Part shown: positions 1-64,000 of the stretch, piece by piece
Numbering within the stretch: position 1 is the stretch's first letter
How the letters are laid out: every line of letters starts with the position of its first letter
From: Halpernia frigidisoli
GTDB taxonomy: Bacteria; Bacteroidota; Bacteroidia; Flavobacteriales; Weeksellaceae
Direction of reading: 5' to 3'
DNA: 64,000 bases
Assembly: GCF_900113805.1 (NCBI RefSeq)
Contig: NZ_FOQT01000002.1
Span: 62,001-126,000, forward strand
Notes under the pieces: generated by a model
Database searches by the model: none
The model's input: the letters and a program-made list of their open reading frames with translations, nothing else
Told to the model about the DNA's origin: nothing
Made by a program: the position numbers and the translations under genes

Positions 1-150
1 AGCTCTTGCAGGCATAAAACCTTCAATAGTTTCTTCATTAATCGTAATCACTGCTCGATAATCTCCATAATTAATATGAAAATGCGGTGGATTATGATCC
101 ATAAAAAACATTTGGATAATTATCCCGTAAAATCTACTAATTTCTGGCAA
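1..150 (-). CDS. DUF4160 domain protein (3' end outside window)
   Basis: Reading the minus strand from a TTG at 150 gives 50 codons that run off the window edge. The product begins with P-E-I-S-R-F-Y-G-I-I-I and continues with a PPHFH motif and INYGDYRAVITI, which is the typical beginning of DUF4160 proteins. An in-frame TAG at 169-171 lies seven codons upstream, so the start must be this TTG or the internal ATG at 111; the TTG fits the family's usual beginning. DUF4160 genes often stand beside DUF2442 genes and are suspected to be toxin-antitoxin-like pairs, but the partner would lie outside the window. The function is unknown. Confidence 0.7.
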   Translation of the reverse strand, partial: MPEISRFYGIIIQMFFMDHNPPHFHINYGDYRAVITINEETIEGFMPARA

Positions 151-198
151 TTTTTCAAATTTATAACGCTAAATTAATCATTTAAAATTAATTCCAGT

Positions 199-223
199 AA
201 AAAAGAGAAGCCGAAACTTCTCT
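199..223 (-). terminator. Rho-independent terminator after lpdA
   Basis: Read on the minus strand, AGAGAAG and CTTCTCT form a 7-bp stem around a six-base loop, followed at once by a run of T. It lies about 50 bases after the lpdA stop codon and would end that transcript. Confidence 0.65.
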
Positions 224-273
224 AATATTTATTTGTGAAATTTTGCGACTTTACCAATCAACAACTTTACAAC

Positions 274-1677
274 TTACGAGTGAATAGATCTTTTTCCAGT
301 CGCGTCCAAAGCCGCTTCTTTCACGGCTTCTGCGTAAGTTGGATGCGCGTGAGACATTCTTGCGATATCTTCCGCACTCGCGCGGAATTCCATCGCGACA
401 ACTGCTTCTGCAATCAAATCCGCAACTCTCGCGCCGATCATGTGAACGCCCAAAACTTCGTCCGTTTTTTCGTCTGCGATGATTTTAATTAAACCGTCTG
501 TATCACCTGAAGCACGGCTTCTACCTAAAGCACGCATCGGAAAAGTTCCGACTTTTATGGCGCGACCTGCTTCTTTTAGTTGTTCTTCTGTTTGCCCAAC
601 ACCAGAAACTTCCGGCCAGGTATAAACAACGTTTGGAATTAAATTATAATCGATATGCGGTTTTTGTCCGGCTAAAAGTTCCGCAACCATCGTCCCTTCT
701 TCTTCCGCTTTGTGCGCGAGCATTGCGCCTGCAACGACGTCACCAATTGCGTAAATATTTGAAACATTCGTTTGCAACTTTTCATTGGTTTTCACTCTTC
801 CTCTTTCGTCCAGTTCCACGCCGGCCTTTTCTAAACCTAAACCTTCTGTGTAAGGTTTTCTTCCCACAGAAACGAGGCAATAATCGCCTTCGATTGTTAC
901 TTCTTCGCCCTTTTTATCTTTTGCGGTCACTTTTATAGAATCGCCGTTTCTTTCAACGCCGGAAACTGCGGTTGACAACATAAATTTGATACCTTGTTTT
1001 TTCAAAACTTTAAGCAATTCTTTAGACAAAGCACCGTCCATCACGGCAATTATTTTATCTAAATATTCTATAACCGTTACTTCAGCGCCTAATCTTTTAT
1101 AAATGGAACCGATTTCTAAACCAATCACGCCGCCGCCAATTACAACCAAATGTTTCGGAATTTCTTTTAATTCTAAGGCTTCTGTGGAAGTAATTACGCG
1201 TTCTTTATCTAATTTAATGAATGGCAAATTTGCAGGTTTTGAACCCGTAGCGATGATCACATATTTTGTGTCGATACTTTCTGAACTACCGTCATCTTTT
1301 GCCACATTAATTTTCGTTGCAGATTCAAAACTTCCCATTCCGGTGAAAACTTCGATCTTATTTTTGTTCATCAAAAAGTCGATGCCTTTGGTCGTCACAT
1401 CTACCACTTCATTTTTACGGGCAATCATTCTTGCGAGATCCGCTTTTGGTTCGTCGATGATAATTCCGTGGTCTGCGAAAGAATGTTTCGCGTTATAAAA
1501 ATGCTCAGAACTATCTAATAATGCTTTTGAAGGAATACAACCGACATTAAGACATGTTCCGCCGAGTGTAGAATATTTTTCAATAATGGCAGTTTTAAAA
1601 CCCAATTGTGCGCATCTAATGGCAGCAACATATCCACCAGGTCCCGAACCGATTATAGTAACATCAAATTGACTCAT
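274..1677 (-). CDS. lpdA: Dihydrolipoyl dehydrogenase (E3)
   Basis: This flavoprotein reoxidises dihydrolipoamide with NAD+ and serves as the E3 subunit of 2-oxoacid dehydrogenase complexes and possibly the glycine cleavage system. The 467 residues match the usual family length. An FAD-binding GSGPGG lies at residues 10-15, the redox-active disulfide in GGTCLNVGCIPSK uses Cys42 and Cys47, a second Rossmann motif GGGVIGLEIG lies in the middle, and the dimer-interface catalytic pair is His445/Glu450 in HAHPTYAE. No E1 or E2 gene is adjacent, so it stands alone, as is common for a shared E3. A hairpin terminator follows at 199-223. The identification is secure; which complex it serves cannot be told from the window. 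Confidence 0.96.
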   Translation of the reverse strand: MSQFDVTIIGSGPGGYVAAIRCAQLGFKTAIIEKYSTLGGTCLNVGCIPSKALLDSSEHFYNAKHSFADHGIIIDEPKADLARMIARKNEVVDVTTKGIDFLMNKNKIEVFTGMGSFESATKINVAKDDGSSESIDTKYVIIATGSKPANLPFIKLDKERVITSTEALELKEIPKHLVVIGGGVIGLEIGSIYKRLGAEVTVIEYLDKIIAVMDGALSKELLKVLKKQGIKFMLSTAVSGVERNGDSIKVTAKDKKGEEVTIEGDYCLVSVGRKPYTEGLGLEKAGVELDERGRVKTNEKLQTNVSNIYAIGDVVAGAMLAHKAEEEGTMVAELLAGQKPHIDYNLIPNVVYTWPEVSGVGQTEEQLKEAGRAIKVGTFPMRALGRSRASGDTDGLIKIIADEKTDEVLGVHMIGARVADLIAEAVVAMEFRASAEDIARMSHAHPTYAEAVKEAALDATGKRSIHS

Positions 1678-1796
1678 CTTTTTTCGTTTTTTATTTTAAA
1701 TTGAATGTGGTGCAAATTTAAGGAAATTTTTTCCTTCAAGTCTTATAGATTGGTTTGGATTTTTTTGTCGCTGCATTAGAAAGAATTGGCTGAATG

Positions 1797-1821
1797 TCAT
1801 TGCGAGGAACGAAGCAATCTG
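1797..1821. repeat. Short hairpin repeat (CATTGCGAGGAACGAAGCAAT type)
   Basis: ATTGC (1799-1803) and GCAAT (1814-1818) are inverted around a ten-base loop. I know very similar strings as interspersed intergenic repeats in many bacterial genomes, but only this copy is seen here. It lies beside the larger interspersed element at 1844-1928, so the two form a composite intergenic block between lpdA and the lipoprotein gene. Confidence 0.5.
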
Positions 1822-1843
1822 TTAAACTTATGGCTTATTTTTT

Positions 1844-1928
1844 TCAGAAGCCGGGAACCTGCTTTCCGCTGTATCTTTTTCTTCGCTATGCGAAAGAAAA
1901 AGGATGCCGCTGCAATCAGGGCTATTTA
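1844..1928 (-). repeat. Interspersed stem-loop element, copy 1
   Basis: On the minus strand this reads AGCCCTGATTGCAGC, GGCATCCTTTTT, a variable stem-loop, AAAAAGATACAGCGGAAAGC and AGGTTCCCGGCTTCT. The outer parts match copy 3 at 61449-61537 almost base for base and copy 2 at 42174-42257 more loosely. The centre here is CTTTCGC ATA GCGAAG, which pairs with itself. It lies between two minus-strand genes, lpdA and the lipoprotein gene. Confidence 0.8.
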
Positions 1929-1942
1929 AAATTACAATCAGG

Positions 1943-2446
1943 TTATTTGGTTTTAATATATAGATAAAATATAATTTCGTAGTTTTTATTTCCAGATAAT
2001 GTTCTTGCAGATTTCCATTTATTTAGTTCCGGTAATTTTAAAACTCTAATTATCTCATTTTTCACGGAACTATTTTTGAAGTCTGTAACTTCAATATTTT
2101 CAATAGAATTTTGTTTTCCTATCAGAATTTTAATTCTATTTTTTGACGGTTTTGCACTTCGCGAAATCTTTAATCTTTCATAAAAAATATTTCGGAAACC
2201 ACTTACTCCACTTTTAAAATTCGGCAAAATATCAGTGATGTCAACAAAACAACTCTCATTAGATTTCTTGCATGCATCTAAATATATTTCTAAATCTTCT
2301 TCCTCCTTTTTAATCAAAATTGAATCTTCTTTAGTAAAAACAAATCTTTGTTCATCTAAAGTTGAAAGCGTCACATATTTTTGCTTATTCATTAAAGGTG
2401 AACAAGAATAAATTATAAATAAAAAAAATAAACTTAAATATTTCAT
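1943..2446 (-). CDS. Small lipoprotein, possible TonB-C-like fold
   Basis: The 167-residue product starts with a hydrophobic signal ending in a lipobox-like I-Y-S-C (Cys15), so it is probably an acylated envelope protein. The last 60 residues (RIKILIGKQNSIENIEV to IIFYLYI) have the beta-alpha-beta rhythm and a central VKNEIIRVLK helix that resemble the C-terminal domain of TonB-type energy transducers, but there is no TonB transmembrane anchor or proline-rich linker. This similarity is a weak inference. The start codon directly follows the stop codon of the glycosyltransferase gene, so the two are probably translated from one mRNA. It is the last gene of the recQ operon. Confidence 0.6.
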   Translation of the reverse strand: MKYLSLFFLFIIYSCSPLMNKQKYVTLSTLDEQRFVFTKEDSILIKKEEEDLEIYLDACKKSNESCFVDITDILPNFKSGVSGFRNIFYERLKISRSAKPSKNRIKILIGKQNSIENIEVTDFKNSSVKNEIIRVLKLPELNKWKSARTLSGNKNYEIIFYLYIKTK

Positions 2447-3520
2447 TTAAAAACTATTTAATAATTTTTCATATTTCTCCAAAATAATCTCCTTAGAAAA
2501 CCTCAATTTTATAGAATGTCTAATCCTATCTTTATCATGATTTTCCTTTAAAACTTCACTAATTTTTTCAGCAAATTCCTGATGGTTTTCAATATGAGAA
2601 ATTTCACCGTTAATTTTTGGCTCTATAATTTCAGTAATTCCGCCTTTGCAGTTATTGGATAAAGCGTAAGTTCCGCACGCGCCGGCTTCTAATAAAACAT
2701 TCGGAAAACCTTCGTAACGGGAAGAAAGCACAAAAAGATCTGCGAATTTTAAAAATGGATAAGGATTTTTTTGTTGTCCGTGAAAAATGACGTTTTCTAA
2801 ATGTAAATCTAATTTCATTTGATGCAAAAGTTCCGCATCTTTTCCATTTCCTAAAATATGAAGTTTTATTTTTTCATTTTTCAAATGTGAAAAAACTTTA
2901 AGCAAATTATCGAAACCTTTCCTCTGAGACAGATTTCCGATGGCTACGACGTTTTTAAAATCATCAGAAAAAGTTTCAGGTTTTAAAGCATTTTCTAATT
3001 TTTCACTGATAAAATCAAAATCAACGGGATTATTTATTTTGATGATCTTCTCTTTTTTAATTTTAAAATTTTCGATCAGATCATCTCTCATATCATCGCT
3101 TTGGCAAATGATTTTGTGGTAATTATTATAAAATTTATAGAAAAACTTGATTTCTTTTCGCGTAACGTGTTGCGAAACAACATTAGTTTCCCGCGCGATA
3201 AATTTCGTCTTGGGAAACATTTTAATAAAAACCGCCAAATAAGCATTGACCTCACCAAAACCACTAAAAACAATATCCGGTTTTCTTTTTTTAATTTCCT
3301 TTAAAATCGGGATTAAAGAATTACGAATCCTTTGAATTTTTAAATCAATAATTTCTACATCATCTTTTAAAAAATCCAGATAACCGCCTTCTTTGCGCAG
3401 AAGCATTATTTTTGATTCAAACCTTTCACGGTCGAGATGATTTGCAATTGTGGTGACAATTCTTTCTGCGCCGCCAGTTTCCAAATCAGGAAGAATGAAA
3501 ATTATTGAGATTTTTTTCAT
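2447..3520 (-). CDS. Glycosyltransferase family 4 (GT-B) enzyme
   Basis: This enzyme transfers a sugar from a nucleotide donor to a glycan or lipid acceptor and probably acts at the cytoplasmic face of the inner membrane in polysaccharide synthesis. The N-terminal half begins with ILPDLETGGAER, typical of GT4 enzymes. The C-terminal half has AIGNLSQRKGF and the donor-binding segment SSRYEGFPNVLLEAGACG with the E-x7-E signature. At 357 residues it is full length. It abuts the toxin gene upstream and the lipoprotein gene downstream with no spacer. The acceptor and sugar cannot be predicted, and no other polysaccharide genes are nearby, so it is an isolated transferase. Confidence 0.88.
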   Translation of the reverse strand: MKKISIIFILPDLETGGAERIVTTIANHLDRERFESKIMLLRKEGGYLDFLKDDVEIIDLKIQRIRNSLIPILKEIKKRKPDIVFSGFGEVNAYLAVFIKMFPKTKFIARETNVVSQHVTRKEIKFFYKFYNNYHKIICQSDDMRDDLIENFKIKKEKIIKINNPVDFDFISEKLENALKPETFSDDFKNVVAIGNLSQRKGFDNLLKVFSHLKNEKIKLHILGNGKDAELLHQMKLDLHLENVIFHGQQKNPYPFLKFADLFVLSSRYEGFPNVLLEAGACGTYALSNNCKGGITEIIEPKINGEISHIENHQEFAEKISEVLKENHDKDRIRHSIKLRFSKEIILEKYEKLLNSF

Positions 3521-3844
3521 TTACATAAGTTCAGGAAAATCGTGCGAATGGTTATTTAAAATATAATTTACCAAAAATTTATTGTCTTTTTTATCAAAGA
3601 AAATATACCAAGTCGTGCGACTATTGGCTTTGTATTTTATAAATCTCTCTCCATATTTCTTAAATTTTTCAGGTGAAATTTTGGAAATTGGTTTGTCAAT
3701 ATTAAAATCTAAGTAATCATAAATTTTATCAATATAAAAATCTACATCTTCTATAAAACTGAAATATTTTTTGGTGTATAAAATTTTAGAAAGTTCATCC
3801 AATTGAGAAATAAAATTATCAGAGTAAATTATTTTCCCCACCAT
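3521..3844 (-). CDS. RelE/ParE-like toxin
   Basis: The 107-residue basic protein has the layout of type II RelE/ParE toxins: an N-terminal IIYSDNFISQLDEL helix region, a middle GERFIKYKANSRTTWYIFF strand pair, and a C-terminal strand NKFLVNYILNNHSHDFPEL. Members of this superfamily cleave ribosome-bound mRNA or poison gyrase; which applies here cannot be read from sequence. Its start codon lies inside the 3' end of the small gene upstream, an overlap of 16 bases, as expected for an antitoxin-toxin pair. The stop codon abuts the glycosyltransferase start codon. Confidence 0.75.
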   Translation of the reverse strand: MVGKIIYSDNFISQLDELSKILYTKKYFSFIEDVDFYIDKIYDYLDFNIDKPISKISPEKFKKYGERFIKYKANSRTTWYIFFDKKDNKFLVNYILNNHSHDFPELM

Positions 3845-4074
3845 TCTCTAACTCTTTTTTTGGATTCAATTCGTGCATTTTCAGAACTCATTCCCTTCGA
3901 AAATCTTTCATCAAAATCATCTTTAACAGCGTATTCTAATTCTGGTTCATTAACTTGAAATGAAGAATTATTATTATTTTTTAAATCCAATAATTCCTGA
4001 ATCGTTTCCAGTTCATCAAGATTTTTTACCCATTCGATGATTTCTTTTTTTGCTTCTATTATTGGATTTTCCAT
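3829..4074 (-). CDS. Putative antitoxin of the RelE-like pair
   Basis: This 81-residue acidic protein precedes and overlaps the toxin gene. Its C-terminal end, FSKGMSSENARIESKKRVREWW, is of a kind I associate with small Bacteroidota proteins encoded just upstream of RelE-like toxins. The N-terminal part (IEAKKEIIEWVKNLDELETIQELLDLK) is predicted helical and could be the dimerisation or DNA-binding part, though no standard ribbon-helix-helix or HTH motif is obvious. It starts 11 bases after the recQ stop codon. The role is inferred mainly from gene order and overlap. Confidence 0.68.
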   Translation of the reverse strand: MENPIIEAKKEIIEWVKNLDELETIQELLDLKNNNNSSFQVNEPELEYAVKDDFDERFSKGMSSENARIESKKRVREWWGK

Positions 4075-4085
4075 AGTTTTAAAAA

Positions 4086-6290
4086 TTAGTTTGCGACGTC
4101 CGATATAAATTTAATTCGTAACATTCTAACTTCTTCATCGCTTAAATCATCACCAAATTCTGCTAAAAGTATTTTCATAGAATCGCTTTCAGATTCTTTC
4201 ATAAAATCCATAAATTCTTCCACGAGATCTTCATCAAAATTTTCATCAACATAATAATCTATGTTAAGTTTAGTTCCTTGGTAGACAATTCTTTCCATTT
4301 CTTTTAAAAGTTCATCCATCGAAAGATTTTTGGCTTTTGCAATATCTTCAAGATCGATTTTTTTATCACAACTCTGGATGATAAATACTTTGTGGGAAGA
4401 TTTATTGGCAACCTGTTTTAAAACCATATCCTGCGTTCGCTCGATATCGTTTTCTTCTACATATTTTTTTATAAAATCTGCGAAATCTTTACCGAATTTC
4501 TTGGCTTTTCCTTCACCAACACCGTAGACTTTTCCAATTTCCTCAACTGAAATGGGATATTGAACGGTCATATCTTCCAGACTCGGATCCATAAAGACCG
4601 TGTAAGGCGGAATTCCGTTTTTATGTGCCACTTTTTTGCGTAATTCTTTAAGCTGCAAATATAAAGTCTCGTCTAAACCGCCACTACTTTGCACTTCAAC
4701 TTGATCAGAATCCGCTTTTGTTTGCGCCAGATCATATTCTCTATCTTCCGAAATCAGAAATTTTTCTTTGTTTTTTCCGTCTAAAGTTTCATTTCCTTTT
4801 TCAGTCAATTTTAAAACACCGTAAGTTTCAATATCTTTTTGAAGATAATTTTGAACGGTCGCTTGTCTGATAATCGTTTTCCAGTAATTTTCTGTTTCCT
4901 TTTTTCCGGAACCGAAATGTTTGTTGGTTTCCAGTTTATAAGATTTCGTCACCGGACTTTCTTTCCCAGTTAAGACGGCAATTAAATCTTTTGTCCGGAA
5001 TTTTTCTTCAAGCTCTTTAATAAGTTGAAGAATTTTTATTAAATCTTTTGTTGCTTCTTTTAAAGTAACCGGATTTGTAGAATTATCACACATTTTCGCC
5101 CCTTCACCTTTTTCGGGATCGAATTGTTCACCAAAATAATTTAACAAATATTGACGACGGTTCATTGATGTTTCAGTATAACCAGAAACTTCATTTAAAA
5201 GTTGAAGACCAATCTCACGTTCTGAAACTGGTTTTTGGGCTAAAAATTTTTCTAATTTTTCAATATCTTTTGGATCGTAGAAAGCCAGACAATAGCCTTC
5301 GCCACCGTCTCTTCCAGCTCTTCCGGTTTCCTGATAATAACTTTCTAGAGATTTTGGAATATCATAATGGATCACAAAACGTACATCCGGTTTGTCAATT
5401 CCCATCCCAAAAGCGATCGTGGCGACAATAATATCTGCTTCTTCCATCAAGAATTTATCCTGATTGGCGACGCGTGTTTTTTGATCTAAACCTGCGTGAT
5501 ATGGCAATGCATTCATTCCGTTAACCTGAAGAAGCTGAGAAAACTCTTCCACTTTTCTTCGGCTTAAACAATATACAATTCCAGATTTTCCTTTATATTT
5601 TGAGACAAATTTTACAATTTCTCGGTCGATATTAACTTTTGGGCGAACTTCATAATATAGGTTCGGTCGGTTAAAACTTTCTTTAAAAACAGTTGCATTA
5701 GACATTCCCAAAGTTTTTTGGATGTCATCCTGCACTTTTGGTGTCGCAGTCGCCGTTAAAGCAATAACGGGAAGATCTGCAATTCTATCAACAATCGTTT
5801 TGATATTTCGATATTCAGGGCGAAAATCATGGCCCCATTCTGAAATACAATGCGCTTCATCAATGGCAACAAAGGAAATTTTTACTGTTTTTAAAAATTC
5901 TTGGTATTCTTCCTTAATTAAACTTTCCGGCGCAACATATAGCAGTTTTGTTTTCCCGGCTCTGATGTCGTCCATCACTTGTTTTGTCTGCGCTTTATTC
6001 AGTGAAGAATTTAAAACATGCGCAACGCCATCTTCGTCGGAAAGTCCATTTACCGCGTCAACCTGATTTTTCATCAAAGCAATCAATGGCGAAACAACGA
6101 TCGCAGTGCCTTCGGAAATCAACGCGGGAAGTTGGTAGCAAAGGGATTTTCCACCACCTGTTGGCATAAGCACAAAGACATCATTGCCTTTTAATAATGT
6201 CTCAATAATCTCTTCCTGCTGACCTTTAAATTTAGAGAAACCAAAATATTTTTTAAGTTCTTTTGATAAATCGGTGTTTTTTGTTTCCAT
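4086..6290 (-). CDS. recQ: ATP-dependent DNA helicase RecQ
   Basis: RecQ is a 3'-5' DNA helicase used in recombinational repair and stalled-fork processing. The 734-residue protein has Walker A MPTGGGKS (43-49), the DEAH box at 144-147 followed by CISEWGHDFRPEY, the helicase motif VI segment QETGRAGRDG, an RQC region and a C-terminal HRDC domain (LYLQLKELRKKVAHKNGIPPYTVF region). The zinc site is eroded: where most RecQ proteins have C-RR-x-LLxYFGE and CxxCDxC, this one has MNRRQYLLNYFGE and AKMCDNS, so only one of four usual cysteines remains. It leads an operon with a toxin-antitoxin pair, a glycosyltransferase and a lipoprotein. A promoter for the divergent isomerase gene overlaps its start. 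Confidence 0.95.
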   Translation of the reverse strand: METKNTDLSKELKKYFGFSKFKGQQEEIIETLLKGNDVFVLMPTGGGKSLCYQLPALISEGTAIVVSPLIALMKNQVDAVNGLSDEDGVAHVLNSSLNKAQTKQVMDDIRAGKTKLLYVAPESLIKEEYQEFLKTVKISFVAIDEAHCISEWGHDFRPEYRNIKTIVDRIADLPVIALTATATPKVQDDIQKTLGMSNATVFKESFNRPNLYYEVRPKVNIDREIVKFVSKYKGKSGIVYCLSRRKVEEFSQLLQVNGMNALPYHAGLDQKTRVANQDKFLMEEADIIVATIAFGMGIDKPDVRFVIHYDIPKSLESYYQETGRAGRDGGEGYCLAFYDPKDIEKLEKFLAQKPVSEREIGLQLLNEVSGYTETSMNRRQYLLNYFGEQFDPEKGEGAKMCDNSTNPVTLKEATKDLIKILQLIKELEEKFRTKDLIAVLTGKESPVTKSYKLETNKHFGSGKKETENYWKTIIRQATVQNYLQKDIETYGVLKLTEKGNETLDGKNKEKFLISEDREYDLAQTKADSDQVEVQSSGGLDETLYLQLKELRKKVAHKNGIPPYTVFMDPSLEDMTVQYPISVEEIGKVYGVGEGKAKKFGKDFADFIKKYVEENDIERTQDMVLKQVANKSSHKVFIIQSCDKKIDLEDIAKAKNLSMDELLKEMERIVYQGTKLNIDYYVDENFDEDLVEEFMDFMKESESDSMKILLAEFGDDLSDEEVRMLRIKFISDVAN

Positions 6291-6312
6291 CTAATTTTGT
6301 TTGCTAAATTTG
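6280..6312 (+). promoter_or_regulatory. Promoter for the kdsD-like gene
   Basis: TTTG at 6280-6283 and TAAATTTG at 6305-6312 are separated by 21 bases, which matches the Bacteroidota sigma-A consensus TTTG-N17-23-TAnnTTTG. It lies upstream of the isomerase gene and overlaps the first codons of divergent recQ. Confidence 0.6.
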
Positions 6313-6392
6313 CACATATTATCAAAGTTATAAAAAAAAATATGAAGTTCAATTTTTTGAACCTTTACTTTTAATTAAAATTAACCTGCAAA

Positions 6393-7352
6393 TTGAAAAA
6401 TTCAGAGCTTCTAGACTTAGCAAAAAACTCGATAGAAATCGAGATACAGGAATTACAACATTTAAAAGACAGAATTAATAACGAATTTTTAACCGCCTTA
6501 GATTTAATCAGTAATTCTGCCGGTAAACTGATCATTGTCGGCATCGGAAAATCCGCGCACGTTGCAAATAAAATCGTGGCTACTTTAAATTCTACCGGAA
6601 CACCTGCACAATTTTTACACGCATCCGAAGCTTTTCATGGTGATCTTGGAACCATACAAAAAAGTGACGTTGTTCTTTGCATCTCAAATTCAGGAAATTC
6701 ACCGGAAATCGTAAGTCTATTGCCTTATTTAAAAGAATATAGTTCAGCGTTAATCGCAATGACAGGCAATTTAGAATCAAAATTAGCAGAATATTCTGAT
6801 GTTGTTTTAAACACTTTCGTTGAAAAAGAAGCTTGCCCGATAAAATTAGCTCCCACAAGTTCTACGACTGTTCAAATGGCGCTTGGTGACGCGCTGGCGA
6901 TTTGTTTAATGCAAAAGAAAAGTTTCAAAGAACAGGATTTCGCAAAATTTCATCCGGGCGGAAGTTTAGGTAAGAATTTAACGGCAACTGTAGAACGCTT
7001 TTTATCTCAAAATAGACCTTCTATTGCAAACAATGCGACAATTCGGGAAATTATTATCTCTATTTCCAGTTCAAAACATGGTATCACAGTAGTTTTAGAG
7101 AATAAGAAAATTTTAGGCGTCATAACTGATGGAGATCTTCGTAGAATGCTTTTAAACAATGACTCTTTAGAAAATATTACCGCAGAAAACATTATGTCAA
7201 AAAATCCAAAAACTGTTTCGAAAGATGCTTTGGCGAAAGAAGCAATGGCTATTTTAAAGGAAAATAATATTGGACAACTAATAGTCACAAATCTTGAAGA
7301 ATACTGCGGCATTATTGATATCCATAAGTTACTGGACGAAGGAATTATTTAA
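6393..7352 (+). CDS. kdsD: KpsF/GutQ-type arabinose-5-phosphate isomerase
   Basis: The enzyme converts ribulose 5-phosphate to arabinose 5-phosphate, the first step of Kdo synthesis for lipopolysaccharide. The SIS domain covers about residues 40-175 with GIGKSAHVANKI (50-61), SEAFHGDLG and SNSGNSPE (99-105). FHPGGSLGK links it to two CBS domains (about 205-319) with VITDGDLRRM. Length 319 is normal. The start is a TTG: no in-frame ATG occurs before residue 121, and the upstream in-frame ATG at 6342 is closed by a TAA ten codons later. tatC follows 126 bases downstream on the same strand. Confidence 0.92.
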   Translation: MKNSELLDLAKNSIEIEIQELQHLKDRINNEFLTALDLISNSAGKLIIVGIGKSAHVANKIVATLNSTGTPAQFLHASEAFHGDLGTIQKSDVVLCISNSGNSPEIVSLLPYLKEYSSALIAMTGNLESKLAEYSDVVLNTFVEKEACPIKLAPTSSTTVQMALGDALAICLMQKKSFKEQDFAKFHPGGSLGKNLTATVERFLSQNRPSIANNATIREIIISISSSKHGITVVLENKKILGVITDGDLRRMLLNNDSLENITAENIMSKNPKTVSKDALAKEAMAILKENNIGQLIVTNLEEYCGIIDIHKLLDEGII

Positions 7353-7478
7353 ATTTTAAACCTAAAAAATCTCCTTTTTCGTATTTTACCTTTAACAATC
7401 AGAATTTTCTGCCGATAACCTGATTTTTCATAGATAAATCGTTAATTTCGCAGGGATAAAAATAGCTATCAAACAAGC

Positions 7479-8306
7479 ATGGAAGAAAAAGAAATGTCCT
7501 TTTTGGGACACATTGGAGCATTAAGAGGTCATCTTATCCGTTCAGTAATTGCAATTATCATCTGCGCCATCTTTATTGGTTATAATATAAACTTCATTAT
7601 GGATCATATTTTCTTTGGTCCTACAAGAAATAATTTTCCAACTTTCCGGATCGTAAATCGACTTTCCAGGGCAATAATTGGAAGTGACAGTATTCATTTG
7701 CCGGGAGAATTTCCTGTGCGTGTGCAAAAACTTTATCAGCAATTTAATGTGATGATGGCGGTCTCGCTTTTTGGCGGTATGGTACTTTCTTTTCCTTATT
7801 TAATTTGGGAATTGTGGCGTTTTATCAGTCCTGCACTTCATCCAAAAGAAAGAAAGAACTCTGTTTTCCTAATCAATTTTGTCTGGATATTATTCATAAC
7901 TGGTGTTTTATGCGGTTATTTTATGATTCTTCCTTTTGCTATTAATTTTGGCGTTATTTTTAAGATATCAGATATTATCGTTCCACTTTATGATCTTAGC
8001 GATTACACATCTTTATTTTTACAGGTCGTTTTAGGAATGGGCGTTATTTTTCTTTTCCCGGTTTTGGTTTATTTTTTAACACATTTAAAAGTTTTAACGC
8101 CGGAATTCATGAAAAAATACCGACGCCACGCAATTGTTTTAATTATGGGTGTTGCGGCCATTATAACGCCGGCAGATGTTTTAAGTATGATGGCGGCGGC
8201 GCTTCCACTCTTATTACTGTATGAATTCAGTATCGTAATGTGTAAAATTACCGTTCGCAGAATGAACAGAAGAAGTAAAACCACAGATATCGTTATTTCT
8301 AAATAA
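7479..8306 (+). CDS. tatC: Sec-independent translocase subunit TatC
   Basis: TatC is the six-helix membrane receptor for twin-arginine signal peptides and forms the translocon with TatA. The N-terminal MSFLGHIGALRGHLIRS matches the conserved cytoplasmic segment FxxHLxELRxRL. LIWELWRFISPALHPKERK and the late segment VAAIITPADVLSMMAAALPLLLLYE are also conserved. The 275 residues fit the family, with an insert between helices 1 and 2 that is common in Bacteroidota. No TatA gene is adjacent; the only one in the window is at 19015-19359 on the other strand. The next gene starts 10 bases after its stop codon. Confidence 0.95.
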   Translation: MEEKEMSFLGHIGALRGHLIRSVIAIIICAIFIGYNINFIMDHIFFGPTRNNFPTFRIVNRLSRAIIGSDSIHLPGEFPVRVQKLYQQFNVMMAVSLFGGMVLSFPYLIWELWRFISPALHPKERKNSVFLINFVWILFITGVLCGYFMILPFAINFGVIFKISDIIVPLYDLSDYTSLFLQVVLGMGVIFLFPVLVYFLTHLKVLTPEFMKKYRRHAIVLIMGVAAIITPADVLSMMAAALPLLLLYEFSIVMCKITVRRMNRRSKTTDIVISK

Positions 8307-8316
8307 TTTTATTTAA

Positions 8317-9954
8317 ATGAAATTTAGTTCAATTTTTCTATTTGTAATAATTTCGGGTTTTGCGTCGGCGCAAACTTTTACAAAATCTGATACTTTGAAA
8401 GGTTCAGATACAGATTTTAGAAATTTTTGGGATGTCAAGAAATATGAAGTTTCAGTGACACCAAAATTTTCAGACAAATCAATTAATGGAACCAATAAAA
8501 TTTCTTTTGAAATTACAAAAGACATAGAAAATCCCACTTTTCAAATTGATTTGAAACAGCCAATGAATTACGAAATTCTGGCCTCTGATATTAAATTTAA
8601 AAATGAAAAAAGAGACGGCGATTTTATTTTTCTTGAAACCAATCAAAATTTTAAAAAAGGTCAAAAATTTTCAGTCATATTCAAATTTTATGGAAATCCA
8701 ATTGTTGCTGTAAAACCACCTTGGGACGGCGGCTGGGTTTTTACCGAAGATAAAAATAAAAATCCGTGGATGTCTGTTGCTGATGAAGGAATTGGTGCGT
8801 CTGTTTGGCTGCCCACAAAAGATATCTGGAACGATGAGCCGGACAATGGTTTGATTTTAAAGATAAAAACACCAAAAGATTTAGTAGGCGTTGGAAATGG
8901 AAAATTAATTTCCACCGTTTCAGAAGGCGATTCTAAAGTTTATACCTGGGAAGTAAAAAATCCGATCAACGATTATTCTATCATTCCAAATGTTGGGAAA
9001 TATGTTAATTTTAAAGACACTTTTAACGGCGAAAAAGGAAAACTAAATTTAGATTATTGGGTTTTAGATTATAATTTAGGTCAAGCTAAAAAGCAATTCG
9101 AGCAGGTTAAACCGATGTTGAAGGCCTTTGAATATTGGTTTGGTCCTTATCCGTTTTACGAAGATTCTTACAAATTGGTAGAAAGTCCCTATTTAGGAAT
9201 GGAACACCAGAGTTCTGTAGCGTATGGGAATCGCTATGAAAACGGTTATTTAGGTCGCGATTTGAGCGGAACTGGTGTTGGTTTAAACTGGGATTTTATA
9301 ATTATTCATGAAAGTGGGCACGAATGGTTTGCCAACAATATAACTGCAAAAGATCAGGCAGATATGTGGATCCACGAAAGTTTTACATGTTATTCTGAAA
9401 CACTTTTTACCCAAAATTTTATGGGAAAAGAAGCTGCGGAAAAATATGTGATCGGTCTTCGAAAAAATATTCAAAATGATGAACCGATCATCGGGAAATT
9501 TGGTGTAAGAAATGAAGGAAGCGGCGATATGTATTACAAAGGCGCTAATATGCTTCATACAATTCGGCAGGTCATTAATGATGATGAAAAATTTCGCCAA
9601 ATTCTTCGAGGTTTAAATAAAGATTTTTACCATCAAACGGTGACGGGAAAACAGGTTGAAGATTATATTAATCAAAAATCCGAGATCGACTTTTCTTCAG
9701 TTTTTAAGCAATATTTAGAAACAACGAAAATTCCGACACTTGGTTATTATCAAAATGGAAAAGAGCTGCAAATTATCTGGAAAAATACGGTTGACAATTT
9801 CAGTTTGCCAATTAGAATTAATAATGGTGGAAAATTAATAATTATTAAACCATCCAACAAAACTCAATTTCTTAAACTTGAGAATGAACAGGCAATTTCT
9901 TTTGATCCCAATTACTACATTAATTATGAAGTAATTGAGCCACAAGCCAATTAA
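8317..9954 (+). CDS. Secreted M1 family metallopeptidase
   Basis: A zinc aminopeptidase of the gluzincin M1 family with a Sec signal peptide (residues 1-18, ending F-A-S-A). The active site is complete: exopeptidase motif GMEHQ (294-298), HESGH (His331, Glu332, His335) and the third zinc ligand Glu354 in WIHESF. After the catalytic domain (to about 460) there is only a short beta-rich tail, so the long ERAP-like helical domain is missing, as in many bacterial secreted members. At 545 residues it is typical. It follows tatC by 10 bases and may share its transcript. It probably digests peptides in the periplasm or outside the cell. Confidence 0.9.
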   Translation: MKFSSIFLFVIISGFASAQTFTKSDTLKGSDTDFRNFWDVKKYEVSVTPKFSDKSINGTNKISFEITKDIENPTFQIDLKQPMNYEILASDIKFKNEKRDGDFIFLETNQNFKKGQKFSVIFKFYGNPIVAVKPPWDGGWVFTEDKNKNPWMSVADEGIGASVWLPTKDIWNDEPDNGLILKIKTPKDLVGVGNGKLISTVSEGDSKVYTWEVKNPINDYSIIPNVGKYVNFKDTFNGEKGKLNLDYWVLDYNLGQAKKQFEQVKPMLKAFEYWFGPYPFYEDSYKLVESPYLGMEHQSSVAYGNRYENGYLGRDLSGTGVGLNWDFIIIHESGHEWFANNITAKDQADMWIHESFTCYSETLFTQNFMGKEAAEKYVIGLRKNIQNDEPIIGKFGVRNEGSGDMYYKGANMLHTIRQVINDDEKFRQILRGLNKDFYHQTVTGKQVEDYINQKSEIDFSSVFKQYLETTKIPTLGYYQNGKELQIIWKNTVDNFSLPIRINNGGKLIIIKPSNKTQFLKLENEQAISFDPNYYINYEVIEPQAN

Positions 9955-10047
9955 TTTTTATGAAATCGCCAATCATAAATTAAGTCAACAAAATAAGATA
10001 AAAACCGGGCGATAACATATGACAAATCAGCGAAAAATTTATTTCAT

Positions 10048-10641
10048 ATGAAATCTGAAAAAGAAAAAATGCTTTCCGGCGAGCCTTATTTACCAGTGGG
10101 CAAAGAGTTATTTTTGGAAAGGCAAAAAGCCAAAGAAAAAATTTTTGAATTTAATAATCTATCACCTTTAAAAATCAAAGAACGTCACGAATTAATTAAA
10201 CCACTTTTTGGCAAAACGAAAGGTACTTTTTATCTTGAACCGCCTTTCAGATGTGATTATGGTTTTAATATCGAAATTGGAAAGAATTTCTACGCCAACT
10301 ACAATTTTTTAGTTCTTGACGCTGCAAAAGTTAAAATTGGTGATCACGTTATGATCGGGCCAAATGTTTCCTTGATAACCGTTAATCACCCGATTGATAA
10401 AGATTTCAGAAAAGAAGGTTATGAAATTTCGAAGGAAATTGTGATCGAAGATAATGTTTGGATCTGCGCAAACGTCAATGTAAATCCCGGCGTTACGATT
10501 GGTGCAAATTCAATTATTGGTTCCGGAAGCGTGGTTACAAAAAACATTCCTGAAAATGTGATTGCCGCAGGAAATCCATGTAAGGTTTTAAGAGAAATAA
10601 CTGAAAAAGACAGAACTGATTTTCAGGAAACTTTGAAATAA
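10048..10641 (+). CDS. Maltose/galactoside O-acetyltransferase family
   Basis: This left-handed beta-helix enzyme transfers acetyl from acetyl-CoA to a sugar or sugar-like acceptor. The N-terminal cap (about 5-55, with SGEPYLPVGKELFLERQKAK) is the Mac domain of maltose acetyltransferases. Hexapeptide repeats follow from about 75 to 185, including IGDHVMIGPNVSL and NPGVTIGANSIIGSGSVV, with the catalytic histidine likely His114 in TVNHPID. The acceptor is unknown. It is 93 bases downstream of the M1 gene and seems to be transcribed alone. Confidence 0.88.
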   Translation: MKSEKEKMLSGEPYLPVGKELFLERQKAKEKIFEFNNLSPLKIKERHELIKPLFGKTKGTFYLEPPFRCDYGFNIEIGKNFYANYNFLVLDAAKVKIGDHVMIGPNVSLITVNHPIDKDFRKEGYEISKEIVIEDNVWICANVNVNPGVTIGANSIIGSGSVVTKNIPENVIAAGNPCKVLREITEKDRTDFQETLK

Positions 10642-10740
10642 TCAAATTATTTTTTTAAAACTTTTCTATAGCAGGTTAAGAATATCTTGATGATTTTTAC
10701 TTAAAAAATCAGCTTTTTCCGCTAAATTTTTAGAAAATAT

Positions 10741-11898
10741 TTAAGAATTTTTCATTGAAATCCTAAAAGTAGTTCCCTGCCCTATCTCAGATTGCACGAT
10801 CTTAATGTCGCCATTATGATATTCTTTGATTACTCTTTTTGCCAAAGATAAACCCAAACCCCAACCGCGCTTTTTTGTAGAAAAGCCAGGATTAAAAGCA
10901 TTTCTGATCTGTGAAGTCGTCATTCCGCTGCCTGAATCTTTAATATCAATCGTCACAAGATCATTTTTTTCAGTCAAAACTATTGCTAAATTCCCTACCC
11001 CGCGCATCGCATCAACAGCATTTTTAACCAAATTTTCTACAACCCAGCTCATCAAAATTTTACTGTGTGGAATTAAAATTTCCTGATTCGGCATTTTTAA
11101 AGAAAAATTTACTTTACTAGAAATACGGTTCTTTAAATAATCAAAATTTTGCTGAACAGTTTCATTGATATTGAGATCATTTAGCGTGGGAACTGAACCA
11201 ATTTTTGAAAACCTTTCAGAGATCGTTTTTAACCGGTAAATATCTTTTTCAAATTCTTTCACACCTTCAGAATTTGGATTTTCTTCGCGCAAAACCTCGA
11301 TCCAGCCTATCATTGAGGATAAAGGTGTTCCGATCTGGTGCGCAGTTTCTTTTGCTAAACCAGCCCAGAGAAAACCTTCATCTGTTTTTTTAATAGTTCG
11401 TAAAAACCAAAATGAAAACAGAAGATAAGCGAAGATAAAAAGGCCCAAAACAAACGGATAATAGCGTAAATTATTTAGCAGATCTGAGTTGTCATAATAG
11501 ACAAACTGATTATTATGATCGGGAAATTCAATCTCGATTGGCGGGTATTTATTTTTCATCCGGCGCATTAATCTGCTCATTTTTTCCGGACTTTTTTCCA
11601 CTTCAGGCGGAATATTTGCCTGAAAAGTCGGTACGTTATTTTTATCAGTAACAACGAATGGCATTGAGTTATTCGATTGACCGATCTGCAAAACCAGATC
11701 TAAAATTTCTGGTGACGGCGATTTTATTTCCTGTTGGTATTTTATGGCTGTCGCGAAAAGATTGATGCGTTTTATTTCTTCTTTTCGCAGATAATTGATC
11801 AAAATTGTGGTCGATAAAATAATTGCGATGATCATCGCGGAAAAGACAATGAAAACGAACCAATTATTAAACCTCGAAAAAAAACTTCTTCTCTTCAT
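10741..11898 (-). CDS. Membrane sensor histidine kinase
   Basis: A two-component sensor with a short N-terminal tail, a first membrane helix at about 12-36, an extracytoplasmic sensor segment of about 110 residues, and a second helix at about 147-167. The H box is KETAHQIGTPLSSMIGW with phospho-acceptor His187. N box ENLVKNAVDAM, G1 DSGSGMT and G2 GWGLGLSLAKR form the ATPase domain. No HAMP domain is clear; the second helix runs nearly straight into the dimerisation helix. No response regulator lies beside it, so it is an orphan. The gene upstream, dacB, ends only 3 bases before its start codon, so the kinase is probably co-transcribed with a peptidoglycan enzyme. Confidence 0.9.
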   Translation of the reverse strand: MKRRSFFSRFNNWFVFIVFSAMIIAIILSTTILINYLRKEEIKRINLFATAIKYQQEIKSPSPEILDLVLQIGQSNNSMPFVVTDKNNVPTFQANIPPEVEKSPEKMSRLMRRMKNKYPPIEIEFPDHNNQFVYYDNSDLLNNLRYYPFVLGLFIFAYLLFSFWFLRTIKKTDEGFLWAGLAKETAHQIGTPLSSMIGWIEVLREENPNSEGVKEFEKDIYRLKTISERFSKIGSVPTLNDLNINETVQQNFDYLKNRISSKVNFSLKMPNQEILIPHSKILMSWVVENLVKNAVDAMRGVGNLAIVLTEKNDLVTIDIKDSGSGMTTSQIRNAFNPGFSTKKRGWGLGLSLAKRVIKEYHNGDIKIVQSEIGQGTTFRISMKNS

Positions 11899-11901
11899 TT
11901 A

Positions 11902-13269
11902 CTATTTTAAAACATTTAAAACTTTATAAAGTTCCTCACTAACGCCATTTCCATCATAATTGTTAATGATGATCGAGAAAACGTAATTACCCCTTTTAGA
12001 ATATCCGGCAAAAGACTTGCTGTCTTTTATAGTGCCACTTTTCATTTTCATACCGCTACTCTGCGTCGGAAATCCATCATAAAATTCCTGAAAATAGTTC
12101 TGTCTTTTAACATAAAGTAAAGCCTGAACTTCCGCTTTTGCAGACACATAATTTTGTGGTGAAAGTCCGCTTCCATCTGCGAAATTTATCATCTGAGATT
12201 TTATTCCTTTCGAAACCCAAAAATCTTTTAAATATTTCACACCAACATCAAAACTTCCCTCATTTTTCTTCTCTTTTGCCATCGTTTTAATAAAAGTTTC
12301 GCCGTAAAGATTGATACTTTTTCGCAGAAAATTATAAACTAATTTATCTAAAGTTGGTGATTCGTAGGTGAAAAAAATATTCTCTTTTGGCGTTGTTAAA
12401 ACTTTTTCGCCTGCAACTAATCTTTGTGAATTAGTGATAAGTTTTCCTTTAAAATCAATCCCCGAAGATTTAAACAATTCTTGAATTTCTACCGCCAGTT
12501 GCAATGGAGGATTTGGCGTTGCACCGGAAACGGTTGTCGTTTTACCCGCGGGTAAAGTTCCGTTGATATAAGCGACGTTTGAAATTGGCGACGTGAAAAT
12601 CAAACTTTGATCAGAACTTCCGCCAGTTTTCAATTCATTAACCCAAGCGACATCTTTTAAATCATAAGAAAAATCCTTGAATTTATTCCCTGTAATATTA
12701 ATGTCAAACTGATTTTCTTTCCAATTGACGCTAAAAACACCGGCACCATAATAATTACCTAAGTCATTCCACGGCCAACCGCCAGGTATTGTTTGAAAAT
12801 CAAAATAAGTATCGTCGATGACCAGATCGCCATCAATTTTTTTAATATTTTTTTCCTTTAAAGCATTAAATAATTTTTTTTTGAAATCTTCCGGTTTGAA
12901 ACCATCATAGCGCCAACTTCCCAAAGTCGGGTCACCGTTGGAAGTGATAAAAATATTTCCTGAAAGCTCGCCTAAACTAATTTTTCCGTCGAAAGAAGCC
13001 TGAGTTTTGTAAGTAAAATTTTTACCTAAAGTTTCTAGAGCGGCAGCAGCGGTAAATATCTTTTGAGTGGAAGCAGTTGACAAACCTTTATTACCATTGT
13101 ATTCATAAACCAAATTACCTGAAGCATCGGCTACGTAAAATGAAAAATTAGCGGAAAGAGCCGCCGAGGTGGAAAGCAGATCTTTCGTGGCTTTTTCCAA
13201 AGTCTGACTGACGTTTTGAGCCGGTAAAACTTTAAAAAAAAATAAAAAAAGGAAAATGATTTTTTTCAT
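11902..13269 (-). CDS. dacB: D-Ala-D-Ala carboxypeptidase/endopeptidase (PBP4, peptidase S13)
   Basis: This periplasmic low-molecular-weight penicillin-binding protein trims peptidoglycan side chains or cuts cross-links. The signal peptide is at about 1-17. The nucleophile motif S-T-Q-K is at residues 67-70, the DGSGLSPQN segment supplies the second motif, and M-K-S-G-T-I supplies the K[ST]G motif. The long insertion between the first and second motifs is typical of S13 enzymes, and 455 residues is normal. It is separated from the downstream histidine kinase gene by 3 bases, suggesting an operon. Confidence 0.93.
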   Translation of the reverse strand: MKKIIFLFLFFFKVLPAQNVSQTLEKATKDLLSTSAALSANFSFYVADASGNLVYEYNGNKGLSTASTQKIFTAAAALETLGKNFTYKTQASFDGKISLGELSGNIFITSNGDPTLGSWRYDGFKPEDFKKKLFNALKEKNIKKIDGDLVIDDTYFDFQTIPGGWPWNDLGNYYGAGVFSVNWKENQFDINITGNKFKDFSYDLKDVAWVNELKTGGSSDQSLIFTSPISNVAYINGTLPAGKTTTVSGATPNPPLQLAVEIQELFKSSGIDFKGKLITNSQRLVAGEKVLTTPKENIFFTYESPTLDKLVYNFLRKSINLYGETFIKTMAKEKKNEGSFDVGVKYLKDFWVSKGIKSQMINFADGSGLSPQNYVSAKAEVQALLYVKRQNYFQEFYDGFPTQSSGMKMKSGTIKDSKSFAGYSKRGNYVFSIIINNYDGNGVSEELYKVLNVLK

Positions 13270-13398
13270 AGAGGTGAAATTCTTTTCAAATATAGAGTTT
13301 TTATAAATTTTAAAGCGTTTTTAAGTTATTTGAAAGGATAAAAAATTCTAGGTATTCGCCTCTTTTTTTTGTATTTTCGTATGAAATTGTTAGTGAAT

Positions 13399-15603
13399 AT
13401 GGGGTACGATTTAGAACAGGAAAATAAGGAAATACTTGCGCGTTATAAAGATCTGATTTCAAATACTTACAGAACTTTAGACGAGGAAAATAATAAACTC
13501 ATCCGTAAGGCCTTTGATATCGCTCTCGATGCGCACAAAGATCAGCGGAGAAAAAGTGGCGAGCCTTATATTTATCATCCGATCGCGGTAGCAAAAATTG
13601 TGGGTGAGGAAATTGGTTTGGGCGCTACTTCGATAGCTTGTGCTTTGATGCACGATGTGATAGAAGATTCTGATTACACTTATGAAGATCTCAAAAAGAT
13701 TTTTGGCGAAAAAATAGCAGATATCGTAAACGGTCTGACTAAAATTTCGGTGATGAATCACCAGAATATTTCGATCCAGTCTGAAAATTACCGAAAATTA
13801 CTTTTGACTTTATCAGAAGATTTCCGCGTTATTTTAATTAAAATCGCTGACAGACTTCACAACATGCGGACTTTAGATAGTATGGCGCCAAATAAACAGC
13901 GAAAAATTGCGAGTGAAACTGTTTATATTTATGCACCTTTAGCGCACAGACTTGGTCTTTATGTCATTAAATCTGAGCTCGAAGATCTTTCTTTAAAATA
14001 CAATAACGCAGAAATTTTCAATGAAATAACTTCCAAACTTGAGACCGCAGAAGAAAACAGGAGAAAATATGTAGATGAATTTAAAAATGAGGTTTCTGAG
14101 CAGCTAGAAGCCGAACATCTTAATTTTACAATAAAAGGCCGCGCAAAAGCCATAAGTTCGATTTTTAGGAAAATGCAGAAGCAGAACGTCACTTTTGAGG
14201 AAGTTTACGACAATTATGCAATCAGGATCATTTATAAATCTGATGCTAGAAACGAAAAATTTATCGCCTGGAAAATCTACTCAATAGTTACCGATCTTTA
14301 CCACAGCAATCCGCAAAGAATGCGCGACTGGATTTCTCAGCCACGTTCGACAGGTTATGAAAGTTTACATTTAACTGTTTTAGGTCCGGATAAAAAGTGG
14401 ATAGAAGTTCAGATCCGAAGTGAAAGGATGGACGACATTGCGGAAAAAGGCGTTGCCGCACATTACAAATATAAAGAAGGCTACAAACAAAATTCTGACG
14501 AAAAAAATATTGAAAACTGGGTTTCCGAGATCAGAGATGTTCTTGAAAACCAGCAATCGCTTACTACGACAGAACTTCTAGACAATGTAAAACTAAATCT
14601 TTACAGCAAAGAAGTTTTCGTTTTCACACCAAAAGGTGAAATTAAAATCTTACCGGTTGGTTCTACGGCATTGGATTTTGCATTTTCTGTGCATTCCGAT
14701 CTTGGGATGAAATGTCTTGGTGCGAAAGTAAATGGAAAATTAGTCCCAATTAGTTATACGCTTCAAAACGGCGATCAAATAGATATTTTGTCTTCACAAA
14801 ATCAAAAACCAAAACTCGACTGGCTGGATTTTGTAGTGACTTCAAAGGCAAAATCGAAAATTAAAGCGATTTTAAATTCCGAAAAAGCGCATTTAGTTGA
14901 CGAAGGAAAAGAAACTTTGCAGAGAAAAATGCGTCATGCAAAAATTAATTTCAACGACGAGGAAATTAATAAGTTGCAGAAATTTTTTAATCTTAAAACA
15001 TCACAGGATCTTTTTATTTCTTTTCAAAATGGCGCTTTAGACACGTCTGATATTAAAAGATTTACGGAAAGCAAAGGTTTGATCAATAACTTTATCAACC
15101 GTTTTAAAAAATCTTCCTCAAAAAATATTGAGTTTCAGGAACCAGAAAAAACAGATCTTGATCTGATTGTTTTTGGAAAGGATGAAGAAAAATTAAATTA
15201 TACTTTTGCAAAATGTTGTACTGTTATTCCTGGTGATAAAATGTTTGGATTTATAACAATTTCTGATGGTATAAAAGTTCATAATGACCAGTGTCCCAAC
15301 GCCATAAATCTGCGTGCAAACTACGATTACCGCGTGATGCCCGCAAAATGGGTGAATGAGGAACGATTTAAAAACAGAATAAAAGTTGAAATTGAAGGAC
15401 TTGACAGAATGGGAATGATCAACGATATAACGGCCGTAATCAGTAACGGAATGAGTATGGACATGAAAAGTATGACCATAGAATCAAATGACGGAATATT
15501 TCGTGGCATGATCACCCTTGAAGTGCAAAATAAAATACAGTTGGAGGAAAGTTTTAAGCAATTAAGAAGTATCAACGGCGTAAATAAAGTAAAAAGACTT
15601 TAA
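13399..15603 (+). CDS. Bifunctional (p)ppGpp synthetase/hydrolase (Rel/SpoT)
   Basis: This enzyme makes and degrades the stringent-response alarmones. The HD hydrolase domain includes HPIAVA and the catalytic pair in MHDVIED (His85, Asp86). The synthetase domain has GRAKAISSIFRKM and QPRSTGYESLHL. A TGS domain (VFVFTPKGEIKILPVG) and a C-terminal ACT domain (RIKVEIEGLDRMGMINDI to the end) complete the long form. With start at ATG 13399 it is 734 residues. In-frame starts exist at 13369 (TTG) and 13381 (ATG), but the product MGYDLEQENKEIL fits the family beginning best. Both hydrolase and synthetase residues look intact, so it is a Rel/SpoT-type single enzyme. It is divergent from dacB. Confidence 0.94.
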   Translation: MGYDLEQENKEILARYKDLISNTYRTLDEENNKLIRKAFDIALDAHKDQRRKSGEPYIYHPIAVAKIVGEEIGLGATSIACALMHDVIEDSDYTYEDLKKIFGEKIADIVNGLTKISVMNHQNISIQSENYRKLLLTLSEDFRVILIKIADRLHNMRTLDSMAPNKQRKIASETVYIYAPLAHRLGLYVIKSELEDLSLKYNNAEIFNEITSKLETAEENRRKYVDEFKNEVSEQLEAEHLNFTIKGRAKAISSIFRKMQKQNVTFEEVYDNYAIRIIYKSDARNEKFIAWKIYSIVTDLYHSNPQRMRDWISQPRSTGYESLHLTVLGPDKKWIEVQIRSERMDDIAEKGVAAHYKYKEGYKQNSDEKNIENWVSEIRDVLENQQSLTTTELLDNVKLNLYSKEVFVFTPKGEIKILPVGSTALDFAFSVHSDLGMKCLGAKVNGKLVPISYTLQNGDQIDILSSQNQKPKLDWLDFVVTSKAKSKIKAILNSEKAHLVDEGKETLQRKMRHAKINFNDEEINKLQKFFNLKTSQDLFISFQNGALDTSDIKRFTESKGLINNFINRFKKSSSKNIEFQEPEKTDLDLIVFGKDEEKLNYTFAKCCTVIPGDKMFGFITISDGIKVHNDQCPNAINLRANYDYRVMPAKWVNEERFKNRIKVEIEGLDRMGMINDITAVISNGMSMDMKSMTIESNDGIFRGMITLEVQNKIQLEESFKQLRSINGVNKVKRL

Positions 15604-15669
15604 ATACCACTTCCAAAAAACTTACTTTTTTAAAAGTTACAGGAAAAAAGTCTCTAATATAAAACTCAA

Positions 15670-16872
15670 ATGATCTTAACAAAATATTTTAAAAACTTTT
15701 TTCAAAGCAGCGAGACTTCTGGAATTTTACTTATAATCTGTGTTTTTATTTCACTTTTTATCGCAAATTCTTCAGCATCAGAGAGTTTTAACAACCTGCT
15801 TCATCTCGACATTGGTTTTGAATCGCTGGGTTTAAAATTTTCAGTAAGTCACTGGATCAACGACGGTTTAATGACGGTATTTTTCCTTTTAGTTGGTTTA
15901 GAAATTAAAAGAGAGGTTGTTGAAGGTGAACTTTCTACTATTAAAAGCGCCTCTTTACCCATTTTTGCAGCGATCGGCGGTATGCTATTTCCGGCGATTA
16001 TTTATTTTTTATTTAACCACGGTACGCCATATGCAAAAGGTTGGGCGATACCGATGGCAACCGACATTGCATTTTCTCTGGCTATTGTTGGAATGTTGGG
16101 AAAAGCGGTGCCTTCATCCATTAAAATTTTTTTGGCAGCATTGGCTATTGTTGATGATCTTGGTGCAATTTTGATCATTGCGTTTTTTTATACAGACTCG
16201 CTTCACTGGGCATATCTGGGGATTTGCGTACTGATCATCGGACTTCTGATTTTATTTAATTATTTAAAATTTAAAAATTATTTTTATTATTTAATTCCCG
16301 GCGTTTTTCTTTGGTATTTTATGATCCATTCTGGCATTCACGCAACGATTGCCGGGGTAATTTTGGCATTCACAATCCCAACAAATATTTCGAAAAATAT
16401 ACCTTCACCGTTGGAAAAATTAGAATCAAAACTTCAAATTCCAGTCAGTTTTTTTATAATGCCCATTTTCGCACTGGCAAATACAGATATTACTTTTCAC
16501 ACCGGAATGATAGACGGACTTTTCACCAATTTTGGCGCAGGAATTATTCTTGGCTTATTTTTAGGTAAAATTATCGGAATAAATCTTTTTTCCTGGATCG
16601 CCATAAAATTAGGATTTAGTGAGCTTCCATATAAAAGCCGGTGGATTCAGATGATGGGTGTCGGTCTTTTAGCAGGAATTGGGTTTACGATGTCAATTTT
16701 TATAGCACTTTTAAGTTTCCGTGGAAGTACTGATCTTCAGGATGAAGCCAAATTTGCGATTCTTGCAGCCTCACTTATATCCGGTTTTTCAGGATTTCTG
16801 CTTTTAAAATATTCAAGACGAAAAAAAATAATTTTGTCGGAATACCGCGAGGAATTTAACTCGAGGTTTTAA
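15670..16872 (+). CDS. nhaA: Na+/H+ antiporter NhaA
   Basis: NhaA exports sodium in exchange for protons across the inner membrane. The 400-residue protein is very hydrophobic with about 12 helices. It keeps the ion-binding region: ATDIAFSLAIVGMLG (Asp132) and AIVDDLGAILI, with the paired aspartates Asp162 and Asp163. The early VGLEIKREVVEGEL and late GVGLLAGIGFTMSIFIA segments are also family signatures. Its last four bases overlap the end of the convergent YihY gene. Confidence 0.95.
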   Translation: MILTKYFKNFFQSSETSGILLIICVFISLFIANSSASESFNNLLHLDIGFESLGLKFSVSHWINDGLMTVFFLLVGLEIKREVVEGELSTIKSASLPIFAAIGGMLFPAIIYFLFNHGTPYAKGWAIPMATDIAFSLAIVGMLGKAVPSSIKIFLAALAIVDDLGAILIIAFFYTDSLHWAYLGICVLIIGLLILFNYLKFKNYFYYLIPGVFLWYFMIHSGIHATIAGVILAFTIPTNISKNIPSPLEKLESKLQIPVSFFIMPIFALANTDITFHTGMIDGLFTNFGAGIILGLFLGKIIGINLFSWIAIKLGFSELPYKSRWIQMMGVGLLAGIGFTMSIFIALLSFRGSTDLQDEAKFAILAASLISGFSGFLLLKYSRRKKIILSEYREEFNSRF

Positions 16873-17876
16873 GTTCTATCTTTCCAGACAATATTGTGAT
16901 TTTCCTCTTCCTGCGGGGAATCTGGGAGACGAGAACTGTTGTAATTATCATCGAAACTTCCAATTTCTTCTGACATTATTTTTTCTACCCGTACTTTTTT
17001 GATGGCAATATTTAATTCATTACCTAAAAGTACTACCATAATATTGAGGTTTATCCAGACCATCAAAAGTATCATCGATCCAACAGAACCATATAAAATA
17101 TTCTGCCTGGCAAATTTTTGAACGTAAAAAGCAAAAATAAAAGTGATGAGAATGAATAAAACAGTTGTAAAAATGGCTCCGGGAATTGCCTGTCTCATTG
17201 TGGTGATCTTTAAACAACCGATCCAGTAAAAAAATATCAGCAATATAAAATATAAAAAAGGAAAGGAAATGTACCCGATTATTTTTGATAAATTCTGCAC
17301 AAACCAGCTGATATTATAATGTGGCTTAAAAAGTTTTAAAACAACTTCACTGTAATAAATCCCCAAAAGTGAAAGCATTATCACCCCAATGAACGCAATG
17401 GTAATAACGAATGACACGAGATATTCTTTTACAAAAGTCCTTTTAAGTTCGGTATTTAAATTAAAACCGTTAATGAGTGAATGCGCGCCATTTGTGGCAA
17501 AAATTAAGGCAAAAATGATCGTGGCGCTGCCAAAATTTTTCAAATTTGGAATAATGGAATGCTGTATATAATCTGAAACATCAGTCTGCATATGCGCGGG
17601 AAAAATATTCCGAAGTAATACCTCAAATACATAAAACTGCAGTTTGTCGTAATGTGGAAGATAAGGCAAAAGCGACAGCATAAAAAGTAAAAGCGGGAAA
17701 AGACTTAGAAAAAAACTCCAGGAAATACTTGCAGCTTGTCTTCCGAGCTGAATTCTAAAAATACCTTTGCCGTAAATCTCAAACATTTTCCACAGAGAAA
17801 TGCCTAAAAACGGAATGTGCAATCCGTCTAAATAACCGTGAATTTTTTTTATAAAGAGAGGCGATTTTAGGCCCAT
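16869..17876 (-). CDS. YihY/BrkB family inner-membrane protein
   Basis: A 335-residue membrane protein with about six helices. The segments GRQAASISWSFFLSLFPLLLFMLSLLP near residue 45-70, and GSVGSMILLMVWINLNIMVVLLGNELN near 270-296, are the two hallmark parts of the YihY/BrkB family (once annotated as ribonuclease BN). The molecular function of the family is unsettled. The C-terminal 40 residues are hydrophilic and acidic. It is transcribed away from rlmH, whose start lies 31 bases from this start, and converges on nhaA with a 4-base overlap. Confidence 0.9.
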   Translation of the reverse strand: MGLKSPLFIKKIHGYLDGLHIPFLGISLWKMFEIYGKGIFRIQLGRQAASISWSFFLSLFPLLLFMLSLLPYLPHYDKLQFYVFEVLLRNIFPAHMQTDVSDYIQHSIIPNLKNFGSATIIFALIFATNGAHSLINGFNLNTELKRTFVKEYLVSFVITIAFIGVIMLSLLGIYYSEVVLKLFKPHYNISWFVQNLSKIIGYISFPFLYFILLIFFYWIGCLKITTMRQAIPGAIFTTVLFILITFIFAFYVQKFARQNILYGSVGSMILLMVWINLNIMVVLLGNELNIAIKKVRVEKIMSEEIGSFDDNYNSSRLPDSPQEEENHNIVWKDRT

Positions 17877-17881
17877 TTATC

Positions 17882-17889
17882 TACTTTTG
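17882..17889 (+). promoter_or_regulatory. -7 promoter box before rlmH
   Basis: TACTTTTG matches the Bacteroidota -7 box TAnnTTTG, 17 bases before the rlmH start codon. It is the first part of a 12-base near-palindrome CTACTTTTGTAG. No good TTTG is seen at the -33 position, so this is the weaker half only. Confidence 0.4.
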
Positions 17890-17906
17890 TAGGACAAAGA
17901 TAAGAA

Positions 17907-18380
17907 ATGAGAATTAATTTAATGTGTATAGGCAAAACGGACGACAAAGAAATTTCAACACTTCTCTCCTATTACATTCAAAGGTTGCCAAAACACTGGA
18001 ATTTTGAGATAATTACCTTACCGGATGTAAAAAATGCTAAAAGTCTCACGCCGGAACTTATTAAAAAAGAAGAAGCAAAATTATTTCAAAATCAGTTAGA
18101 ATCTTCAGATCTAATAATTCTTTTAGACGAAAAAGGCAAGCAGTTTACCAGTCGTGAATTTTCTGATAAAATAGACTTTTTTATGAGCATTTCGGTAAAA
18201 AGAATTTGCTTTTTAGTTGGCGGTGCCTATGGTTTTTCAGATGAAATTTATGCAAAAGCGAGTGAGAAAATTTCTCTTTCAAAAATGACTTTTACACACC
18301 AAATGATCCGTCTGTTTTTTGTGGAGCAGGTTTATCGTGCAGCTTCTATCTTGCAGGGAAAACCATATCATAATGATTGA
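17907..18380 (+). CDS. rlmH: 23S rRNA pseudouridine-1915 N3-methyltransferase
   Basis: RlmH methylates pseudouridine 1915 in helix 69 of 23S rRNA on the assembled ribosome. This SPOUT-class enzyme is 157 residues, the normal length. The C-terminal knot is clear: CFLVGGAYGFSD binds S-adenosylmethionine, followed by ISLSKMTFTHQMIRLFFVEQ and the tail YRAASILQGKPYHND. IILLDEKGKQFTSREFS is the other conserved strand. It appears to be a single-gene transcript. Confidence 0.96.
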   Translation: MRINLMCIGKTDDKEISTLLSYYIQRLPKHWNFEIITLPDVKNAKSLTPELIKKEEAKLFQNQLESSDLIILLDEKGKQFTSREFSDKIDFFMSISVKRICFLVGGAYGFSDEIYAKASEKISLSKMTFTHQMIRLFFVEQVYRAASILQGKPYHND

Positions 18381-18445
18381 AAAGTAAAAAGTATTTGCAA
18401 AACTTAATTTTCTTGATTTATAAATTAAATTTTGGTTTAAAATTT

Positions 18446-19012
18446 CTAAATTTTTAATTTTTCAGTTCTAAAACTTTTTTTAGCTAAAACCGAAAATAAT
18501 CCACCTAGAAGAAACCCTATCAACGCGCCAAAAGCCACGTCAAAGGGAAAATGAACACCTAAGTAAATTCTGCTGTAAGAAACAACGATTGCCCAAACAA
18601 ATACAAAAACTGTAAAATATTTGTATCTTTTTCCTATCAATGAAGATAGAAAAGCAGAAATAAAAAAAGAATTTGAAGCATGGGAAGAATAAAATCCGTA
18701 TTGTCCCCCGCAAGTTACAAGACGCATTTTAGCTTCAAGAAATGCAGTATGGCAAGGTCTTAAACGCAGAACACCATTTTTAAAAATATTACACAACTGA
18801 TCTGAAATCGTAATGCCAATACCTATAAAAATGAGAATGAAAATGAAATTTCGGAGTTTATAATTTTTATAAAGTAAATAAAGAAAAATGATGTAAAGTG
18901 GAATCCAGACTAGTTTGCTGGACATCAAAAGCCAAAAAGGATCAAAACTTTTATTTCCTAAATTATTTAAATAAAGTAAAAGCTGCTGATCTTTTTCTAT
19001 GAAATCTTCCAT
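18446..19012 (-). CDS. PAP2 family membrane phosphatase
   Basis: A type 2 phosphatidic acid phosphatase family enzyme, 188 residues with about five or six membrane helices. All three active-site motifs are visible: KNGVLRLRP, SSHASNS, and SRIYLGVHFPFD. Substrates in this family include undecaprenyl diphosphate and phosphatidic or phosphatidylglycerol phosphates, and the sequence alone does not choose between them. It begins 2 bases after the tatA stop codon and is probably co-transcribed with it. Confidence 0.9.
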   Translation of the reverse strand: MEDFIEKDQQLLLYLNNLGNKSFDPFWLLMSSKLVWIPLYIIFLYLLYKNYKLRNFIFILIFIGIGITISDQLCNIFKNGVLRLRPCHTAFLEAKMRLVTCGGQYGFYSSHASNSFFISAFLSSLIGKRYKYFTVFVFVWAIVVSYSRIYLGVHFPFDVAFGALIGFLLGGLFSVLAKKSFRTEKLKI

Positions 19013-19014
19013 AG

Positions 19015-19359
19015 TTACCGACTAACAGGACCTTCATGCGTTTCATCGTCGATCAGACTAACCGGTTTTGGCTCATCGATCAAACCTCTGGGAGAAGAAT
19101 CGTCTGTGATATCTTTTTTTAATTCCGCTAATGGATTAAATTCTGAAGCTTCCGAACGGATTCTGTCGATCTCACGCTTGATATCAGACACAGGATTATC
19201 CGTTTCTTTCATGATATCGGTCTTTATATCCTCCATTGCGCCACGCATTTTGCGCACGCCCTGGCCCAATCCGCGGGCAATTTCCGGAATTTTATCCGGT
19301 CCAAATAATACTACAATTACGAGTACTATCATTAGCATTTCACCTAAACTCAATTCCAT
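19015..19359 (-). CDS. tatA: Twin-arginine translocase subunit TatA/TatE
   Basis: TatA oligomers form the pore of the twin-arginine pathway. The 114-residue product has one N-terminal membrane helix (LGEMLMIVLVIVVLFGPDKIPEI) followed by the amphipathic helix ARGLGQGVRKMRGAMEDIK, which contains the conserved F-G-P-x-K-[IL]-P hinge. The acidic tail is variable. It is close to TatB in tail length, but Bacteroidota commonly use TatA-like proteins only. It lies about 11 kb from tatC and is followed at once by the PAP2 gene. Confidence 0.9.
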   Translation of the reverse strand: MELSLGEMLMIVLVIVVLFGPDKIPEIARGLGQGVRKMRGAMEDIKTDIMKETDNPVSDIKREIDRIRSEASEFNPLAELKKDITDDSSPRGLIDEPKPVSLIDDETHEGPVSR

Positions 19360-19417
19360 TTGGCTAAATTACGAAATAGTTTTATTCTAAAATTTTTTTT
19401 AAGAAATATTTATGTAT

Positions 19418-19519
19418 TTACGCACTTTCAGAGGTGTTGGTTTTAAGGAGTTTCAAAAGTTTTGATTTTTCGGAAAACTCTGCCCGCTCTTCTTTCCAAT
19501 CTTTTTTTGTTAAATGCAC
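19418..19519 (-). other. Possible micro-ORF or gene remnant between the efflux gene and tatA
   Basis: A minus-strand frame that opens after a TGA and could start at a GTG (19517-19519) encodes about 33 residues with protein-like composition: HLTKKDWKEERAEF, SEKSKLLKLLK and a stop. The coding-like frame continues upstream of the GTG for about a dozen residues (SPDRNGNPFF) before the TGA, with no start codon. It could be a small protein or the tail of a decayed gene. No family is recognised. Confidence 0.25.
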
Positions 19520-19612
19520 AAAAAAAGGATTTCCATTTCGATCGGGACTAGAAGTTCACGTGTCGATTTTTCCAACAAAAAAGATAAAAATTTTAAATCA
19601 AGATAATATACA

Positions 19613-20857
19613 TCAAACTTCAACTACTTCGCTTTCGACCTGTAAATTTTCTTTTTTAAAAACCCTGAATGCAAGAACAGCAGCGCTTCCCATTAATATC
19701 GAAGCCAAAAAAAACGGCGCACCTGCAAATTTAAACGGTGCATTGTCATGAGTGAAAAAGAAAAAAGTATTCGTCATCAAAGGCGGACCAATAATCGCAG
19801 TCAGACTTACCAAACTTGCCAAAGCTCCCTGCAATTCGCCCTGTTCATTCCTTGGAACTTGCGCAGAGATCACACTTTGGAGCGCTGGTCCTGCAATTCC
19901 GCCCAATCCGTAAGGTATTAAAAAAGCAAACATCATCCAGCTTTGCGTGGCAAATGCAAACAGCATCATTCCAAAAGAATAAAGCATTAAACCATAATAA
20001 ATACTTTTTTGATTCCCGATTCTTGGGTTGATATACCGTATCAAAACGCCTTGCACCAAAGCTGTGATAATACCAACTACGCCCAAAGATAAACCGACCG
20101 TTTTTTCAGACCAGTTAAATTTATACATTGAAAAGTAAGTCCAATTCGTTTGCACGGCATGTCCGCCAATATAAAGTAAGATCAGCGCAAAAATTAATCC
20201 CAAAATTTTCGGATATTTTTTTAATTGCAAAAGTGAACCAATCGGATTTGCTCTTTTAAAAGAAAAATCTCTTCGCTGATCAAGAGGCAAACTTTCCGGC
20301 AGAACAAAATAACCGTAAAGAAAATTCACCAGACATAAAATTCCCGCTGCCACAAAAGGAACCCGCGAACCGTATTGACCAAGAAGTCCGCCGAGAACTG
20401 GTCCTATAATAAAGCCAACACCAAAAGCAGCACCAATTAAACCGAAATTTTTCGCCCTATTTTCATCCGTAGAAACATCTGCAATATATGCGCTTGCCGT
20501 TGTGATACTCGCGCCTGTAACGCCCGATAACAATCTGCCGATAAAAAGCCACATAATTGTTGGCGCCCAAGCTTGAAGAAAAAAGTTACCTGCAAAACCT
20601 AAAAGTGAAAATAAAATGATTGGTCTTCTGCCAAATTTATCGCTTAAACCACCCAAAACTGAAGCGAAAATAAACTGCATAAAAGCGTAGGCAAAACTCA
20701 GCCAACCGCCATATTGAGAAGCAACACTTATGTCAGCGTGCAATAATTCCTGTATTAATTTTGGAACCACCGGAATGACGATTCCCCAGCCGGTAATGTC
20801 AATTAAAATCGTAATAAATATAAAACCTACCGCCGCAGATTTCTGATTTTTTTTCAT
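19613..20857 (-). CDS. MFS drug efflux transporter, TetA-like
   Basis: A 414-residue major facilitator with 12 predicted helices. Motif [15 protein letters not shown], lies between helices 2 and 3, and the segment [22 protein letters not shown] followed by [22 protein letters not shown] is characteristic of the TetA/multidrug group. It probably exports small drugs with proton antiport. Many flavobacteria carry such a chromosomal gene without tetracycline resistance, so I give no resistance symbol. No TetR-type regulator lies beside it. Confidence 0.85.
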
Positions 20858-20910
20858 AAAACAAATATAAATTGTTTTGAAGAATTTAAAAGAATTTATT
20901 TTTCAAAACA

Positions 20911-21030
20911 CGAAAACACTGCGAATATCCAAACTTTAAAAATGCAAAGAATTAAAACTTTGTGTCTTAAAAGTCATAATAATTAATTCTTCGTGAAAAT
21001 CTTGTGCCTTCGTGGTTAAATAAAAATTAA
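20911..21030 (-). repeat. CACAAAG-rich intergenic repeat, copy A
   Basis: Read on the minus strand, directly after the stop codon of the TIGR02757 gene, the DNA runs TTTAACCACGAAGGCACAAG, ATTTTCACGAAGAA and later GACACAAAG. The same succession of CACRAAG units occurs at 27352-27541 and 46166-46288. The left half is more diverged. Confidence 0.65.
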
Positions 21031-21032
21031 TT

Positions 21033-21812
21033 TCAAAAATCCTTATTCACACCCATTCCAAAAAGCGCAAAATCATAAACCGCAGGGTCTTTTGGATTGT
21101 ATTTTCTGATTATCAAATCCAATTCAGCAACTGCTTTCCAGTCATTTTGAGTTCGTTTAAGCAAACCCAATTCCCGAGAAATATTTGCAGTATGGACATC
21201 GAGTGGAATTGATAAATGTTTTGCATCAATGTTTTTCCAGATACCAAAATCAACCCCTTTTTTATCATCGCGAACCATCCAACGCAAATACATTATTAAT
21301 CTTTTTGCTGCAGAATTTTTATAAGTTGAACTGACGTGTTTTGAAGTTTTGATCGTGTCTTCATTTAAAAAAACCACACGAAATCTATCCAAAGCGTGGT
21401 AAAAATTAGTTTCATTTTCATTGACAATGAACAACTGTTCTAAACTCTCAAATTCAGAATAGATCTTTTGCAGACTTTTTAAAAAATAAGCAAAATCTTC
21501 CCCGCTGAAAGTTCGGTGAAGGGCTTTAGTTTCAATTTGTTTTAAATCTTTACCGGTAAAATTTTGAATAAAATCATAAGGCGAATTGTCCATAAAATCC
21601 AGCATTTTTTGCGCTGAATTTAAGATCGCTTTTCGGTTTCCCCAGGAAATTGTTGCCGTTAGAAATCCGGAAATCTCAATGTCCTGTTTTAAAGAAAAAC
21701 GATGCGGAATACTGATTGGATCGAGTTCTATGAAATCCAGATTATTATATTGTTCGGCTTTTTCATTTAGTAAAGAAAAAACTTCGTCCAGATTTACTTT
21801 CTTTTTGCTCAT
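21033..21812 (-). CDS. TIGR02757 family protein (DUF2400)
   Basis: A 259-residue conserved protein of unknown function, mostly from Bacteroidota and Spirochaetes. The family signature is visible in DPISIPHRF, IEISGFLTATISWGNRKAI, and late KRLIMYLRWMVRDDKKGVDFGIW followed by IPLDVHTANISRELGLL. The helical repeat character and the DVHT segment recall HhH-GPD-type helical folds, but no catalytic residues are established. Its start overlaps the RNase Z stop by 4 bases (ATGA type), so the two are translationally coupled. Confidence 0.85.
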   Translation of the reverse strand: MSKKKVNLDEVFSLLNEKAEQYNNLDFIELDPISIPHRFSLKQDIEISGFLTATISWGNRKAILNSAQKMLDFMDNSPYDFIQNFTGKDLKQIETKALHRTFSGEDFAYFLKSLQKIYSEFESLEQLFIVNENETNFYHALDRFRVVFLNEDTIKTSKHVSSTYKNSAAKRLIMYLRWMVRDDKKGVDFGIWKNIDAKHLSIPLDVHTANISRELGLLKRTQNDWKAVAELDLIIRKYNPKDPAVYDFALFGMGVNKDF

Positions 21813-22726
21813 TCTAACTTTACAACTTCTAATGCTTTTGGCAAATAACTTTCCGGGAAAATAGTTTTTGCTTCATCAAGAAAAACATTTAAATCATGAT
21901 ATCGATTAGAAAAATGACCCAAAATTAATTTTTTAACATTCGCAGCTTTTGCAATTTTCGCCGCTTCCAACGCCGTAGTATGTCCCGTGTAATCTGCCAT
22001 TTCTTTTAGATCATGCAAAAAAGTAGATTCATGATAAAGCACATCTACATTTTCGATTAACGGAATAATGTCTTCTAAATATCTTGTGTCACTACAAAAA
22101 GCGTAAGTAATTGGTTTTGTAGGATTTAAAGTTAATTTATCATTTTTTAAAACATAACCGTCAGACAAAGGGAAATCTTTTCCATTTTTTATGTTTTGAT
22201 AATCGCAGGTTTTAATTTCAGGATATTTTGAAATTTCTTCCATATTTAAGTGGCGTTCTTTTTCCTTTTCTTTAAATAAATAACCGTTGCAGTAAATGCG
22301 ATGGTTTAAAGGAATCGTAAACACTTCTACTCTATTATCTTCGTAAATTTTCTCCGAATAATTTTTATTTAATTCATGATAAATCAAGTCAAAACCACGA
22401 TAAGTTTCTGTAATTCTAAAAATAGTTTCCAGCATTTCTTTAATGCCTTCCGGACCGTAAATATGCAAAGGTTTATCTCTGCCCAAAAGTCTGAAAGACG
22501 CGATCAATCCAGGCAAACCAAAACAATGATCGCCGTGAAGATGGGAAATAAAAATATGGTTTATTTTGGAAAATTTCGCCTTTGCTTTCCGAAGTTGAAC
22601 TTGTGTTCCTTCGCCACAATCAATCAAAAAATGACGTTCTTCCATCTCTAAAAACTGCGCTGTGGGCGAAGAATTGACCGTTGGAATGGCAGAATTGAAA
22701 CCGAGAATAGTAAGATAAGAACTCAA
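21809..22726 (-). CDS. rnz: Ribonuclease Z (tRNA 3'-endonuclease)
   Basis: RNase Z cuts the 3' trailer of tRNA precursors. It is a metallo-beta-lactamase fold protein of 305 residues, the short bacterial form. The metal site SHLHGDHCFGLPG (His62, His64, Asp66, His67) is complete. The later YTGHTTALEAAKIAKAANV contains the HxT loop of the family, and LILGHFSNRY supplies the last histidine. The TIGR02757 gene downstream overlaps it by 4 bases. Confidence 0.95.
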   Translation of the reverse strand: MSSYLTILGFNSAIPTVNSSPTAQFLEMEERHFLIDCGEGTQVQLRKAKAKFSKINHIFISHLHGDHCFGLPGLIASFRLLGRDKPLHIYGPEGIKEMLETIFRITETYRGFDLIYHELNKNYSEKIYEDNRVEVFTIPLNHRIYCNGYLFKEKEKERHLNMEEISKYPEIKTCDYQNIKNGKDFPLSDGYVLKNDKLTLNPTKPITYAFCSDTRYLEDIIPLIENVDVLYHESTFLHDLKEMADYTGHTTALEAAKIAKAANVKKLILGHFSNRYHDLNVFLDEAKTIFPESYLPKALEVVKLE

Positions 22727-22756
22727 AGTAAGATTTTAAAATTTAAAGTTACGAAT

Positions 22757-23338
22757 TTAGGCTTGTTTTTCAATATTTAAAAACTGAATAAACTGATCCA
22801 AAGCCAGTTTTCTATGGCTGATCTTATTTTTTTCTTCTACGTGCATTTCTGCGAAAGTCTGATTATGATCTTCCGGCGTAAAAATAGGATCGTAACCAAA
22901 ACCTTCTTCACCAAAGACTTTTTCGGTAATATTTCCGTAAACTCTTCCTTCAAAAAAATGCTCACCATTTTGGTCTTTATAGCAAAGAACGGTGATAAAA
23001 TAGGCTTTTCGATTTGGCTCATCTTTTAATTCTTCTAAAACTTTAGCGATATTTTTTTTAAAATCGTGATCACCAGCGTAACGCGCGGAAAAAATTCCCG
23101 GTCTCCCGTCTAAACCTTCTACAACCAAACCAGAATCGTCACCAAGACTTGCTTTTCCCGTTTTTTCAAAGCAATGTTTTGCTTTTATTAATGCGTTTGC
23201 CTGAAAAGTTTTTCCGTCTTCTACAATTTCATCATGAATATTATAATCCGTCAAACTTGTTACAACATAGTCTGTACCCAAAATTTGTTGAATTTCTTCT
23301 TTCTTGTGAAGATTATGTGTGGCTACTAAAAGTTCCAT
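22757..23338 (-). CDS. rdgB: dITP/XTP pyrophosphatase (RdgB/HAM1)
   Basis: The enzyme hydrolyses non-canonical purine nucleotides such as dITP and XTP to keep them out of DNA and RNA. The 193 residues include the N-terminal ATHNLHKKEEI, the metal-binding GDDSGLVVEGLDGRPG followed by SARYAG, and the C-terminal GFGYDPIF and SHRKLAL. It is the first gene upstream of rnz, 30 bases away on the same strand, so the three genes rdgB, rnz and TIGR02757 look like one operon. Confidence 0.95.
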   Translation of the reverse strand: MELLVATHNLHKKEEIQQILGTDYVVTSLTDYNIHDEIVEDGKTFQANALIKAKHCFEKTGKASLGDDSGLVVEGLDGRPGIFSARYAGDHDFKKNIAKVLEELKDEPNRKAYFITVLCYKDQNGEHFFEGRVYGNITEKVFGEEGFGYDPIFTPEDHNQTFAEMHVEEKNKISHRKLALDQFIQFLNIEKQA

Positions 23339-23412
23339 TTTTTAATTATGTTTTATATGATTTGAAATCGTTCGATTTCGTTTTATAATGTTTAGAAAAG
23401 TGTTTTTAAGCT

Positions 23413-24240
23413 TTAACTTTCCTGATAAATAATTTTATTTCTGTGCATAAAAAAATAATATGAAATGCCGAACAACACTAAACCAGCAATTAAAAGATAA
23501 ATTTCTGGTAAATTAATAATTGTTTTAAAACTTTCATCTTTTGTAAATATGATAAGCATTGCAGCAATAAAATTATTGAATGAATGCAGTAAAATTGACA
23601 TTAACAAAGATTTTGTTTTCCAGTAAACCAGTCCTAAAACCAGTCCAAGCAAAAATGCGCCCAAAAATTGCCACGGATAACCGTGAATAGCACCAAATAT
23701 TAAAGCGGAAAAAAGAATCGCTTTTTTTGGTTTAATGCCTTTATTTAACATTGCTTTTAAAATAATCCCGCGAAATAAAATTTCTTCTAAAAGCGGCGCA
23801 AAAATGGCGACCATTATTACCATTGCAGCGTGATCCACAGAAATGGAATTCATTTGTTCTAAAAAACTTTTGTAAAGCCAGCCAAAAAGCGGTCCTGTTG
23901 TCGGAATTAGATTGGTCAAATACTCTGAAATGAGCATCATTCCAAACATCATCGGAAAAATTAAAACGTAAGTAAGAAGTGGTTTTGAAGAAAAATTGAA
24001 ATTTAATTTATTCCCTTTTGGTCGTGTCACAAAAAGATCAAAAAACAAAATTGGTAAGCCTAAACTTAATAAATACGCAATTAATAAGAAGCCGGAAGAT
24101 GTTGCGTAATCTTCTTTTAAAACGAACATCATAAAAGCACCGATAATCCCGATCACTACTTGCGCTAAGAAATATCCAGCGAATAAAATGCCTATTTCCC
24201 GCCATCCGATCGTAAAATTAAATCTCTTTACCGTTTCCAA
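23413..24240 (-). CDS. CPBP family intramembrane protease (Abi/CAAX)
   Basis: A 275-residue protein with about eight membrane helices. The glutamate pair and arginine of the CPBP motif lie in APLLEEILFRG (Glu152, Glu153, Arg157), followed by FGAIHGYPWQF and LLHSFNNF, which bring the two histidines of the putative metal site. The family contains CAAX-prenyl protease relatives and bacteriocin-immunity proteins; the bacterial substrates are mostly unknown. It stands 73 bases from rdgB on the same strand and may head the same transcript. Confidence 0.9.
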   Translation of the reverse strand: METVKRFNFTIGWREIGILFAGYFLAQVVIGIIGAFMMFVLKEDYATSSGFLLIAYLLSLGLPILFFDLFVTRPKGNKLNFNFSSKPLLTYVLIFPMMFGMMLISEYLTNLIPTTGPLFGWLYKSFLEQMNSISVDHAAMVIMVAIFAPLLEEILFRGIILKAMLNKGIKPKKAILFSALIFGAIHGYPWQFLGAFLLGLVLGLVYWKTKSLLMSILLHSFNNFIAAMLIIFTKDESFKTIINLPEIYLLIAGLVLFGISYYFFMHRNKIIYQES

Positions 24241-24354
24241 TTATTAATTTTTAGCAAAGATAAAGGATTTCTATAAGTTGTACCGTCAATGTTTTTCATT
24301 GTTTAGAAAAATCAATTGCTAACAGATCTGTTTTTCTAAAATTTATTTAAAAAG

Positions 24355-24362
24355 TACCTTTG
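24355..24362 (+). promoter_or_regulatory. -7 promoter box before MFS gene
   Basis: TACCTTTG fits the Bacteroidota TAnnTTTG box, 17 bases before the MFS start codon. No convincing TTTG lies 17-23 bases upstream, so only half of the promoter is supported. Confidence 0.4.
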
Positions 24363-24379
24363 CACCTTAAATTTATTAC

Positions 24380-25561
24380 ATGCACATTTCAGAAAAAAAA
24401 ACTGAAAACATAACCAGTTCTCTTCTCGCTTACGTTTCTTTCACCTTCATAGGTTATTTTATAATCGGTTTATCGCTTTCTGTACTTCCAATTTTCATTA
24501 GCAAAACTTTAGGCTTTGGCTTAATTGTAGCGGGAATTGTGATCAGTGTTCAATATGTTGCCACCTTTTTTCTTCGTGCTTATTCGGGTAAAATTATTGA
24601 CGGGAAAGGTCCAAAACTCGCGGTTTTATACAGTATGATTGGTTTTTCTATCACTGGAATTTTTCTGATCATTGCTTACTATTTTAAATTTTCCCCATTT
24701 TTAAGTCTGACATTTTTAATTATCACACGTTTATTCACAGGTTGTGCAGAAGGATTAGTTGGCGCAAGTCCTATAAACTGGGCAATTATGGCGTTTGGTG
24801 AAAAACATACGGCAAAAATTATTTCTTACAACGGCGTTGCGTGTTACGGTTCTTTAGCGCTTGGCGCTTCTTTGGGCATTGTTATCCATCAATATTCCGG
24901 ACTTTATGGCATCGGAATTTTGTCTATTTTATTGGGAATTATCGGATTTTTCTTTGCTAAAACCAAGAGGAATAAAATTAATAAAAACCGGAAAGAAGTT
25001 CAGTCTTTTTGGAAAGTTTTAGGAAAAGTGACGCCTTTTGGACTTTGCCTAGGTTTGGGCGGAATTGGTTTTGCAGCAATTTCAACATTTATCACACTTT
25101 ATTATACTTTTTACCACTGGAATAACGGCGCTTTGTCGCTTAGCGTTTTTGGTATTTTATTCGTTGCAGGACGATTGATTTTCAATAATTCAATCAACAA
25201 ATATGGTGGAATTAAAGTCGCGATCGCTTGTCTTTTAGTTGAAACTTTGGGACTTTCAATGATTGCTTTTGCGACAGATCCTACTTTGGCATTAGTTGGC
25301 GCAGGCGTTACAGGTTTTGGATTTTCTTTAATTTTTCCTGCTTTGGGCGTTGTTGCGATTCAAAGTGTTCCTGCTGCAAACCAAGGTTCTGCTTTGGCTG
25401 GCTACGGACTTTTTATCGATATTTCTCTTGGCGTTGCAGGTCCGGTAATTGGCGCCGTTGCAGATTTTGCAGGAATGGAATATATATTTCCGTTCAGCGC
25501 TTTTATGGTTTTTATTGGTTTAATTTTAGCCTGGTTTTTAAAAAGAAAATATCTTGTATAA
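24380..25561 (+). CDS. MFS transporter, YhhS-like
   Basis: A 393-residue, 12-helix major facilitator. The loop after helix 2 has RAYSGKIIDGKGPKLAV, a version of motif A, and ITRLFTGCAEGLVGASPINWAIM is the family segment in helix 4. The C-terminal half repeats the pattern (GVTGFGFSLIFPALGVVAIQSV). The layout resembles the YhhS/arabinose-efflux type of E. coli, whose substrates are poorly defined. It is divergent from the CPBP gene and appears monocistronic. Confidence 0.82.
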   Translation: MHISEKKTENITSSLLAYVSFTFIGYFIIGLSLSVLPIFISKTLGFGLIVAGIVISVQYVATFFLRAYSGKIIDGKGPKLAVLYSMIGFSITGIFLIIAYYFKFSPFLSLTFLIITRLFTGCAEGLVGASPINWAIMAFGEKHTAKIISYNGVACYGSLALGASLGIVIHQYSGLYGIGILSILLGIIGFFFAKTKRNKINKNRKEVQSFWKVLGKVTPFGLCLGLGGIGFAAISTFITLYYTFYHWNNGALSLSVFGILFVAGRLIFNNSINKYGGIKVAIACLLVETLGLSMIAFATDPTLALVGAGVTGFGFSLIFPALGVVAIQSVPAANQGSALAGYGLFIDISLGVAGPVIGAVADFAGMEYIFPFSAFMVFIGLILAWFLKRKYLV

Positions 25562-25735
25562 GTTCTTTTAAATCCAATTTTCAATATTGAATAAAAATCA
25601 CGATTTTTGCAATCTTGATCTAAACAATAGATTTTTTTAATACAGAAGTTTTAAATTAATTGAAAAATTTAGAAAACATAAGTACACACTAGATTTGAAT
25701 TTAAAATTCATGATCTAAAATTTAAAATCTAAAAA

Positions 25736-27346
25736 ATGTCTTTACAAACAGAAATCGATAAAAGAAAAACCTTCGGAATTATTTCTCACCCGGATGCCGG
25801 AAAAACAACGCTGACGGAAAAGTTATTACTTTTCGGTGGTGCAATTCAGGAAGCAGGTGCGGTAAAATCAAACAAAATTAAGAAAGGCGCAACGTCCGAT
25901 TTTATGGAAATTGAGCGTCAAAGAGGGATTTCTGTGGCGACTTCCGTTTTGGCTTTTGAATATAAAAATCACAAGATAAATATTCTTGATACGCCCGGTC
26001 ACAAAGATTTTGCGGAAGATACTTACCGAACTTTAACGGCTGTTGATTCTGTGATTGTCGTGATTGACGTGGCAAAAGGCGTGGAAGAGCAAACTGAAAA
26101 ATTAGTTCAGGTTTGTAGAATGCGAAATATCCCGATGTTGGTTTTCATTAATAAATTGGACCGAGAAGGAAAAGATGCGTTTGATCTGCTCGATGAAGTG
26201 GAACAAAAACTCGGTTTGAGAACTTGTCCGCTTTCTATACCAATTGGAATGGGCGCAAGTTTTCAGGGAATTTATAATATTTGGGAAAATAATATCCAGT
26301 TATTTACTGAAGAAAAAAAACAAAAAATAGGCGAAACCATCAAGTTTGATGATATTAATGATGAATCAATTGACGAAATTGTAGGTAAAAAAGCCGCTGA
26401 AAATTTGCGTGAAGAATTAGAATTAATTCAGGAAGTTTATCCGCCTTTTAACCGTGAAGAATATCTCGCCGGTGAACTTCAACCCGTGTTTTTTGGTTCT
26501 GCTTTAAATAATTTTGGTGTTCGCGAATTGCTCGATGCATTTATAGAGATCGCCCCAAAACCGCAGCCGAAAAATTCAGATAACCGTTTGGTAAAACCTG
26601 AAGAAGATGATTTCACAGGTTTTGTGTTTAAAATTCACGCCAATATGGATCCGAAACACCGAGATCGATTGGCTTTCGTGAAAATTGTATCAGGAACTTT
26701 TAAAAGAAATGAAAATTATTTACTCGTTCGTGATGGAAAAAAATTAAAATTTTCTTCACCAAATGCATTTTTTGCGGACAAAAAAGAAATCGTGGAAGAA
26801 AGTTTTCCAGGCGATATCGTTGGACTTCACGATACAGGAAATTTCAGGATTGGCGACACTTTGACGAGTGGCGAAAAAATTAATTTTAAAGGAATTCCCA
26901 ATTTTTCACCGGAACATTTTAGATATATTAACAATTCTGATCCCTTAAAAGCCAAACAATTAAATAAAGGCGTTGATCAATTAATGGACGAAGGTGTGGC
27001 GCAATTATTCACGATGGAAATGAATAACCGAAAAATTATTGGAACAGTTGGTGCGCTTCAATATGAAGTCATTCAATACAGATTGGAACACGAATACGGC
27101 GCAAAATGCTCTTACGAGCCACTTTCCATCCATAAAGCTTGTTGGGTAGAAGCCGATGAGAAATCGGAAGAATTTAAAGAATTTGCACGTTTAAAACAAC
27201 GTTTTTTAGCGAGAGATAAATTTAATCAACTTGTATTTTTAGCAGATTCATCTTTCACGATTCACATGACACAAGAAAAATTTCCAAACGTGAAACTACA
27301 TTTTATAAGTGAGTTCCGAAATGCAGATAATTTTGAGAAGATTTAA
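25736..27346 (+). CDS. prfC: Peptide chain release factor 3
   Basis: RF3 is the GTPase that removes RF1 or RF2 from the ribosome after termination. The G domain shows SHPDAGKTT (17-25), DTPGHKDF (85-92) and NKLD (139-142), and the switch I segment ERQRGISVATSV is typical of RF3. The C-terminal RF3-specific domain has GALQYEVIQYRLEHEYGA. At 536 residues it is full length. It is preceded by an AT-rich 174-base region without a recognised signal and faces the broken DUF2891 gene downstream. Confidence 0.96.
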   Translation: MSLQTEIDKRKTFGIISHPDAGKTTLTEKLLLFGGAIQEAGAVKSNKIKKGATSDFMEIERQRGISVATSVLAFEYKNHKINILDTPGHKDFAEDTYRTLTAVDSVIVVIDVAKGVEEQTEKLVQVCRMRNIPMLVFINKLDREGKDAFDLLDEVEQKLGLRTCPLSIPIGMGASFQGIYNIWENNIQLFTEEKKQKIGETIKFDDINDESIDEIVGKKAAENLREELELIQEVYPPFNREEYLAGELQPVFFGSALNNFGVRELLDAFIEIAPKPQPKNSDNRLVKPEEDDFTGFVFKIHANMDPKHRDRLAFVKIVSGTFKRNENYLLVRDGKKLKFSSPNAFFADKKEIVEESFPGDIVGLHDTGNFRIGDTLTSGEKINFKGIPNFSPEHFRYINNSDPLKAKQLNKGVDQLMDEGVAQLFTMEMNNRKIIGTVGALQYEVIQYRLEHEYGAKCSYEPLSIHKACWVEADEKSEEFKEFARLKQRFLARDKFNQLVFLADSSFTIHMTQEKFPNVKLHFISEFRNADNFEKI

Positions 27347-27351
27347 ATGGA

Positions 27352-27541
27352 TTTTTACCACAAAGTCACAAAGAATTTTTATCAAATAACTGATCAAATT
27401 CCACAAAGGACACAAGGTTTTAGAAAATTTAAATTTTAGTCTAACAATTTTAAAAACTTTTTATCCCGCAGATTTTTAAGATTTATCTGAACAAAAATCA
27501 TTGTGGTCTTAGTGAAAATCTTTGCGCCTTTGTGGTTAAAA
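27352..27541 (-). repeat. CACAAAG-rich intergenic repeat, copy B
   Basis: On the minus strand this starts 3 bases after the DUF2891 stop codon with TTTAACCACAAAGGCGCAAA followed by GATTTTCACTAAGACC; it later contains GCGGGATAAAAAG and ends near prfC with TTCTTTGTGACTTTGTGG. The left and right ends are inverted relative to each other (ACCACAAAG at 27355 and CTTTGTGGT at 27529), so the whole block could fold as a long imperfect hairpin between two convergent genes. Confidence 0.7.
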
Positions 27542-27543
27542 AA

Positions 27544-28614
27544 CTATTCCTGCGAAAGCGCATAAACCGCAAAGCTCGCCAACCAATGATCGCCACCATA
27601 ATTTCCAGCAAAAACCAAAGGCAAGGCATTTTTGAGAAAAATATCTGCCGTTCTTGTGAATTTACTTTTTAGCGGATGATTTTTAGGTAAAGCATTCGCA
27701 ATTCCTTTCATGCACCACGCTTTTGTAAATGATAAACCAACCAAATGAACGGTCTGGAAATCATTAATATCGCTTATTACAGGGATTTTAGAAATATTTT
27801 CAATACTTCTTTCATCATAAAATTTATTTAACCAATTTACGAATTCCTTTTGCGGAAGAAGTCTTCGCATCAGATCTGCGATTTCTAAACTTGGTGAAAA
27901 AAAATCACTTCCGTCCGGTTCGAGATAAGCGGGCGTTTTTTCATCTTTTAAGTAAAAATATTTAGACTTTTCAATGAGAATTTTCTCAAAATCTTTGTAG
28001 CCGGTCGCTCTTGCCCAATCTAAAGCAAAAGACATTGCAAAAGCCGTATTTGGATGAACGCCGGTTCTGTTTGGATAAGTTTGTTTGGGTAAATAATCTT
28101 TCCAAAGCTTTAGAATTTCGTCCGTTAAAGGTTTTAAATTTTTGTGCCAGATCTTTGCTTGCGGATCTTTCCACGTTGCCAATTCTTTGTCTAATTGTAA
28201 AATCCAGGCCCAACCGTAAGTTCTTTCGAAATTCTGTGCAACTTCATATTTGGTGAAATATTCAGCCTCTTTTTTCATTTTATCCGCCTGAAAAGATTGA
28301 TCTAAAATTGTAGTGATTTCAGCAGATTTTGCAAAATCCGGTTTGCTTTTTAAAATCTTTAAAAGCATCCAGTGCCCATGAACAGACGAATGCCAGTCAA
28401 AACACCCGTAAAAAGTTGGGTGTAGATCTTGCGGTGTTAAGGTCGCTTCTGCAGCAGAATTGATAACGTGCGCAGTCTTATTTGGATATTCCTAATTGAT
28501 GCATTTCAAAGGTTTTTCAGCCAGTTTTGTGGCAACTTCATCGGTAAATTCCATTTTATTTTGGGCACAAATTGAGGTTGAAACTAAAGCAAATAGAAAA
28601 ATATAAAATTTCAT
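27544..28614 (-). pseudogene. DUF2891 family secreted protein, broken by an in-frame TAG
   Basis: From ATG at 28612-28614 the frame reads a signal peptide (MKFYIFLFALVSTSICAQ) and then stops at a TAG (codon 41, bases 28492-28494) inside a conserved segment: KCIN, stop, EYPNKTAHV. The same frame continues without interruption through HPTFYGCFDWHSSVHGHW, the hallmark of DUF2891, to the normal end after 316 more codons. With a sense codon there the protein would be 356 residues, the normal size. Restart at the internal ATG 28368 would give 274 residues without signal peptide or the FDWHSSVHGHW motif. One base change (for example CAG, AAG or GAG to TAG) or a sequencing error would explain it. The family function is unknown. 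Confidence 0.85.
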
Positions 28615-28640
28615 GAATTTAATTTAAATATAAAAGTAAC

Positions 28641-28670
28641 AAAAAAACCTTTCAAAAAATTGAAAGGTTT
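28641..28670 (-). terminator. Terminator after the 134-aa membrane protein gene
   Basis: AAACCTTTCAA (28645-28655) and TTGAAAGGTTT (28660-28670) form an 11-bp stem with a four-base loop. On the minus strand a run of seven T follows the stem, so it ends transcripts arriving from 28676 onward. Confidence 0.75.
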
Positions 28671-28675
28671 TATAT

Positions 28676-29080
28676 TTATTTAGAGTTTAAAACTCTATCT
28701 ACAACGTAAACTGTGTTTCCGCGCCAGGGAATCGTCCCGTGGTATTCTTTATAATGCAGATCAAAATTCTTTCCGCTATTGGCTTCAAGCTGGTCGAAAA
28801 CGGCTTTATCTTCTATTGAAAATTCAAACTCATAACTTGTCAAAGCGCCGGATTTTGAGTTATTCCCGAAACCCTGCTGAATCAGTTTTCCTTCATAAGT
28901 TTTAAAAACATTTCCTTTTTTTACAACAAAATTAAGCTGACCGGATTTTACGCCTTCACCAAAAACAAAAAAGTATTTGTACCAGATAAAAACGCCGCCA
29001 AATAAGAGAATAACTAAGATGATCCAAAGAAAAAATTTGCGTGAACTGCTCTTTTTTTCGGTGTAGATTTCCTGTTCCAT
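28676..29080 (-). CDS. Conserved single-pass membrane protein, unknown function
   Basis: The 134-residue protein has a short charged N-terminus, one membrane helix at about 17-38 (FFLWIILVILLFGGVFIWY) and a soluble domain outside. That domain has SGQLNFVVKKGNVFKTYEGKLIQQGFG and later FDLHYKEYHGTIPWRGNTVYVVDRV, a pattern I recognise in short Bacteroidota proteins, often labelled 6-phosphogluconate dehydrogenase without any dehydrogenase motif. I do not accept that label. It lies 25 bases downstream of the acyl-CoA dehydrogenase gene on the same strand. Confidence 0.75.
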   Translation of the reverse strand: MEQEIYTEKKSSSRKFFLWIILVILLFGGVFIWYKYFFVFGEGVKSGQLNFVVKKGNVFKTYEGKLIQQGFGNNSKSGALTSYEFEFSIEDKAVFDQLEANSGKNFDLHYKEYHGTIPWRGNTVYVVDRVLNSK

Positions 29081-29105
29081 ATTATTAATTTAAAATAAAA
29101 TTAAA

Positions 29106-30248
29106 CTATTTTTTCGAAATACTTCTACTGATCACAATTTTTTGGATCTCGGAAGTTCCTTCATAAATTTGAGTAATCTTTGCATCACGCATCAATCTTT
29201 CAACATGGTATTCTTTCACATATCCGTATCCACCGTGAATTTGAACAGCCTCAATCGTTGTGTCCATCGCCACTTGTGAAGCATAAAGTTTTGCCATTGC
29301 GCCACTTTCAGAAATATCTTTTCCTTCATCTTTTTCAGCTGCTGCTTTGTAGCAAAGCATTCTTGCTGCCATAATACTCACGTGCATATCTGCTAATTTA
29401 AAAGCAATTGCCTGATGATTGATAATTTCTGTACCGAAAGATTTTCTGGTCTGGGCGTATTTTAAAGCCAGTTCATAAGCGCCACTCGCAATTCCCAAAG
29501 CCTGAGAAGCAATGCCAATTCTTCCGCCATTTAAAACTGCCATAGCAAATTTAAATCCGAAACCATCCTCGCCAATTCTGTTTTCTTTTGGAACTTTTAC
29601 ATCTGTGAATAATAAAGAGCAGGTATCACTTCCGCGAATTCCTAATTTATCTTCTTTTGGACCTGTTTCAAAACCTTCCCAACCTTTTTCTACTATAAAA
29701 GCATTAATGCCCTTATGTTTTTTAGAAGCGTCAGTTTGAGCCATTACAACATAGTAAGTTGCATTTTTTCCGTTTGTGATCCAGTTTTTTGTACCGTTTA
29801 AAAGATAATGATCGCCCATATCGATCGCTGTAGTTGCTTGTGAAGTAGCATCAGAACCTGCTTCCGGCTCGCTTAAAGCAAACGCACCAATCACTTCACC
29901 ACTTGCGAGGGGTTTTAAATATTTTTGTTTTTGTTCTTCGTTGCAAAATTTTTCTAAACCTGCACAAACCAAAGAATTGTTTACAGACATTACTACTGCT
30001 GCAGAAGCATCAATTTTTGATAATTCTTCTAAGGCTAAAACGTAAGAAATGCTGTCCATTCCTGCGCCGCCATATTTTGGATCTACCATCATCCCCATAA
30101 AACCGAGCTCGCCCATTTTTTTTACCTGTTCCGCAGGAAATGTTTGAGTTGTATCTCTTTCTATCACGCCGGCTAAAAGTTCAGAATGTGCAAAATCTCT
30201 TGCAGCTTGCTGAATCATCAGTTGTTCTTCCGTCAAATTAAAATCCAT
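29106..30248 (-). CDS. Acyl-CoA dehydrogenase
   Basis: An FAD enzyme that oxidises acyl-CoA to trans-2-enoyl-CoA in fatty-acid or branched-chain amino-acid breakdown. The 380 residues include FALSEPEAGSDA, TNGKNATYYVV, the FAD-binding RKSFGTEIINHQAIAFKLA, and QIYEGTSEIQ, where Glu363 is the likely catalytic base in the short-chain/butyryl-CoA type position. The chain-length choice cannot be read with confidence. A divergent long-chain acyl-CoA ligase gene lies 143 bases away, so the two may act in the same lipid pathway. Confidence 0.94.
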   Translation of the reverse strand: MDFNLTEEQLMIQQAARDFAHSELLAGVIERDTTQTFPAEQVKKMGELGFMGMMVDPKYGGAGMDSISYVLALEELSKIDASAAVVMSVNNSLVCAGLEKFCNEEQKQKYLKPLASGEVIGAFALSEPEAGSDATSQATTAIDMGDHYLLNGTKNWITNGKNATYYVVMAQTDASKKHKGINAFIVEKGWEGFETGPKEDKLGIRGSDTCSLLFTDVKVPKENRIGEDGFGFKFAMAVLNGGRIGIASQALGIASGAYELALKYAQTRKSFGTEIINHQAIAFKLADMHVSIMAARMLCYKAAAEKDEGKDISESGAMAKLYASQVAMDTTIEAVQIHGGYGYVKEYHVERLMRDAKITQIYEGTSEIQKIVISRSISKK

Positions 30249-30391
30249 AAAATAATTTTAGTGTTACTTTGTAAAATTACGATAAATAGTAAAAACATTA
30301 AAATAATTTTATTTTTAGATTTATATCAGAAATTTTAATATTTTTACTAAATAGTCAATAGAACTACTAATCTTATTTAAATATAATAAAT

Positions 30392-32158
30392 ATGTCGATG
30401 ACGAGACTTTTTGATTTTGCCCAAAATGCTTTAGATAAATTTCCAAAAGATGACTTTTTGGTGACGAAAAAAAACGGTGAATGGCAAAAAACTTCTACTT
30501 TAGAATTTGTAAATCAGGGTAATAAAATTTCCCGTGGATTATTAAAACTAGGAATAAAACCTGGTGATAAAATTGGTTTAATTTCTACCACGAACCGCAC
30601 AGAATGGTGCGTTATGGATTTGGGAATTTCTCAGATTGGTGTGATTACGGTGCCAGTTTATCCAACAATTTCTGTGGATGATTATATTTATATATTTAAT
30701 AATGCCGAAATAAAATATTGTTTTGTCTCTGATAAAGATCTTTATGACAAATTAATAGACGTTCAAAAATCGGTTAATTCTTTAGTTGGTATTTTTTGTT
30801 TTGATGACGTTAAAAGCGCGCCAAGCTGGAAGGAAATTCTGGATTTGGGGGAAGATGATGCCACACAAGATGAAGTTGAAGATTTAAAGAATTCCATCAA
30901 TGAAGAAGATCTAGCCACTTTAATTTACACATCCGGAACAACGGGAAGACCAAAAGGCGTCATGTTGACTCATCGAAATTTAGTTTCAAATGTTTTGGCT
31001 TCAACACCGCGAATTCCAAAACTGAATATTGATTATAAAGAAATGAAAGCGCTGAGTTTTCTTCCAATTTGCCACGTCTTCGAACGCATGATCTATTATA
31101 TTTACAGTTACAACGGATTTTCAATTTATTTCGCTGAAAGTATTGAAAAAATTGGCGATAATGTGCGCGAGGTTAAACCTCAATATATGACCGTCGTTCC
31201 AAGATTAGTAGAAAAAGTTTACGATACTATTTACAATAAAGGTACTTCTGCTGGTGGATTAAAAGCTAAAATATTCCTGTGGGCCGTTGGAATTGCAGAA
31301 AATTATGACATCAACAAATCTAAAACTTTCAAACACTGGATCGCTGATAAACTTGTATTTTCAAAATGGAGGGAAGGTTTAGGCGGAAATATTTTAACGC
31401 TCGTTTCTGGATCTGCAGCTTTATCTAAAAGATTAAATACAATGTTTCATGCGGCTGGAATTCCTATTTTGGAAGGTTATGGTTTGACAGAAACTTCGCC
31501 TGTAATTGCTGTAAATAGTTTTGAAAAGCTAAAAATTGGTTCTGTAGGTCAACCCCTGGCAAATTTGGAAGTGAAAATTGCTCAGGACGGCGAAATTATC
31601 GTGAAAGGACCGTCAATAACTAAAGGTTATTTTAAAGCTGAAGATAAAAATGAGGAAGCTTTCACAAAAGATGGTTTCTTTATGACGGGTGATATCGGAC
31701 ATTTAGACGAAGATAATTTTCTTTTTATTACCGATCGAAAAAAAGAAATGTTTAAAACAAGCGGTGGAAAATATATCGCACCGCAAGTCATTGAAAACGC
31801 AGCAAAAGCTTCAAAATTTATAGATCAAATAATGGTTGTAGGTGACGGGGAAAAAATGCCGTGTGCCTTGGTTCAGCCAAATTTTGAAATGGTAAGAAGT
31901 TGGGCAAAAATTAAAAATGTTTCTGTCGGTGACACTAATCAGGATCTTTGTAATAATAAGGAGATTAAAGATCGAATTGAGAAAGAATTAGAACAATATA
32001 ACCGTCATCTGGGTAAATGGGAACAGATAAAAATGATTGAATTAACGCCTGACGTTTGGTCTGTAGAAGACGGTTTACTTACACCAACTTTAAAATTAAA
32101 ACGAAAAGCAATTAAAGAAAAATATCTCGATCTTTACAATAAAATGTACGGACATTGA
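30392..32158 (+). CDS. Long-chain fatty-acid-CoA ligase
   Basis: This AMP-forming enzyme activates fatty acids to acyl-CoA. The ATP-binding loop YTSGTTGRPKGVMLTHRN starts near residue 179, YGLTETSP is the adenine-pocket motif, and FMTGDIGHLDEDNFLFITDRKKEMFKTSGGKYIAP holds the hinge and C-terminal motifs. At 588 residues it has the size of the bacterial FAA1/FadD15 type. The 3' end is followed by a heptamer array and a two-way terminator. Confidence 0.93.
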   Translation: MSMTRLFDFAQNALDKFPKDDFLVTKKNGEWQKTSTLEFVNQGNKISRGLLKLGIKPGDKIGLISTTNRTEWCVMDLGISQIGVITVPVYPTISVDDYIYIFNNAEIKYCFVSDKDLYDKLIDVQKSVNSLVGIFCFDDVKSAPSWKEILDLGEDDATQDEVEDLKNSINEEDLATLIYTSGTTGRPKGVMLTHRNLVSNVLASTPRIPKLNIDYKEMKALSFLPICHVFERMIYYIYSYNGFSIYFAESIEKIGDNVREVKPQYMTVVPRLVEKVYDTIYNKGTSAGGLKAKIFLWAVGIAENYDINKSKTFKHWIADKLVFSKWREGLGGNILTLVSGSAALSKRLNTMFHAAGIPILEGYGLTETSPVIAVNSFEKLKIGSVGQPLANLEVKIAQDGEIIVKGPSITKGYFKAEDKNEEAFTKDGFFMTGDIGHLDEDNFLFITDRKKEMFKTSGGKYIAPQVIENAAKASKFIDQIMVVGDGEKMPCALVQPNFEMVRSWAKIKNVSVGDTNQDLCNNKEIKDRIEKELEQYNRHLGKWEQIKMIELTPDVWSVEDGLLTPTLKLKRKAIKEKYLDLYNKMYGH

Positions 32159-32164
32159 TTATAA

Positions 32165-32199
32165 GTAATTGGTAATGAGTAATTAGTAATTAGTAATTA
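32165..32199. repeat. Tandem 7-bp repeat, five copies of GTAATTA-type unit
   Basis: Five heptamers stand head to tail: GTAATTG, GTAATGA, then three copies of GTAATTA. The block lies between the acyl-CoA ligase stop and the terminator at 32207-32245. Confidence 0.75.
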
Positions 32200-32206
32200 T
32201 TAATAT

Positions 32207-32245
32207 AAAAAAATCTACGAAAAAATTAATTTTCGTGGATTTTTT
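32207..32245. terminator. Bidirectional terminator between convergent genes
   Basis: ATCTACGAAAA and TTTTCGTGGAT pair around AATTAA with one G-T pair, flanked by A-runs on the left and T-runs on the right. It can serve both the acyl-CoA ligase gene and the convergent phosphorylase gene. Confidence 0.75.
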
Positions 32246-32284
32246 ATTTAAAAGTCTTTGATCTTTTTTCTTTTATCTAAAAGT

Positions 32285-33943
32285 CTATTTCCGATAAATC
32301 TGTTCGTAATATTCCGTCGCCATTCTATCGCTGTTAAATTGATCTTTTACATCATTCATCGCATTTTTAACGACTTCGCGCCATCTTTTTGGCTCATCAT
32401 AATACATCGGCAAAATTTCATTTTCTAAAACGTCATAAAGATTATCCAGATCAAATTTGTCCTGGTCATAAATGCTTAAATTATCATAATCTGCCAAAGG
32501 CGTTACAAAAGAATTTTCACCATTTTTAGCAAATTCCGGAATCCAGCCATCGTCTGTTGAAAGATTTACGGAACCATTCATAGAAGCCGTCATACCTGAA
32601 GTTCCCGAAGCTTCTCTTGGGACGCGCGGATTATTCAACCAAAGATCAGAACCTTGTTTTAAACTTTTACTTAAAGCCAGTTCGTAACCTGTCAAAACTG
32701 CCATATTTTTATAATTTTTACTTTCTTCCACTAAAGAATTAAAAGTAGAAATCGACGAATAATCCATCGGATAAGGTTTTCCTGCCCAAATGATCTGCAC
32801 CGGATATTTTGGATTATTTAATAATTTTTCAAATCTTTGTTTATCGTGAAGTAGCAAATCAGCTCTTTTGTAACCTGCAAAACGTCTCGCCCAAACAATC
32901 GTAAAAGTATTTTCATCAAAAAGATTTCCCGTTTGATCTGCTACAATTTTAAAAGCGCGCTTCTTAAGTAATTTTTTTCGTTCATCAAAAGCTGAATTGT
33001 CATTTTTATCTTTGGCCTTATATAAATTTTTGTCAGCCCAATATTTAAATTCCTGCGCATTTGTGATCGCTTTTATTTCACAAATTCCATCATATTTATT
33101 CCACATTTTCCGGGAAACTTCACCATGAAGTTGAGAAACAGCGTTAGAAACCCGCGCCATTTTCAAAGCACAAAGTGAATGATTAAATCGGTCGTCACTT
33201 ACGCCTTCAATATCTTTTACAGCGTCAATGTTCAATCCTGAAAAATAAGACATATCAGAACAAAGATGAATATTGTGTTTTTCATTTCCGGCTTCTTCCG
33301 GCGTATGCGTCGTGAAAACCAGTTTTTCTTTCACTTTTTCCATGTCACCGCCGTATTTATTTAAAAGATAAAATGCTGCAGGCAAACCATGCGCTTCATT
33401 AAGATGGTAAACTTCACGCTCAAAATTCATCATATCTAACAATTTTGCACCTCCTTTCCCGAGCAAAATGTACTGCGCCAACTTTGTAGATTCGTTGGCG
33501 TCATACAAACGGTGAGAAATTGTTTTTGAAATATGATCATTTTCAGGCACATCTGTGCTTAAAAAAAACATCGGCGCTGTATCAAAGGTTTCAGGTTTCA
33601 GATAAAAAGCTTTAACCCAAACCGGCGCACTGTGGATTTCTATTTGAAATTTAATACCAGTATCTTCCAGAAAGCTGTACATTTTTTTCGTCCAGGTCGG
33701 AAGTAAAGTTTGATCACTATTTCTCGCCTGGTCGTAATATCCAAATTTCCATAAAATTCCGATGCCAACAATATCCTGTTTTAAATTATAAGCGCTTCTC
33801 ATATGAGAACCGGCAAGAAATCCAAGACCACCTGAATATATTTTTAAAGCCTGATCAATGGCAAATTCCATAGAAAAATAAGCCGTTTTTTCTGTAAAAT
33901 CTTTATTAATGCTGTAAGGCATTTTGAAGTTTTTAAAATCCAT
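32285..33943 (-). CDS. glgP: Alpha-glucan phosphorylase family protein (GT35-like, short form)
   Basis: The 552-residue protein matches the short glucan phosphorylase group. Clear segments are YFSMEFAIDQALKIYSGGLG near the start, VYHLNEAHGLP, VFTTHTPEEAGNEKH, VWARRFAGYKRADLLLHD, and NNPRVPREASGTSGM. Phosphorylases release glucose 1-phosphate from glycogen or maltodextrins with a pyridoxal phosphate bound to a lysine. At the place where that lysine normally follows GTSGM or GTGNM, this protein has Thr452. So the fold is clear but the standard pyridoxal chemistry is in doubt. I recall the same threonine in other Bacteroidota relatives. No other glycogen gene is in the window. Confidence 0.85.
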   Translation of the reverse strand: MDFKNFKMPYSINKDFTEKTAYFSMEFAIDQALKIYSGGLGFLAGSHMRSAYNLKQDIVGIGILWKFGYYDQARNSDQTLLPTWTKKMYSFLEDTGIKFQIEIHSAPVWVKAFYLKPETFDTAPMFFLSTDVPENDHISKTISHRLYDANESTKLAQYILLGKGGAKLLDMMNFEREVYHLNEAHGLPAAFYLLNKYGGDMEKVKEKLVFTTHTPEEAGNEKHNIHLCSDMSYFSGLNIDAVKDIEGVSDDRFNHSLCALKMARVSNAVSQLHGEVSRKMWNKYDGICEIKAITNAQEFKYWADKNLYKAKDKNDNSAFDERKKLLKKRAFKIVADQTGNLFDENTFTIVWARRFAGYKRADLLLHDKQRFEKLLNNPKYPVQIIWAGKPYPMDYSSISTFNSLVEESKNYKNMAVLTGYELALSKSLKQGSDLWLNNPRVPREASGTSGMTASMNGSVNLSTDDGWIPEFAKNGENSFVTPLADYDNLSIYDQDKFDLDNLYDVLENEILPMYYDEPKRWREVVKNAMNDVKDQFNSDRMATEYYEQIYRK

Positions 33944-34006
33944 TTTTAGTTATTTTGTTTTTGTAAAGACAAATATAATATTTTAATTGTTCCAAAAAAT
34001 TTTGAC

Positions 34007-34035
34007 AAAAAAAAGACCTTTTAAAAAAGGTCTTT
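34007..34035 (-). terminator. Terminator after the NTF2-like gene
   Basis: AAAGACCTTTT (34012-34022) and AAAAGGTCTTT (34025-34035) are inverted. Read on the minus strand the stem is followed by eight T, about 20 bases after the stop codon of the gene at 34056. Confidence 0.7.
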
Positions 34036-34055
34036 AAATTATCTGAAAATATATT

Positions 34056-34415
34056 TTATTTAAAACAATTTGTATCTTTAAAATAATCTGACAAAAATTT
34101 TATAGTTCCGTTCTCTGTAAAAGAAACGATAGTACAAATTTGGTTACTGTAAATACCCTTATTTGCAATGGTTCCTTTTGACATTGTTTCATAGAAAAAT
34201 TTATTATTTCCTAAAGAAAAAATTTCATCAACGTCCCATTCAAGCTTCTCATATTTTCTGAAAATAGCTCTAAATAAGGCCATAATTCTTCTAACACCTA
34301 CAACTTCACCCGCTGGCGGAATCCATATTCTACTTTCGTCATTAAACCACTTTTGAAGGTTTTCAATCTTCAATGAGTTTAAATCTTCCATAAATGAAGT
34401 TACTTTACAATCCAT
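34056..34415 (-). CDS. NTF2-like/SnoaL-type small protein
   Basis: A protein of about 119 residues with the alpha-plus-beta barrel layout of NTF2-like proteins: LNSLKIENLQKWFNDESRIWIPPAGEVVGVRRIMALFRAIF, then strands WDVDEIFSLG, KFFYETMSKG and CTIVSFTENGTIKFLSDYF. Such proteins bind or isomerise small molecules or act in stress responses; no catalytic residues are evident. The start is uncertain: ATG codons lie at 34460, 34415 and 34391. A good promoter ends at 34417, so 34460 is unlikely and even 34391 is possible. Confidence 0.65.
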   Translation of the reverse strand: MDCKVTSFMEDLNSLKIENLQKWFNDESRIWIPPAGEVVGVRRIMALFRAIFRKYEKLEWDVDEIFSLGNNKFFYETMSKGTIANKGIYSNQICTIVSFTENGTIKFLSDYFKDTNCFK

Positions 34416-34416
34416 A

Positions 34417-34444
34417 CAAATATATACGATAAATTTTGTGCCAA
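34417..34444 (-). promoter_or_regulatory. Promoter of the NTF2-like gene
   Basis: On the minus strand TTG (34444-34442) and TATATTTG (34424-34417) are separated by 17 bases, close to the Bacteroidota consensus. The -7 box ends one base before the ATG at 34415, which argues that translation starts at or after 34415. Confidence 0.5.
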
Positions 34445-34575
34445 TAGTTTGATTGTTCAAAAATTAATTGAAGTTGCAATTTAGACATTTGAAATTTAAG
34501 AATCAAATAGAAAATTTTTATTTAAATTATTTTTGCCATAAATTCTTTAAATAAATTAGATCTAATTTTCTTTCG

Positions 34576-34583
34576 TAAATTTG
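34576..34583 (+). promoter_or_regulatory. -7 promoter box before mtaB
   Basis: TAAATTTG fits TAnnTTTG and lies 11 bases before the mtaB start codon. The -33 part is not clear. Confidence 0.4.
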
Positions 34584-34594
34584 CCGCTTCAATT

Positions 34595-35944
34595 ATGGAT
34601 TTAATTACTACCAAAAAAGCAGCATTTCATACCTTAGGTTGCAAACTAAACTTTGCAGAAACTTCTACTATTGCGCGTCGATTGACAGATTCCGGCTATG
34701 AAAAAGTTGGTTTTGAAGAATCTGCACAGGTTTATATTATAAATACCTGTTCGGTTACAGAAAATGCTGACCGTGAATGTAAACTTCACGTAAAACGTGC
34801 ATTGAAGGCAAATCCTGAAGGTTTAGTGGTTATTATCGGGTGTTACGCACAATTAAAACCGGAAGAAATTTCTGCGATTGAAGGTGTAGATCTTGTTTTG
34901 GGTGCGAAAGAAAAATTTAATGTTTTAAGTTACCTCGAAGATTTAGAAAAGACAAAAGAACATGCTTCAGTTCACTCGTGTGAAATTGAAGAAACAGATT
35001 TTTTTATTGGAAGTTATTCCATCGGCGACAGAACACGCGCTTTTTTAAAAGTTCAGGATGGTTGTGATTATAAATGTACGTATTGCACAATTCCTTTAGC
35101 TCGCGGAATTTCACGTTCTGACACCATTCAAAGTGTTGTGCAAAATGCAAAAGAAATTTCACAAAAAGGCATTAAAGAAATAGTTTTAACCGGCGTCAAT
35201 ATTGGCGATTACGGCAAAGGCGAATTTGGAAATAAAAAACACGAACACACTTTTTTAGAATTAATTTCAAATTTAAACGAAGTTGAAGGTATTGAGAGGA
35301 TTCGTATTTCTTCCATTGAACCTAATTTATTAAATGATAATTGCATCGATTTAGTCGCAAAAAGTAAAAGGTTTGTACCTCATTTTCATATTCCTTTACA
35401 ATCCGGTAGCGACGATCTTTTGAAAAAAATGAAACGCAGATATTTGACAAATTTATATCAAAATCGGGTTTCAAAAATAAAAGAAGTTTTGCCAAATGCA
35501 TGCATTGGCGTTGATGTAATTGTTGGATTTCCGGGTGAAACGGAAGAACACTTTTTAGAAACTTATAATTTTTTAAACTCACTTCCTATCAGTTATTTAC
35601 ACGTTTTTACTTATTCTGAAAGAGAAAATACGGAAGCAGCTTCAATGGAAAATGCTGTTCCAATTCCGGAACGAAAACGCCGTAATAAAATGCTTAGAAT
35701 TTTATCTGAAAAAAAGAAAATGGCGTTTTATCAAACTCAATTAGGGGAAACTTTATCGGTTTTGTGGGAACACGAAAATAAAAACGGTTTTATGTTTGGT
35801 TTTACAGAAAATTATGTGCGTGTGCAAAAACCTTTTGATTTAAGCTCTGTCAATCAAATTGAAAATCTGGAATTAACTAAAATTTTAGAAAATGGAACGG
35901 TTTCAGTTAGTTTCAGTTTCGCCGATTTCCTTCAAAATGCTTAA
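34595..35944 (+). CDS. mtaB: tRNA t6A37 methylthiotransferase MtaB
   Basis: MtaB adds a methylthio group to t6A at position 37 of tRNAs reading ANN codons. It is a radical-SAM enzyme of 449 residues. The MTTase domain has Cys16 (GCKLNFAET), Cys52 (NTCSVT) and Cys83 (IGCYAQ) for one iron-sulfur cluster, and the radical-SAM site is CDYKCTYC (Cys157, Cys161, Cys164). The GCKLN form rather than GCQMN separates MtaB from MiaB and RimO. A C-terminal TRAM-like part follows. It is preceded by a -7 promoter box and seems to be transcribed alone. Confidence 0.95.
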   Translation: MDLITTKKAAFHTLGCKLNFAETSTIARRLTDSGYEKVGFEESAQVYIINTCSVTENADRECKLHVKRALKANPEGLVVIIGCYAQLKPEEISAIEGVDLVLGAKEKFNVLSYLEDLEKTKEHASVHSCEIEETDFFIGSYSIGDRTRAFLKVQDGCDYKCTYCTIPLARGISRSDTIQSVVQNAKEISQKGIKEIVLTGVNIGDYGKGEFGNKKHEHTFLELISNLNEVEGIERIRISSIEPNLLNDNCIDLVAKSKRFVPHFHIPLQSGSDDLLKKMKRRYLTNLYQNRVSKIKEVLPNACIGVDVIVGFPGETEEHFLETYNFLNSLPISYLHVFTYSERENTEAASMENAVPIPERKRRNKMLRILSEKKKMAFYQTQLGETLSVLWEHENKNGFMFGFTENYVRVQKPFDLSSVNQIENLELTKILENGTVSVSFSFADFLQNA

Positions 35945-36036
35945 AACATTTTTAGGCTAATTTCTTCCTTTTTCTTCTTTTTAAAACGAAATTTCTTATC
36001 TTTAAATAATATCGTAATTTTGATAAAATTTAAAAA

Positions 36037-37548
36037 ATGAGAAATAAATTTTTAGTTTGGGGCGCTGTTTTGATCATATTTTCGACTACAATTGCCCTTC
36101 TTATAAAAGCCGATTACTGGATTCCAATATTGTTATTAATTATTTATTTAATTGGCCTTTATAATCTAACGCAAACAAAACACGCAATCCTTCGCAACTT
36201 CCCTGTTTTAGGCTATTTTCGCTATTTCTTTGAAGAAATTTCACCGGAAATGCAGCAGTATTTTATTGAGCGTGAAACAGACGGAAAACCTTTTCCTAGA
36301 AATCAACGCGCTGCCGCGTATAGACGAGCAAAAAATCTGCCTGACAATGTGCCTTTTGGTACGCAACTAGAAATTAACCAAAGAAAATATGAAGGTTTAA
36401 AACATTCGATCTACGCAAAAAGTCCTTCGGAAATATTACCTCGGGTCATTGTTGGAAATGAACAATGTTCTCAACCATACGACGCGTCTTTGTTAAATAT
36501 TTCAGCCATGAGTTTTGGATCTTTAAGCAGCCGCGCAATTGTATCGTTAAACCGTGGTGCAAGAAAAGGAAATTTTTACCATAACACTGGTGAAGGTGGA
36601 CTTTCGCCTTACCATTTAGAAGGAGGTGGCGATATTTGCTGGCAAATTGGAACAGGATATTTTGGCTGTAGAAATGAAGATGGTACATTTTCCGGTGAAT
36701 TATTTAAAAAATATGCCACTTTACCAAACGTAAAAATGGTAGAAATAAAATTATCACAAGGTGCAAAACCAGGTCATGGCGGCGTTTTACCTGCAATTAA
36801 AAATACGGAAGAAATTGCAAAAATCCGTCATATACAACCGGGAACAACTGTTTTATCACCACCGGGACATTCAGCCTTTTCAGATGCGTCAGGACTATTA
36901 AGATTTGTAGCGGAACTTCGTGAATTATGCGGCGGAAAACCAGTCGGATTTAAACTTTGCATCGGTGACACTACAGAGTTTGAAGATATTTGTGAACAAA
37001 TGAACGTCATGAAAATTTATCCAGATTTTATAACAGTTGATGGCGCGGAAGGCGGAACCGGCGCAGCACCACCGGAATTTTCTGACGGTGTGGGAATGCC
37101 TTTAGAACCTGCATTAATTTTTGTGAACACGACTTTAAAAGCTTTTGATGTTAGAAAAAAATTGCGCGTAATTGCCAGTGGAAAAGTTTTGACTTCATTA
37201 GATATTCTTCGCGCAGTAGCGATGGGTGCGGACATGTGCAACAATGCTCGAGGTTTCATGTTTTCCTTAGGTTGCATTCAGGCGCTGCGATGCCACACAA
37301 ACAATTGCCCGACCGGCGTTGCAACACAAGATAAAATGTTGATGAAAGGTTTAGATGTAAACGATAAAAGTGAACGAGTTTATCATTTTCATAAAAATAC
37401 CTTGCATACTTGTAATGAATTAATTTCCGCCACAGGAAGACATTCCTACAGAGAAATTGATGCCTCAATGTTTATGCGCGGTGATGAATTTGAACATCTT
37501 TCTGATACTTATTTTCCAAATATTTTATCTGGCGTCAGAAAGAATTAA
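36037..37548 (+). CDS. FMN-binding glutamate synthase-like protein
   Basis: The 503-residue product has two N-terminal membrane helices (about 7-22 and 28-42) and then the catalytic central domain of glutamate synthase: ISAMSFGSLSSRAI, TGEGGLSPYHLEGGGDICWQ, KLSQGAKPGHGG, VDGAEGGTGAAP and HTNNCPTGVATQ. It lacks the glutaminase domain and the beta subunit, so it is a stand-alone glutamate-synthase-like protein, a group with unknown physiological substrate. The membrane anchor suggests a link to the respiratory chain, but this is an inference. Confidence 0.85.
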   Translation: MRNKFLVWGAVLIIFSTTIALLIKADYWIPILLLIIYLIGLYNLTQTKHAILRNFPVLGYFRYFFEEISPEMQQYFIERETDGKPFPRNQRAAAYRRAKNLPDNVPFGTQLEINQRKYEGLKHSIYAKSPSEILPRVIVGNEQCSQPYDASLLNISAMSFGSLSSRAIVSLNRGARKGNFYHNTGEGGLSPYHLEGGGDICWQIGTGYFGCRNEDGTFSGELFKKYATLPNVKMVEIKLSQGAKPGHGGVLPAIKNTEEIAKIRHIQPGTTVLSPPGHSAFSDASGLLRFVAELRELCGGKPVGFKLCIGDTTEFEDICEQMNVMKIYPDFITVDGAEGGTGAAPPEFSDGVGMPLEPALIFVNTTLKAFDVRKKLRVIASGKVLTSLDILRAVAMGADMCNNARGFMFSLGCIQALRCHTNNCPTGVATQDKMLMKGLDVNDKSERVYHFHKNTLHTCNELISATGRHSYREIDASMFMRGDEFEHLSDTYFPNILSGVRKN

Positions 37549-37550
37549 GA

Positions 37551-37592
37551 AAAAAAAATGTCCTAACGAATGTTAGGACATTTTTTTTTTTT
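37551..37592. terminator. Strong bidirectional terminator
   Basis: TGTCCTAAC (37559-37567) and GTTAGGACA (37572-37580) make a 9-bp stem with loop GAAT. It is flanked by eight A on the left and twelve T on the right, so it works for both convergent neighbours. Confidence 0.9.
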
Positions 37593-37601
37593 AAAGTGAA
37601 A

Positions 37602-37979
37602 TTAAGCGTTAAAATGCTCTTTTACCTTTTCTAAAAATTGGTCACCGCTCATTTTTTGGTCAGTTCCCAATGTTACTTTTAAATTTTTAAACTGAGCAGT
37701 TTCAGCTAAATGGTTTTTAAACTGTTCCTGAATTGTTCCCGTTCCAGTCACATACAATTCCTGAGTATTTGTAATTAGATGCTCTAAATCTTTAAAAAAC
37801 TTGGCTGTGTTAGTTTGTTCAGCATTATTCGCTGCGTTTTCACTTGAATTTCCACCCTGAACGATTCTTTTTACCGGATCACAAAGGAAAAACTTAAAAG
37901 CGCTTTCGATATCGTGATTTTTTACTACAATTGCATTTTCTGAATCCATCCAGATTCCTGCTAATTTTTTGTCTGACAT
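37602..37979 (-). CDS. Small protein, weakly like eRF1-related (baeRF) proteins
   Basis: A 125-residue soluble protein. It begins KKLAGIWMDSENAIVV and has, in the second half, a predicted helix TAKFFKDLEHLI followed by QELYVTGTGTIQEQFKNHL. This order (W-x-D-x3-A at the start, then a strand ending in G-x-G-x5-F-x2-H-L) resembles small proteins sometimes called translational machinery proteins, related to the bacterial eRF1-like baeRF families. The resemblance is by eye only. It is monocistronic, between a strong terminator and the methyltransferase gene. Confidence 0.55.
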   Translation of the reverse strand: MSDKKLAGIWMDSENAIVVKNHDIESAFKFFLCDPVKRIVQGGNSSENAANNAEQTNTAKFFKDLEHLITNTQELYVTGTGTIQEQFKNHLAETAQFKNLKVTLGTDQKMSGDQFLEKVKEHFNA

Positions 37980-38056
37980 AATAGTTAATTTATTTTCAAA
38001 CTTACATTCAAGAATGATGCAAAGCTTTTGTTAATTAATGTTAAAGTCGATTTTGC

Positions 38057-38755
38057 CTATTTTCCTAAAATAAAAACAGTCGGTATTTTGTGAAGATTTG
38101 GCTTTTGCTTTTGCCAGTTTTTAATATTTAAAGTTTTAATATATTCATCTGTCGGATGATTGATATTTGCAGCGATACAAAGTTTGGTTTGTAAGGAAAG
38201 ATTTTTGCAAAGATCTTCAAATAAAGGCATGTTTCGATACGGTGTTTCCATAAATATTTGAGTAAAACCAGTATTCTGCAATAGTTTTTCCATTGAATTA
38301 ATTCTTCCTTTTCGTTCAGATTTTTCAATTGGTAAATAACCATTAAAAGTAAATTCCTGACCATTAAAACCACTTGCGATCAAAGCCTGAACAAAAGAAC
38401 TTGCACCATTAATTGGAATAACTTTTATATTGTTTTCATGGCAAAATTTTACCACAATATTCCCCGGATCCCCAATGCAAGGCAAACCAGCGTCAGAAAG
38501 TAATCCAAAATCAGCACCTTCCCGCATTAGTTTTTGAGCTTCTAAAAAATCAGAATTTTTGGAATATTTATCAACGACAAATAATTTTAAATCTGATTGT
38601 TTTTTTTCCGGGCAAAAATATTTAATAATCTTTCTTGCTGGTTTTTCATTTTCTACAAAAAAGTAATTGGTTTTCAAAATGTATTCTGAAATAATTTTTC
38701 CAAAGTAATCTTGTGGCGTTTCTGGCGATAAATAAGCGGGAATTAAAAAAAGCAT
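38057..38755 (-). CDS. RsmI-like tetrapyrrole-methylase-fold SAM methyltransferase
   Basis: The 232-residue protein belongs to the tetrapyrrole methylase fold, next to RsmI, which methylates C1402 of 16S rRNA. Visible motifs are FVENEKPARKIIKYF, GLLSDAGLPCIGDPG (S-adenosylmethionine loop), INGASSFVQALIASGFNGQEFTFNGYLP and FMETPYRN. The N-terminal part is shorter than in RsmI proper, and I recall that Bacteroidota often carry this as a second gene, so the substrate is not certain. The low-molecular-weight phosphatase gene lies 45 bases upstream on the same strand. Confidence 0.82.
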   Translation of the reverse strand: MLFLIPAYLSPETPQDYFGKIISEYILKTNYFFVENEKPARKIIKYFCPEKKQSDLKLFVVDKYSKNSDFLEAQKLMREGADFGLLSDAGLPCIGDPGNIVVKFCHENNIKVIPINGASSFVQALIASGFNGQEFTFNGYLPIEKSERKGRINSMEKLLQNTGFTQIFMETPYRNMPLFEDLCKNLSLQTKLCIAANINHPTDEYIKTLNIKNWQKQKPNLHKIPTVFILGK

Positions 38756-38800
38756 ATTTTAAAAATAAAAAGGTAAAAGTGTAAAGATAAAAGTTTTAAA

Positions 38801-39232
38801 TTATTGTTTTAAATTTTTTACAATCTCATCGCACGCTTTGTCTAAAAGCTGAAAAACATCTTCAAAATCATCTGCTTTTCCCCAATAAGGATCCGGAACT
38901 TCTGAATTATCTAAGACTAATGAAATTTTTTGAATTTGCTTTTCATTGGTTGCTAAAGATTTTACGTCCTTCAAATTATTTTTATCCATACAAAAAACCA
39001 GATCGTAATTGTCTAAATCTGAACTTTGAATATGTTTTGATTTTTGGGAAGAAATATCAATTCCGTGTTTTTTCGCAACTTCTATAGAACGTTTATCAGG
39101 TTGATTTCCTTCGTGCATATCAATTGTTCCGGCAGATTCCACAACGTGATTATCTGATATTTTTGATTTTAAAATTCCTTCTGCTAAAGGGCTTCGGCAA
39201 ATATTTCCGAGGCAAACCATTAAGATTTTCAT
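38801..39232 (-). CDS. Low-molecular-weight protein-tyrosine phosphatase
   Basis: The 143-residue enzyme removes phosphate from tyrosine residues; in many bacteria it acts on capsule tyrosine kinases. The signature CLGNICRSP (Cys7, Arg13) starts after MKILMV, and the general-acid loop is VPDPYWG. No tyrosine kinase gene is near. It lies in the same direction as dnaA but is separated from it by a terminator, and it probably shares a transcript with the methyltransferase gene downstream. Confidence 0.92.
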   Translation of the reverse strand: MKILMVCLGNICRSPLAEGILKSKISDNHVVESAGTIDMHEGNQPDKRSIEVAKKHGIDISSQKSKHIQSSDLDNYDLVFCMDKNNLKDVKSLATNEKQIQKISLVLDNSEVPDPYWGKADDFEDVFQLLDKACDEIVKNLKQ

Positions 39233-39249
39233 AATATATTTTATTTAAA

Positions 39250-39286
39250 AAACCTTTCAAATATTATTTTGAAAGGTTTATGTTTT
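39250..39286. terminator. Terminator between dnaA and the phosphatase gene
   Basis: AAACCTTTCAAA (39250-39261) and TTTGAAAGGTTT (39268-39279) make a 12-bp stem with a six-base loop. A-runs lie to the left and T-runs to the right. The stem contains the same 11 bp as the terminator at 28641-28670. Confidence 0.75.
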
Positions 39287-39314
39287 TTATAAATTTAAAG
39301 TAAAGTTTATTCGA

Positions 39315-40769
39315 TTATTTTTTAATTTTTTCGGTTAAATCTTTTAAATATTTTTTAATTTCTTTATCCATTTTACCAACATCTCGAATAGTGTCACAAG
39401 CGTACATTACGGTTGAATGGTCTTTTCCGCCCATTTCTTCACCAATTTTTGTAAATGTTGCGTTAGTGTATTCTTTCGAAAAATACATCGCTAATTGGCG
39501 CGGTAGAGCAATTTCTCTTTTTCTTGTTTTAGATAAAAGTTGCTCTCTTTTAATCCCAAAATACTCACAAACAACATCTTGAATATAAGGAATATTGATC
39601 ACTTTTTTCTTACTACAAGCAATTTTTGAAATAGTATCTTTTAAAAGTTCAAGACTCAATTCTGACTTATAAATTGTAGAATAAGCGATCACAGCGTTTA
39701 TAATTCCTATAAGTTCGCGAACGTTTGTTTGTGCTTCTGCAGCTAAAAAATCAAGCATATCATCGGTTAAAACAATTCCGTCACGACTTAAACGGTCAAC
39801 AATTATTTTTCGTCTTGTATCAAAATCGGGTGATTTTATTTCAGCTGAAAGTCCCCATTTAAAACGGGAAACAATTCTTTCCTGAATATCCATTATATCA
39901 ACCGCAGCTTTATCGGAAGTCAAAATAATTTGCTTTCCATTTTGATGTAAAAAATCAAAAATATGAAAGAAACTGTCTTGTGTAGCTGATTTACCGGATA
40001 AAAACTGAATATCGTCAATGATCAAGACATCTACCATTTGGTAAAAATTTGAAAATTCTGTTTGTTTACGCGCTTTTGCAGCAGAAATAAATTGCTGAAT
40101 AAATTTTTCTGAGGATAAATATAAAACCACTTTATCAGGAAAAGAGGCTTTTACTTCCAGACCAATGGCATGACCTAAATGTGTTTTTCCAACACCATAA
40201 CCGCCGTGCAAAAACAGTGGATTGAATGCTGTCGAACCTGGTCTTTTTGCAATTGAACGTGCAACTGTTGCTGCAAATTTATTGCTTTCACCTTCTACAT
40301 AATTATCAAAAGAAAAATCTGCTTTTAAGTTTGAATTAATTTCCACTTTTTTCATCCCGGGAATGGCAAATGGATTTACCAATTCACTGGAAACTGATGG
40401 TGGTCTCGTTTGCTGTACTTTCGGGGAAACAGTTGTTTTCCCTTTCATATTCAAAGTGATGGCTTCTTCTTTCCCCTGAGGTTTGTTTTCCATCACAGAA
40501 TACCATAATTTTACACCTTTACCGATATTTTTTTTCAAAGCGGCAGAAAGAAGTGCCAAATAATTGTCTTCTATGTATTCTTTATAAAAATCACTTGGAA
40601 CTAAAAGCGTTAAATTAAAATTTTCCAAAGACAAAGGCTGAACTTTGTCAAACAATAAATCGAATGAATTTTCCAGTTTTTTCAAGTCGGTGTGGTCTTC
40701 TGCAGCATTGAGATTGTCCCTCATAAAATGAAGGCAGTTTTCCCAAATTAAGTCAAGATTTTCATTCAT
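39315..40769 (-). CDS. dnaA: Chromosomal replication initiator DnaA
   Basis: DnaA binds DnaA boxes and opens the replication origin. The 484-residue protein has an N-terminal interaction domain (1-90), a linker rich in S, P and V (about 100-145), an AAA+ domain with Walker A GGYGVGKTH (189-197) and Walker B LIIDD (249-253), and the C-terminal DNA-binding domain with KTRKREIALPRQLAMYF and the signature GGKDHSTVMYAC. No cluster of DnaA boxes lies on either side, so the origin is probably elsewhere. A divergent thioesterase gene starts 134 bases away. Confidence 0.97.
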   Translation of the reverse strand: MNENLDLIWENCLHFMRDNLNAAEDHTDLKKLENSFDLLFDKVQPLSLENFNLTLLVPSDFYKEYIEDNYLALLSAALKKNIGKGVKLWYSVMENKPQGKEEAITLNMKGKTTVSPKVQQTRPPSVSSELVNPFAIPGMKKVEINSNLKADFSFDNYVEGESNKFAATVARSIAKRPGSTAFNPLFLHGGYGVGKTHLGHAIGLEVKASFPDKVVLYLSSEKFIQQFISAAKARKQTEFSNFYQMVDVLIIDDIQFLSGKSATQDSFFHIFDFLHQNGKQIILTSDKAAVDIMDIQERIVSRFKWGLSAEIKSPDFDTRRKIIVDRLSRDGIVLTDDMLDFLAAEAQTNVRELIGIINAVIAYSTIYKSELSLELLKDTISKIACSKKKVINIPYIQDVVCEYFGIKREQLLSKTRKREIALPRQLAMYFSKEYTNATFTKIGEEMGGKDHSTVMYACDTIRDVGKMDKEIKKYLKDLTEKIKK

Positions 40770-40848
40770 TATTTATGGAACAGTAGAAGTTTTTTGGTTA
40801 TGTTTTGAAGGGAGACAAATATCTTCTTTTTTAATTGCAAAAAAAATA

Positions 40849-40880
40849 TTTGTACTATTGATTATTAAAAAATATATTTG
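40849..40880 (+). promoter_or_regulatory. Promoter of the thioesterase gene
   Basis: TTTG (40849-40852) and TATATTTG (40873-40880) are 20 bases apart, a near-perfect Bacteroidota promoter, 23 bases before the start codon of the thioesterase gene and upstream of divergent dnaA. Confidence 0.7.
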
Positions 40881-40903
40881 TATGACTTGTTTAATACTTT
40901 AAA

Positions 40904-41308
40904 ATGATACACACAACACACACAATAAGAGTACGTTACGCCGAAACAGACCCTATGAAATACGTCTATTACGGCAACTACGCTGCCTACTTCGAAATTG
41001 CGCGCGTTGAACTTTTTCGCACGCTTGGGAAGTCTTACGACGAGATCGAAAAGCTTGGTTTTTGGTTACCTGTTTCAGAGTATTCTATAAAATATTTAAT
41101 GCCAGCTTTTTATGATGAAGTTTTAGAAATTCATACTTTTATAAAAAAAATTCCGGGTGTGAGAATCGAATTTGAGTATGAAATTTACAATCCAAAAAAA
41201 CAGAAAATAACGGAAGCCAAAACCACCTTATACTTTTTTAATTCTGAAACAAAAAAAATATGCAGTTGCCCGGATTTTTTAATGGATTTGATCAAACCTT
41301 ATTTTTAA
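40904..41308 (+). CDS. Acyl-CoA thioesterase, YbgC/4HBT family
   Basis: A hotdog-fold thioesterase of 134 residues that hydrolyses acyl-CoA or related thioesters. The signature RVRYAETDPMKYVYYGNYAAYFE, with the catalytic aspartate in ETD (shifted to AETDPMK), and VELFRTLGKSYDEIEKLGF match the YbgC/YbaW group. The true substrate is unknown. The gene has its own good promoter and lies convergent to pepE. Confidence 0.9.
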   Translation: MIHTTHTIRVRYAETDPMKYVYYGNYAAYFEIARVELFRTLGKSYDEIEKLGFWLPVSEYSIKYLMPAFYDEVLEIHTFIKKIPGVRIEFEYEIYNPKKQKITEAKTTLYFFNSETKKICSCPDFLMDLIKPYF

Positions 41309-41323
41309 AAGATTGTTTTCAAG

Positions 41324-42025
41324 TTAAAAATTACTGATATCACTTCCGCTTTTAATTTCATACGGTTCTTTTCCTACTTCAAAAATTCTTGTGGATTCCG
41401 GACCTTCAACTGTAATTTTTTCGTTGATCTTTCTGATCCAGTTTCCTTCGCGCAATCCGATAACTTTCGAGTTATTTTGGGTTAAAAATTCTTTTATTCT
41501 TGTTTCTCTAGTTTCGCCGTTATGTTTTAAAGTCAGATCAGCGTCAAGATAATGCGCATTTAAATTAAATGGAACTAATGCCATACATTCAAAACTTGGC
41601 GGATAAACGATCGGCATATCATTCGTAGTTCTCATATTCAATGTTCCTATAACGCTTCCGGCGCTTGTTCCGAGATAAGGTTTTCCACCTTCGACATTAT
41701 ATTTTAAAATATTCATAATGCCAAGTTCATGTAAAGTTTTCACTAAGAGAAAGGTATTTCCACCACCTGTGAAATAGCCTTTCGCAGAATTTACAGCACT
41801 GGTTTTATCTTCAAATTCGTGTAATCCTTTGACCTTAATATTTAATTTTAAAAAAAATTCTGCTGCTTTTGCTGTATAATCTTCATGAGAAATACCGCCA
41901 GGACGGGCGAAAGGAATAAATAATATCTCGTCAATTCCCTGAAATAAACTTTTCAGTTCTTCAGTTAAATATTCTAAATAATTGCCGCCATAAAGCGTTG
42001 AAGTTGAAGCCAGAAGTATATTCAT
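41324..42025 (-). CDS. pepE: Dipeptidase E (peptidase S51)
   Basis: PepE cleaves N-terminal aspartyl dipeptides in the cytoplasm. The 233-residue enzyme has the TGGGNTFLL segment (86-94), the nucleophile in LGTSAGSV (Ser121) and a following TNDMPIVYP, and NLNAHYLD. The start codon is preceded by nine tandem copies of a 7-bp repeat, and a -7 promoter box lies just upstream of that array, so the mRNA leader would be mostly repeat. Confidence 0.92.
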   Translation of the reverse strand: MNILLASTSTLYGGNYLEYLTEELKSLFQGIDEILFIPFARPGGISHEDYTAKAAEFFLKLNIKVKGLHEFEDKTSAVNSAKGYFTGGGNTFLLVKTLHELGIMNILKYNVEGGKPYLGTSAGSVIGTLNMRTTNDMPIVYPPSFECMALVPFNLNAHYLDADLTLKHNGETRETRIKEFLTQNNSKVIGLREGNWIRKINEKITVEGPESTRIFEVGKEPYEIKSGSDISNF

Positions 42026-42031
42026 ATTTTA

Positions 42032-42094
42032 GTGTTTGGTGTTTGGTGTTTGGTATTTGGTATTTGGTATTTGGTATTTGGTATTTGGTATTTG
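42032..42094. repeat. Tandem 7-bp repeat, nine copies, in the pepE leader
   Basis: Three copies of GTGTTTG are followed by six copies of GTATTTG without interruption. The array ends 7 bases before the pepE start codon (minus strand). The 302-base gap 42026-42327 holds this array, a -7 box for pepE, an interspersed stem-loop element and the fsa promoter; I see nothing else in it. Confidence 0.95.
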
Positions 42095-42101
42095 GTTCTT
42101 A

Positions 42102-42109
42102 CAAAATTA
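42102..42109 (-). promoter_or_regulatory. -7 promoter box for pepE
   Basis: TAATTTTG on the minus strand matches TAnnTTTG. The transcript would begin at about 42095, right at the edge of the heptamer array. The -33 box is not clear. Confidence 0.4.
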
Positions 42110-42173
42110 GTTTTTTGCAAATTGTTTTTGTAAAATATTTATGATCTTTTGAACGAAAAAATAAAACTTCGAG

Positions 42174-42257
42174 GTAGCCCCGATGGCAACGGCATCCTTT
42201 TTTTTTGCGCGAGCGAGGCGAGCGCGTAAAAAGATAAAGTGAACAGCGGGACAAATT
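42174..42257 (+). repeat. Interspersed stem-loop element, copy 2
   Basis: AGCCCCGATGGCAACGGCAT, a T-run, a GC-rich centre (TTGCGCGAGCG and CGAGCGCGTAA) and AAAAAGATAAAGTGAACAGC follow in the same order as in copies 1 and 3. The right end diverges after GCGGGA. It lies between pepE and the divergent transaldolase-type gene. Confidence 0.75.
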
Positions 42258-42276
42258 TTAAAACAAAAAACTAATC

Positions 42277-42307
42277 TTGTTGCTCCTAAAAAATAGCCCT
42301 ACCTTTG
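42277..42307 (+). promoter_or_regulatory. Promoter of the transaldolase-type gene
   Basis: TTG (42277-42279) and TACCTTTG (42300-42307) are separated by 20 bases, 21 bases before the start codon. This fits the Bacteroidota consensus. Confidence 0.55.
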
Positions 42308-42327
42308 CTTGATAAAAATATATTTAT

Positions 42328-42981
42328 ATGAAATTTTTTATTGATACAGCGAATTTAGATCAGATAAGAGAAGCTCAGGATTTGGGGATTTTGGATGGCG
42401 TGACGACCAATCCATCGTTAATGGCGAAGGAAGGAATCAGCGGAAAAGAGGCTATTAACGCCCATTACAAAACGATTTGCGAAATCGTAGACGGTGCAAT
42501 TTCTGCAGAAGTTCTTTCGACAACTTATGAAGAAATGATCGCTGAAGGTGATGAGTTAGCAAAAATCCATAAAAATATTGTGGTGAAAATCCCGATGATA
42601 AAAGATGGTATAAAAGCTTTAAAATATTTTTCCGACAAAGGGATTAAAACAAATTGTACTTTAATTTTCTCTGCGGGACAGGCACTTTTAGCAGCAAAAG
42701 CCGGCGCAAATTATGTGTCGCCATTTTTGGGAAGACTGGATGATATTTCGGTTGATGGCTTAAATTTAATTGAAGAAATTAGAATTATTTTTGATAATTA
42801 TGATTACGACTGTGAGATTCTTGCAGCGTCAATCCGCTCGCCAATGCACATTATCAACTGCGCGAAAATTGGCGCAGACGTGATCACTTCTCCTCTTCCT
42901 TCGATTTTAAATTTATTAAATCATCCTTTGACTGACAAAGGTCTGGCGCAATTTGTAGCAGATGCAGAAAAGATGAAATAG
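42328..42981 (+). CDS. fsa: Transaldolase/fructose-6-phosphate aldolase (TalC/FSA type)
   Basis: A class I aldolase of 217 residues. The N-terminal [16 protein letters not shown] with [14 protein letters not shown] is the short transaldolase family signature, the Schiff-base lysine is in [13 protein letters not shown], and [30 protein letters not shown] follows. Members act either as true transaldolases in the pentose phosphate pathway or as fructose 6-phosphate aldolases; the sequence does not settle this. A two-way terminator follows. Confidence 0.9.
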
Positions 42982-43022
42982 TGAAAAAGACTTTTAGACG
43001 ATAGACGGAAAGAAAATAAATT

Positions 43023-43059
43023 AAAAAAATCCTGAAAGTTAAATTTCAGGACTTTTTTT
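43023..43059. terminator. Bidirectional terminator between fsa and mazG
   Basis: TCCTGAAA (43030-43037) and TTTCAGGA (43044-43051) form an 8-bp stem around GTTAAA, with seven A before and T-runs after. It serves the two convergent genes. Confidence 0.8.
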
Positions 43060-43831
43060 ATTTTTTCAATTCATCTTTCGCTTTTTCCCAATAAACATCC
43101 ATTTGCTGTAAACTTATATCACTCAGATTTTCATTATTTTCAGCAGACATTTTTTCCATTAACTGGAAACGCGCGAGAAACTTATTATTGGTTTTTTCTA
43201 AAGCGGAATCAGCATTCAAACCGTTCATTCTGGCATAATTGATTAATGAGAAAAACATATCGCCGAGTTCCTCTTCTTTTTTATTTAAATCAGTTTCCGC
43301 GTGAAATTCTTCCAGTTCTTCATCTACTTTTTTCCACGCATCTTCAGCGTTGTAAAATTCAAAACCAATACCTTTTACTTTTTCCTGAATTCTGTATGCT
43401 TTAATTAATGATGGTAAACTTTTTGGAACGCCGCCTAAAACAGATTTATTTCCTTCTTTTAGTTTTAATTTTTCCCAGTTTTGCTTAACTTCCTCTTCAT
43501 CTTTTACCTCAACATCACCATAAATATGCGGATGGCGGAAGATTAATTTTTCACTTAAAGATTTAATAACTTCACCAATGTCAAAAGCATTTTTCTCTTC
43601 ACCAATCTTTGCATAAAAAACCAAATGCAATAAAACATCGCCCAATTCTTTTTTAATTTCAACTAAATCTTCCTTCAACAAAGCATCAGATAATTCGTAA
43701 GTTTCCTCTAAAGTTAAAGGTCGCAAGGTTTCAAAAGTTTGCTTTTGATCCCAAGGACATTTTTCCCGAAGTTCATCCATAATATCTAAAAGTTCGGAGA
43801 ATAATTGTAGTTTTTGTTCTTTGGAAGTCAT
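43058..43831 (-). CDS. mazG: Nucleoside triphosphate pyrophosphohydrolase MazG
   Basis: MazG hydrolyses NTPs and dNTPs to monophosphates, cleaning aberrant nucleotides and influencing starvation responses. The 257 residues hold two MazG domains: LRPLTLEETYELSDALL with KKELGDVLLHLVFYAKI, and a second with VDEELEEFH and EEELGDMFFSLINYARM. CPWDQKQTF near the start is a family signature. A 7-unit heptamer array lies 7 bases upstream of its start codon. Rel/SpoT is also in the window but far away. Confidence 0.95.
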   Translation of the reverse strand: MTSKEQKLQLFSELLDIMDELREKCPWDQKQTFETLRPLTLEETYELSDALLKEDLVEIKKELGDVLLHLVFYAKIGEEKNAFDIGEVIKSLSEKLIFRHPHIYGDVEVKDEEEVKQNWEKLKLKEGNKSVLGGVPKSLPSLIKAYRIQEKVKGIGFEFYNAEDAWKKVDEELEEFHAETDLNKKEEELGDMFFSLINYARMNGLNADSALEKTNNKFLARFQLMEKMSAENNENLSDISLQQMDVYWEKAKDELKK

Positions 43832-43838
43832 ATTTTAC

Positions 43839-43887
43839 GTTTTTAGTTTTTGGCTTTTGGTTTTTGGTTTTCGGTTTTTGGTTTTTC
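43839..43887. repeat. Tandem 7-bp repeat, seven imperfect copies, before mazG
   Basis: The units are GTTTTTA, GTTTTTG, GCTTTTG, GTTTTTG, GTTTTCG, GTTTTTG and GTTTTTC. The period and position match the array before pepE: both end 6-7 bases before a minus-strand ATG, and both genes start with TAAAATATG. Confidence 0.85.
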
Positions 43888-43894
43888 GCTAAAT

Positions 43895-43924
43895 AAAAAA
43901 TCGGCAAAGAACAAACTTTGCCGA
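43895..43924 (-). terminator. Terminator after the DUF5606 gene
   Basis: TCGGCAAAG (43901-43909) and CTTTGCCGA (43916-43924) give a 9-bp stem. On the minus strand a six-T run follows. Confidence 0.8.
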
Positions 43925-43962
43925 AGTAAATTATTTATTGCTAATTAATTATTACTAATATT

Positions 43963-44511
43963 TTAGCCCATTTTTCTGTGCGTACTTTTCGCTGTAGATT
44001 TTGCAGAGGAAGAAGATTTCACTTTTGGAGTAACCGCTTTTTCTTTTTTCTGAACAGACTTTTTATCATCTATTTTATCTGTGATCGAAGATTCTTCTTC
44101 TTTTGTTTCTTCAGATTTCACAAAACTTTCAGGTGTAATGTAACCTGCTTTTTCCAGCAAATTATACCACTGAGATAATTTTTTAATATCAGAAACATAA
44201 ACACGCTCTTTGTCATAATCCGGCAAAACTTCATCCATGAAAGATCTAAGTTCAGCATCTGTAGATTTGTGAGAAATCGTTGGTTTGTAATCTTCTTTTT
44301 TTGCTACGTTTTCTAAAACTTCAAACAAAGGCACTTCTTTATCAAAAGTAAACATCGCAATATTGTCAAGCAAACTTACCTGCGAAGAATTAGAAATACT
44401 GGCTTTTTTCTTAGTCGTAATATCTTCAACTATAAAACCATTTTTCAAATGAGAAACCAATTTAAAAAGTCCTGGTTTACCAGAAATTGAGATTATTTTT
44501 TCTAATTGCAT
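43963..44511 (-). CDS. DUF5606 domain protein
   Basis: A 182-residue protein. The first 125 residues form the DUF5606 unit: LEKIISISGKPGLFKLVSHLKNGFIVED, then SLLDNIAMFTF, then LRSFMDEVLPDYDKERVYVSDIKKLSQWYNLLEKAGY. The rest is a low-complexity tail rich in K, S, E and T. The family is confined mostly to Bacteroidota and has no assigned function; the N-terminal strand pattern suggests a small nucleic-acid or protein-binding barrel, but this is a guess. It is 45 bases downstream of def and probably belongs to the ruvX-def operon. Confidence 0.82.
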   Translation of the reverse strand: MQLEKIISISGKPGLFKLVSHLKNGFIVEDITTKKKASISNSSQVSLLDNIAMFTFDKEVPLFEVLENVAKKEDYKPTISHKSTDAELRSFMDEVLPDYDKERVYVSDIKKLSQWYNLLEKAGYITPESFVKSEETKEEESSITDKIDDKKSVQKKEKAVTPKVKSSSSAKSTAKSTHRKMG

Positions 44512-44556
44512 ATTTTTTTTATTAAATTTTTATCTAAATATTTTTAAATTAATTTC

Positions 44557-45129
44557 CTACTTCGGAAATCTCATTTTATAATTTACATTCACGTCGCCTT
44601 GCGAGATTTTTACCAGTTTTCCTTTGATCATTTTTTTCTTTAATGAGCTTAAGTGGTCAGTAAATAAAATTCCTTCTATATGATCATATTCGTGCTGAAT
44701 AACTCTCGCACGCATATCTGAAAAAGTTTCAGTATGTTTTTTAAATTTCTCATCGAAATATTCGATGGTAATGGTTTCGTGTCTCGCCACATCTTCACGA
44801 ATATCAGGAATTGAGAGGCAACCTTCATTAAACTTCCAAAGTTCACCGGTTTCTTCTAAAATTGTAGGGTTTATTAATACTTTTTTAAAAGTTTTTAATT
44901 CTTCTGCAATCTCCTCATAATCTTCATCATCTGCTAAGGGCGAAAGATCTACCACAAAAACACGAATATCCAGACCAACTTGCGGCGCAGCCAAGCCAAT
45001 TCCGTTCGCATCTGCCATAGTTTCAAACATATTTTCAATAAATGTTTTTAATTCTGGATGATCTTTCGAAATTTCTTTTGATTTCTTTCTTAAAACCGGG
45101 TCTCCAAAAGCCCGAATTGGTAATATCAT
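44557..45129 (-). CDS. def: Peptide deformylase
   Basis: Def removes the N-formyl group from new proteins. The 190-residue enzyme has all three motifs: GIGLAAPQVG, EGCLSIP (metal-binding Cys) and QHEYDHIEG (two metal-binding His and the catalytic Glu). Its start lies 2 bases after the ruvX stop, so they are co-transcribed. Confidence 0.97.
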   Translation of the reverse strand: MILPIRAFGDPVLRKKSKEISKDHPELKTFIENMFETMADANGIGLAAPQVGLDIRVFVVDLSPLADDEDYEEIAEELKTFKKVLINPTILEETGELWKFNEGCLSIPDIREDVARHETITIEYFDEKFKKHTETFSDMRARVIQHEYDHIEGILFTDHLSSLKKKMIKGKLVKISQGDVNVNYKMRFPK

Positions 45130-45131
45130 TT

Positions 45132-45545
45132 CTATTTCTGTTCTAAAAAGTTTTGCAAAATTATTGTTGCACTTACTTTATCTATTAAACCTTTTTCCTG
45201 TCTTTTCTTTTTGCTTTTACCGCTTTGACTAATGAAAAAACTCGCCATCTTAGAGGTAAATCTTTCATCAAAACGGGAAACTTTTACTTCCGGAAAATTG
45301 ATTTTAAATTTCTCAATAAACTTTAAAATATCATTTTCAATTTCTGATAAGTTTCCTTTTAAATCAATTGGCTGGCCAATTACAACTTCGTCTACTGAAT
45401 TATTTTTAAAATAATCACTACAAAAATTTAAAAGTTCCGCATTAGGAATTGTTGGTAAGCCACTCGCAATTATTTTTAAATCATCAGTTTCCGCAAGACC
45501 GCATCTCACTTTTCCATAATCTATTGCAAGTACTTTTCCCATCAA
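45132..45545 (-). CDS. ruvX: Putative pre-16S rRNA nuclease / Holliday junction resolvase-like YqgF
   Basis: A 137-residue RNase H-fold protein of the YqgF/RuvX family, which trims the 5' end of pre-16S rRNA and was earlier linked to Holliday junctions. Motifs are LAIDYGKVRCGLAETD, VIGQPIDLKGN and RFDERFTSKMA. It starts an operon with def and the DUF5606 gene. A 19-base perfect palindrome, TTTACTAAA and TTTAGTAAA around one A (45554-45572), lies just upstream and could be an operator. Confidence 0.93.
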   Translation of the reverse strand: MMGKVLAIDYGKVRCGLAETDDLKIIASGLPTIPNAELLNFCSDYFKNNSVDEVVIGQPIDLKGNLSEIENDILKFIEKFKINFPEVKVSRFDERFTSKMASFFISQSGKSKKKRQEKGLIDKVSATIILQNFLEQK

Positions 45546-45553
45546 TTGGCAAA

Positions 45554-45572
45554 TTTACTAAAATTTAGTAAA
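45554..45572. promoter_or_regulatory. Palindrome before ruvX, possible operator
   Basis: TTTACTAAA and TTTAGTAAA are exact inverted repeats around a single A. It lies 8 bases before the ruvX start codon. Such a short spacer makes a protein-binding site more likely than a stem-loop. No regulator gene is known. Confidence 0.3.
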
Positions 45573-45684
45573 ACCATGAATTTTAATGTTTTTCTTTATT
45601 TAAATAACTAAAAAATTTTTTATAAATTTAATAATGCAAATTTTTGAATGATTTAAAATTTTACAAAAAAACTAAAAAACACCG

Positions 45685-46152
45685 ATGAAAACATTGATAC
45701 TTGTGCGCCACGCTAAAAGCGACTGGCCGGAAGACACAGAAGATTTTGACAGACCTTTGGCTGAAAGAGGAATTAAAGACGCTACTGAAATGGCAAAAAA
45801 TTTATTTGAAAAAGAGTTAAAAGTTGATTACTTTTTAACAAGTCCGGCAAAAAGAACGGTTGAAACCTGTGATATATTTTCAAAAAAATATGGAAAATCC
45901 TTCGAAACAGCGGAAAAACTATACCATCCTTCTGAGAAAAATTTTCTCTCTGTAATTTTATCTTTAGACGATTCTAATGAAGCCGTAGCGGTATTTTCCC
46001 ATAATAACGGAATTTCAAACTTTGCTAATTCATTGTCAGAAGATATTGTTCATTTTCCGACCTGTGGTGTAGCACTTTATAATATTGATTGTGAGCAATG
46101 GTCTAACTTTGAAAATGCAGAAAAAAAATTGGTGGCGTTTTTTAAACCATAA
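45685..46152 (+). CDS. sixA: Phosphohistidine phosphatase, SixA-like
   Basis: A histidine phosphatase superfamily enzyme of 155 residues. The phosphoacceptor motif is LVRHAKSDW, followed by DFDRPLAERG and FLTSPAKRTVETCDIF; the second catalytic histidine is in VFSHNNGI. SixA in E. coli dephosphorylates a phosphohistidine on ArcB or PtsN; the target here is unknown, and the orphan histidine kinase in this window is far away. Confidence 0.9.
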   Translation: MKTLILVRHAKSDWPEDTEDFDRPLAERGIKDATEMAKNLFEKELKVDYFLTSPAKRTVETCDIFSKKYGKSFETAEKLYHPSEKNFLSVILSLDDSNEAVAVFSHNNGISNFANSLSEDIVHFPTCGVALYNIDCEQWSNFENAEKKLVAFFKP

Positions 46153-46165
46153 TTAGTTTATTTAA

Positions 46166-46288
46166 ACACAAAGACACAAAGATTTTCACTATAATACACA
46201 AAGTTTAATTACGGAAAAATTTGCTTTAAACTTTGTGTCTTTGTCGATAAAATATTCCAAAAAAGATCTTCGTGACATTGTGGTAAAA
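46166..46288 (-). repeat. CACAAAG-rich intergenic repeat, copy C
   Basis: Read on the minus strand from the serine hydrolase stop codon: TTTTACCACAATGTCACGAA then GATCTTTTTTGG, and further ACAAAGACACAAAG. The far end reads CTTTGTGTCTTTGTG, inverted to it. It lies between two convergent genes, as copy B does. Confidence 0.65.
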
Positions 46289-46294
46289 AAAAAA

Positions 46295-47836
46295 CTATTT
46301 CACTTTCTGCAAATCCAAATCACCAAAATCAAAACTAAAATCTGTCACGTCTGATATCGGCTTCATTTTAGCGGAAGTGGCGTTGCCGTTTTCATCAAAA
46401 TTGAAAGTGATAAATTCATCAGCATCATAACTTTGATTGTCCAGTTTTACGATAAAGGTATTTTCAGAATAAGGCAATAAAGTTCCTTTTAAACGCGGTG
46501 AATTTTTGGGATTAAAGCGGTAGTTTTTTCCTTCTTTTTTAATATCAACATCACCAAACCATTTATCTGCGTAAGTTCCAATAAATTGCGAATCTTTTGG
46601 TACTGAGTTGCTTCTAGAAAAAGAATCAGATTTAGCAAAAACATCTGCTTTCCCTTTCGCGATCTTAATGTCATAATTTTGCATTCTGTCGCCGTAAGTT
46701 TTCAGCCAGTTTCTATCTTCAATTCCAAAGTAGTTATCCTTCACTGTATTCGTGATTGTGTTAAACGCTGCACCACTTTGCTGATTTGTTAAAACCACAA
46801 TTCCCAGTTTCATATCCGGAATTAAAGTAAACTGAGTTACCGTTCCAATTAATCCGCCAGTATGCTGCACCTGAAAATGACCTTTGACATCACTTAAAAA
46901 CCAACCCATTCCGTAACCGTAAAAATGAGTGTCGTAAGGGTTTTTTAAAGCAACAGAAATTGGACGCTGAATCTGCCAAATTTGCTGAATTTGTTTATCG
47001 GAAACCAATTTTTTACCATCTTTCGTCGTCCAGCCATTCATAAGAAAATCTGCCCAGATCGTCATATCTTTAATGTTACTCATAATTCCGCCCGCCGCAT
47101 TTGCTGTGTCATTCCAGTCGTGTGGCACTTGAACAGCTTTTCCGTTGATTGGTGCATGTGCGCCAATTTTATTTAAAACATTTTTTGCGTGATCATAACT
47201 TCCAAAACTTGAAATCATCCCAACAGGTTTTAAAATTCTTTGCTCGATAAAATCTGCCCAGTCCAAGTTGGAAACTCTGTGGATAATTTCTCCCGCAACA
47301 ATGAACATCACATTATTATATTCCATACCGTTCCGGAAAGAATAATTTGGTTTCAAATAACGGATATTTTTTACAATATCATTTACAGTTTGCGTCCCGC
47401 CTTCAGGGAAAAACATTAGATCACCCGCACCTAAACCAAGGCCGGCACGATGCGTTACGAGATCCTTAATTGTTACTTCCTGACTTGGATAAGCTTCAGA
47501 TAATTTAAATTCGGGGATATATTTTGAAACTTTATCGTCCCAGTTTAATTTTCCTTCATCAGCAAGTATTGCCAAAGCAGTCACTGTGAAACCTTTTGAA
47601 TTTGAGGCAATTCCTACCAAAGTATTTTCGTCCATTGGTTTTTTTGTCGTCAATGAAGCAACTCCAAAACCCTTAGAATAAATTAATTTCCCATCTTTTA
47701 TGATTCCAACCGACATTCCCGGAACATCAAAAGTTTTTAAAGTATTTTGAATTAATTCATCTAATTTCTTTTGATCAACCTGCGCAAAATTAAGTGTAGA
47801 AATCAGTAAAAAAAGTACTGGATAAAATTTTTTCAT
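46295..47836 (-). CDS. Secreted serine hydrolase, beta-lactamase class C family
   Basis: A 513-residue protein with signal peptide (1-18). The catalytic motifs are S-N-S-K (78-81), Y173-N174-N175 in MEYNNVMF, and HTGGLIG near residue 335 in place of KTG. Family members include esterases, D-aminopeptidases and beta-lactamases. After residue about 400 comes a beta-barrel-like tail resembling DUF3471 (FIGTYADKWFGDVDIKKEG), common in peptidase or esterase members rather than true beta-lactamases. I therefore do not call it a resistance gene. Confidence 0.88.
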   Translation of the reverse strand: MKKFYPVLFLLISTLNFAQVDQKKLDELIQNTLKTFDVPGMSVGIIKDGKLIYSKGFGVASLTTKKPMDENTLVGIASNSKGFTVTALAILADEGKLNWDDKVSKYIPEFKLSEAYPSQEVTIKDLVTHRAGLGLGAGDLMFFPEGGTQTVNDIVKNIRYLKPNYSFRNGMEYNNVMFIVAGEIIHRVSNLDWADFIEQRILKPVGMISSFGSYDHAKNVLNKIGAHAPINGKAVQVPHDWNDTANAAGGIMSNIKDMTIWADFLMNGWTTKDGKKLVSDKQIQQIWQIQRPISVALKNPYDTHFYGYGMGWFLSDVKGHFQVQHTGGLIGTVTQFTLIPDMKLGIVVLTNQQSGAAFNTITNTVKDNYFGIEDRNWLKTYGDRMQNYDIKIAKGKADVFAKSDSFSRSNSVPKDSQFIGTYADKWFGDVDIKKEGKNYRFNPKNSPRLKGTLLPYSENTFIVKLDNQSYDADEFITFNFDENGNATSAKMKPISDVTDFSFDFGDLDLQKVK

Positions 47837-47929
47837 TTTAAATTTTTTTTGTTTAAAAACCTCTCAAAGATAATAATTTAGGAAATAAAAAAGTAAAAGT
47901 TATAATTCTATATTTTAAACTAATAATCT

Positions 47930-47937
47930 TAAATTTG
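47930..47937 (+). promoter_or_regulatory. -7 promoter box before the UMP synthase gene
   Basis: TAAATTTG matches TAnnTTTG, 16 bases before the start codon. The -33 part is not clear. Confidence 0.4.
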
Positions 47938-47953
47938 CACCAAACAAAAAACA

Positions 47954-49315
47954 ATGGATAATAAGGAAAGTTTTTTATTAGAATGTTACAAACTGGGCAT
48001 CATAAAATTTGGAAAATTTACCCTAAAAAGCGGCATTGAAAGTCCTTTTTACGTAGATTTAAGACCACTTGCTTCTGACCCAAAAATTTTAAAAAAACTA
48101 TCCAGTTATTTGTTAGAATTAATTTCTACAACCGATTTTGATATTATTTGCGGCGTTCCTTATGCGGCGCTTCCTATGGCGACGGCAATGTCGCTTCAAA
48201 GCGAATTGCCTTTAATTATTAAAAGAAAGGAAGCAAAAACTTACGGCACAAAAAAATTAATTGAAGGAATTTTCAGTACGGGACAAAATTGTCTTTTAGT
48301 GGAAGATGTTATTACGAGCGGAAAATCTTTACTGGAAACTATTCCGGAAATTGAAAATGAAGGCATTTCTGTTTCAGATATTGTGGTTGTTTTAGACCGT
48401 CAGCAAGGTGGAAAAGAACTTTTAGAGGAAAAAGGTTTTAAAGTTCATTCACTTTTTAACATTACAGAAGTTTGCGAAATTTTAAGAAATAATAATTTAA
48501 TTTCAGAAGAAGAAATCACCAGAATCAATGATTTTCTCACTGGAAATGAAGTAAATTTTGAAGTTGAAAAACACCTGACTTATGAACAAAAATTAGAAAA
48601 AACCAATAACTCTTTCGCTAAAAAGATTCTGGAAATTGCTATTGAAAAAAAATCTAATTTAATCGCATCTGCAGATGTTTTGACGACAAAAGAACTTTTA
48701 GATTTTGCCGAAAAAGTGGGTCCAAATATCGTGGCTTTAAAAACGCACATAGATATTATCACAGATTTTGATTTCGATGAAACCATTTTACCTTTAAAAG
48801 AATTATCAAAAAATTACAATTTTCTTTTAATGGAAGACCGCAAATTTGCTGATATTGGAAATACTCAGGAATTGCAGTTTGCTAACGGAATTTATAAAAT
48901 TTCTTTCTGGGCAGATCTTGTGACTTCGCAGGTGATTGGTGGAGAAACTTCTTTAGATTGTTTTCTAAATGTTGGTGTAATTGCCATTTTAGGAATGTCT
49001 TCGAAAGGAACTTTAACGAATTCGGATTATCGCGAAAATGCTTTAAAAATAGCACTTTCTCATCCAAATGTGATTGGTGGCGTTTCTCAAAATAAAATTC
49101 CGGAAGACCTTTTATTATTTACGCCGGGTGTGAATTTAGAAAACTCCGGCGACGGAAAAGGGCAGCAATATAATACGCCGGAATATGTTTTTAAAAATTT
49201 GCAAACCGATTTTATTATCGTAGGACGCGGAATTTACAAGGCGGAAAATATTGAAAAAGCGTCTTTAGATTATAAAATTGCCGGGTGGAATTCTTATTTA
49301 ACGGGCAATAAATAA
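47954..49315 (+). CDS. Fused orotate phosphoribosyltransferase/OMP decarboxylase (UMP synthase)
   Basis: One protein of 453 residues carries the last two steps of UMP synthesis. Residues 1-200 are orotate phosphoribosyltransferase with GKFTLKSGIESPFYVDLR, RKEAKTYGTKKLIEG and the PRPP loop LVEDVITSG (115-123). Residues 215-453 are OMP decarboxylase: LIASADVLT, ALKTHIDI (Lys263), MEDRKFADIGNT (Lys297, Asp300), and C-terminal FTPGVNLENSGDGKGQQYNTP with IIVGRGIY. Domain order and these motifs match the eukaryotic UMP synthase (human UMPS) rather than the usual separate bacterial PyrE and PyrF. It is transcribed alone. Confidence 0.94.
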   Translation: MDNKESFLLECYKLGIIKFGKFTLKSGIESPFYVDLRPLASDPKILKKLSSYLLELISTTDFDIICGVPYAALPMATAMSLQSELPLIIKRKEAKTYGTKKLIEGIFSTGQNCLLVEDVITSGKSLLETIPEIENEGISVSDIVVVLDRQQGGKELLEEKGFKVHSLFNITEVCEILRNNNLISEEEITRINDFLTGNEVNFEVEKHLTYEQKLEKTNNSFAKKILEIAIEKKSNLIASADVLTTKELLDFAEKVGPNIVALKTHIDIITDFDFDETILPLKELSKNYNFLLMEDRKFADIGNTQELQFANGIYKISFWADLVTSQVIGGETSLDCFLNVGVIAILGMSSKGTLTNSDYRENALKIALSHPNVIGGVSQNKIPEDLLLFTPGVNLENSGDGKGQQYNTPEYVFKNLQTDFIIVGRGIYKAENIEKASLDYKIAGWNSYLTGNK

Positions 49316-49334
49316 TTTTTATTGAGAATTAATA

Positions 49335-50192
49335 TTAAAATTTACCCTTAAACCTTTTAATCGAAGTTGGTTTAAAAATATATTTAGCAGTAATGGTCTG
49401 TGCAGAATTAACGTCCAATTCATACCACGGCGATATTTTTTTATTGACAGGATTTATTAAAATGTGAATATCCTGCGCAGGCATAAAACTTTCCGCTAAA
49501 AGATATAATTTTTGTCCAGAAATATTTTTTGAGATTCCGACAATGATCACAGAATGTCCCGGACTTCCCGGTTTTATAAGGAAATCGCCCACTTTTACAT
49601 CTTCATTATTGGTAATTTGCTCACTTTCTTTATTAAGGGAAATCGTGCCCGCATATCTGAAAATCAAGTCTAAATAATCACGAAAATTCTCATAAGAACT
49701 GTCAGATTTTGCAGCTTTAATAAATTTTACGCGATCTTTTACTTCTTCCGTTCTAATTCCTTTTTCGTAGTCTTTCCAGGTTAAAAATTGTCCGCTGGTA
49801 AAATGAAAACCAATTTTTTCAAATTTTTTCTGAGCAAACAGATATTCTGCATAAAGCCGAATCCAGGCATCGGCGCATTGCTGCAAATCTTTTTCACCAA
49901 CATCAATTTTTAAAATAGCTGCATGGTTATATTGTTTAGCAATCGGAATTTCATTAAAATCGCGAACCGGAAAATCTTTAGGATAGAGTGGAAAATTAAC
50001 CAAATAATCGCCGAACGAATTCGGTGTTTCAACTTGCCATTTGTAATTACGCGGCGGAGAAAATCTCGTTCTAACTGTCGATTTACCAGCTTCGATATTT
50101 AAAAGCTCCGTTTTTTCCTCGACCTGCGCGATTATAGTAGATGAAATTGACAGGAATAAAATAAATAACAGTTTTAAAAATCTGATTTTCAA
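49335..50192 (-). CDS. DUF4846 domain secreted protein
   Basis: A 285-residue protein with signal peptide (1-22). The conserved parts are NSFGDYLVNFPLYP, AAILKIDVGEKDLQQCADAWIRLYAEYLF, IGFHFTSGQFLTWKDYEKG, and the final GSPGHSVIIVG with FILINP-like strands. This is the DUF4846 pattern, found mainly in Bacteroidota, with no known activity. The HSVIIVG element near a Cys-Ala-Asp segment recalls papain-like NlpC/P60 or amidase folds, but a catalytic set is not certain. It is convergent with the UMP synthase gene. Confidence 0.78.
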   Translation of the reverse strand: MKIRFLKLLFILFLSISSTIIAQVEEKTELLNIEAGKSTVRTRFSPPRNYKWQVETPNSFGDYLVNFPLYPKDFPVRDFNEIPIAKQYNHAAILKIDVGEKDLQQCADAWIRLYAEYLFAQKKFEKIGFHFTSGQFLTWKDYEKGIRTEEVKDRVKFIKAAKSDSSYENFRDYLDLIFRYAGTISLNKESEQITNNEDVKVGDFLIKPGSPGHSVIIVGISKNISGQKLYLLAESFMPAQDIHILINPVNKKISPWYELDVNSAQTITAKYIFKPTSIKRFKGKF

Positions 50193-50280
50193 TGTAAAAA
50201 CGTATTTAAAATTAAAGGTAGAAAATTATTACCAAACATTCAATTTTTTGTTATAGAACAATTATATTTGAGATCAATAA

Positions 50281-53109
50281 ATGCAAATGCAAAAATTCAG
50301 CTTTTTATTTTTCGTTTTTTTTGGCTATGCGACAGTTCTGTCACAGCAGGATTCTATTGCCATAAAGGCGACTTTGCAATCCGATCTGAGAACTTTAGAT
50401 GTAAAGCAATCCATTATTTATCGTAATGATCTGGATGAAAGTATTTCTAAAATAAAACTTTTAAACTGGATCGCCGCCTATCAAAACAGCAAATCTCCTT
50501 TAGCTAAAAGAAAACTGGACGACAGAAAAAGCGAAATATACTTTGCTAAAAAAGAAGATCTTGGTCAACTTACAAATCTAAAAATTCTTATTGAAAGCAA
50601 TTCATTAAACGTCTCAAATCTTGAGGAAGAAAATATTTATTTAGACTTAAAATCTCCTCTGGAAGCAGGAAAATCTTTGAAGATTGATCTAGATTACACT
50701 TTGTATTTACCGGTGAAAAAATTCACGGAATATGGCTCCGAACTGGATGAGATTTCATTAAAATATTTCTTTATTGTCCCAGACAGTTTTGAAGAAAAAG
50801 AACAATATTCCAAATATTTTCAGGATGTGGAGGAAACGCAAAATGCCGGTACTTTTTGGAATATTAGCTTAAATTATCCACAATATTTTTCTTCTCAAAG
50901 TAATCTGAAGAAAATTGACAACAATAACTTCAGCGGAAAATTATCCGGAGATCCTGAAATTCTTTTAAGTCTAAAAAAACTGTCAGATCCATTTATTTTT
51001 AATATCGATAATCAGAAAATTTCGATAAAATTAGGCTATCCAATTTCACCGGAAGAACAGGAAAATTTAGAATTTTTTCTGCCTCTTCAACTTAAGTTTA
51101 TAAAAGACAAAGTTGGTTTCCTACCTTCAAATATTTTTATCGGGGAAAAATTTCGCAGGAAGGAAAACTTTTTTGGCAATGATGATATAAAATTCTGGAA
51201 ATTTAAATACCAGCTTTTTACGGATGCACAAAAAACAGATCTGGACTATTTTAGTATCATTTCAAAAAATATTTTAGAGCAAAGCTTCATAACAGAAAAG
51301 ATAAAAGACCATTGGTTTAAAAATGGGTTAAAAACCTATTTAGAAATTGAATATCTTCACACCTATTATGAAAATACGAAACTTTTAGGACAACTTCCGG
51401 AAGATTTAAAAATTTTTAAGTTTAAACCTTTAAAATTATTTTATGCTTCTGATCTTAAACTAACAGACCGCTACGGTCTCGCCTATCATTATATTCTAAC
51501 AAAAAACCTGGATCAAAAAATTGATTCAAAATACAGCGATCTCAGTAATTTTAATGAAATGGCAATCAGTAGTTTTGAAACGGGAAGTTTGTTTGATTTT
51601 ATTGGTCAAAAAATGGGAAGTGAGAATTTCGATGGTTTTTTGAAGGATTATTTTGCTAAAAATCTAAATCAAAAAGTTGACACAAAAGATTTCCTGGACC
51701 AATTGGCGGTAAAATCGGAATACAGTTCGTCTTTTTTAGAAAAATATTTCCAGCACAAAAACAGAGATAATTTTAATCTTAAAAGCTATACAAAAGCCGG
51801 CGACAATTTCCAGATCCGGATTAAAAAAAACACAGACCTTCCGTTACCTTTTAAACTGGAAACCGAAACAAATGAAGGTGAAAAAAAGGTTTATTTTTAT
51901 GATACCTCAGCGCAAAAAACGGATATTCAATACAATATTCCGCAACAAAATGCTGAAAAAATAACAATAAATGATGATTATGTTTTCCCTGAAAGCAGTT
52001 ACCGTGATAATTATATTTACACAAAAGGGCTGTTTTCTAATATGAAGAAAATCAAATTTAAATTTTTGCAGGACATTCCAAATCCGGAATACAATGAGAT
52101 CTATCTTAATCCAAAAGCTACTTTTAATGCGTATGATAAAGTTCTTTTAGGCTTAAATTTTAAAAATAAATCACTTTTTGACCAACCATTTATTTATTCC
52201 TTTACCCCTTATTACAGTACAGGAACCAACGAAATTACCGGTTCTGGTGCGGTTTCTTATAGCTTTTTACCACCGGAAAGTTTTTATCAAAATCTGACGT
52301 TTGGTGTTTCTGGCTCTTATTTTCATTATGATTATAATCTCGCTTATCAAAAATATTCTGCTTTTGCAAGTTTAAATTTTACAAAAAACCCCAGAAGCAC
52401 AGTGGGCAGAAGTTTAGGAATTTCTTATTCCTATTATAATAAAGATCTTGATCCGAGAAGATTAAAATCTAACGATTATAATCAATATGATCTTTTTAGT
52501 TTGGGATACAGCTACGGCGATAGCAAACTGATCCACGAGAAATATGTGAGTGGAAACATTCAGACGATGAAAGATTTCCAGAAAATATCCGCTGAAGGCT
52601 TCTACCGTTGGGAATATGCACATAATAAAAAGATAAGTTTCCGGCTTTTTGCAGGTTATTTTTTAAACAATTCTACCAGAAATAATTTGTTTGACTACGG
52701 TATTTCACGGGTTTCAAATTATTCTTTTTCATACGGTTTATTGGGACAAAGTGCTACAACAGGATTGCTTTCACAACAGTATATTTTGGCAGATGGTGGT
52801 TTTAAATCTTATATCGGAAACACTGTAAATCAATACATTGCCAGTACAAATGTTGATTCTCATATCTGGAAAATGTTTAATATTTATGCAGATGCAGGTA
52901 TTTACAAAAATAAATTTCAAAAAGCGGAATTTATTTGGGACAGTGGCGTAAAACTGAAAATAATTCCGGATTTCCTGGAGGTTTATTTTCCTATCCAGTC
53001 TTCTTTAGGATTTGAGCCTTCTTTTAAAGATTACGGCAGAAGAATTCGTTTTACTTTAATTTTAAATTTTGCGGCGGTGACTAATTATTTCCGTCGCGGT
53101 TGGTATTAG
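50281..53109 (+). CDS. Degenerate M1-peptidase-like domain fused to a probable outer-membrane beta-barrel
   Basis: A 942-residue protein with signal peptide (1-21). The first 500 residues follow the M1 peptidase plan: a beta domain (LDVKQSIIYRNDLDESI, DLDYTLYLPVK), then a helical part where the zinc motif should be. Instead of HExxH it has ISKNILEQSF, and instead of WLNEGLA a segment DHWFKNGLKTYLEIEYL, so the zinc site is lost. The last 350 residues alternate polar and apolar strands and aromatics (ISYSYYNKDLDPRR, FRLFAGYFLNNSTRNN) and end ...YFRRGWY, as in beta-barrel membrane proteins. The fusion is probably an outer-membrane binding or assembly protein. The function is unknown. Confidence 0.72.
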   Translation: MQMQKFSFLFFVFFGYATVLSQQDSIAIKATLQSDLRTLDVKQSIIYRNDLDESISKIKLLNWIAAYQNSKSPLAKRKLDDRKSEIYFAKKEDLGQLTNLKILIESNSLNVSNLEEENIYLDLKSPLEAGKSLKIDLDYTLYLPVKKFTEYGSELDEISLKYFFIVPDSFEEKEQYSKYFQDVEETQNAGTFWNISLNYPQYFSSQSNLKKIDNNNFSGKLSGDPEILLSLKKLSDPFIFNIDNQKISIKLGYPISPEEQENLEFFLPLQLKFIKDKVGFLPSNIFIGEKFRRKENFFGNDDIKFWKFKYQLFTDAQKTDLDYFSIISKNILEQSFITEKIKDHWFKNGLKTYLEIEYLHTYYENTKLLGQLPEDLKIFKFKPLKLFYASDLKLTDRYGLAYHYILTKNLDQKIDSKYSDLSNFNEMAISSFETGSLFDFIGQKMGSENFDGFLKDYFAKNLNQKVDTKDFLDQLAVKSEYSSSFLEKYFQHKNRDNFNLKSYTKAGDNFQIRIKKNTDLPLPFKLETETNEGEKKVYFYDTSAQKTDIQYNIPQQNAEKITINDDYVFPESSYRDNYIYTKGLFSNMKKIKFKFLQDIPNPEYNEIYLNPKATFNAYDKVLLGLNFKNKSLFDQPFIYSFTPYYSTGTNEITGSGAVSYSFLPPESFYQNLTFGVSGSYFHYDYNLAYQKYSAFASLNFTKNPRSTVGRSLGISYSYYNKDLDPRRLKSNDYNQYDLFSLGYSYGDSKLIHEKYVSGNIQTMKDFQKISAEGFYRWEYAHNKKISFRLFAGYFLNNSTRNNLFDYGISRVSNYSFSYGLLGQSATTGLLSQQYILADGGFKSYIGNTVNQYIASTNVDSHIWKMFNIYADAGIYKNKFQKAEFIWDSGVKLKIIPDFLEVYFPIQSSLGFEPSFKDYGRRIRFTLILNFAAVTNYFRRGWY

Positions 53110-53111
53110 AA

Positions 53112-53139
53112 AAAGCCTGAAAATAAATTTTCAGGCTTT
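53112..53139. terminator. Bidirectional terminator
   Basis: AAAGCCTGAAAA (53112-53123) and TTTTCAGGCTTT (53128-53139) form a 12-bp stem with loop TAAA. It lies between convergent genes, 3 bases after one stop codon and 22 before the other. Confidence 0.85.
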
Positions 53140-53161
53140 AAAATTTTAAAATAAATACGTT

Positions 53162-53731
53162 TTAATTTCCTGCAATTACTTTTACGTCATCAATATCCAA
53201 ATTGTAATCGGCGCCTTTTCCCACTTTTACGGCAAAGAAATTTGATGCAGCATTGGTGTTGATATCAGTAAGTTTGGAACAATCCAAAGTAATTTTCACA
53301 AATTTATCTTTTGTAAAAATGGTTCCGGTGTAACTATTTGTTTCGCTATCCTGCACAGTCATATCTTTTCGAACATCGCCCAAATTAAATTTATAAAAAG
53401 TGCCATCTGTTTTGTAAACATTTACAGATAAAGATTTTGCGGCGGAACCCTTTAGCATAAAGGTAATTTCTTTAATTTTTGCAGGTAGAGTTTCAGTTGC
53501 TTTTGCAGTGAAAATATAATCGTTCCCTGCAGGATTTCCTATAATTTTTAGATCACCGCTTGAGTTTATCCCTTCGCCTACACCTTGTCTGGCGTAATCT
53601 TTTAAGCCATATTTGTTTAAACTTGCTGTGAAGTCTGCAAAATTATCAAAATCAGCGCCTTTAAAGGCATTTGTTTGCGCACTGGCAAATGTGATGAAAC
53701 TTAAAGATAAAATCGTAAAGATCTTTTTCAT
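53162..53731 (-). CDS. Secreted beta-sandwich protein without T9SS tail
   Basis: A 189-residue protein with signal peptide (1-18, ending in FASAQ) and a single predicted jelly-roll domain rich in Thr, Asp and Lys strands (GNDYIFTAKATETLPAKIKEITFMLKG, FVKITLDCSKLTDI). It ends at DYNLDIDDVKVIAGN. The two neighbouring genes encode sandwich domains that end in similar FSVDDVLISG and FFLDDVLISS strands and then continue into type IX sorting tails; this one stops exactly there. It therefore probably stays in the periplasm or is released by another route. No catalytic motif is seen. Confidence 0.68.
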   Translation of the reverse strand: MKKIFTILSLSFITFASAQTNAFKGADFDNFADFTASLNKYGLKDYARQGVGEGINSSGDLKIIGNPAGNDYIFTAKATETLPAKIKEITFMLKGSAAKSLSVNVYKTDGTFYKFNLGDVRKDMTVQDSETNSYTGTIFTKDKFVKITLDCSKLTDINTNAASNFFAVKVGKGADYNLDIDDVKVIAGN

Positions 53732-53762
53732 TTTATTAAATTTTTGTTAATACTAAATTACA

Positions 53763-53793
53763 TAAAAAAACTGTTCCCAAATAGAAACAGTTT
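53763..53793 (-). terminator. Terminator after the first T9SS cargo gene
   Basis: AAACTGTT (53768-53775) and AACAGTTT (53786-53793) form an 8-bp stem. On the minus strand seven T follow. Confidence 0.65.
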
Positions 53794-53818
53794 AAATTAA
53801 GAATTAAAAAAAATTCGC

Positions 53819-54673
53819 TTAGTTTTTAATGATTTTTTGAGAAACTTTTTGTCCGTCAACAACACCTGTTACAATGTAAATTCCTTTAGATAAAGAAGAA
53901 ACATTTAAAGGTGTACTTTCAGTAACAGAAGCTGATTTTACAACCTGACCGGTCATATTCAAGATCTGAACATCAGTTTTAGCAGCAAAACTAATTGTGT
54001 TTGAAACATTAGTATTTTTTACCAAAGCAGATTTACTTTTGTTAACATCAGAAACGGCTAAGTTAGAAACTGTTGTTCCTGAGATCAAAACATCATCCAC
54101 ACTAAAAGTTCCTGTTGCAGCCTCAGCGGCATAAAAATAAAATCTAAAAGTGATCGGTGTTTTGATATTGGTAAGAGCAGAAGGTGTAATTTTACATCCT
54201 GACTCTCCGCCTGACTGATCAATAACAAAAAAGAACTGGTTTGGTGTCTGTATTTCTAAATTTGGATTTGCATCTACGGAAGCCGGTAAGTTTGCAGCAT
54301 AAGAATCAGCACTTGAGCGAACAACAAAGTTTCTTGGCCCTGTTGAAGATCTTTGAGCTCTGAAAGTAATTGAAGATATCGACAAAGAATTTCCTGAACT
54401 TGGAGTAATTGTTACTTCAAAATATTTGCTGGTGTCGATCGTAGCATCTAAGCTTGGGTTGGTCCACGCAAATCTGTTTGCTGTTGTTGTTGGAGTAAGC
54501 GCAGTTGAAGCTGTGAATCCTGAAATACTAAATAAATTAGTTGTTCCTGCTGTCTGATCTCCAAAATCGGTATTTGGCGCTTCATTAAAATCGTATAGTG
54601 CTGTAAAAGTTGTTTGCGCCGTAGCAACACCCGTTAAAGCGATTAAAGATAAAATTGTAAAGATTTTTTTCAT
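53819..54673 (-). CDS. T9SS type A cargo protein, lectin-like domain
   Basis: A 284-residue exported protein: signal peptide (1-19), a beta-sandwich domain of about 180 residues (SNLFSISGFTASTALTP to FSVDDVLISGTTVS) of the kind that wraps ligands or carbohydrates, a short linker, and a C-terminal type A sorting domain of about 70 residues with TDVQILNMTGQVVKSASV, LNVSSLSKGIYIVTGVVDGQKVSQKIIKN. That tail directs passage through the PorSS/type IX machine across the outer membrane. The tail is nearly the same as in the neighbour at 54762. Confidence 0.85.
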   Translation of the reverse strand: MKKIFTILSLIALTGVATAQTTFTALYDFNEAPNTDFGDQTAGTTNLFSISGFTASTALTPTTTANRFAWTNPSLDATIDTSKYFEVTITPSSGNSLSISSITFRAQRSSTGPRNFVVRSSADSYAANLPASVDANPNLEIQTPNQFFFVIDQSGGESGCKITPSALTNIKTPITFRFYFYAAEAATGTFSVDDVLISGTTVSNLAVSDVNKSKSALVKNTNVSNTISFAAKTDVQILNMTGQVVKSASVTESTPLNVSSLSKGIYIVTGVVDGQKVSQKIIKN

Positions 54674-54715
54674 TTCAAAAATTTTAATTGTTAATTTATT
54701 TATTGAGTCAAAGTT

Positions 54716-54748
54716 AAAAAAACTGTTTTAGAATGTAAAACAGTTTTT
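54716..54748. terminator. Terminator after the second T9SS cargo gene
   Basis: AAAAACTGTTTTA (54718-54730) and TAAAACAGTTTTT (54736-54748) form a 13-bp stem around GAATG. It sits 14 bases after the stop codon of the gene at 54762 and contains the same AAACTGTT motif as the terminator at 53763-53793. Confidence 0.75.
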
Positions 54749-54761
54749 AAATAATAATTTC

Positions 54762-55505
54762 TTAATCTTTAATGATTTTTTGAGATACTTTCTCACCATT
54801 TACAACACCTGTTACGATGTAGATTCCTTTGTTTAAAGAAGATACATTTAAGATTGTATTTTCACTAACAGAAGCTGATTTTACAATCTGTCCATTCATA
54901 TTGTAAATTTGAACATCTGCTTTAGCACCAAACTGAATTGCATCTTTTACAGAAGTGTTTTTCACCAAACTTACTTTTGCAGATTTTAGATCACCTACGG
55001 CAAGAGTTGCAGATGAAATCAGTACATCATCAAGAAAAAATCGCTTTCCACCTGCAGATGAAGAGAAAGTAATTTTGGAATTTACTGTACCACCAGTAAT
55101 ATCAGTAGTAAACGAGGAGAAAGCTCCATTAGTTAATGTAAATGTAGTTGAGCTTAAAGTTCCTCCACCACTAATAGAAACAGTTAAAGTGGTATTGTCT
55201 GTACCAAAAGATGCTGCGCGAAAAGTTAGAGTAGCACTTCCTGATAACGAGCTTAAAGCTGGTGTACTAATGGATCCAGCAGCACCTCCACTTCCAGATT
55301 TCACACATTTACTTGCTCCACCTGATGCTGCAAACGCCCAACCTGCTGAAGTGTAAGTAGATAATGAGCTCGTGCCAACATTTCCAGAAAATGCTCCGTC
55401 ATTTCCGCCTGTCCCGGCTAAATCGTCAAAATTTGCATTAAAAATTTGTGAATTTACAAGTCCAGCAAATACAATTGCTGCAATTAAAGAATAAAGTTTT
55501 TTCAT
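54762..55505 (-). CDS. T9SS type A cargo protein
   Basis: The likely start is ATG 55505 (MKKLYSLIAAIVFAGLVNSQ, a normal signal peptide); a further in-frame ATG at 55541 would put a hydrophilic stretch in front. The 247-residue product has a serine-, glycine- and threonine-rich beta-sandwich (GGASKCVKSGSGGAAGS, TLTFRAASFGTDNTTLTVSISGGG), FFLDDVLISS, and the sorting tail ADVQIYNMNGQIVKSASV and LNKGIYIVTGVVNGEKVSQKIIKD. The composition suggests a fibre- or carbohydrate-associated surface protein. The function is unknown. Confidence 0.85.
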   Translation of the reverse strand: MKKLYSLIAAIVFAGLVNSQIFNANFDDLAGTGGNDGAFSGNVGTSSLSTYTSAGWAFAASGGASKCVKSGSGGAAGSISTPALSSLSGSATLTFRAASFGTDNTTLTVSISGGGTLSSTTFTLTNGAFSSFTTDITGGTVNSKITFSSSAGGKRFFLDDVLISSATLAVGDLKSAKVSLVKNTSVKDAIQFGAKADVQIYNMNGQIVKSASVSENTILNVSSLNKGIYIVTGVVNGEKVSQKIIKD

Positions 55506-55642
55506 AAAATAAAATTTTAAAAGGTTAATATTATATAGCAAATTTAGTTAAATTAACAATAGATAAATAATTTTAATATTAAATTTGAGTTAATAACTAA
55601 AGACGCTAAATTTTATACTTTAGCAACTTTAATTATATTTTT

Positions 55643-58600
55643 TTGATCAAAAAATTTCTTTTCTTTTTCTTTATAATTTCAGGATTTTCCTTAGGATCTT
55701 CCCAGATATTTTCGTGGAAAAACCCCAATATTAAAAACGATTCTATTTCCAGAGACAGTGTAATTTCACAAAAATTAAATAAAGATTATTTTACAAAAGA
55801 TACTTTAGATTTTATTAAAACTAAAAATAATATCGTGGTAGATGAGGATGTTTTAGTAAAAAATCCAAAAAATTCAGGTTTTGGAAACATCAATTCCAAT
55901 GGTTCAATTATCCGCGGAATTACTTTTGGAAATAACCAGGGACAATCTGTGCAATCTTCACTTGATCTTCAGATTTCCGGACAACTGTCAAAAGATGTTT
56001 CTGTTTTAGCGAGTATTTCTGATCATAATTTACGGATTCAAGCAGATGGTTACACACAAACGCTGGAAGAATTTGATAAAATTTACATCCAGTTAAATAT
56101 TAAGAAAAACTCAATTCTACGCGCCGGACATGTTGACTTAATTGATGATAAAACTTATTTTGGGAGATATCAGCGTAAATCTTTAGGCTTACAGTTTCAA
56201 ACCCAACTCGGGACCGAAAACAAAACCTATTTAGATTTTTCCGCCGGCATTGCGCGCAGCGAATTTTACCGGATCCGTTTTCAGGGAATCGAAGGAAATC
56301 AGGGACCGTATAGACTGACTGGTAAAAATGGTGAACAATTCATCACAATTCTTTCCGGTTCTGAACAGGTTTTTATCGACGGAATTTTAATGAAACGCGG
56401 AGAAAACCAGGATTATATTATCAATTACAATACGGGAGAATTAACTTTTACCAGCTACCGCCCAATTTTTAAGCAAAACTTTATCACTATTTCTTATAAT
56501 TATACTAACCGAAATTACACACGTTTTTTAGTAACGGGATATGTTCAGCATGAAAGAGAAAAGTTGAAATTGGGATTCAATTGGTTTTTGGAAAATGACA
56601 ATAAAAATGCACCGCTTGCACTTAATTTAAGCAAGGAAGATGAACAGATTTTGGTAAATGCGGGTAATAATCCCGATTTGATGTTCGCGCCCTCGGGCGT
56701 TGTAACGGAATATGATGTTAATAAGATTTTATACCAGTTAATTTCAGGCGGTGCAGGAAATTATTACCAGTTTTCTACAGATAAAACACAAACACTTTAT
56801 CAGGTCGCGTTTACTTTTTTTGGAGAAAATCTGGGCGATTACAATATTATTCAGACTACAAATAACGGGCGTGTTTTTGAATATGTCGGTCAAAATTTAG
56901 GAAATTACAGAGCCGTCCGAAAACTACCTGCGCCGGTCAAATCTCAGGTTCTTTCTGGTAATGCAGAATATAAATTGGGTGATAACGGTAAAATAGGTGC
57001 AGATTTTTCGTTGAGCAATTATGATGTTAATTTATTTTCATCTAAAAACAACACAGAAAATATCGGTTACGCAGGAAGGATTTTTGGTTACAAAACTTTT
57101 AGAAAAAATAACTGGAGTGGCACACCAAGTTTAGAATTTCAGCATATTGATTCCCGTTTTCGTATTTTGGACAGGATAAATGATGTTGAGTTTTCAAGGG
57201 ATTTTAATCTGCAGCAAGAATTTAACCAGATCACACAAAACAGACTGATATTTAGTTTTTTAAACCAGTTCGGAACGCAGTCTTTCTTTAATTATAAACA
57301 TAATTATTTAGATGAAAAAAATAATTATACAGGTATAAAAAATGATCTGGATTTCGGTTTTAAAACAGGAAAAACTTTAACCACAGGTTCCGTTTCTTAT
57401 CTTGATACAAAGGCATTAACGCAAAATACGAACTTTTCCCGAGGCAAAATTTTATCAGAATACCTCACAAACAAAGGAAGTTGGGGAATTGGCGGTAGTT
57501 TCGAACATAATCTAAAGAATTTTAATGTTGATAACCAACTGGATGTGACGAGTTACAGTTGGAAAGAAGTTTTTTTACAAAAGAAGATCGGTGACAGTAC
57601 GCGGACAAAATTAATGGCAAAAGTATATCTTCGGGATAATGATTCTGTACGTGATAACAGACTTCAAAATACCAATCAAATATTAGGTTTTATGCTTGAA
57701 AGTGAGATAATTAAGAATCCAAATGCGAGCCTAAGTGCGCTAATTCATTACCGTAAATTTTTATATCAAAATCCGACAAATCAAAATAAGCAAAATCAGG
57801 ATTTCGTAGTCGGAAATCTACTTTACAATCAAAAATTATTTAATAACGGAATGCGTTTACAAGCATTTTATGAACTTGGAAACGGACAGGAAGCGCAGCG
57901 GGAATTTCAGTATTTAAAAGTGACCGATGGACAGGGCATTTACAAATGGACCGATTATAATGGTGACGGCATTCAGCAAATTGATGAATTTGAAACTGCA
58001 GAATACTCTGATCTTGCGCAGTACATAAGGGTTTATACCAATACCGTAACTTATTTACCATCAAATAAAAACAAGCTGCAGCTTGCGCTATTTGTCAATC
58101 CATCCGCTATTTTAAACTCCGAAAATCAGTTTCTTAAACGCTGGAATTTTAATCTTTCGCTCCTATCTGAAAATTCATTTTATAAAGAATATCAGGTTTT
58201 GGTTTTGAATCCGTTTGAAAAAAATGCGAGACAAATCTTAAAAAATCAAAATTTTCTGGGTTCGATGCAGTTTAATCCCACGGATAAATCCGGGTGGAAC
58301 GGCAGTTACCGTTTTATTAAAAATGATAATTTAATCAATGCCAATTTTAGCAACGAAGAGCGTCTTCAAGTTTCCCATTTAATAACCGTGGGTTATTTAT
58401 TTAATAAAGATTTCCGGATCGACTGGGAAAATAGTACAGCGAAAATTCAGAACCTGTCAGAACTATTTATTACAAGGGATTATCAGCTGGAAAACTTTGA
58501 AACAAAACCAAAAGCGACTTACAAATTTACGGATGCCCTTCAAACTGAATTATATACGTCTCTAAAACAAAAAACAAGACTGGATGGACCGGAAGCTTTA

Positions 58601-58879
58601 AAAACTTTGGATCTCACAGGAACTTTGCAATGGCAATGGAGGAAAACCTCACTTCGGGCAAATTTTTCATTCATCAACAACAACTTTAGTGGAAACAGTT
58701 TTAGCATCGTCGGCAATCAAATGCTGGATGGTTTAAAACCGGGAAAGAATCAGGTTTGGTCCTTATTTTTGCAACAGCCGATCAATTCTTTTATTAATTT
58801 AGATTTAAATTACGAAGGCAGAAATTCCGGCGAAAGAACTATTCACATTGGAAGTGTTCAGGTGAAAGCGAGTTTTTAA
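55643..58879 (+). CDS. Large outer-membrane/cell-surface beta-rich protein
   Basis: A 1078-residue protein with a TTG start and a signal peptide (1-21, ending LGSSQ). After a short hydrophilic part comes GSIIRGITFGNNQGQSVQSSLDLQISGQLS, then RAGHVDLIDDKTYFGRYQRKSLGLQF, and the segment GSEQVFIDGILMKRGENQDYIINYNTGELTFT, which also occurs in SprA-like gliding proteins. The remainder is a long string of amphipathic strands with a D-Y-N-G-D-G-I-Q-Q-I-D-E-F-E element like a calcium loop, ending ...QVKASF with a terminal Phe, typical of barrels. I recognise similar proteins in flavobacteria but no defined role. It is divergent from the T9SS cargo genes. Confidence 0.72.
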   Translation: MIKKFLFFFFIISGFSLGSSQIFSWKNPNIKNDSISRDSVISQKLNKDYFTKDTLDFIKTKNNIVVDEDVLVKNPKNSGFGNINSNGSIIRGITFGNNQGQSVQSSLDLQISGQLSKDVSVLASISDHNLRIQADGYTQTLEEFDKIYIQLNIKKNSILRAGHVDLIDDKTYFGRYQRKSLGLQFQTQLGTENKTYLDFSAGIARSEFYRIRFQGIEGNQGPYRLTGKNGEQFITILSGSEQVFIDGILMKRGENQDYIINYNTGELTFTSYRPIFKQNFITISYNYTNRNYTRFLVTGYVQHEREKLKLGFNWFLENDNKNAPLALNLSKEDEQILVNAGNNPDLMFAPSGVVTEYDVNKILYQLISGGAGNYYQFSTDKTQTLYQVAFTFFGENLGDYNIIQTTNNGRVFEYVGQNLGNYRAVRKLPAPVKSQVLSGNAEYKLGDNGKIGADFSLSNYDVNLFSSKNNTENIGYAGRIFGYKTFRKNNWSGTPSLEFQHIDSRFRILDRINDVEFSRDFNLQQEFNQITQNRLIFSFLNQFGTQSFFNYKHNYLDEKNNYTGIKNDLDFGFKTGKTLTTGSVSYLDTKALTQNTNFSRGKILSEYLTNKGSWGIGGSFEHNLKNFNVDNQLDVTSYSWKEVFLQKKIGDSTRTKLMAKVYLRDNDSVRDNRLQNTNQILGFMLESEIIKNPNASLSALIHYRKFLYQNPTNQNKQNQDFVVGNLLYNQKLFNNGMRLQAFYELGNGQEAQREFQYLKVTDGQGIYKWTDYNGDGIQQIDEFETAEYSDLAQYIRVYTNTVTYLPSNKNKLQLALFVNPSAILNSENQFLKRWNFNLSLLSENSFYKEYQVLVLNPFEKNARQILKNQNFLGSMQFNPTDKSGWNGSYRFIKNDNLINANFSNEERLQVSHLITVGYLFNKDFRIDWENSTAKIQNLSELFITRDYQLENFETKPKATYKFTDALQTELYTSLKQKTRLDGPEALKTLDLTGTLQWQWRKTSLRANFSFINNNFSGNSFSIVGNQMLDGLKPGKNQVWSLFLQQPINSFINLDLNYEGRNSGERTIHIGSVQVKASF

Positions 58880-58903
58880 AAATTTAAACACTAATCTCAA
58901 ATC

Positions 58904-59773
58904 ATGAAAAAATTTATCTTTTTACTATTTATCTGCAGTTTTTTTGCTTTAAAATCTCAAGAATTAAAAGCTTTTCAGCTTTATGATCAAGGTGGAAAAA
59001 AAATTAATACCGAGAAATTAGTTGAAAATTTATCTGAATATGATGTGGTTTTATTTGGCGAATACCATAATAATTCGATCATTCATTGGCTGGAATTAAA
59101 AGTGGCCGAAGAACTTTACAAGCAAAAAAATGGAAAAATTATTTTAGGCGCAGAAATGTTTGAGCGTGATAACCAAGTTCAATTAAAAAACTATTTAGAT
59201 GGAAAAATTTTAGTAAAAAACTTAAAAGATTCCGTTCGACTTTGGAATAATTACGAAACAGATTATCGACCTTTAGTTGACTTTGCAAAAGATAAAAAAT
59301 TGGATTTTATTGCCACTAATATTCCAAGAATTTATGCATCAAAAGTAGCAAAAGAAGGCTTGCAAAGTTTAAATGATCTTCCGGAAGATGATAAAAAATT
59401 TGTCGCCAAATTACCAATTTTAGTAACTTTAGAAACGCCGGGTTACGAAGAGATGAACAAAATGATGGCGGAACATTCCGGCGATAAAGCCATGAATTTT
59501 GTCGCAGCACAAGCGGTAAAAGATGCAACAATGGCAGAATCCATAACGCAAAATTTAAAACCAAATTACACTTTTCTACATTTTAACGGCGATTATCACA
59601 GCAAAGAATTTGGCGGCATTTACTGGTATTTAAAACAAAAATACCCAAATTTAAAAATTGCTGTTCTTTCTGTTTATGAAAGTGATGATTTAAAATTATC
59701 TCTTCCAGTAAAAGACTTTAAACCAACAAATTTGAACCTGGTTATTCCCGCAGATATGGCGAAAAGTTATTGA
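58904..59773 (+). CDS. ChaN-like iron-regulated lipoprotein/haem-binding family
   Basis: A 289-residue secreted protein (signal peptide 1-17). The opening domain pattern VVLFGEYHNNSIIHWLELKVAEEL, LGAEMFERDNQVQLKNYLDGKI, FIATNIPRIYAS and HFNGDYHSKEFGGIYWYL is that of the ChaN/DUF399 family, some members of which bind haem at the surface. The conserved His and Glu of GEYHN and the GDYHS histidine are present. It lies 24 bases after the large surface protein gene on the same strand, so the two may be transcribed together. Confidence 0.85.
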   Translation: MKKFIFLLFICSFFALKSQELKAFQLYDQGGKKINTEKLVENLSEYDVVLFGEYHNNSIIHWLELKVAEELYKQKNGKIILGAEMFERDNQVQLKNYLDGKILVKNLKDSVRLWNNYETDYRPLVDFAKDKKLDFIATNIPRIYASKVAKEGLQSLNDLPEDDKKFVAKLPILVTLETPGYEEMNKMMAEHSGDKAMNFVAAQAVKDATMAESITQNLKPNYTFLHFNGDYHSKEFGGIYWYLKQKYPNLKIAVLSVYESDDLKLSLPVKDFKPTNLNLVIPADMAKSY

Positions 59774-59779
59774 CTTTAA

Positions 59780-59819
59780 ATTGATAAACTGTTAGATTGC
59801 TATATTGTTACATTAATCT
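59780..59819. repeat. Degenerate tandem 8-bp repeat before dusB
   Basis: ATTGATAA, ACTGTTAG, ATTGCTAT, ATTGTTAC and ATTAATCT follow one another in an octamer register. The last two units merge into the -33 region of the dusB promoter. The repeat is weak and four to five units long. Confidence 0.45.
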
Positions 59820-59827
59820 TAAATTTG
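59797..59827 (+). promoter_or_regulatory. Promoter of dusB
   Basis: TTG (59797-59799) and TAAATTTG (59820-59827) are 20 bases apart, close to the consensus, and the -7 box ends 4 bases before the start codon. This would give a nearly leaderless mRNA, or the true start is a little further in. Confidence 0.5.
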
Positions 59828-59831
59828 CAGT

Positions 59832-60821
59832 ATGATAAAAATCGGAAATATAGAACTCCCCGACTTTCCCCTGCTTCTTGCACCAATGGAAGATGTTTCA
59901 GATCCGCCGTTTCGCCGTTTGTGTAAAATGCATGGCGCAGATATGATGTATTCAGAATTTATTTCTTCTGAAGGCTTGATCCGTGATGCGATGAAAAGTA
60001 AGAAAAAACTGGATATTTTTGATTATGAACGTCCGGTTGGAATTCAGATTTTCGGTGGTGATGAAGAAGCAATGGCACTTTCTGCAAAAATTGTGGAAGC
60101 CGTTCAGCCCGATGTCGTTGATATTAATTTCGGTTGCCCCGTAAAAAAGGTGGTTTGTAAAGGCGCCGGAGCTGGCGTTTTAAAAGATATTGATCTAATG
60201 ATCCGCCTTACAAAAGCCGTCGTCAATTCTACACATTTGCCTGTGACTGTAAAAACAAGATTGGGTTGGGATAATGATTCCATCAATATTATGGAAGTCG
60301 CGGAACGTTTGCAGGAAACCGGGATAAAAGCCTTGACCATTCACGCCAGAACACGCGCACAAATGTATAAAGGCGAAGCGGACTGGAATTATATTTCAAA
60401 AGTAAAAAACAATCCCAACATTGAAATTCCAATTTTCGGGAACGGTGATGTCAATACGCCAGAAAAAGCGCTTGAATACAAACAAAAATACGACTGTGAC
60501 GGTATTATGATCGGTCGTGGTGCGATCGGCTATCCCTGGATCTTTAATGAAGTAAAGCATTTTTTTGAAACCGGAGAAAATTTACCAAAACCAACAATTT
60601 CGCAACGTTTAGAAGCCGTTCGCCAACACGCAGAATGGAGCACAGAATGGAAAGGTGAAAAATTAGGTTTAATAGAAATGCGGCAACATTACGGTAATTA
60701 TTTCCGAGGAATTCCCCATTTTAAAGATTTTCGCGTGAAATTTTTAGAAGTTTTTACGATGGAAGAAATGGTGGAAGTTATTGCAGAAACTGAAGAATTT
60801 TATGCGGAGTTTAGTTTTTAA
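59832..60821 (+). CDS. dusB: tRNA-dihydrouridine synthase B
   Basis: DusB reduces uridine to dihydrouridine in tRNA D-loops, using FMN and NADPH. The 329 residues include LAPMEDVSDPPFRRLC near the start, NFGCPVKKVVCKGAGAG with catalytic Cys109, and HARTRAQMYKGEADW, FGNGDVNTPEKALEY and GIMIGRGAIGYPWIF in the FMN barrel. The C-terminal helical domain is present. It is followed at 9 bases by the YjdF gene on the same strand. Confidence 0.95.
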   Translation: MIKIGNIELPDFPLLLAPMEDVSDPPFRRLCKMHGADMMYSEFISSEGLIRDAMKSKKKLDIFDYERPVGIQIFGGDEEAMALSAKIVEAVQPDVVDINFGCPVKKVVCKGAGAGVLKDIDLMIRLTKAVVNSTHLPVTVKTRLGWDNDSINIMEVAERLQETGIKALTIHARTRAQMYKGEADWNYISKVKNNPNIEIPIFGNGDVNTPEKALEYKQKYDCDGIMIGRGAIGYPWIFNEVKHFFETGENLPKPTISQRLEAVRQHAEWSTEWKGEKLGLIEMRQHYGNYFRGIPHFKDFRVKFLEVFTMEEMVEVIAETEEFYAEFSF

Positions 60822-60830
60822 TTAAAAAAT

Positions 60831-61436
60831 ATGAAACTAAGAGTAATTTTATTATTTTTAATCATAATTTTTACTGTTGTTTCATACATTGGTGCAGCAG
60901 AACCATTCACCTGGTGGTTAGAAGCCGCGCCTGTTTTTCTTGGAATTTTGGCATTAATATTTTTTAGAAAATTTAAGTTCACGAATTTCGTTTACATCAT
61001 TATTTTCATTCATTTTTTAATTTTGCTGATTGGCGCGCATTTCACTTATGCAAAAGTTCCCGGAGTTGACTGGATGAGTCATATTTTTGGTGGAACGCGA
61101 AATAATTACGATAAGATCGGCCATTTTATTCAAGGTTTTTCTCCGGCATTAATTGCACGAGAAATTTTGATCAGAAAAAAAATTGTCAATGGAAAAGGAT
61201 GGCTGTTTTACATCGTTGTTTCAATAGTTTTGGCAATTTCTGCCTTTTATGAATTTATAGAATGGTGGGTTTCAATTTTCTCGGGCGACGCTGGCGATAG
61301 TTTTTTAGGAACGCAAGGTTATATTTGGGACACACAAACAGATATGTTTTCAGCATTGATCGGTGCTTTGGTTGCGTTGATATTTTTCTCAAAATTGCAG
61401 AATAAGTTTATTGAAAAAAACAAAATTCCTTCTTAA
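60831..61436 (+). CDS. YjdF/DUF2238 family membrane protein
   Basis: A 201-residue protein with about six membrane helices. GGTRNNYDKIGHFIQGFSPALIAREIL and FYEFIEWWVSIFSGDAGDSFLGTQGYIWDTQTDMFSALIGALVALI are the two conserved halves of DUF2238. The acidic and histidine residues near the membrane suggest transport or ion binding, but no activity is known for this group. It probably shares the dusB transcript. Confidence 0.88.
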   Translation: MKLRVILLFLIIIFTVVSYIGAAEPFTWWLEAAPVFLGILALIFFRKFKFTNFVYIIIFIHFLILLIGAHFTYAKVPGVDWMSHIFGGTRNNYDKIGHFIQGFSPALIAREILIRKKIVNGKGWLFYIVVSIVLAISAFYEFIEWWVSIFSGDAGDSFLGTQGYIWDTQTDMFSALIGALVALIFFSKLQNKFIEKNKIPS

Positions 61437-61448
61437 AAAAACTTGTAA

Positions 61449-61537
61449 CCAGCCCTGATTGAAGCGGCATCCTTTTTTGTCCCGATTGAAAAATCGAGAT
61501 AAAAAAGATATAGCGAAAAGCAGGTTCCCGGCTTCTA
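61449..61537 (+). repeat. Interspersed stem-loop element, copy 3
   Basis: AGCCCTGATTGAAGCGGCAT, a T-run, CCCGATT GAAA AATCGAGA, AAAAAGATATAGCGAAAAGC and AGGTTCCCGGCTTCT follow in order. Flanks agree with copy 1 in nearly every base, while the central stem is different in sequence but still pairs. It stands between the YjdF gene and the ABC ATPase gene, just ahead of the latter. Confidence 0.8.
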
Positions 61538-61599
61538 AAAAACCTTCTAAAATCCGTAACTTTACACGTTATTTTTATACTAATAAATCAAAACTGACG

Positions 61600-62511
61600 A
61601 TGCTTAAAGCGGAACATGTTACCAAAACTTATAATGCCGGGAAAAAACTGGCGCTGGAAGATTTTTCAATTGATGTGCCGGAAGCGTCTATCTACGGACT
61701 TCTTGGTCCAAACGGTGCGGGTAAAACGACTTTTATACGCATTATAAATCAAATTACGCAAGCCGATTCTGGCGAGGTTTTTATTAACGGAACTTTGCTT
61801 AATCCTTCTCATATTCGCCAAATTGGTTATATGCCGGAAGAGCGCGGTTTATATAAAAATATGACGGTTGGTGATCAATTGTTATATTTTGGGGAACTAA
61901 AAGGAATGACGAGAAATGACGCGCTGAAAGAGGCAAAATACTGGTTCGAGCAATTGCAGATCGATCAATGGTGGAAGAAAAAACTGAGCGAACTTTCCAA
62001 AGGAATGGCGCAAAAATTACAGTTTGTGGTGACGGTTTTGCATAAGCCAAAGTTGCTAATTTTGGATGAACCTTTTTCAGGTTTTGATCCGGTAAATGCC
62101 AATTTAATTAAGGATCAGATTATTAAATTAAAGGAACAAGGAACAACGATTATTCTTTCGACGCATAGAATGGAAAGTGTGCAGGAAATGTGTGATGCCG
62201 TTGCTTTGGTAAATAATGCAAAAAAAATCATCGACGGAAAAGTCTTTGAAGTGAGGGAAAAATTTAAGAAAAATATTTTTGAAGTGACTATTTCTGAAGT
62301 TAAAAGTGAGGCTTTTGAGAGTTTTAAAAATAAATATCAAATTCAGGATATTTTACATGAAAATGATTTGATTTCTTTTAATTTAAAGAGTGAAATTCCG
62401 CAAAAAAATATTCTTTTGGATTTAATTAATTGTGGCACGATCCGCACTTACGACGAGAAAATCCCAAGTATGAATGAAGTTTTTATTAACGCCGTAAGTG
62501 AAAAAAATTAA
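61600..62511 (+). CDS. ABC transporter ATP-binding protein (NatA-like)
   Basis: The ATPase of an export-type ABC system. The likely start is ATG 61600 (MLKAEHVTKTYNAGKK); a longer in-frame reading back to 61459 would run through the interspersed element and is not credible. The 303 residues include Walker A GPNGAGKTT (36-44), the signature LSKGMAQK (132-139) and Walker B LLILDEP (152-158), then SGFDPVN. The C-terminal DUF4162-like segment is typical of NatA, the sodium/drug exporter group. The permease gene starts 5 bases after its stop codon. Confidence 0.92.
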   Translation: MLKAEHVTKTYNAGKKLALEDFSIDVPEASIYGLLGPNGAGKTTFIRIINQITQADSGEVFINGTLLNPSHIRQIGYMPEERGLYKNMTVGDQLLYFGELKGMTRNDALKEAKYWFEQLQIDQWWKKKLSELSKGMAQKLQFVVTVLHKPKLLILDEPFSGFDPVNANLIKDQIIKLKEQGTTIILSTHRMESVQEMCDAVALVNNAKKIIDGKVFEVREKFKKNIFEVTISEVKSEAFESFKNKYQIQDILHENDLISFNLKSEIPQKNILLDLINCGTIRTYDEKIPSMNEVFINAVSEKN

Positions 62512-62515
62512 GAAG

Positions 62516-63832
62516 ATGAACAATATTTTATTAATTACAAAACGGGAATATCTTACGCAAGTAAAGAAAAAATCATTCGTTGTTTTGACACTTTTGGCGC
62601 CAATACTAATGATTGCTTTTGGGGCAACAATCGCTTTTATGTTTAAAGCCAACAAAACGAAATCTACTTTTGACGTGGTAGATAAAACTGGCATTTTTGC
62701 GGAACATTTAAAATCAACAGATAATATTAATTATGTTTATGTCCCAGAAAGTGCGGAAAAATCTTTGGTTTCTGCCTTGAAAGATATGAAAGGAACGGAT
62801 GGAATTTTGATTTTACCTAAACTTGAAAATAATGATTATGCAAAATTTGAGAGCGAAACGCAATTACTTTTAAATAATAAAATTGGTTTTGACACGAAAC
62901 AGAACATCGCGTCTGATATTTCTGGTTTGATCAAAAAAGAGAAAATAAAAAACCTTGGGATTACTGAAATACAATTAACAAATCTGGATAAAAGTTTTGA
63001 GTTAAAAACGAAAAATCTGATCGATGATAATAAATCTGATTCTGATCTGACTTACGGTGTAAAATCCGGTTTAAGCATGCTTTTAATGTACGCCACTTTT
63101 ATGTTTATTTTAATTTACGGCGTTCGTGTAATGCGAAGCGTTTTAGAGGAAAAAAACAACCGCGTTGTTGAGATCATCATTTCTTCTGTGAAACCTTTTG
63201 AACTGATGATGGGGAAAATTATCGGTGTAACTTTAGTCGCACTCACTCAGTTTTCTGCCTGGATCACAATGGCGATAATTGGCGCGCTGTTTTTAAATAC
63301 TGGTTTTTCTGCTATAAAAGGGAAAATTCCTGGCGGTGAAGGTTCCGAAAGTATGATGGATAAATTTGATATTCAGCAAATTGCAACCCAAATTTCTCAC
63401 ACATTATTAGATTTGAATTATGGTTTAATAATCGGCGTTTTTATTATTTTCTTTTTGCTTGGTTATATTTTTTACAGTTCAATTTATGCCGCGATCGGTT
63501 CTGCAGTTGATAATGAAACGGAAACTTCACAGTTTACAATTTTCGCAATTTTACCTTTAACATTGGGAATGTACGGCAGTTTTTCAATTATGGGAAATCC
63601 GGATGGACCGATGGGATTTTGGTTGTCGATGATCCCTTTTACTTCGCCAGTTGCGATGATTGCAAGAATTCCGTTTGGCGTTCCGGCTTGGCAAATTATT
63701 TTATCGATCGCGATTTTATTGGCTACTACCCTTTCGATGGTTTATGTTGCGGCAAAAGTTTATAAAGTGGGGATTTTAATGTACGGAAATAAAGCCACGA
63801 TGAAGGAACTCTGGAAATGGGTGAGAACTTAG
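62516..63832 (+). CDS. ABC transporter permease (NatB-like)
   Basis: A 438-residue membrane protein that begins with ATG 62516; an earlier in-frame GTG at 62498 lies inside the ATPase gene. The start ITKREYLTQVKKKSFVVLTLLAPILMI gives a first helix at about 19-43, followed by a large extracytoplasmic region, then five or six helices from residue about 180, including the signature EEKNNRVVEIIISSVKPFELMMGKIIGV. This is the NatB/DUF3526-like ABC-2 permease pattern; the cargo is unknown. Confidence 0.9.
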   Translation: MNNILLITKREYLTQVKKKSFVVLTLLAPILMIAFGATIAFMFKANKTKSTFDVVDKTGIFAEHLKSTDNINYVYVPESAEKSLVSALKDMKGTDGILILPKLENNDYAKFESETQLLLNNKIGFDTKQNIASDISGLIKKEKIKNLGITEIQLTNLDKSFELKTKNLIDDNKSDSDLTYGVKSGLSMLLMYATFMFILIYGVRVMRSVLEEKNNRVVEIIISSVKPFELMMGKIIGVTLVALTQFSAWITMAIIGALFLNTGFSAIKGKIPGGEGSESMMDKFDIQQIATQISHTLLDLNYGLIIGVFIIFFLLGYIFYSSIYAAIGSAVDNETETSQFTIFAILPLTLGMYGSFSIMGNPDGPMGFWLSMIPFTSPVAMIARIPFGVPAWQIILSIAILLATTLSMVYVAAKVYKVGILMYGNKATMKELWKWVRT

Positions 63833-64000
63833 ATAAAAATAAAAAATTGAATAGAAATAATTTCAGCAATAATTATTTAATAATTATTACACTTTATATA
63901 AGTATTAACTTATTAATCCTTTACAAATGGATTACATTTGATTACGATAATAATTATGCAGGTTCGTTGGCTACGCAATTATGGGGATTCAGTAATCTGA
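63817..64000 (+). CDS. Start of a membrane protein gene (3' end outside window)
   Basis: The ATG at 63817 overlaps the permease stop by 16 bases and opens a frame that runs without a stop to the window edge: 61 codons with a basic, asparagine-rich N-terminus and a membrane helix YLIIITLYISINLLILYKW, then FDYDNNYAGSLATQLWGF. This looks like the beginning of a multi-spanning protein, perhaps a lipid-linked glycosyltransferase, but I cannot name a family from this piece. The overlap suggests it belongs to the NatAB transcript. Confidence 0.55.
   Translation, partial: MGENLDKNKKLNRNNFSNNYLIIITLYISINLLILYKWITFDYDNNYAGSLATQLWGFSNL

Follow-up and report, generated by a model that had tools for sequence, protein, structure and literature searches.

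A fused UMP synthase conserved across the Weeksellaceae as a probable relic of ancient gene exchange with eukaryotes

How did a bacterium come to carry, in a single gene, the two last activities of pyrimidine synthesis arranged as in animals and plants? The question is raised by an open reading frame of Halpernia frigidisoli situated in the analysed stretch of 64,000 nucleotides (hereafter, the window), read in the first-pass annotation as a eukaryote-type fusion of OPRT (PyrE) and ODC (PyrF). Plants and metazoa have the two enzymes fused in the order OPRT–ODC (PMC2705460); in oomycetes, diatoms, kinetoplastids and some cyanobacteria, ODC precedes OPRT (PMC2705460; PMC7052976); Chlamydia possesses pyrE without pyrF (PMC3091639). 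No description of the animal-order fusion in Bacteroidota was found in the literature searched, most subscription papers lying outside the search, and databases may well already label Weeksellaceae proteins automatically as UMP synthase. The enzyme is of a known kind and turns up in an unexpected group of hosts. The gene and its parts are located in the window as follows:

47930-47937, forward strand: TAAATTTG, putative -7 promoter element, 16 bases 5' of the start codon; weak
47954-49315, forward strand: UMP synthase (umps) gene, fused OPRT-ODC, 453 aa, ATG to stop
47954-48559, forward strand: OPRT (PyrE) domain, residues 1-202 (PF00156, human OPRT 2wns, fold match)
48224-48256, forward strand: OPRT flexible-loop motif RKEAKTYGTKK, residues 91-101 (alignment of 21 diverse fusions)
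48299-48328, forward strand: PRPP-binding motif VEDVITSGKS, residues 116-125 (alignment and family knowledge)
48560-48607, forward strand: interdomain linker, residues 203-218, variable in length and sequence (alignment columns ~205-225)
48608-49300, forward strand: ODC (PyrF) domain of eukaryotic type, residues 219-449 (PF00215, fold match)
48740-48742, forward strand: ODC catalytic Lys263, corresponding to yeast K59 (alignment with yeast ODC)
48833-48859, forward strand: ODC catalytic motif EDRKFADIG, residues 294-302, with D295, K297 and D300 corresponding to yeast D91, K93 and D96

The succession of OPRT and ODC in one chain, claimed by the first-pass annotation, is borne out by Pfam (Pribosyltran, residues 42-156, E 1.3e-10; OMPdecase, residues 234-437, E 2e-41), by NCBIfam (pyrE TIGR00336, 140 bits at a cut-off of 106.8; pyrF TIGR01740, 146 bits at a cut-off of 92.3) and by fold matches. 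All the motifs it quoted were found in the 453-aa protein, i.e., GVPYAALPMATA at residues 67-78, RKEAKTYGTKKLIEG at 91-105, EDRKFADIGNT at 294-304 and FTPGVNLENSGDGKGQQYNTP at 389-409. A chance reading frame is excluded, since the orthologues are intact and collinear in hundreds of genomes; stops abound on the reverse strand of 47954-49315. In the alignment of 21 diverse fusions, R91, K92, E93, K95, G98, T99 and K100 of the flexible loop are invariant, as are D118, S122, G123 and S125 of VEDVITSGKS; the catalytic role of the former motif and PRPP binding by the latter are presumed here from what is known of the OPRT family. In the ODC half, Lys263 is invariant in the aligned Weeksellaceae (19/19), Saprospira, human, coffee and yeast, and the same alignment shows D295, K297 and D300 to be invariant as well. 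Upstream of the gene, TAAATTTG matches TAnnTTTG, which we take to be the Bacteroidota -7 promoter consensus. The GC content of umps (32.7%, vs. 33.5% for the window) is ordinary for its surroundings and fits an old resident. The neighbours of the gene differ across Weeksellaceae; together with the ordinary GC content, this renders the genomic location uninformative on origin.

Conserved residues, the sole copy and family-wide conservation make it very likely, as far as activity can be read from a sequence, that the window protein is a working bifunctional UMP synthase and the only one in the cell. The genome encodes one ODC, that of the fusion, which is also its only protein above the pyrE cut-off of 106.8 bits, the next matches of the pyrE model scoring ~22 bits. 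A search for stand-alone pyrE and pyrF elsewhere in the genome, suggested in the first-pass annotation, found none left. The N-terminal OPRT would convert orotate and PRPP into OMP, releasing pyrophosphate; decarboxylation of OMP to UMP would fall to the C-terminal ODC. The fusion would then be the only enzyme of the cell for the final two de novo pyrimidine steps, having presumably displaced separate pyrE and pyrF such as those of other Bacteroidota.

The likeness to eukaryotes is clearest in the ODC half. In a single-sequence search, its best matches among solved structures were the enzymes of coffee (PDB 8u0z, Coffea arabica), human and yeast (E 1e-55 to 1e-49), to which it is about 43-45% identical; a profile of 21 fusions scored 264 bits against human, 263 against coffee and 247 against yeast ODC vs. 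56 bits against the top prokaryotic ODC of known structure. The ODC part of the predicted model (mean pLDDT of the protein 79) matched the yeast, human and coffee folds with Z 28-29, and those of Leishmania, Toxoplasma and Plasmodium with Z about 18. The window protein matches yeast ODC at all 12 residues checked, K59, D91, K93 and D96 among them; 11 of these positions are invariant in the 19 aligned Weeksellaceae, the exception being Y217, which is Y or F. In a tree of 61 rows, Weeksellaceae, Saprospira and the eukaryotes (three rows of this type: human, coffee and yeast) formed one group (support 99/100), and the stand-alone PyrF of other Bacteroidota (28/28 rows) formed a separate one (100/100). 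Within the former group, Weeksellaceae (100/98), Saprospira (100/100) and human–coffee–yeast (99/96) were all separate. With an archaeal outgroup, the human–coffee–yeast clade was recovered again without bacteria (99/97) and Weeksellaceae became paraphyletic, a single Weeksellaceae clade not being rejected (AU p 0.205), nor were alternative topologies generally (AU p 0.18-0.21); with ~4 changes per site, the outgroup branch is too long for placing the ODC root. Judging by sequence comparison, the ODC half belongs with the animal, fungal and plant enzymes and stands outside other bacterial PyrF.

The affinities of the OPRT half are mixed. Its top solved-structure match is human OPRT (2wns; E 1e-52 to 1.3e-53, 185 bits; fold match of the model Z 25.6), followed by Leishmania with 131 bits and bacteria with at most 81 bits (best E 3e-21). 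It is 43% identical to human OPRT, 36% to that of Leishmania and 24-29% to typical Bacteroidia PyrE, the range across stand-alone Bacteroidota PyrE being 24-37%. At the same time, two family models score the window and human proteins alike: PRK13809 gives 204.3 bits for the former, just below the cut-off of 208, and 205 for the latter, and PRK05500 gives 162 (OPRT part only) and 166 bits, respectively, at a whole-model cut-off of 656. The first of these models is presumably chlamydial and the second cyanobacterial. On these scores, the OPRT type seems to be common to eukaryotes and some bacteria. In the OPRT tree, human, Leishmania, Weeksellaceae and Saprospira were set apart from stand-alone PyrE (81/70) with no clear order among the four, other groupings not being rejected; the window protein grouped with human OPRT at a support of 81-94, one eukaryotic OPRT of matching type being sampled, and the closest stand-alone Bacteroidota PyrE were separated at 100/99. 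Escherichia coli, which fell inside the OPRT group on a branch of 4.7, was rejected as a long-branch artefact and left out of the final trees. Hence, the epithet “eukaryote-type” holds for the ODC half (99/100 in the tree; 247-264 vs. 56 bits) and has to be relaxed for the OPRT half, which PRK13809 and PRK05500 suggest is not exclusively eukaryotic. As to the trees proposed earlier, which would have refuted the reading by placing both domains firmly among bacterial PyrE and PyrF, the ODC falls outside bacterial PyrF, and the OPRT leans likewise, weakly (81/70).

The whole-genome distribution searches covered Bacteroidota. The fusion was present in each of the 286 sampled Weeksellaceae genomes with a completeness of at least 90% and in 31 of the 33 genera. 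The orthologues are 52-88% identical, the top one belonging to Halpernia humi (88%), followed by those of Kaistella, Chryseobacterium, Bergeyella and Riemerella, all of them Weeksellaceae. The gene was not found in two incomplete genomes of the family (89% and 56%), probably owing to assembly gaps. A PF00215 scan of Weeksellaceae was positive in 93/93 cases, with a single match in nearly all. An extra stand-alone protein of 209-227 aa with a full-length PF00215 match was seen in 2 of 98 positive genomes (G459:C1:2998192-2998797 and G484:C16:65868-66470) and is perhaps a hexulose-phosphate synthase. One Weeksellaceae genome (G602:C177:421532-422880; L124, L126) displays the fusion broken into two overlapping frames, which may reflect either a sequencing frameshift or a truly split gene.

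Outside the family, other Bacteroidota harbor separate stand-alone PyrF and PyrE. Among the matches listed for 395 Bacteroidota genomes, none outside Weeksellaceae was full-length, the top one reaching 110 bits and spanning just the OPRT part; in 392 genomes of the class outside Weeksellaceae, nothing matched at E <= 1e-30. The only other Bacteroidota found with the fusion are Saprospira, where it resides on three of the 72,556 plasmids searched. The Saprospira protein, annotated as pyrF, is likewise a fused OPRT–ODC, about 42% identical to the window protein over 96% and 43% over the full length; unlike the window gene, it is plasmid-borne and adjoins a class 1A dihydroorotate dehydrogenase (DHODH) and guaBA. 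Its ODC is not nearer to that of the window (44% identity) than to eukaryotic ODC, each of the two being 43-46% identical to the human and coffee enzymes. A search of viral contigs by means of the fusion profile, limited to two short patterns, found no relative and no giant-virus bridge; phage records gave OPRT-region matches only and, among the matches listed, none over most of the fusion.

Set against the known systems, the window-type enzyme shares with animal and plant UMP synthases the order of the domains, the catalytic residues and about 43-45% identity per domain (human, coffee), but it occurs in bacteria, as a clade of its own next to that of the eukaryotes. Yeast URA3 is similar in its ODC (43% identity, fold Z 29.0) but is unfused, and yeast OPRT is of another type (57 bits to the window OPRT). 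The fusions represented by Leishmania 3qw4 and cyanobacterial PRK05500 are also bifunctional, with a related OPRT (36% for Leishmania, 162 bits for PRK05500), but their domain order is reversed (ODC–OPRT), and the Leishmania ODC differs in type, with 19% identity to the window ODC and a fold match of Z 18.6. The stand-alone PyrE and PyrF of Bacteroidota catalyze the same two steps from separate genes, with the ODC in a distant clade.

Taken together, the family-wide fused UMP synthase points to an old exchange of genes between bacteria and eukaryotes, in either direction, by which it would share ancestry with animal and plant UMP synthases and with fungal ODC. The fusion would have been acquired once, before the radiation of Weeksellaceae, and inherited vertically within the family since. 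To this explanation as a whole (bifunctional enzyme, single ancestral gain, old exchange) we assign a probability of roughly 85%. It is highly improbable that the PyrE and PyrF native to a Flavobacteriales ancestor were joined by chance in the eukaryote-like order. According to Makiuchi 2007 as relayed in PMC2705460, such fusions did evolve repeatedly among eukaryotes and cyanobacteria, with either domain first. However, the ODC tree, where the fusions (99/100) lie outside Bacteroidota PyrF (100/100), led us to reject a chance fusion, and the OPRT half is 24-29% identical to typical Bacteroidia PyrE vs. 43% to human OPRT.

As for the direction of the exchange, we lean slightly toward transfer from a eukaryote to a bacterium because of the narrow and patchy distribution of the fusion in Bacteroidota. 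The sequences speak against a recent copy of an animal, plant or fungal gene, since human, coffee and yeast group by themselves (99/96). The donor might instead have been an unsampled protist or early eukaryotic branch, from which the Weeksellaceae ancestor took the gene, Saprospira acquiring it separately; we hold this tentatively, at a little short of even odds. Apart from the distribution, it is favored by the domain order, the same as in plants and metazoa (PMC2705460), by the distance of the ODC from all prokaryotic ODC of known structure (56 vs. 264 bits) and by the Saprospira–window ODC identity of 44%, no closer than that of either to human and coffee (43-46%). Still, the bacteria are not nested in the sampled eukaryotes (human–coffee–yeast clade 99/96 and 99/97), among which no specific donor lineage was found. 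The fuller scenario, with a eukaryotic UMP synthase replacing two essential housekeeping genes for good in the Weeksellaceae ancestor and independently reaching Saprospira, where plasmids now carry it, is possible, though we would put it somewhat below even odds. The converse, that eukaryotes received UMP synthase from bacteria, or both sides from a common bacterial source, with descendants of the bacterial line surviving in Weeksellaceae and Saprospira, is the more doubtful direction, yet far from negligible: the sampled eukaryotes are a clade inside a larger ODC group, the rooted ODC tree places the Weeksellaceae branches below them, albeit weakly, PRK13809 scores the two OPRT alike (204 vs. 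205 bits), and plasmids such as those of Saprospira offer a route for interbacterial spread. At the same time, the long outgroup branch may itself have produced this weak rooting, and, with the other sampled Bacteroidota lacking the fusion, many losses or a donor from another phylum would be needed.

If an old exchange is indeed the explanation, the family-wide swap of two essential enzymes would offer a clear example, and one that can be dated, of bacteria and eukaryotes exchanging genes of central metabolism. Orotic aciduria concerns human UMP synthase, which also activates 5-fluorouracil; this relevance makes bacterial versions of the enzyme useful in structural work. Weeksellaceae include opportunists, e.g., Elizabethkingia, and a host-like UMP synthase in such organisms calls for caution in choosing it as a drug target.

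A number of observations concern the preceding step of the pathway and the surroundings of the gene. The only DHODH of the Halpernia genome (G000:C5:193519-194451; L191:1444-2379) belongs to class 1A (PRK02506, 520 bits, cut-off 301); its nearest solved structure is a DHODH A, presumably that of Lactococcus. This class is uncommon in Weeksellaceae (21/120 genomes, 5/33 genera, including the divergent g183, g185 and g196). In g196, a class 1A DHODH gene lies divergently beside the UMP synthase gene (L205:503-2852, L206:669-3031), and on the Saprospira plasmids it is directly upstream on the same strand (L104:2425-5362), which places the last three steps to UMP next to one another. The joint transfer of UMP synthase and class 1A DHODH as one module is not supported, because the Weeksellaceae DHODH are nearer to that of Lactococcus (60-70%) than to those of Saprospira (51-63%). 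The Saprospira plasmids, 53-55 kb in size (L103:1-2181, L104:1-5362), carry UMP synthase and DHODH along with guaB/guaA; the latter pair was seen on the plasmid of strain CCB-QB6, and guaA also on that of WH. Genes of central nucleotide synthesis are thus plasmid-borne here. In Saprospira strain Lewin, the ODC end occurs a second time, as a partial copy next to a KilA-N gene.
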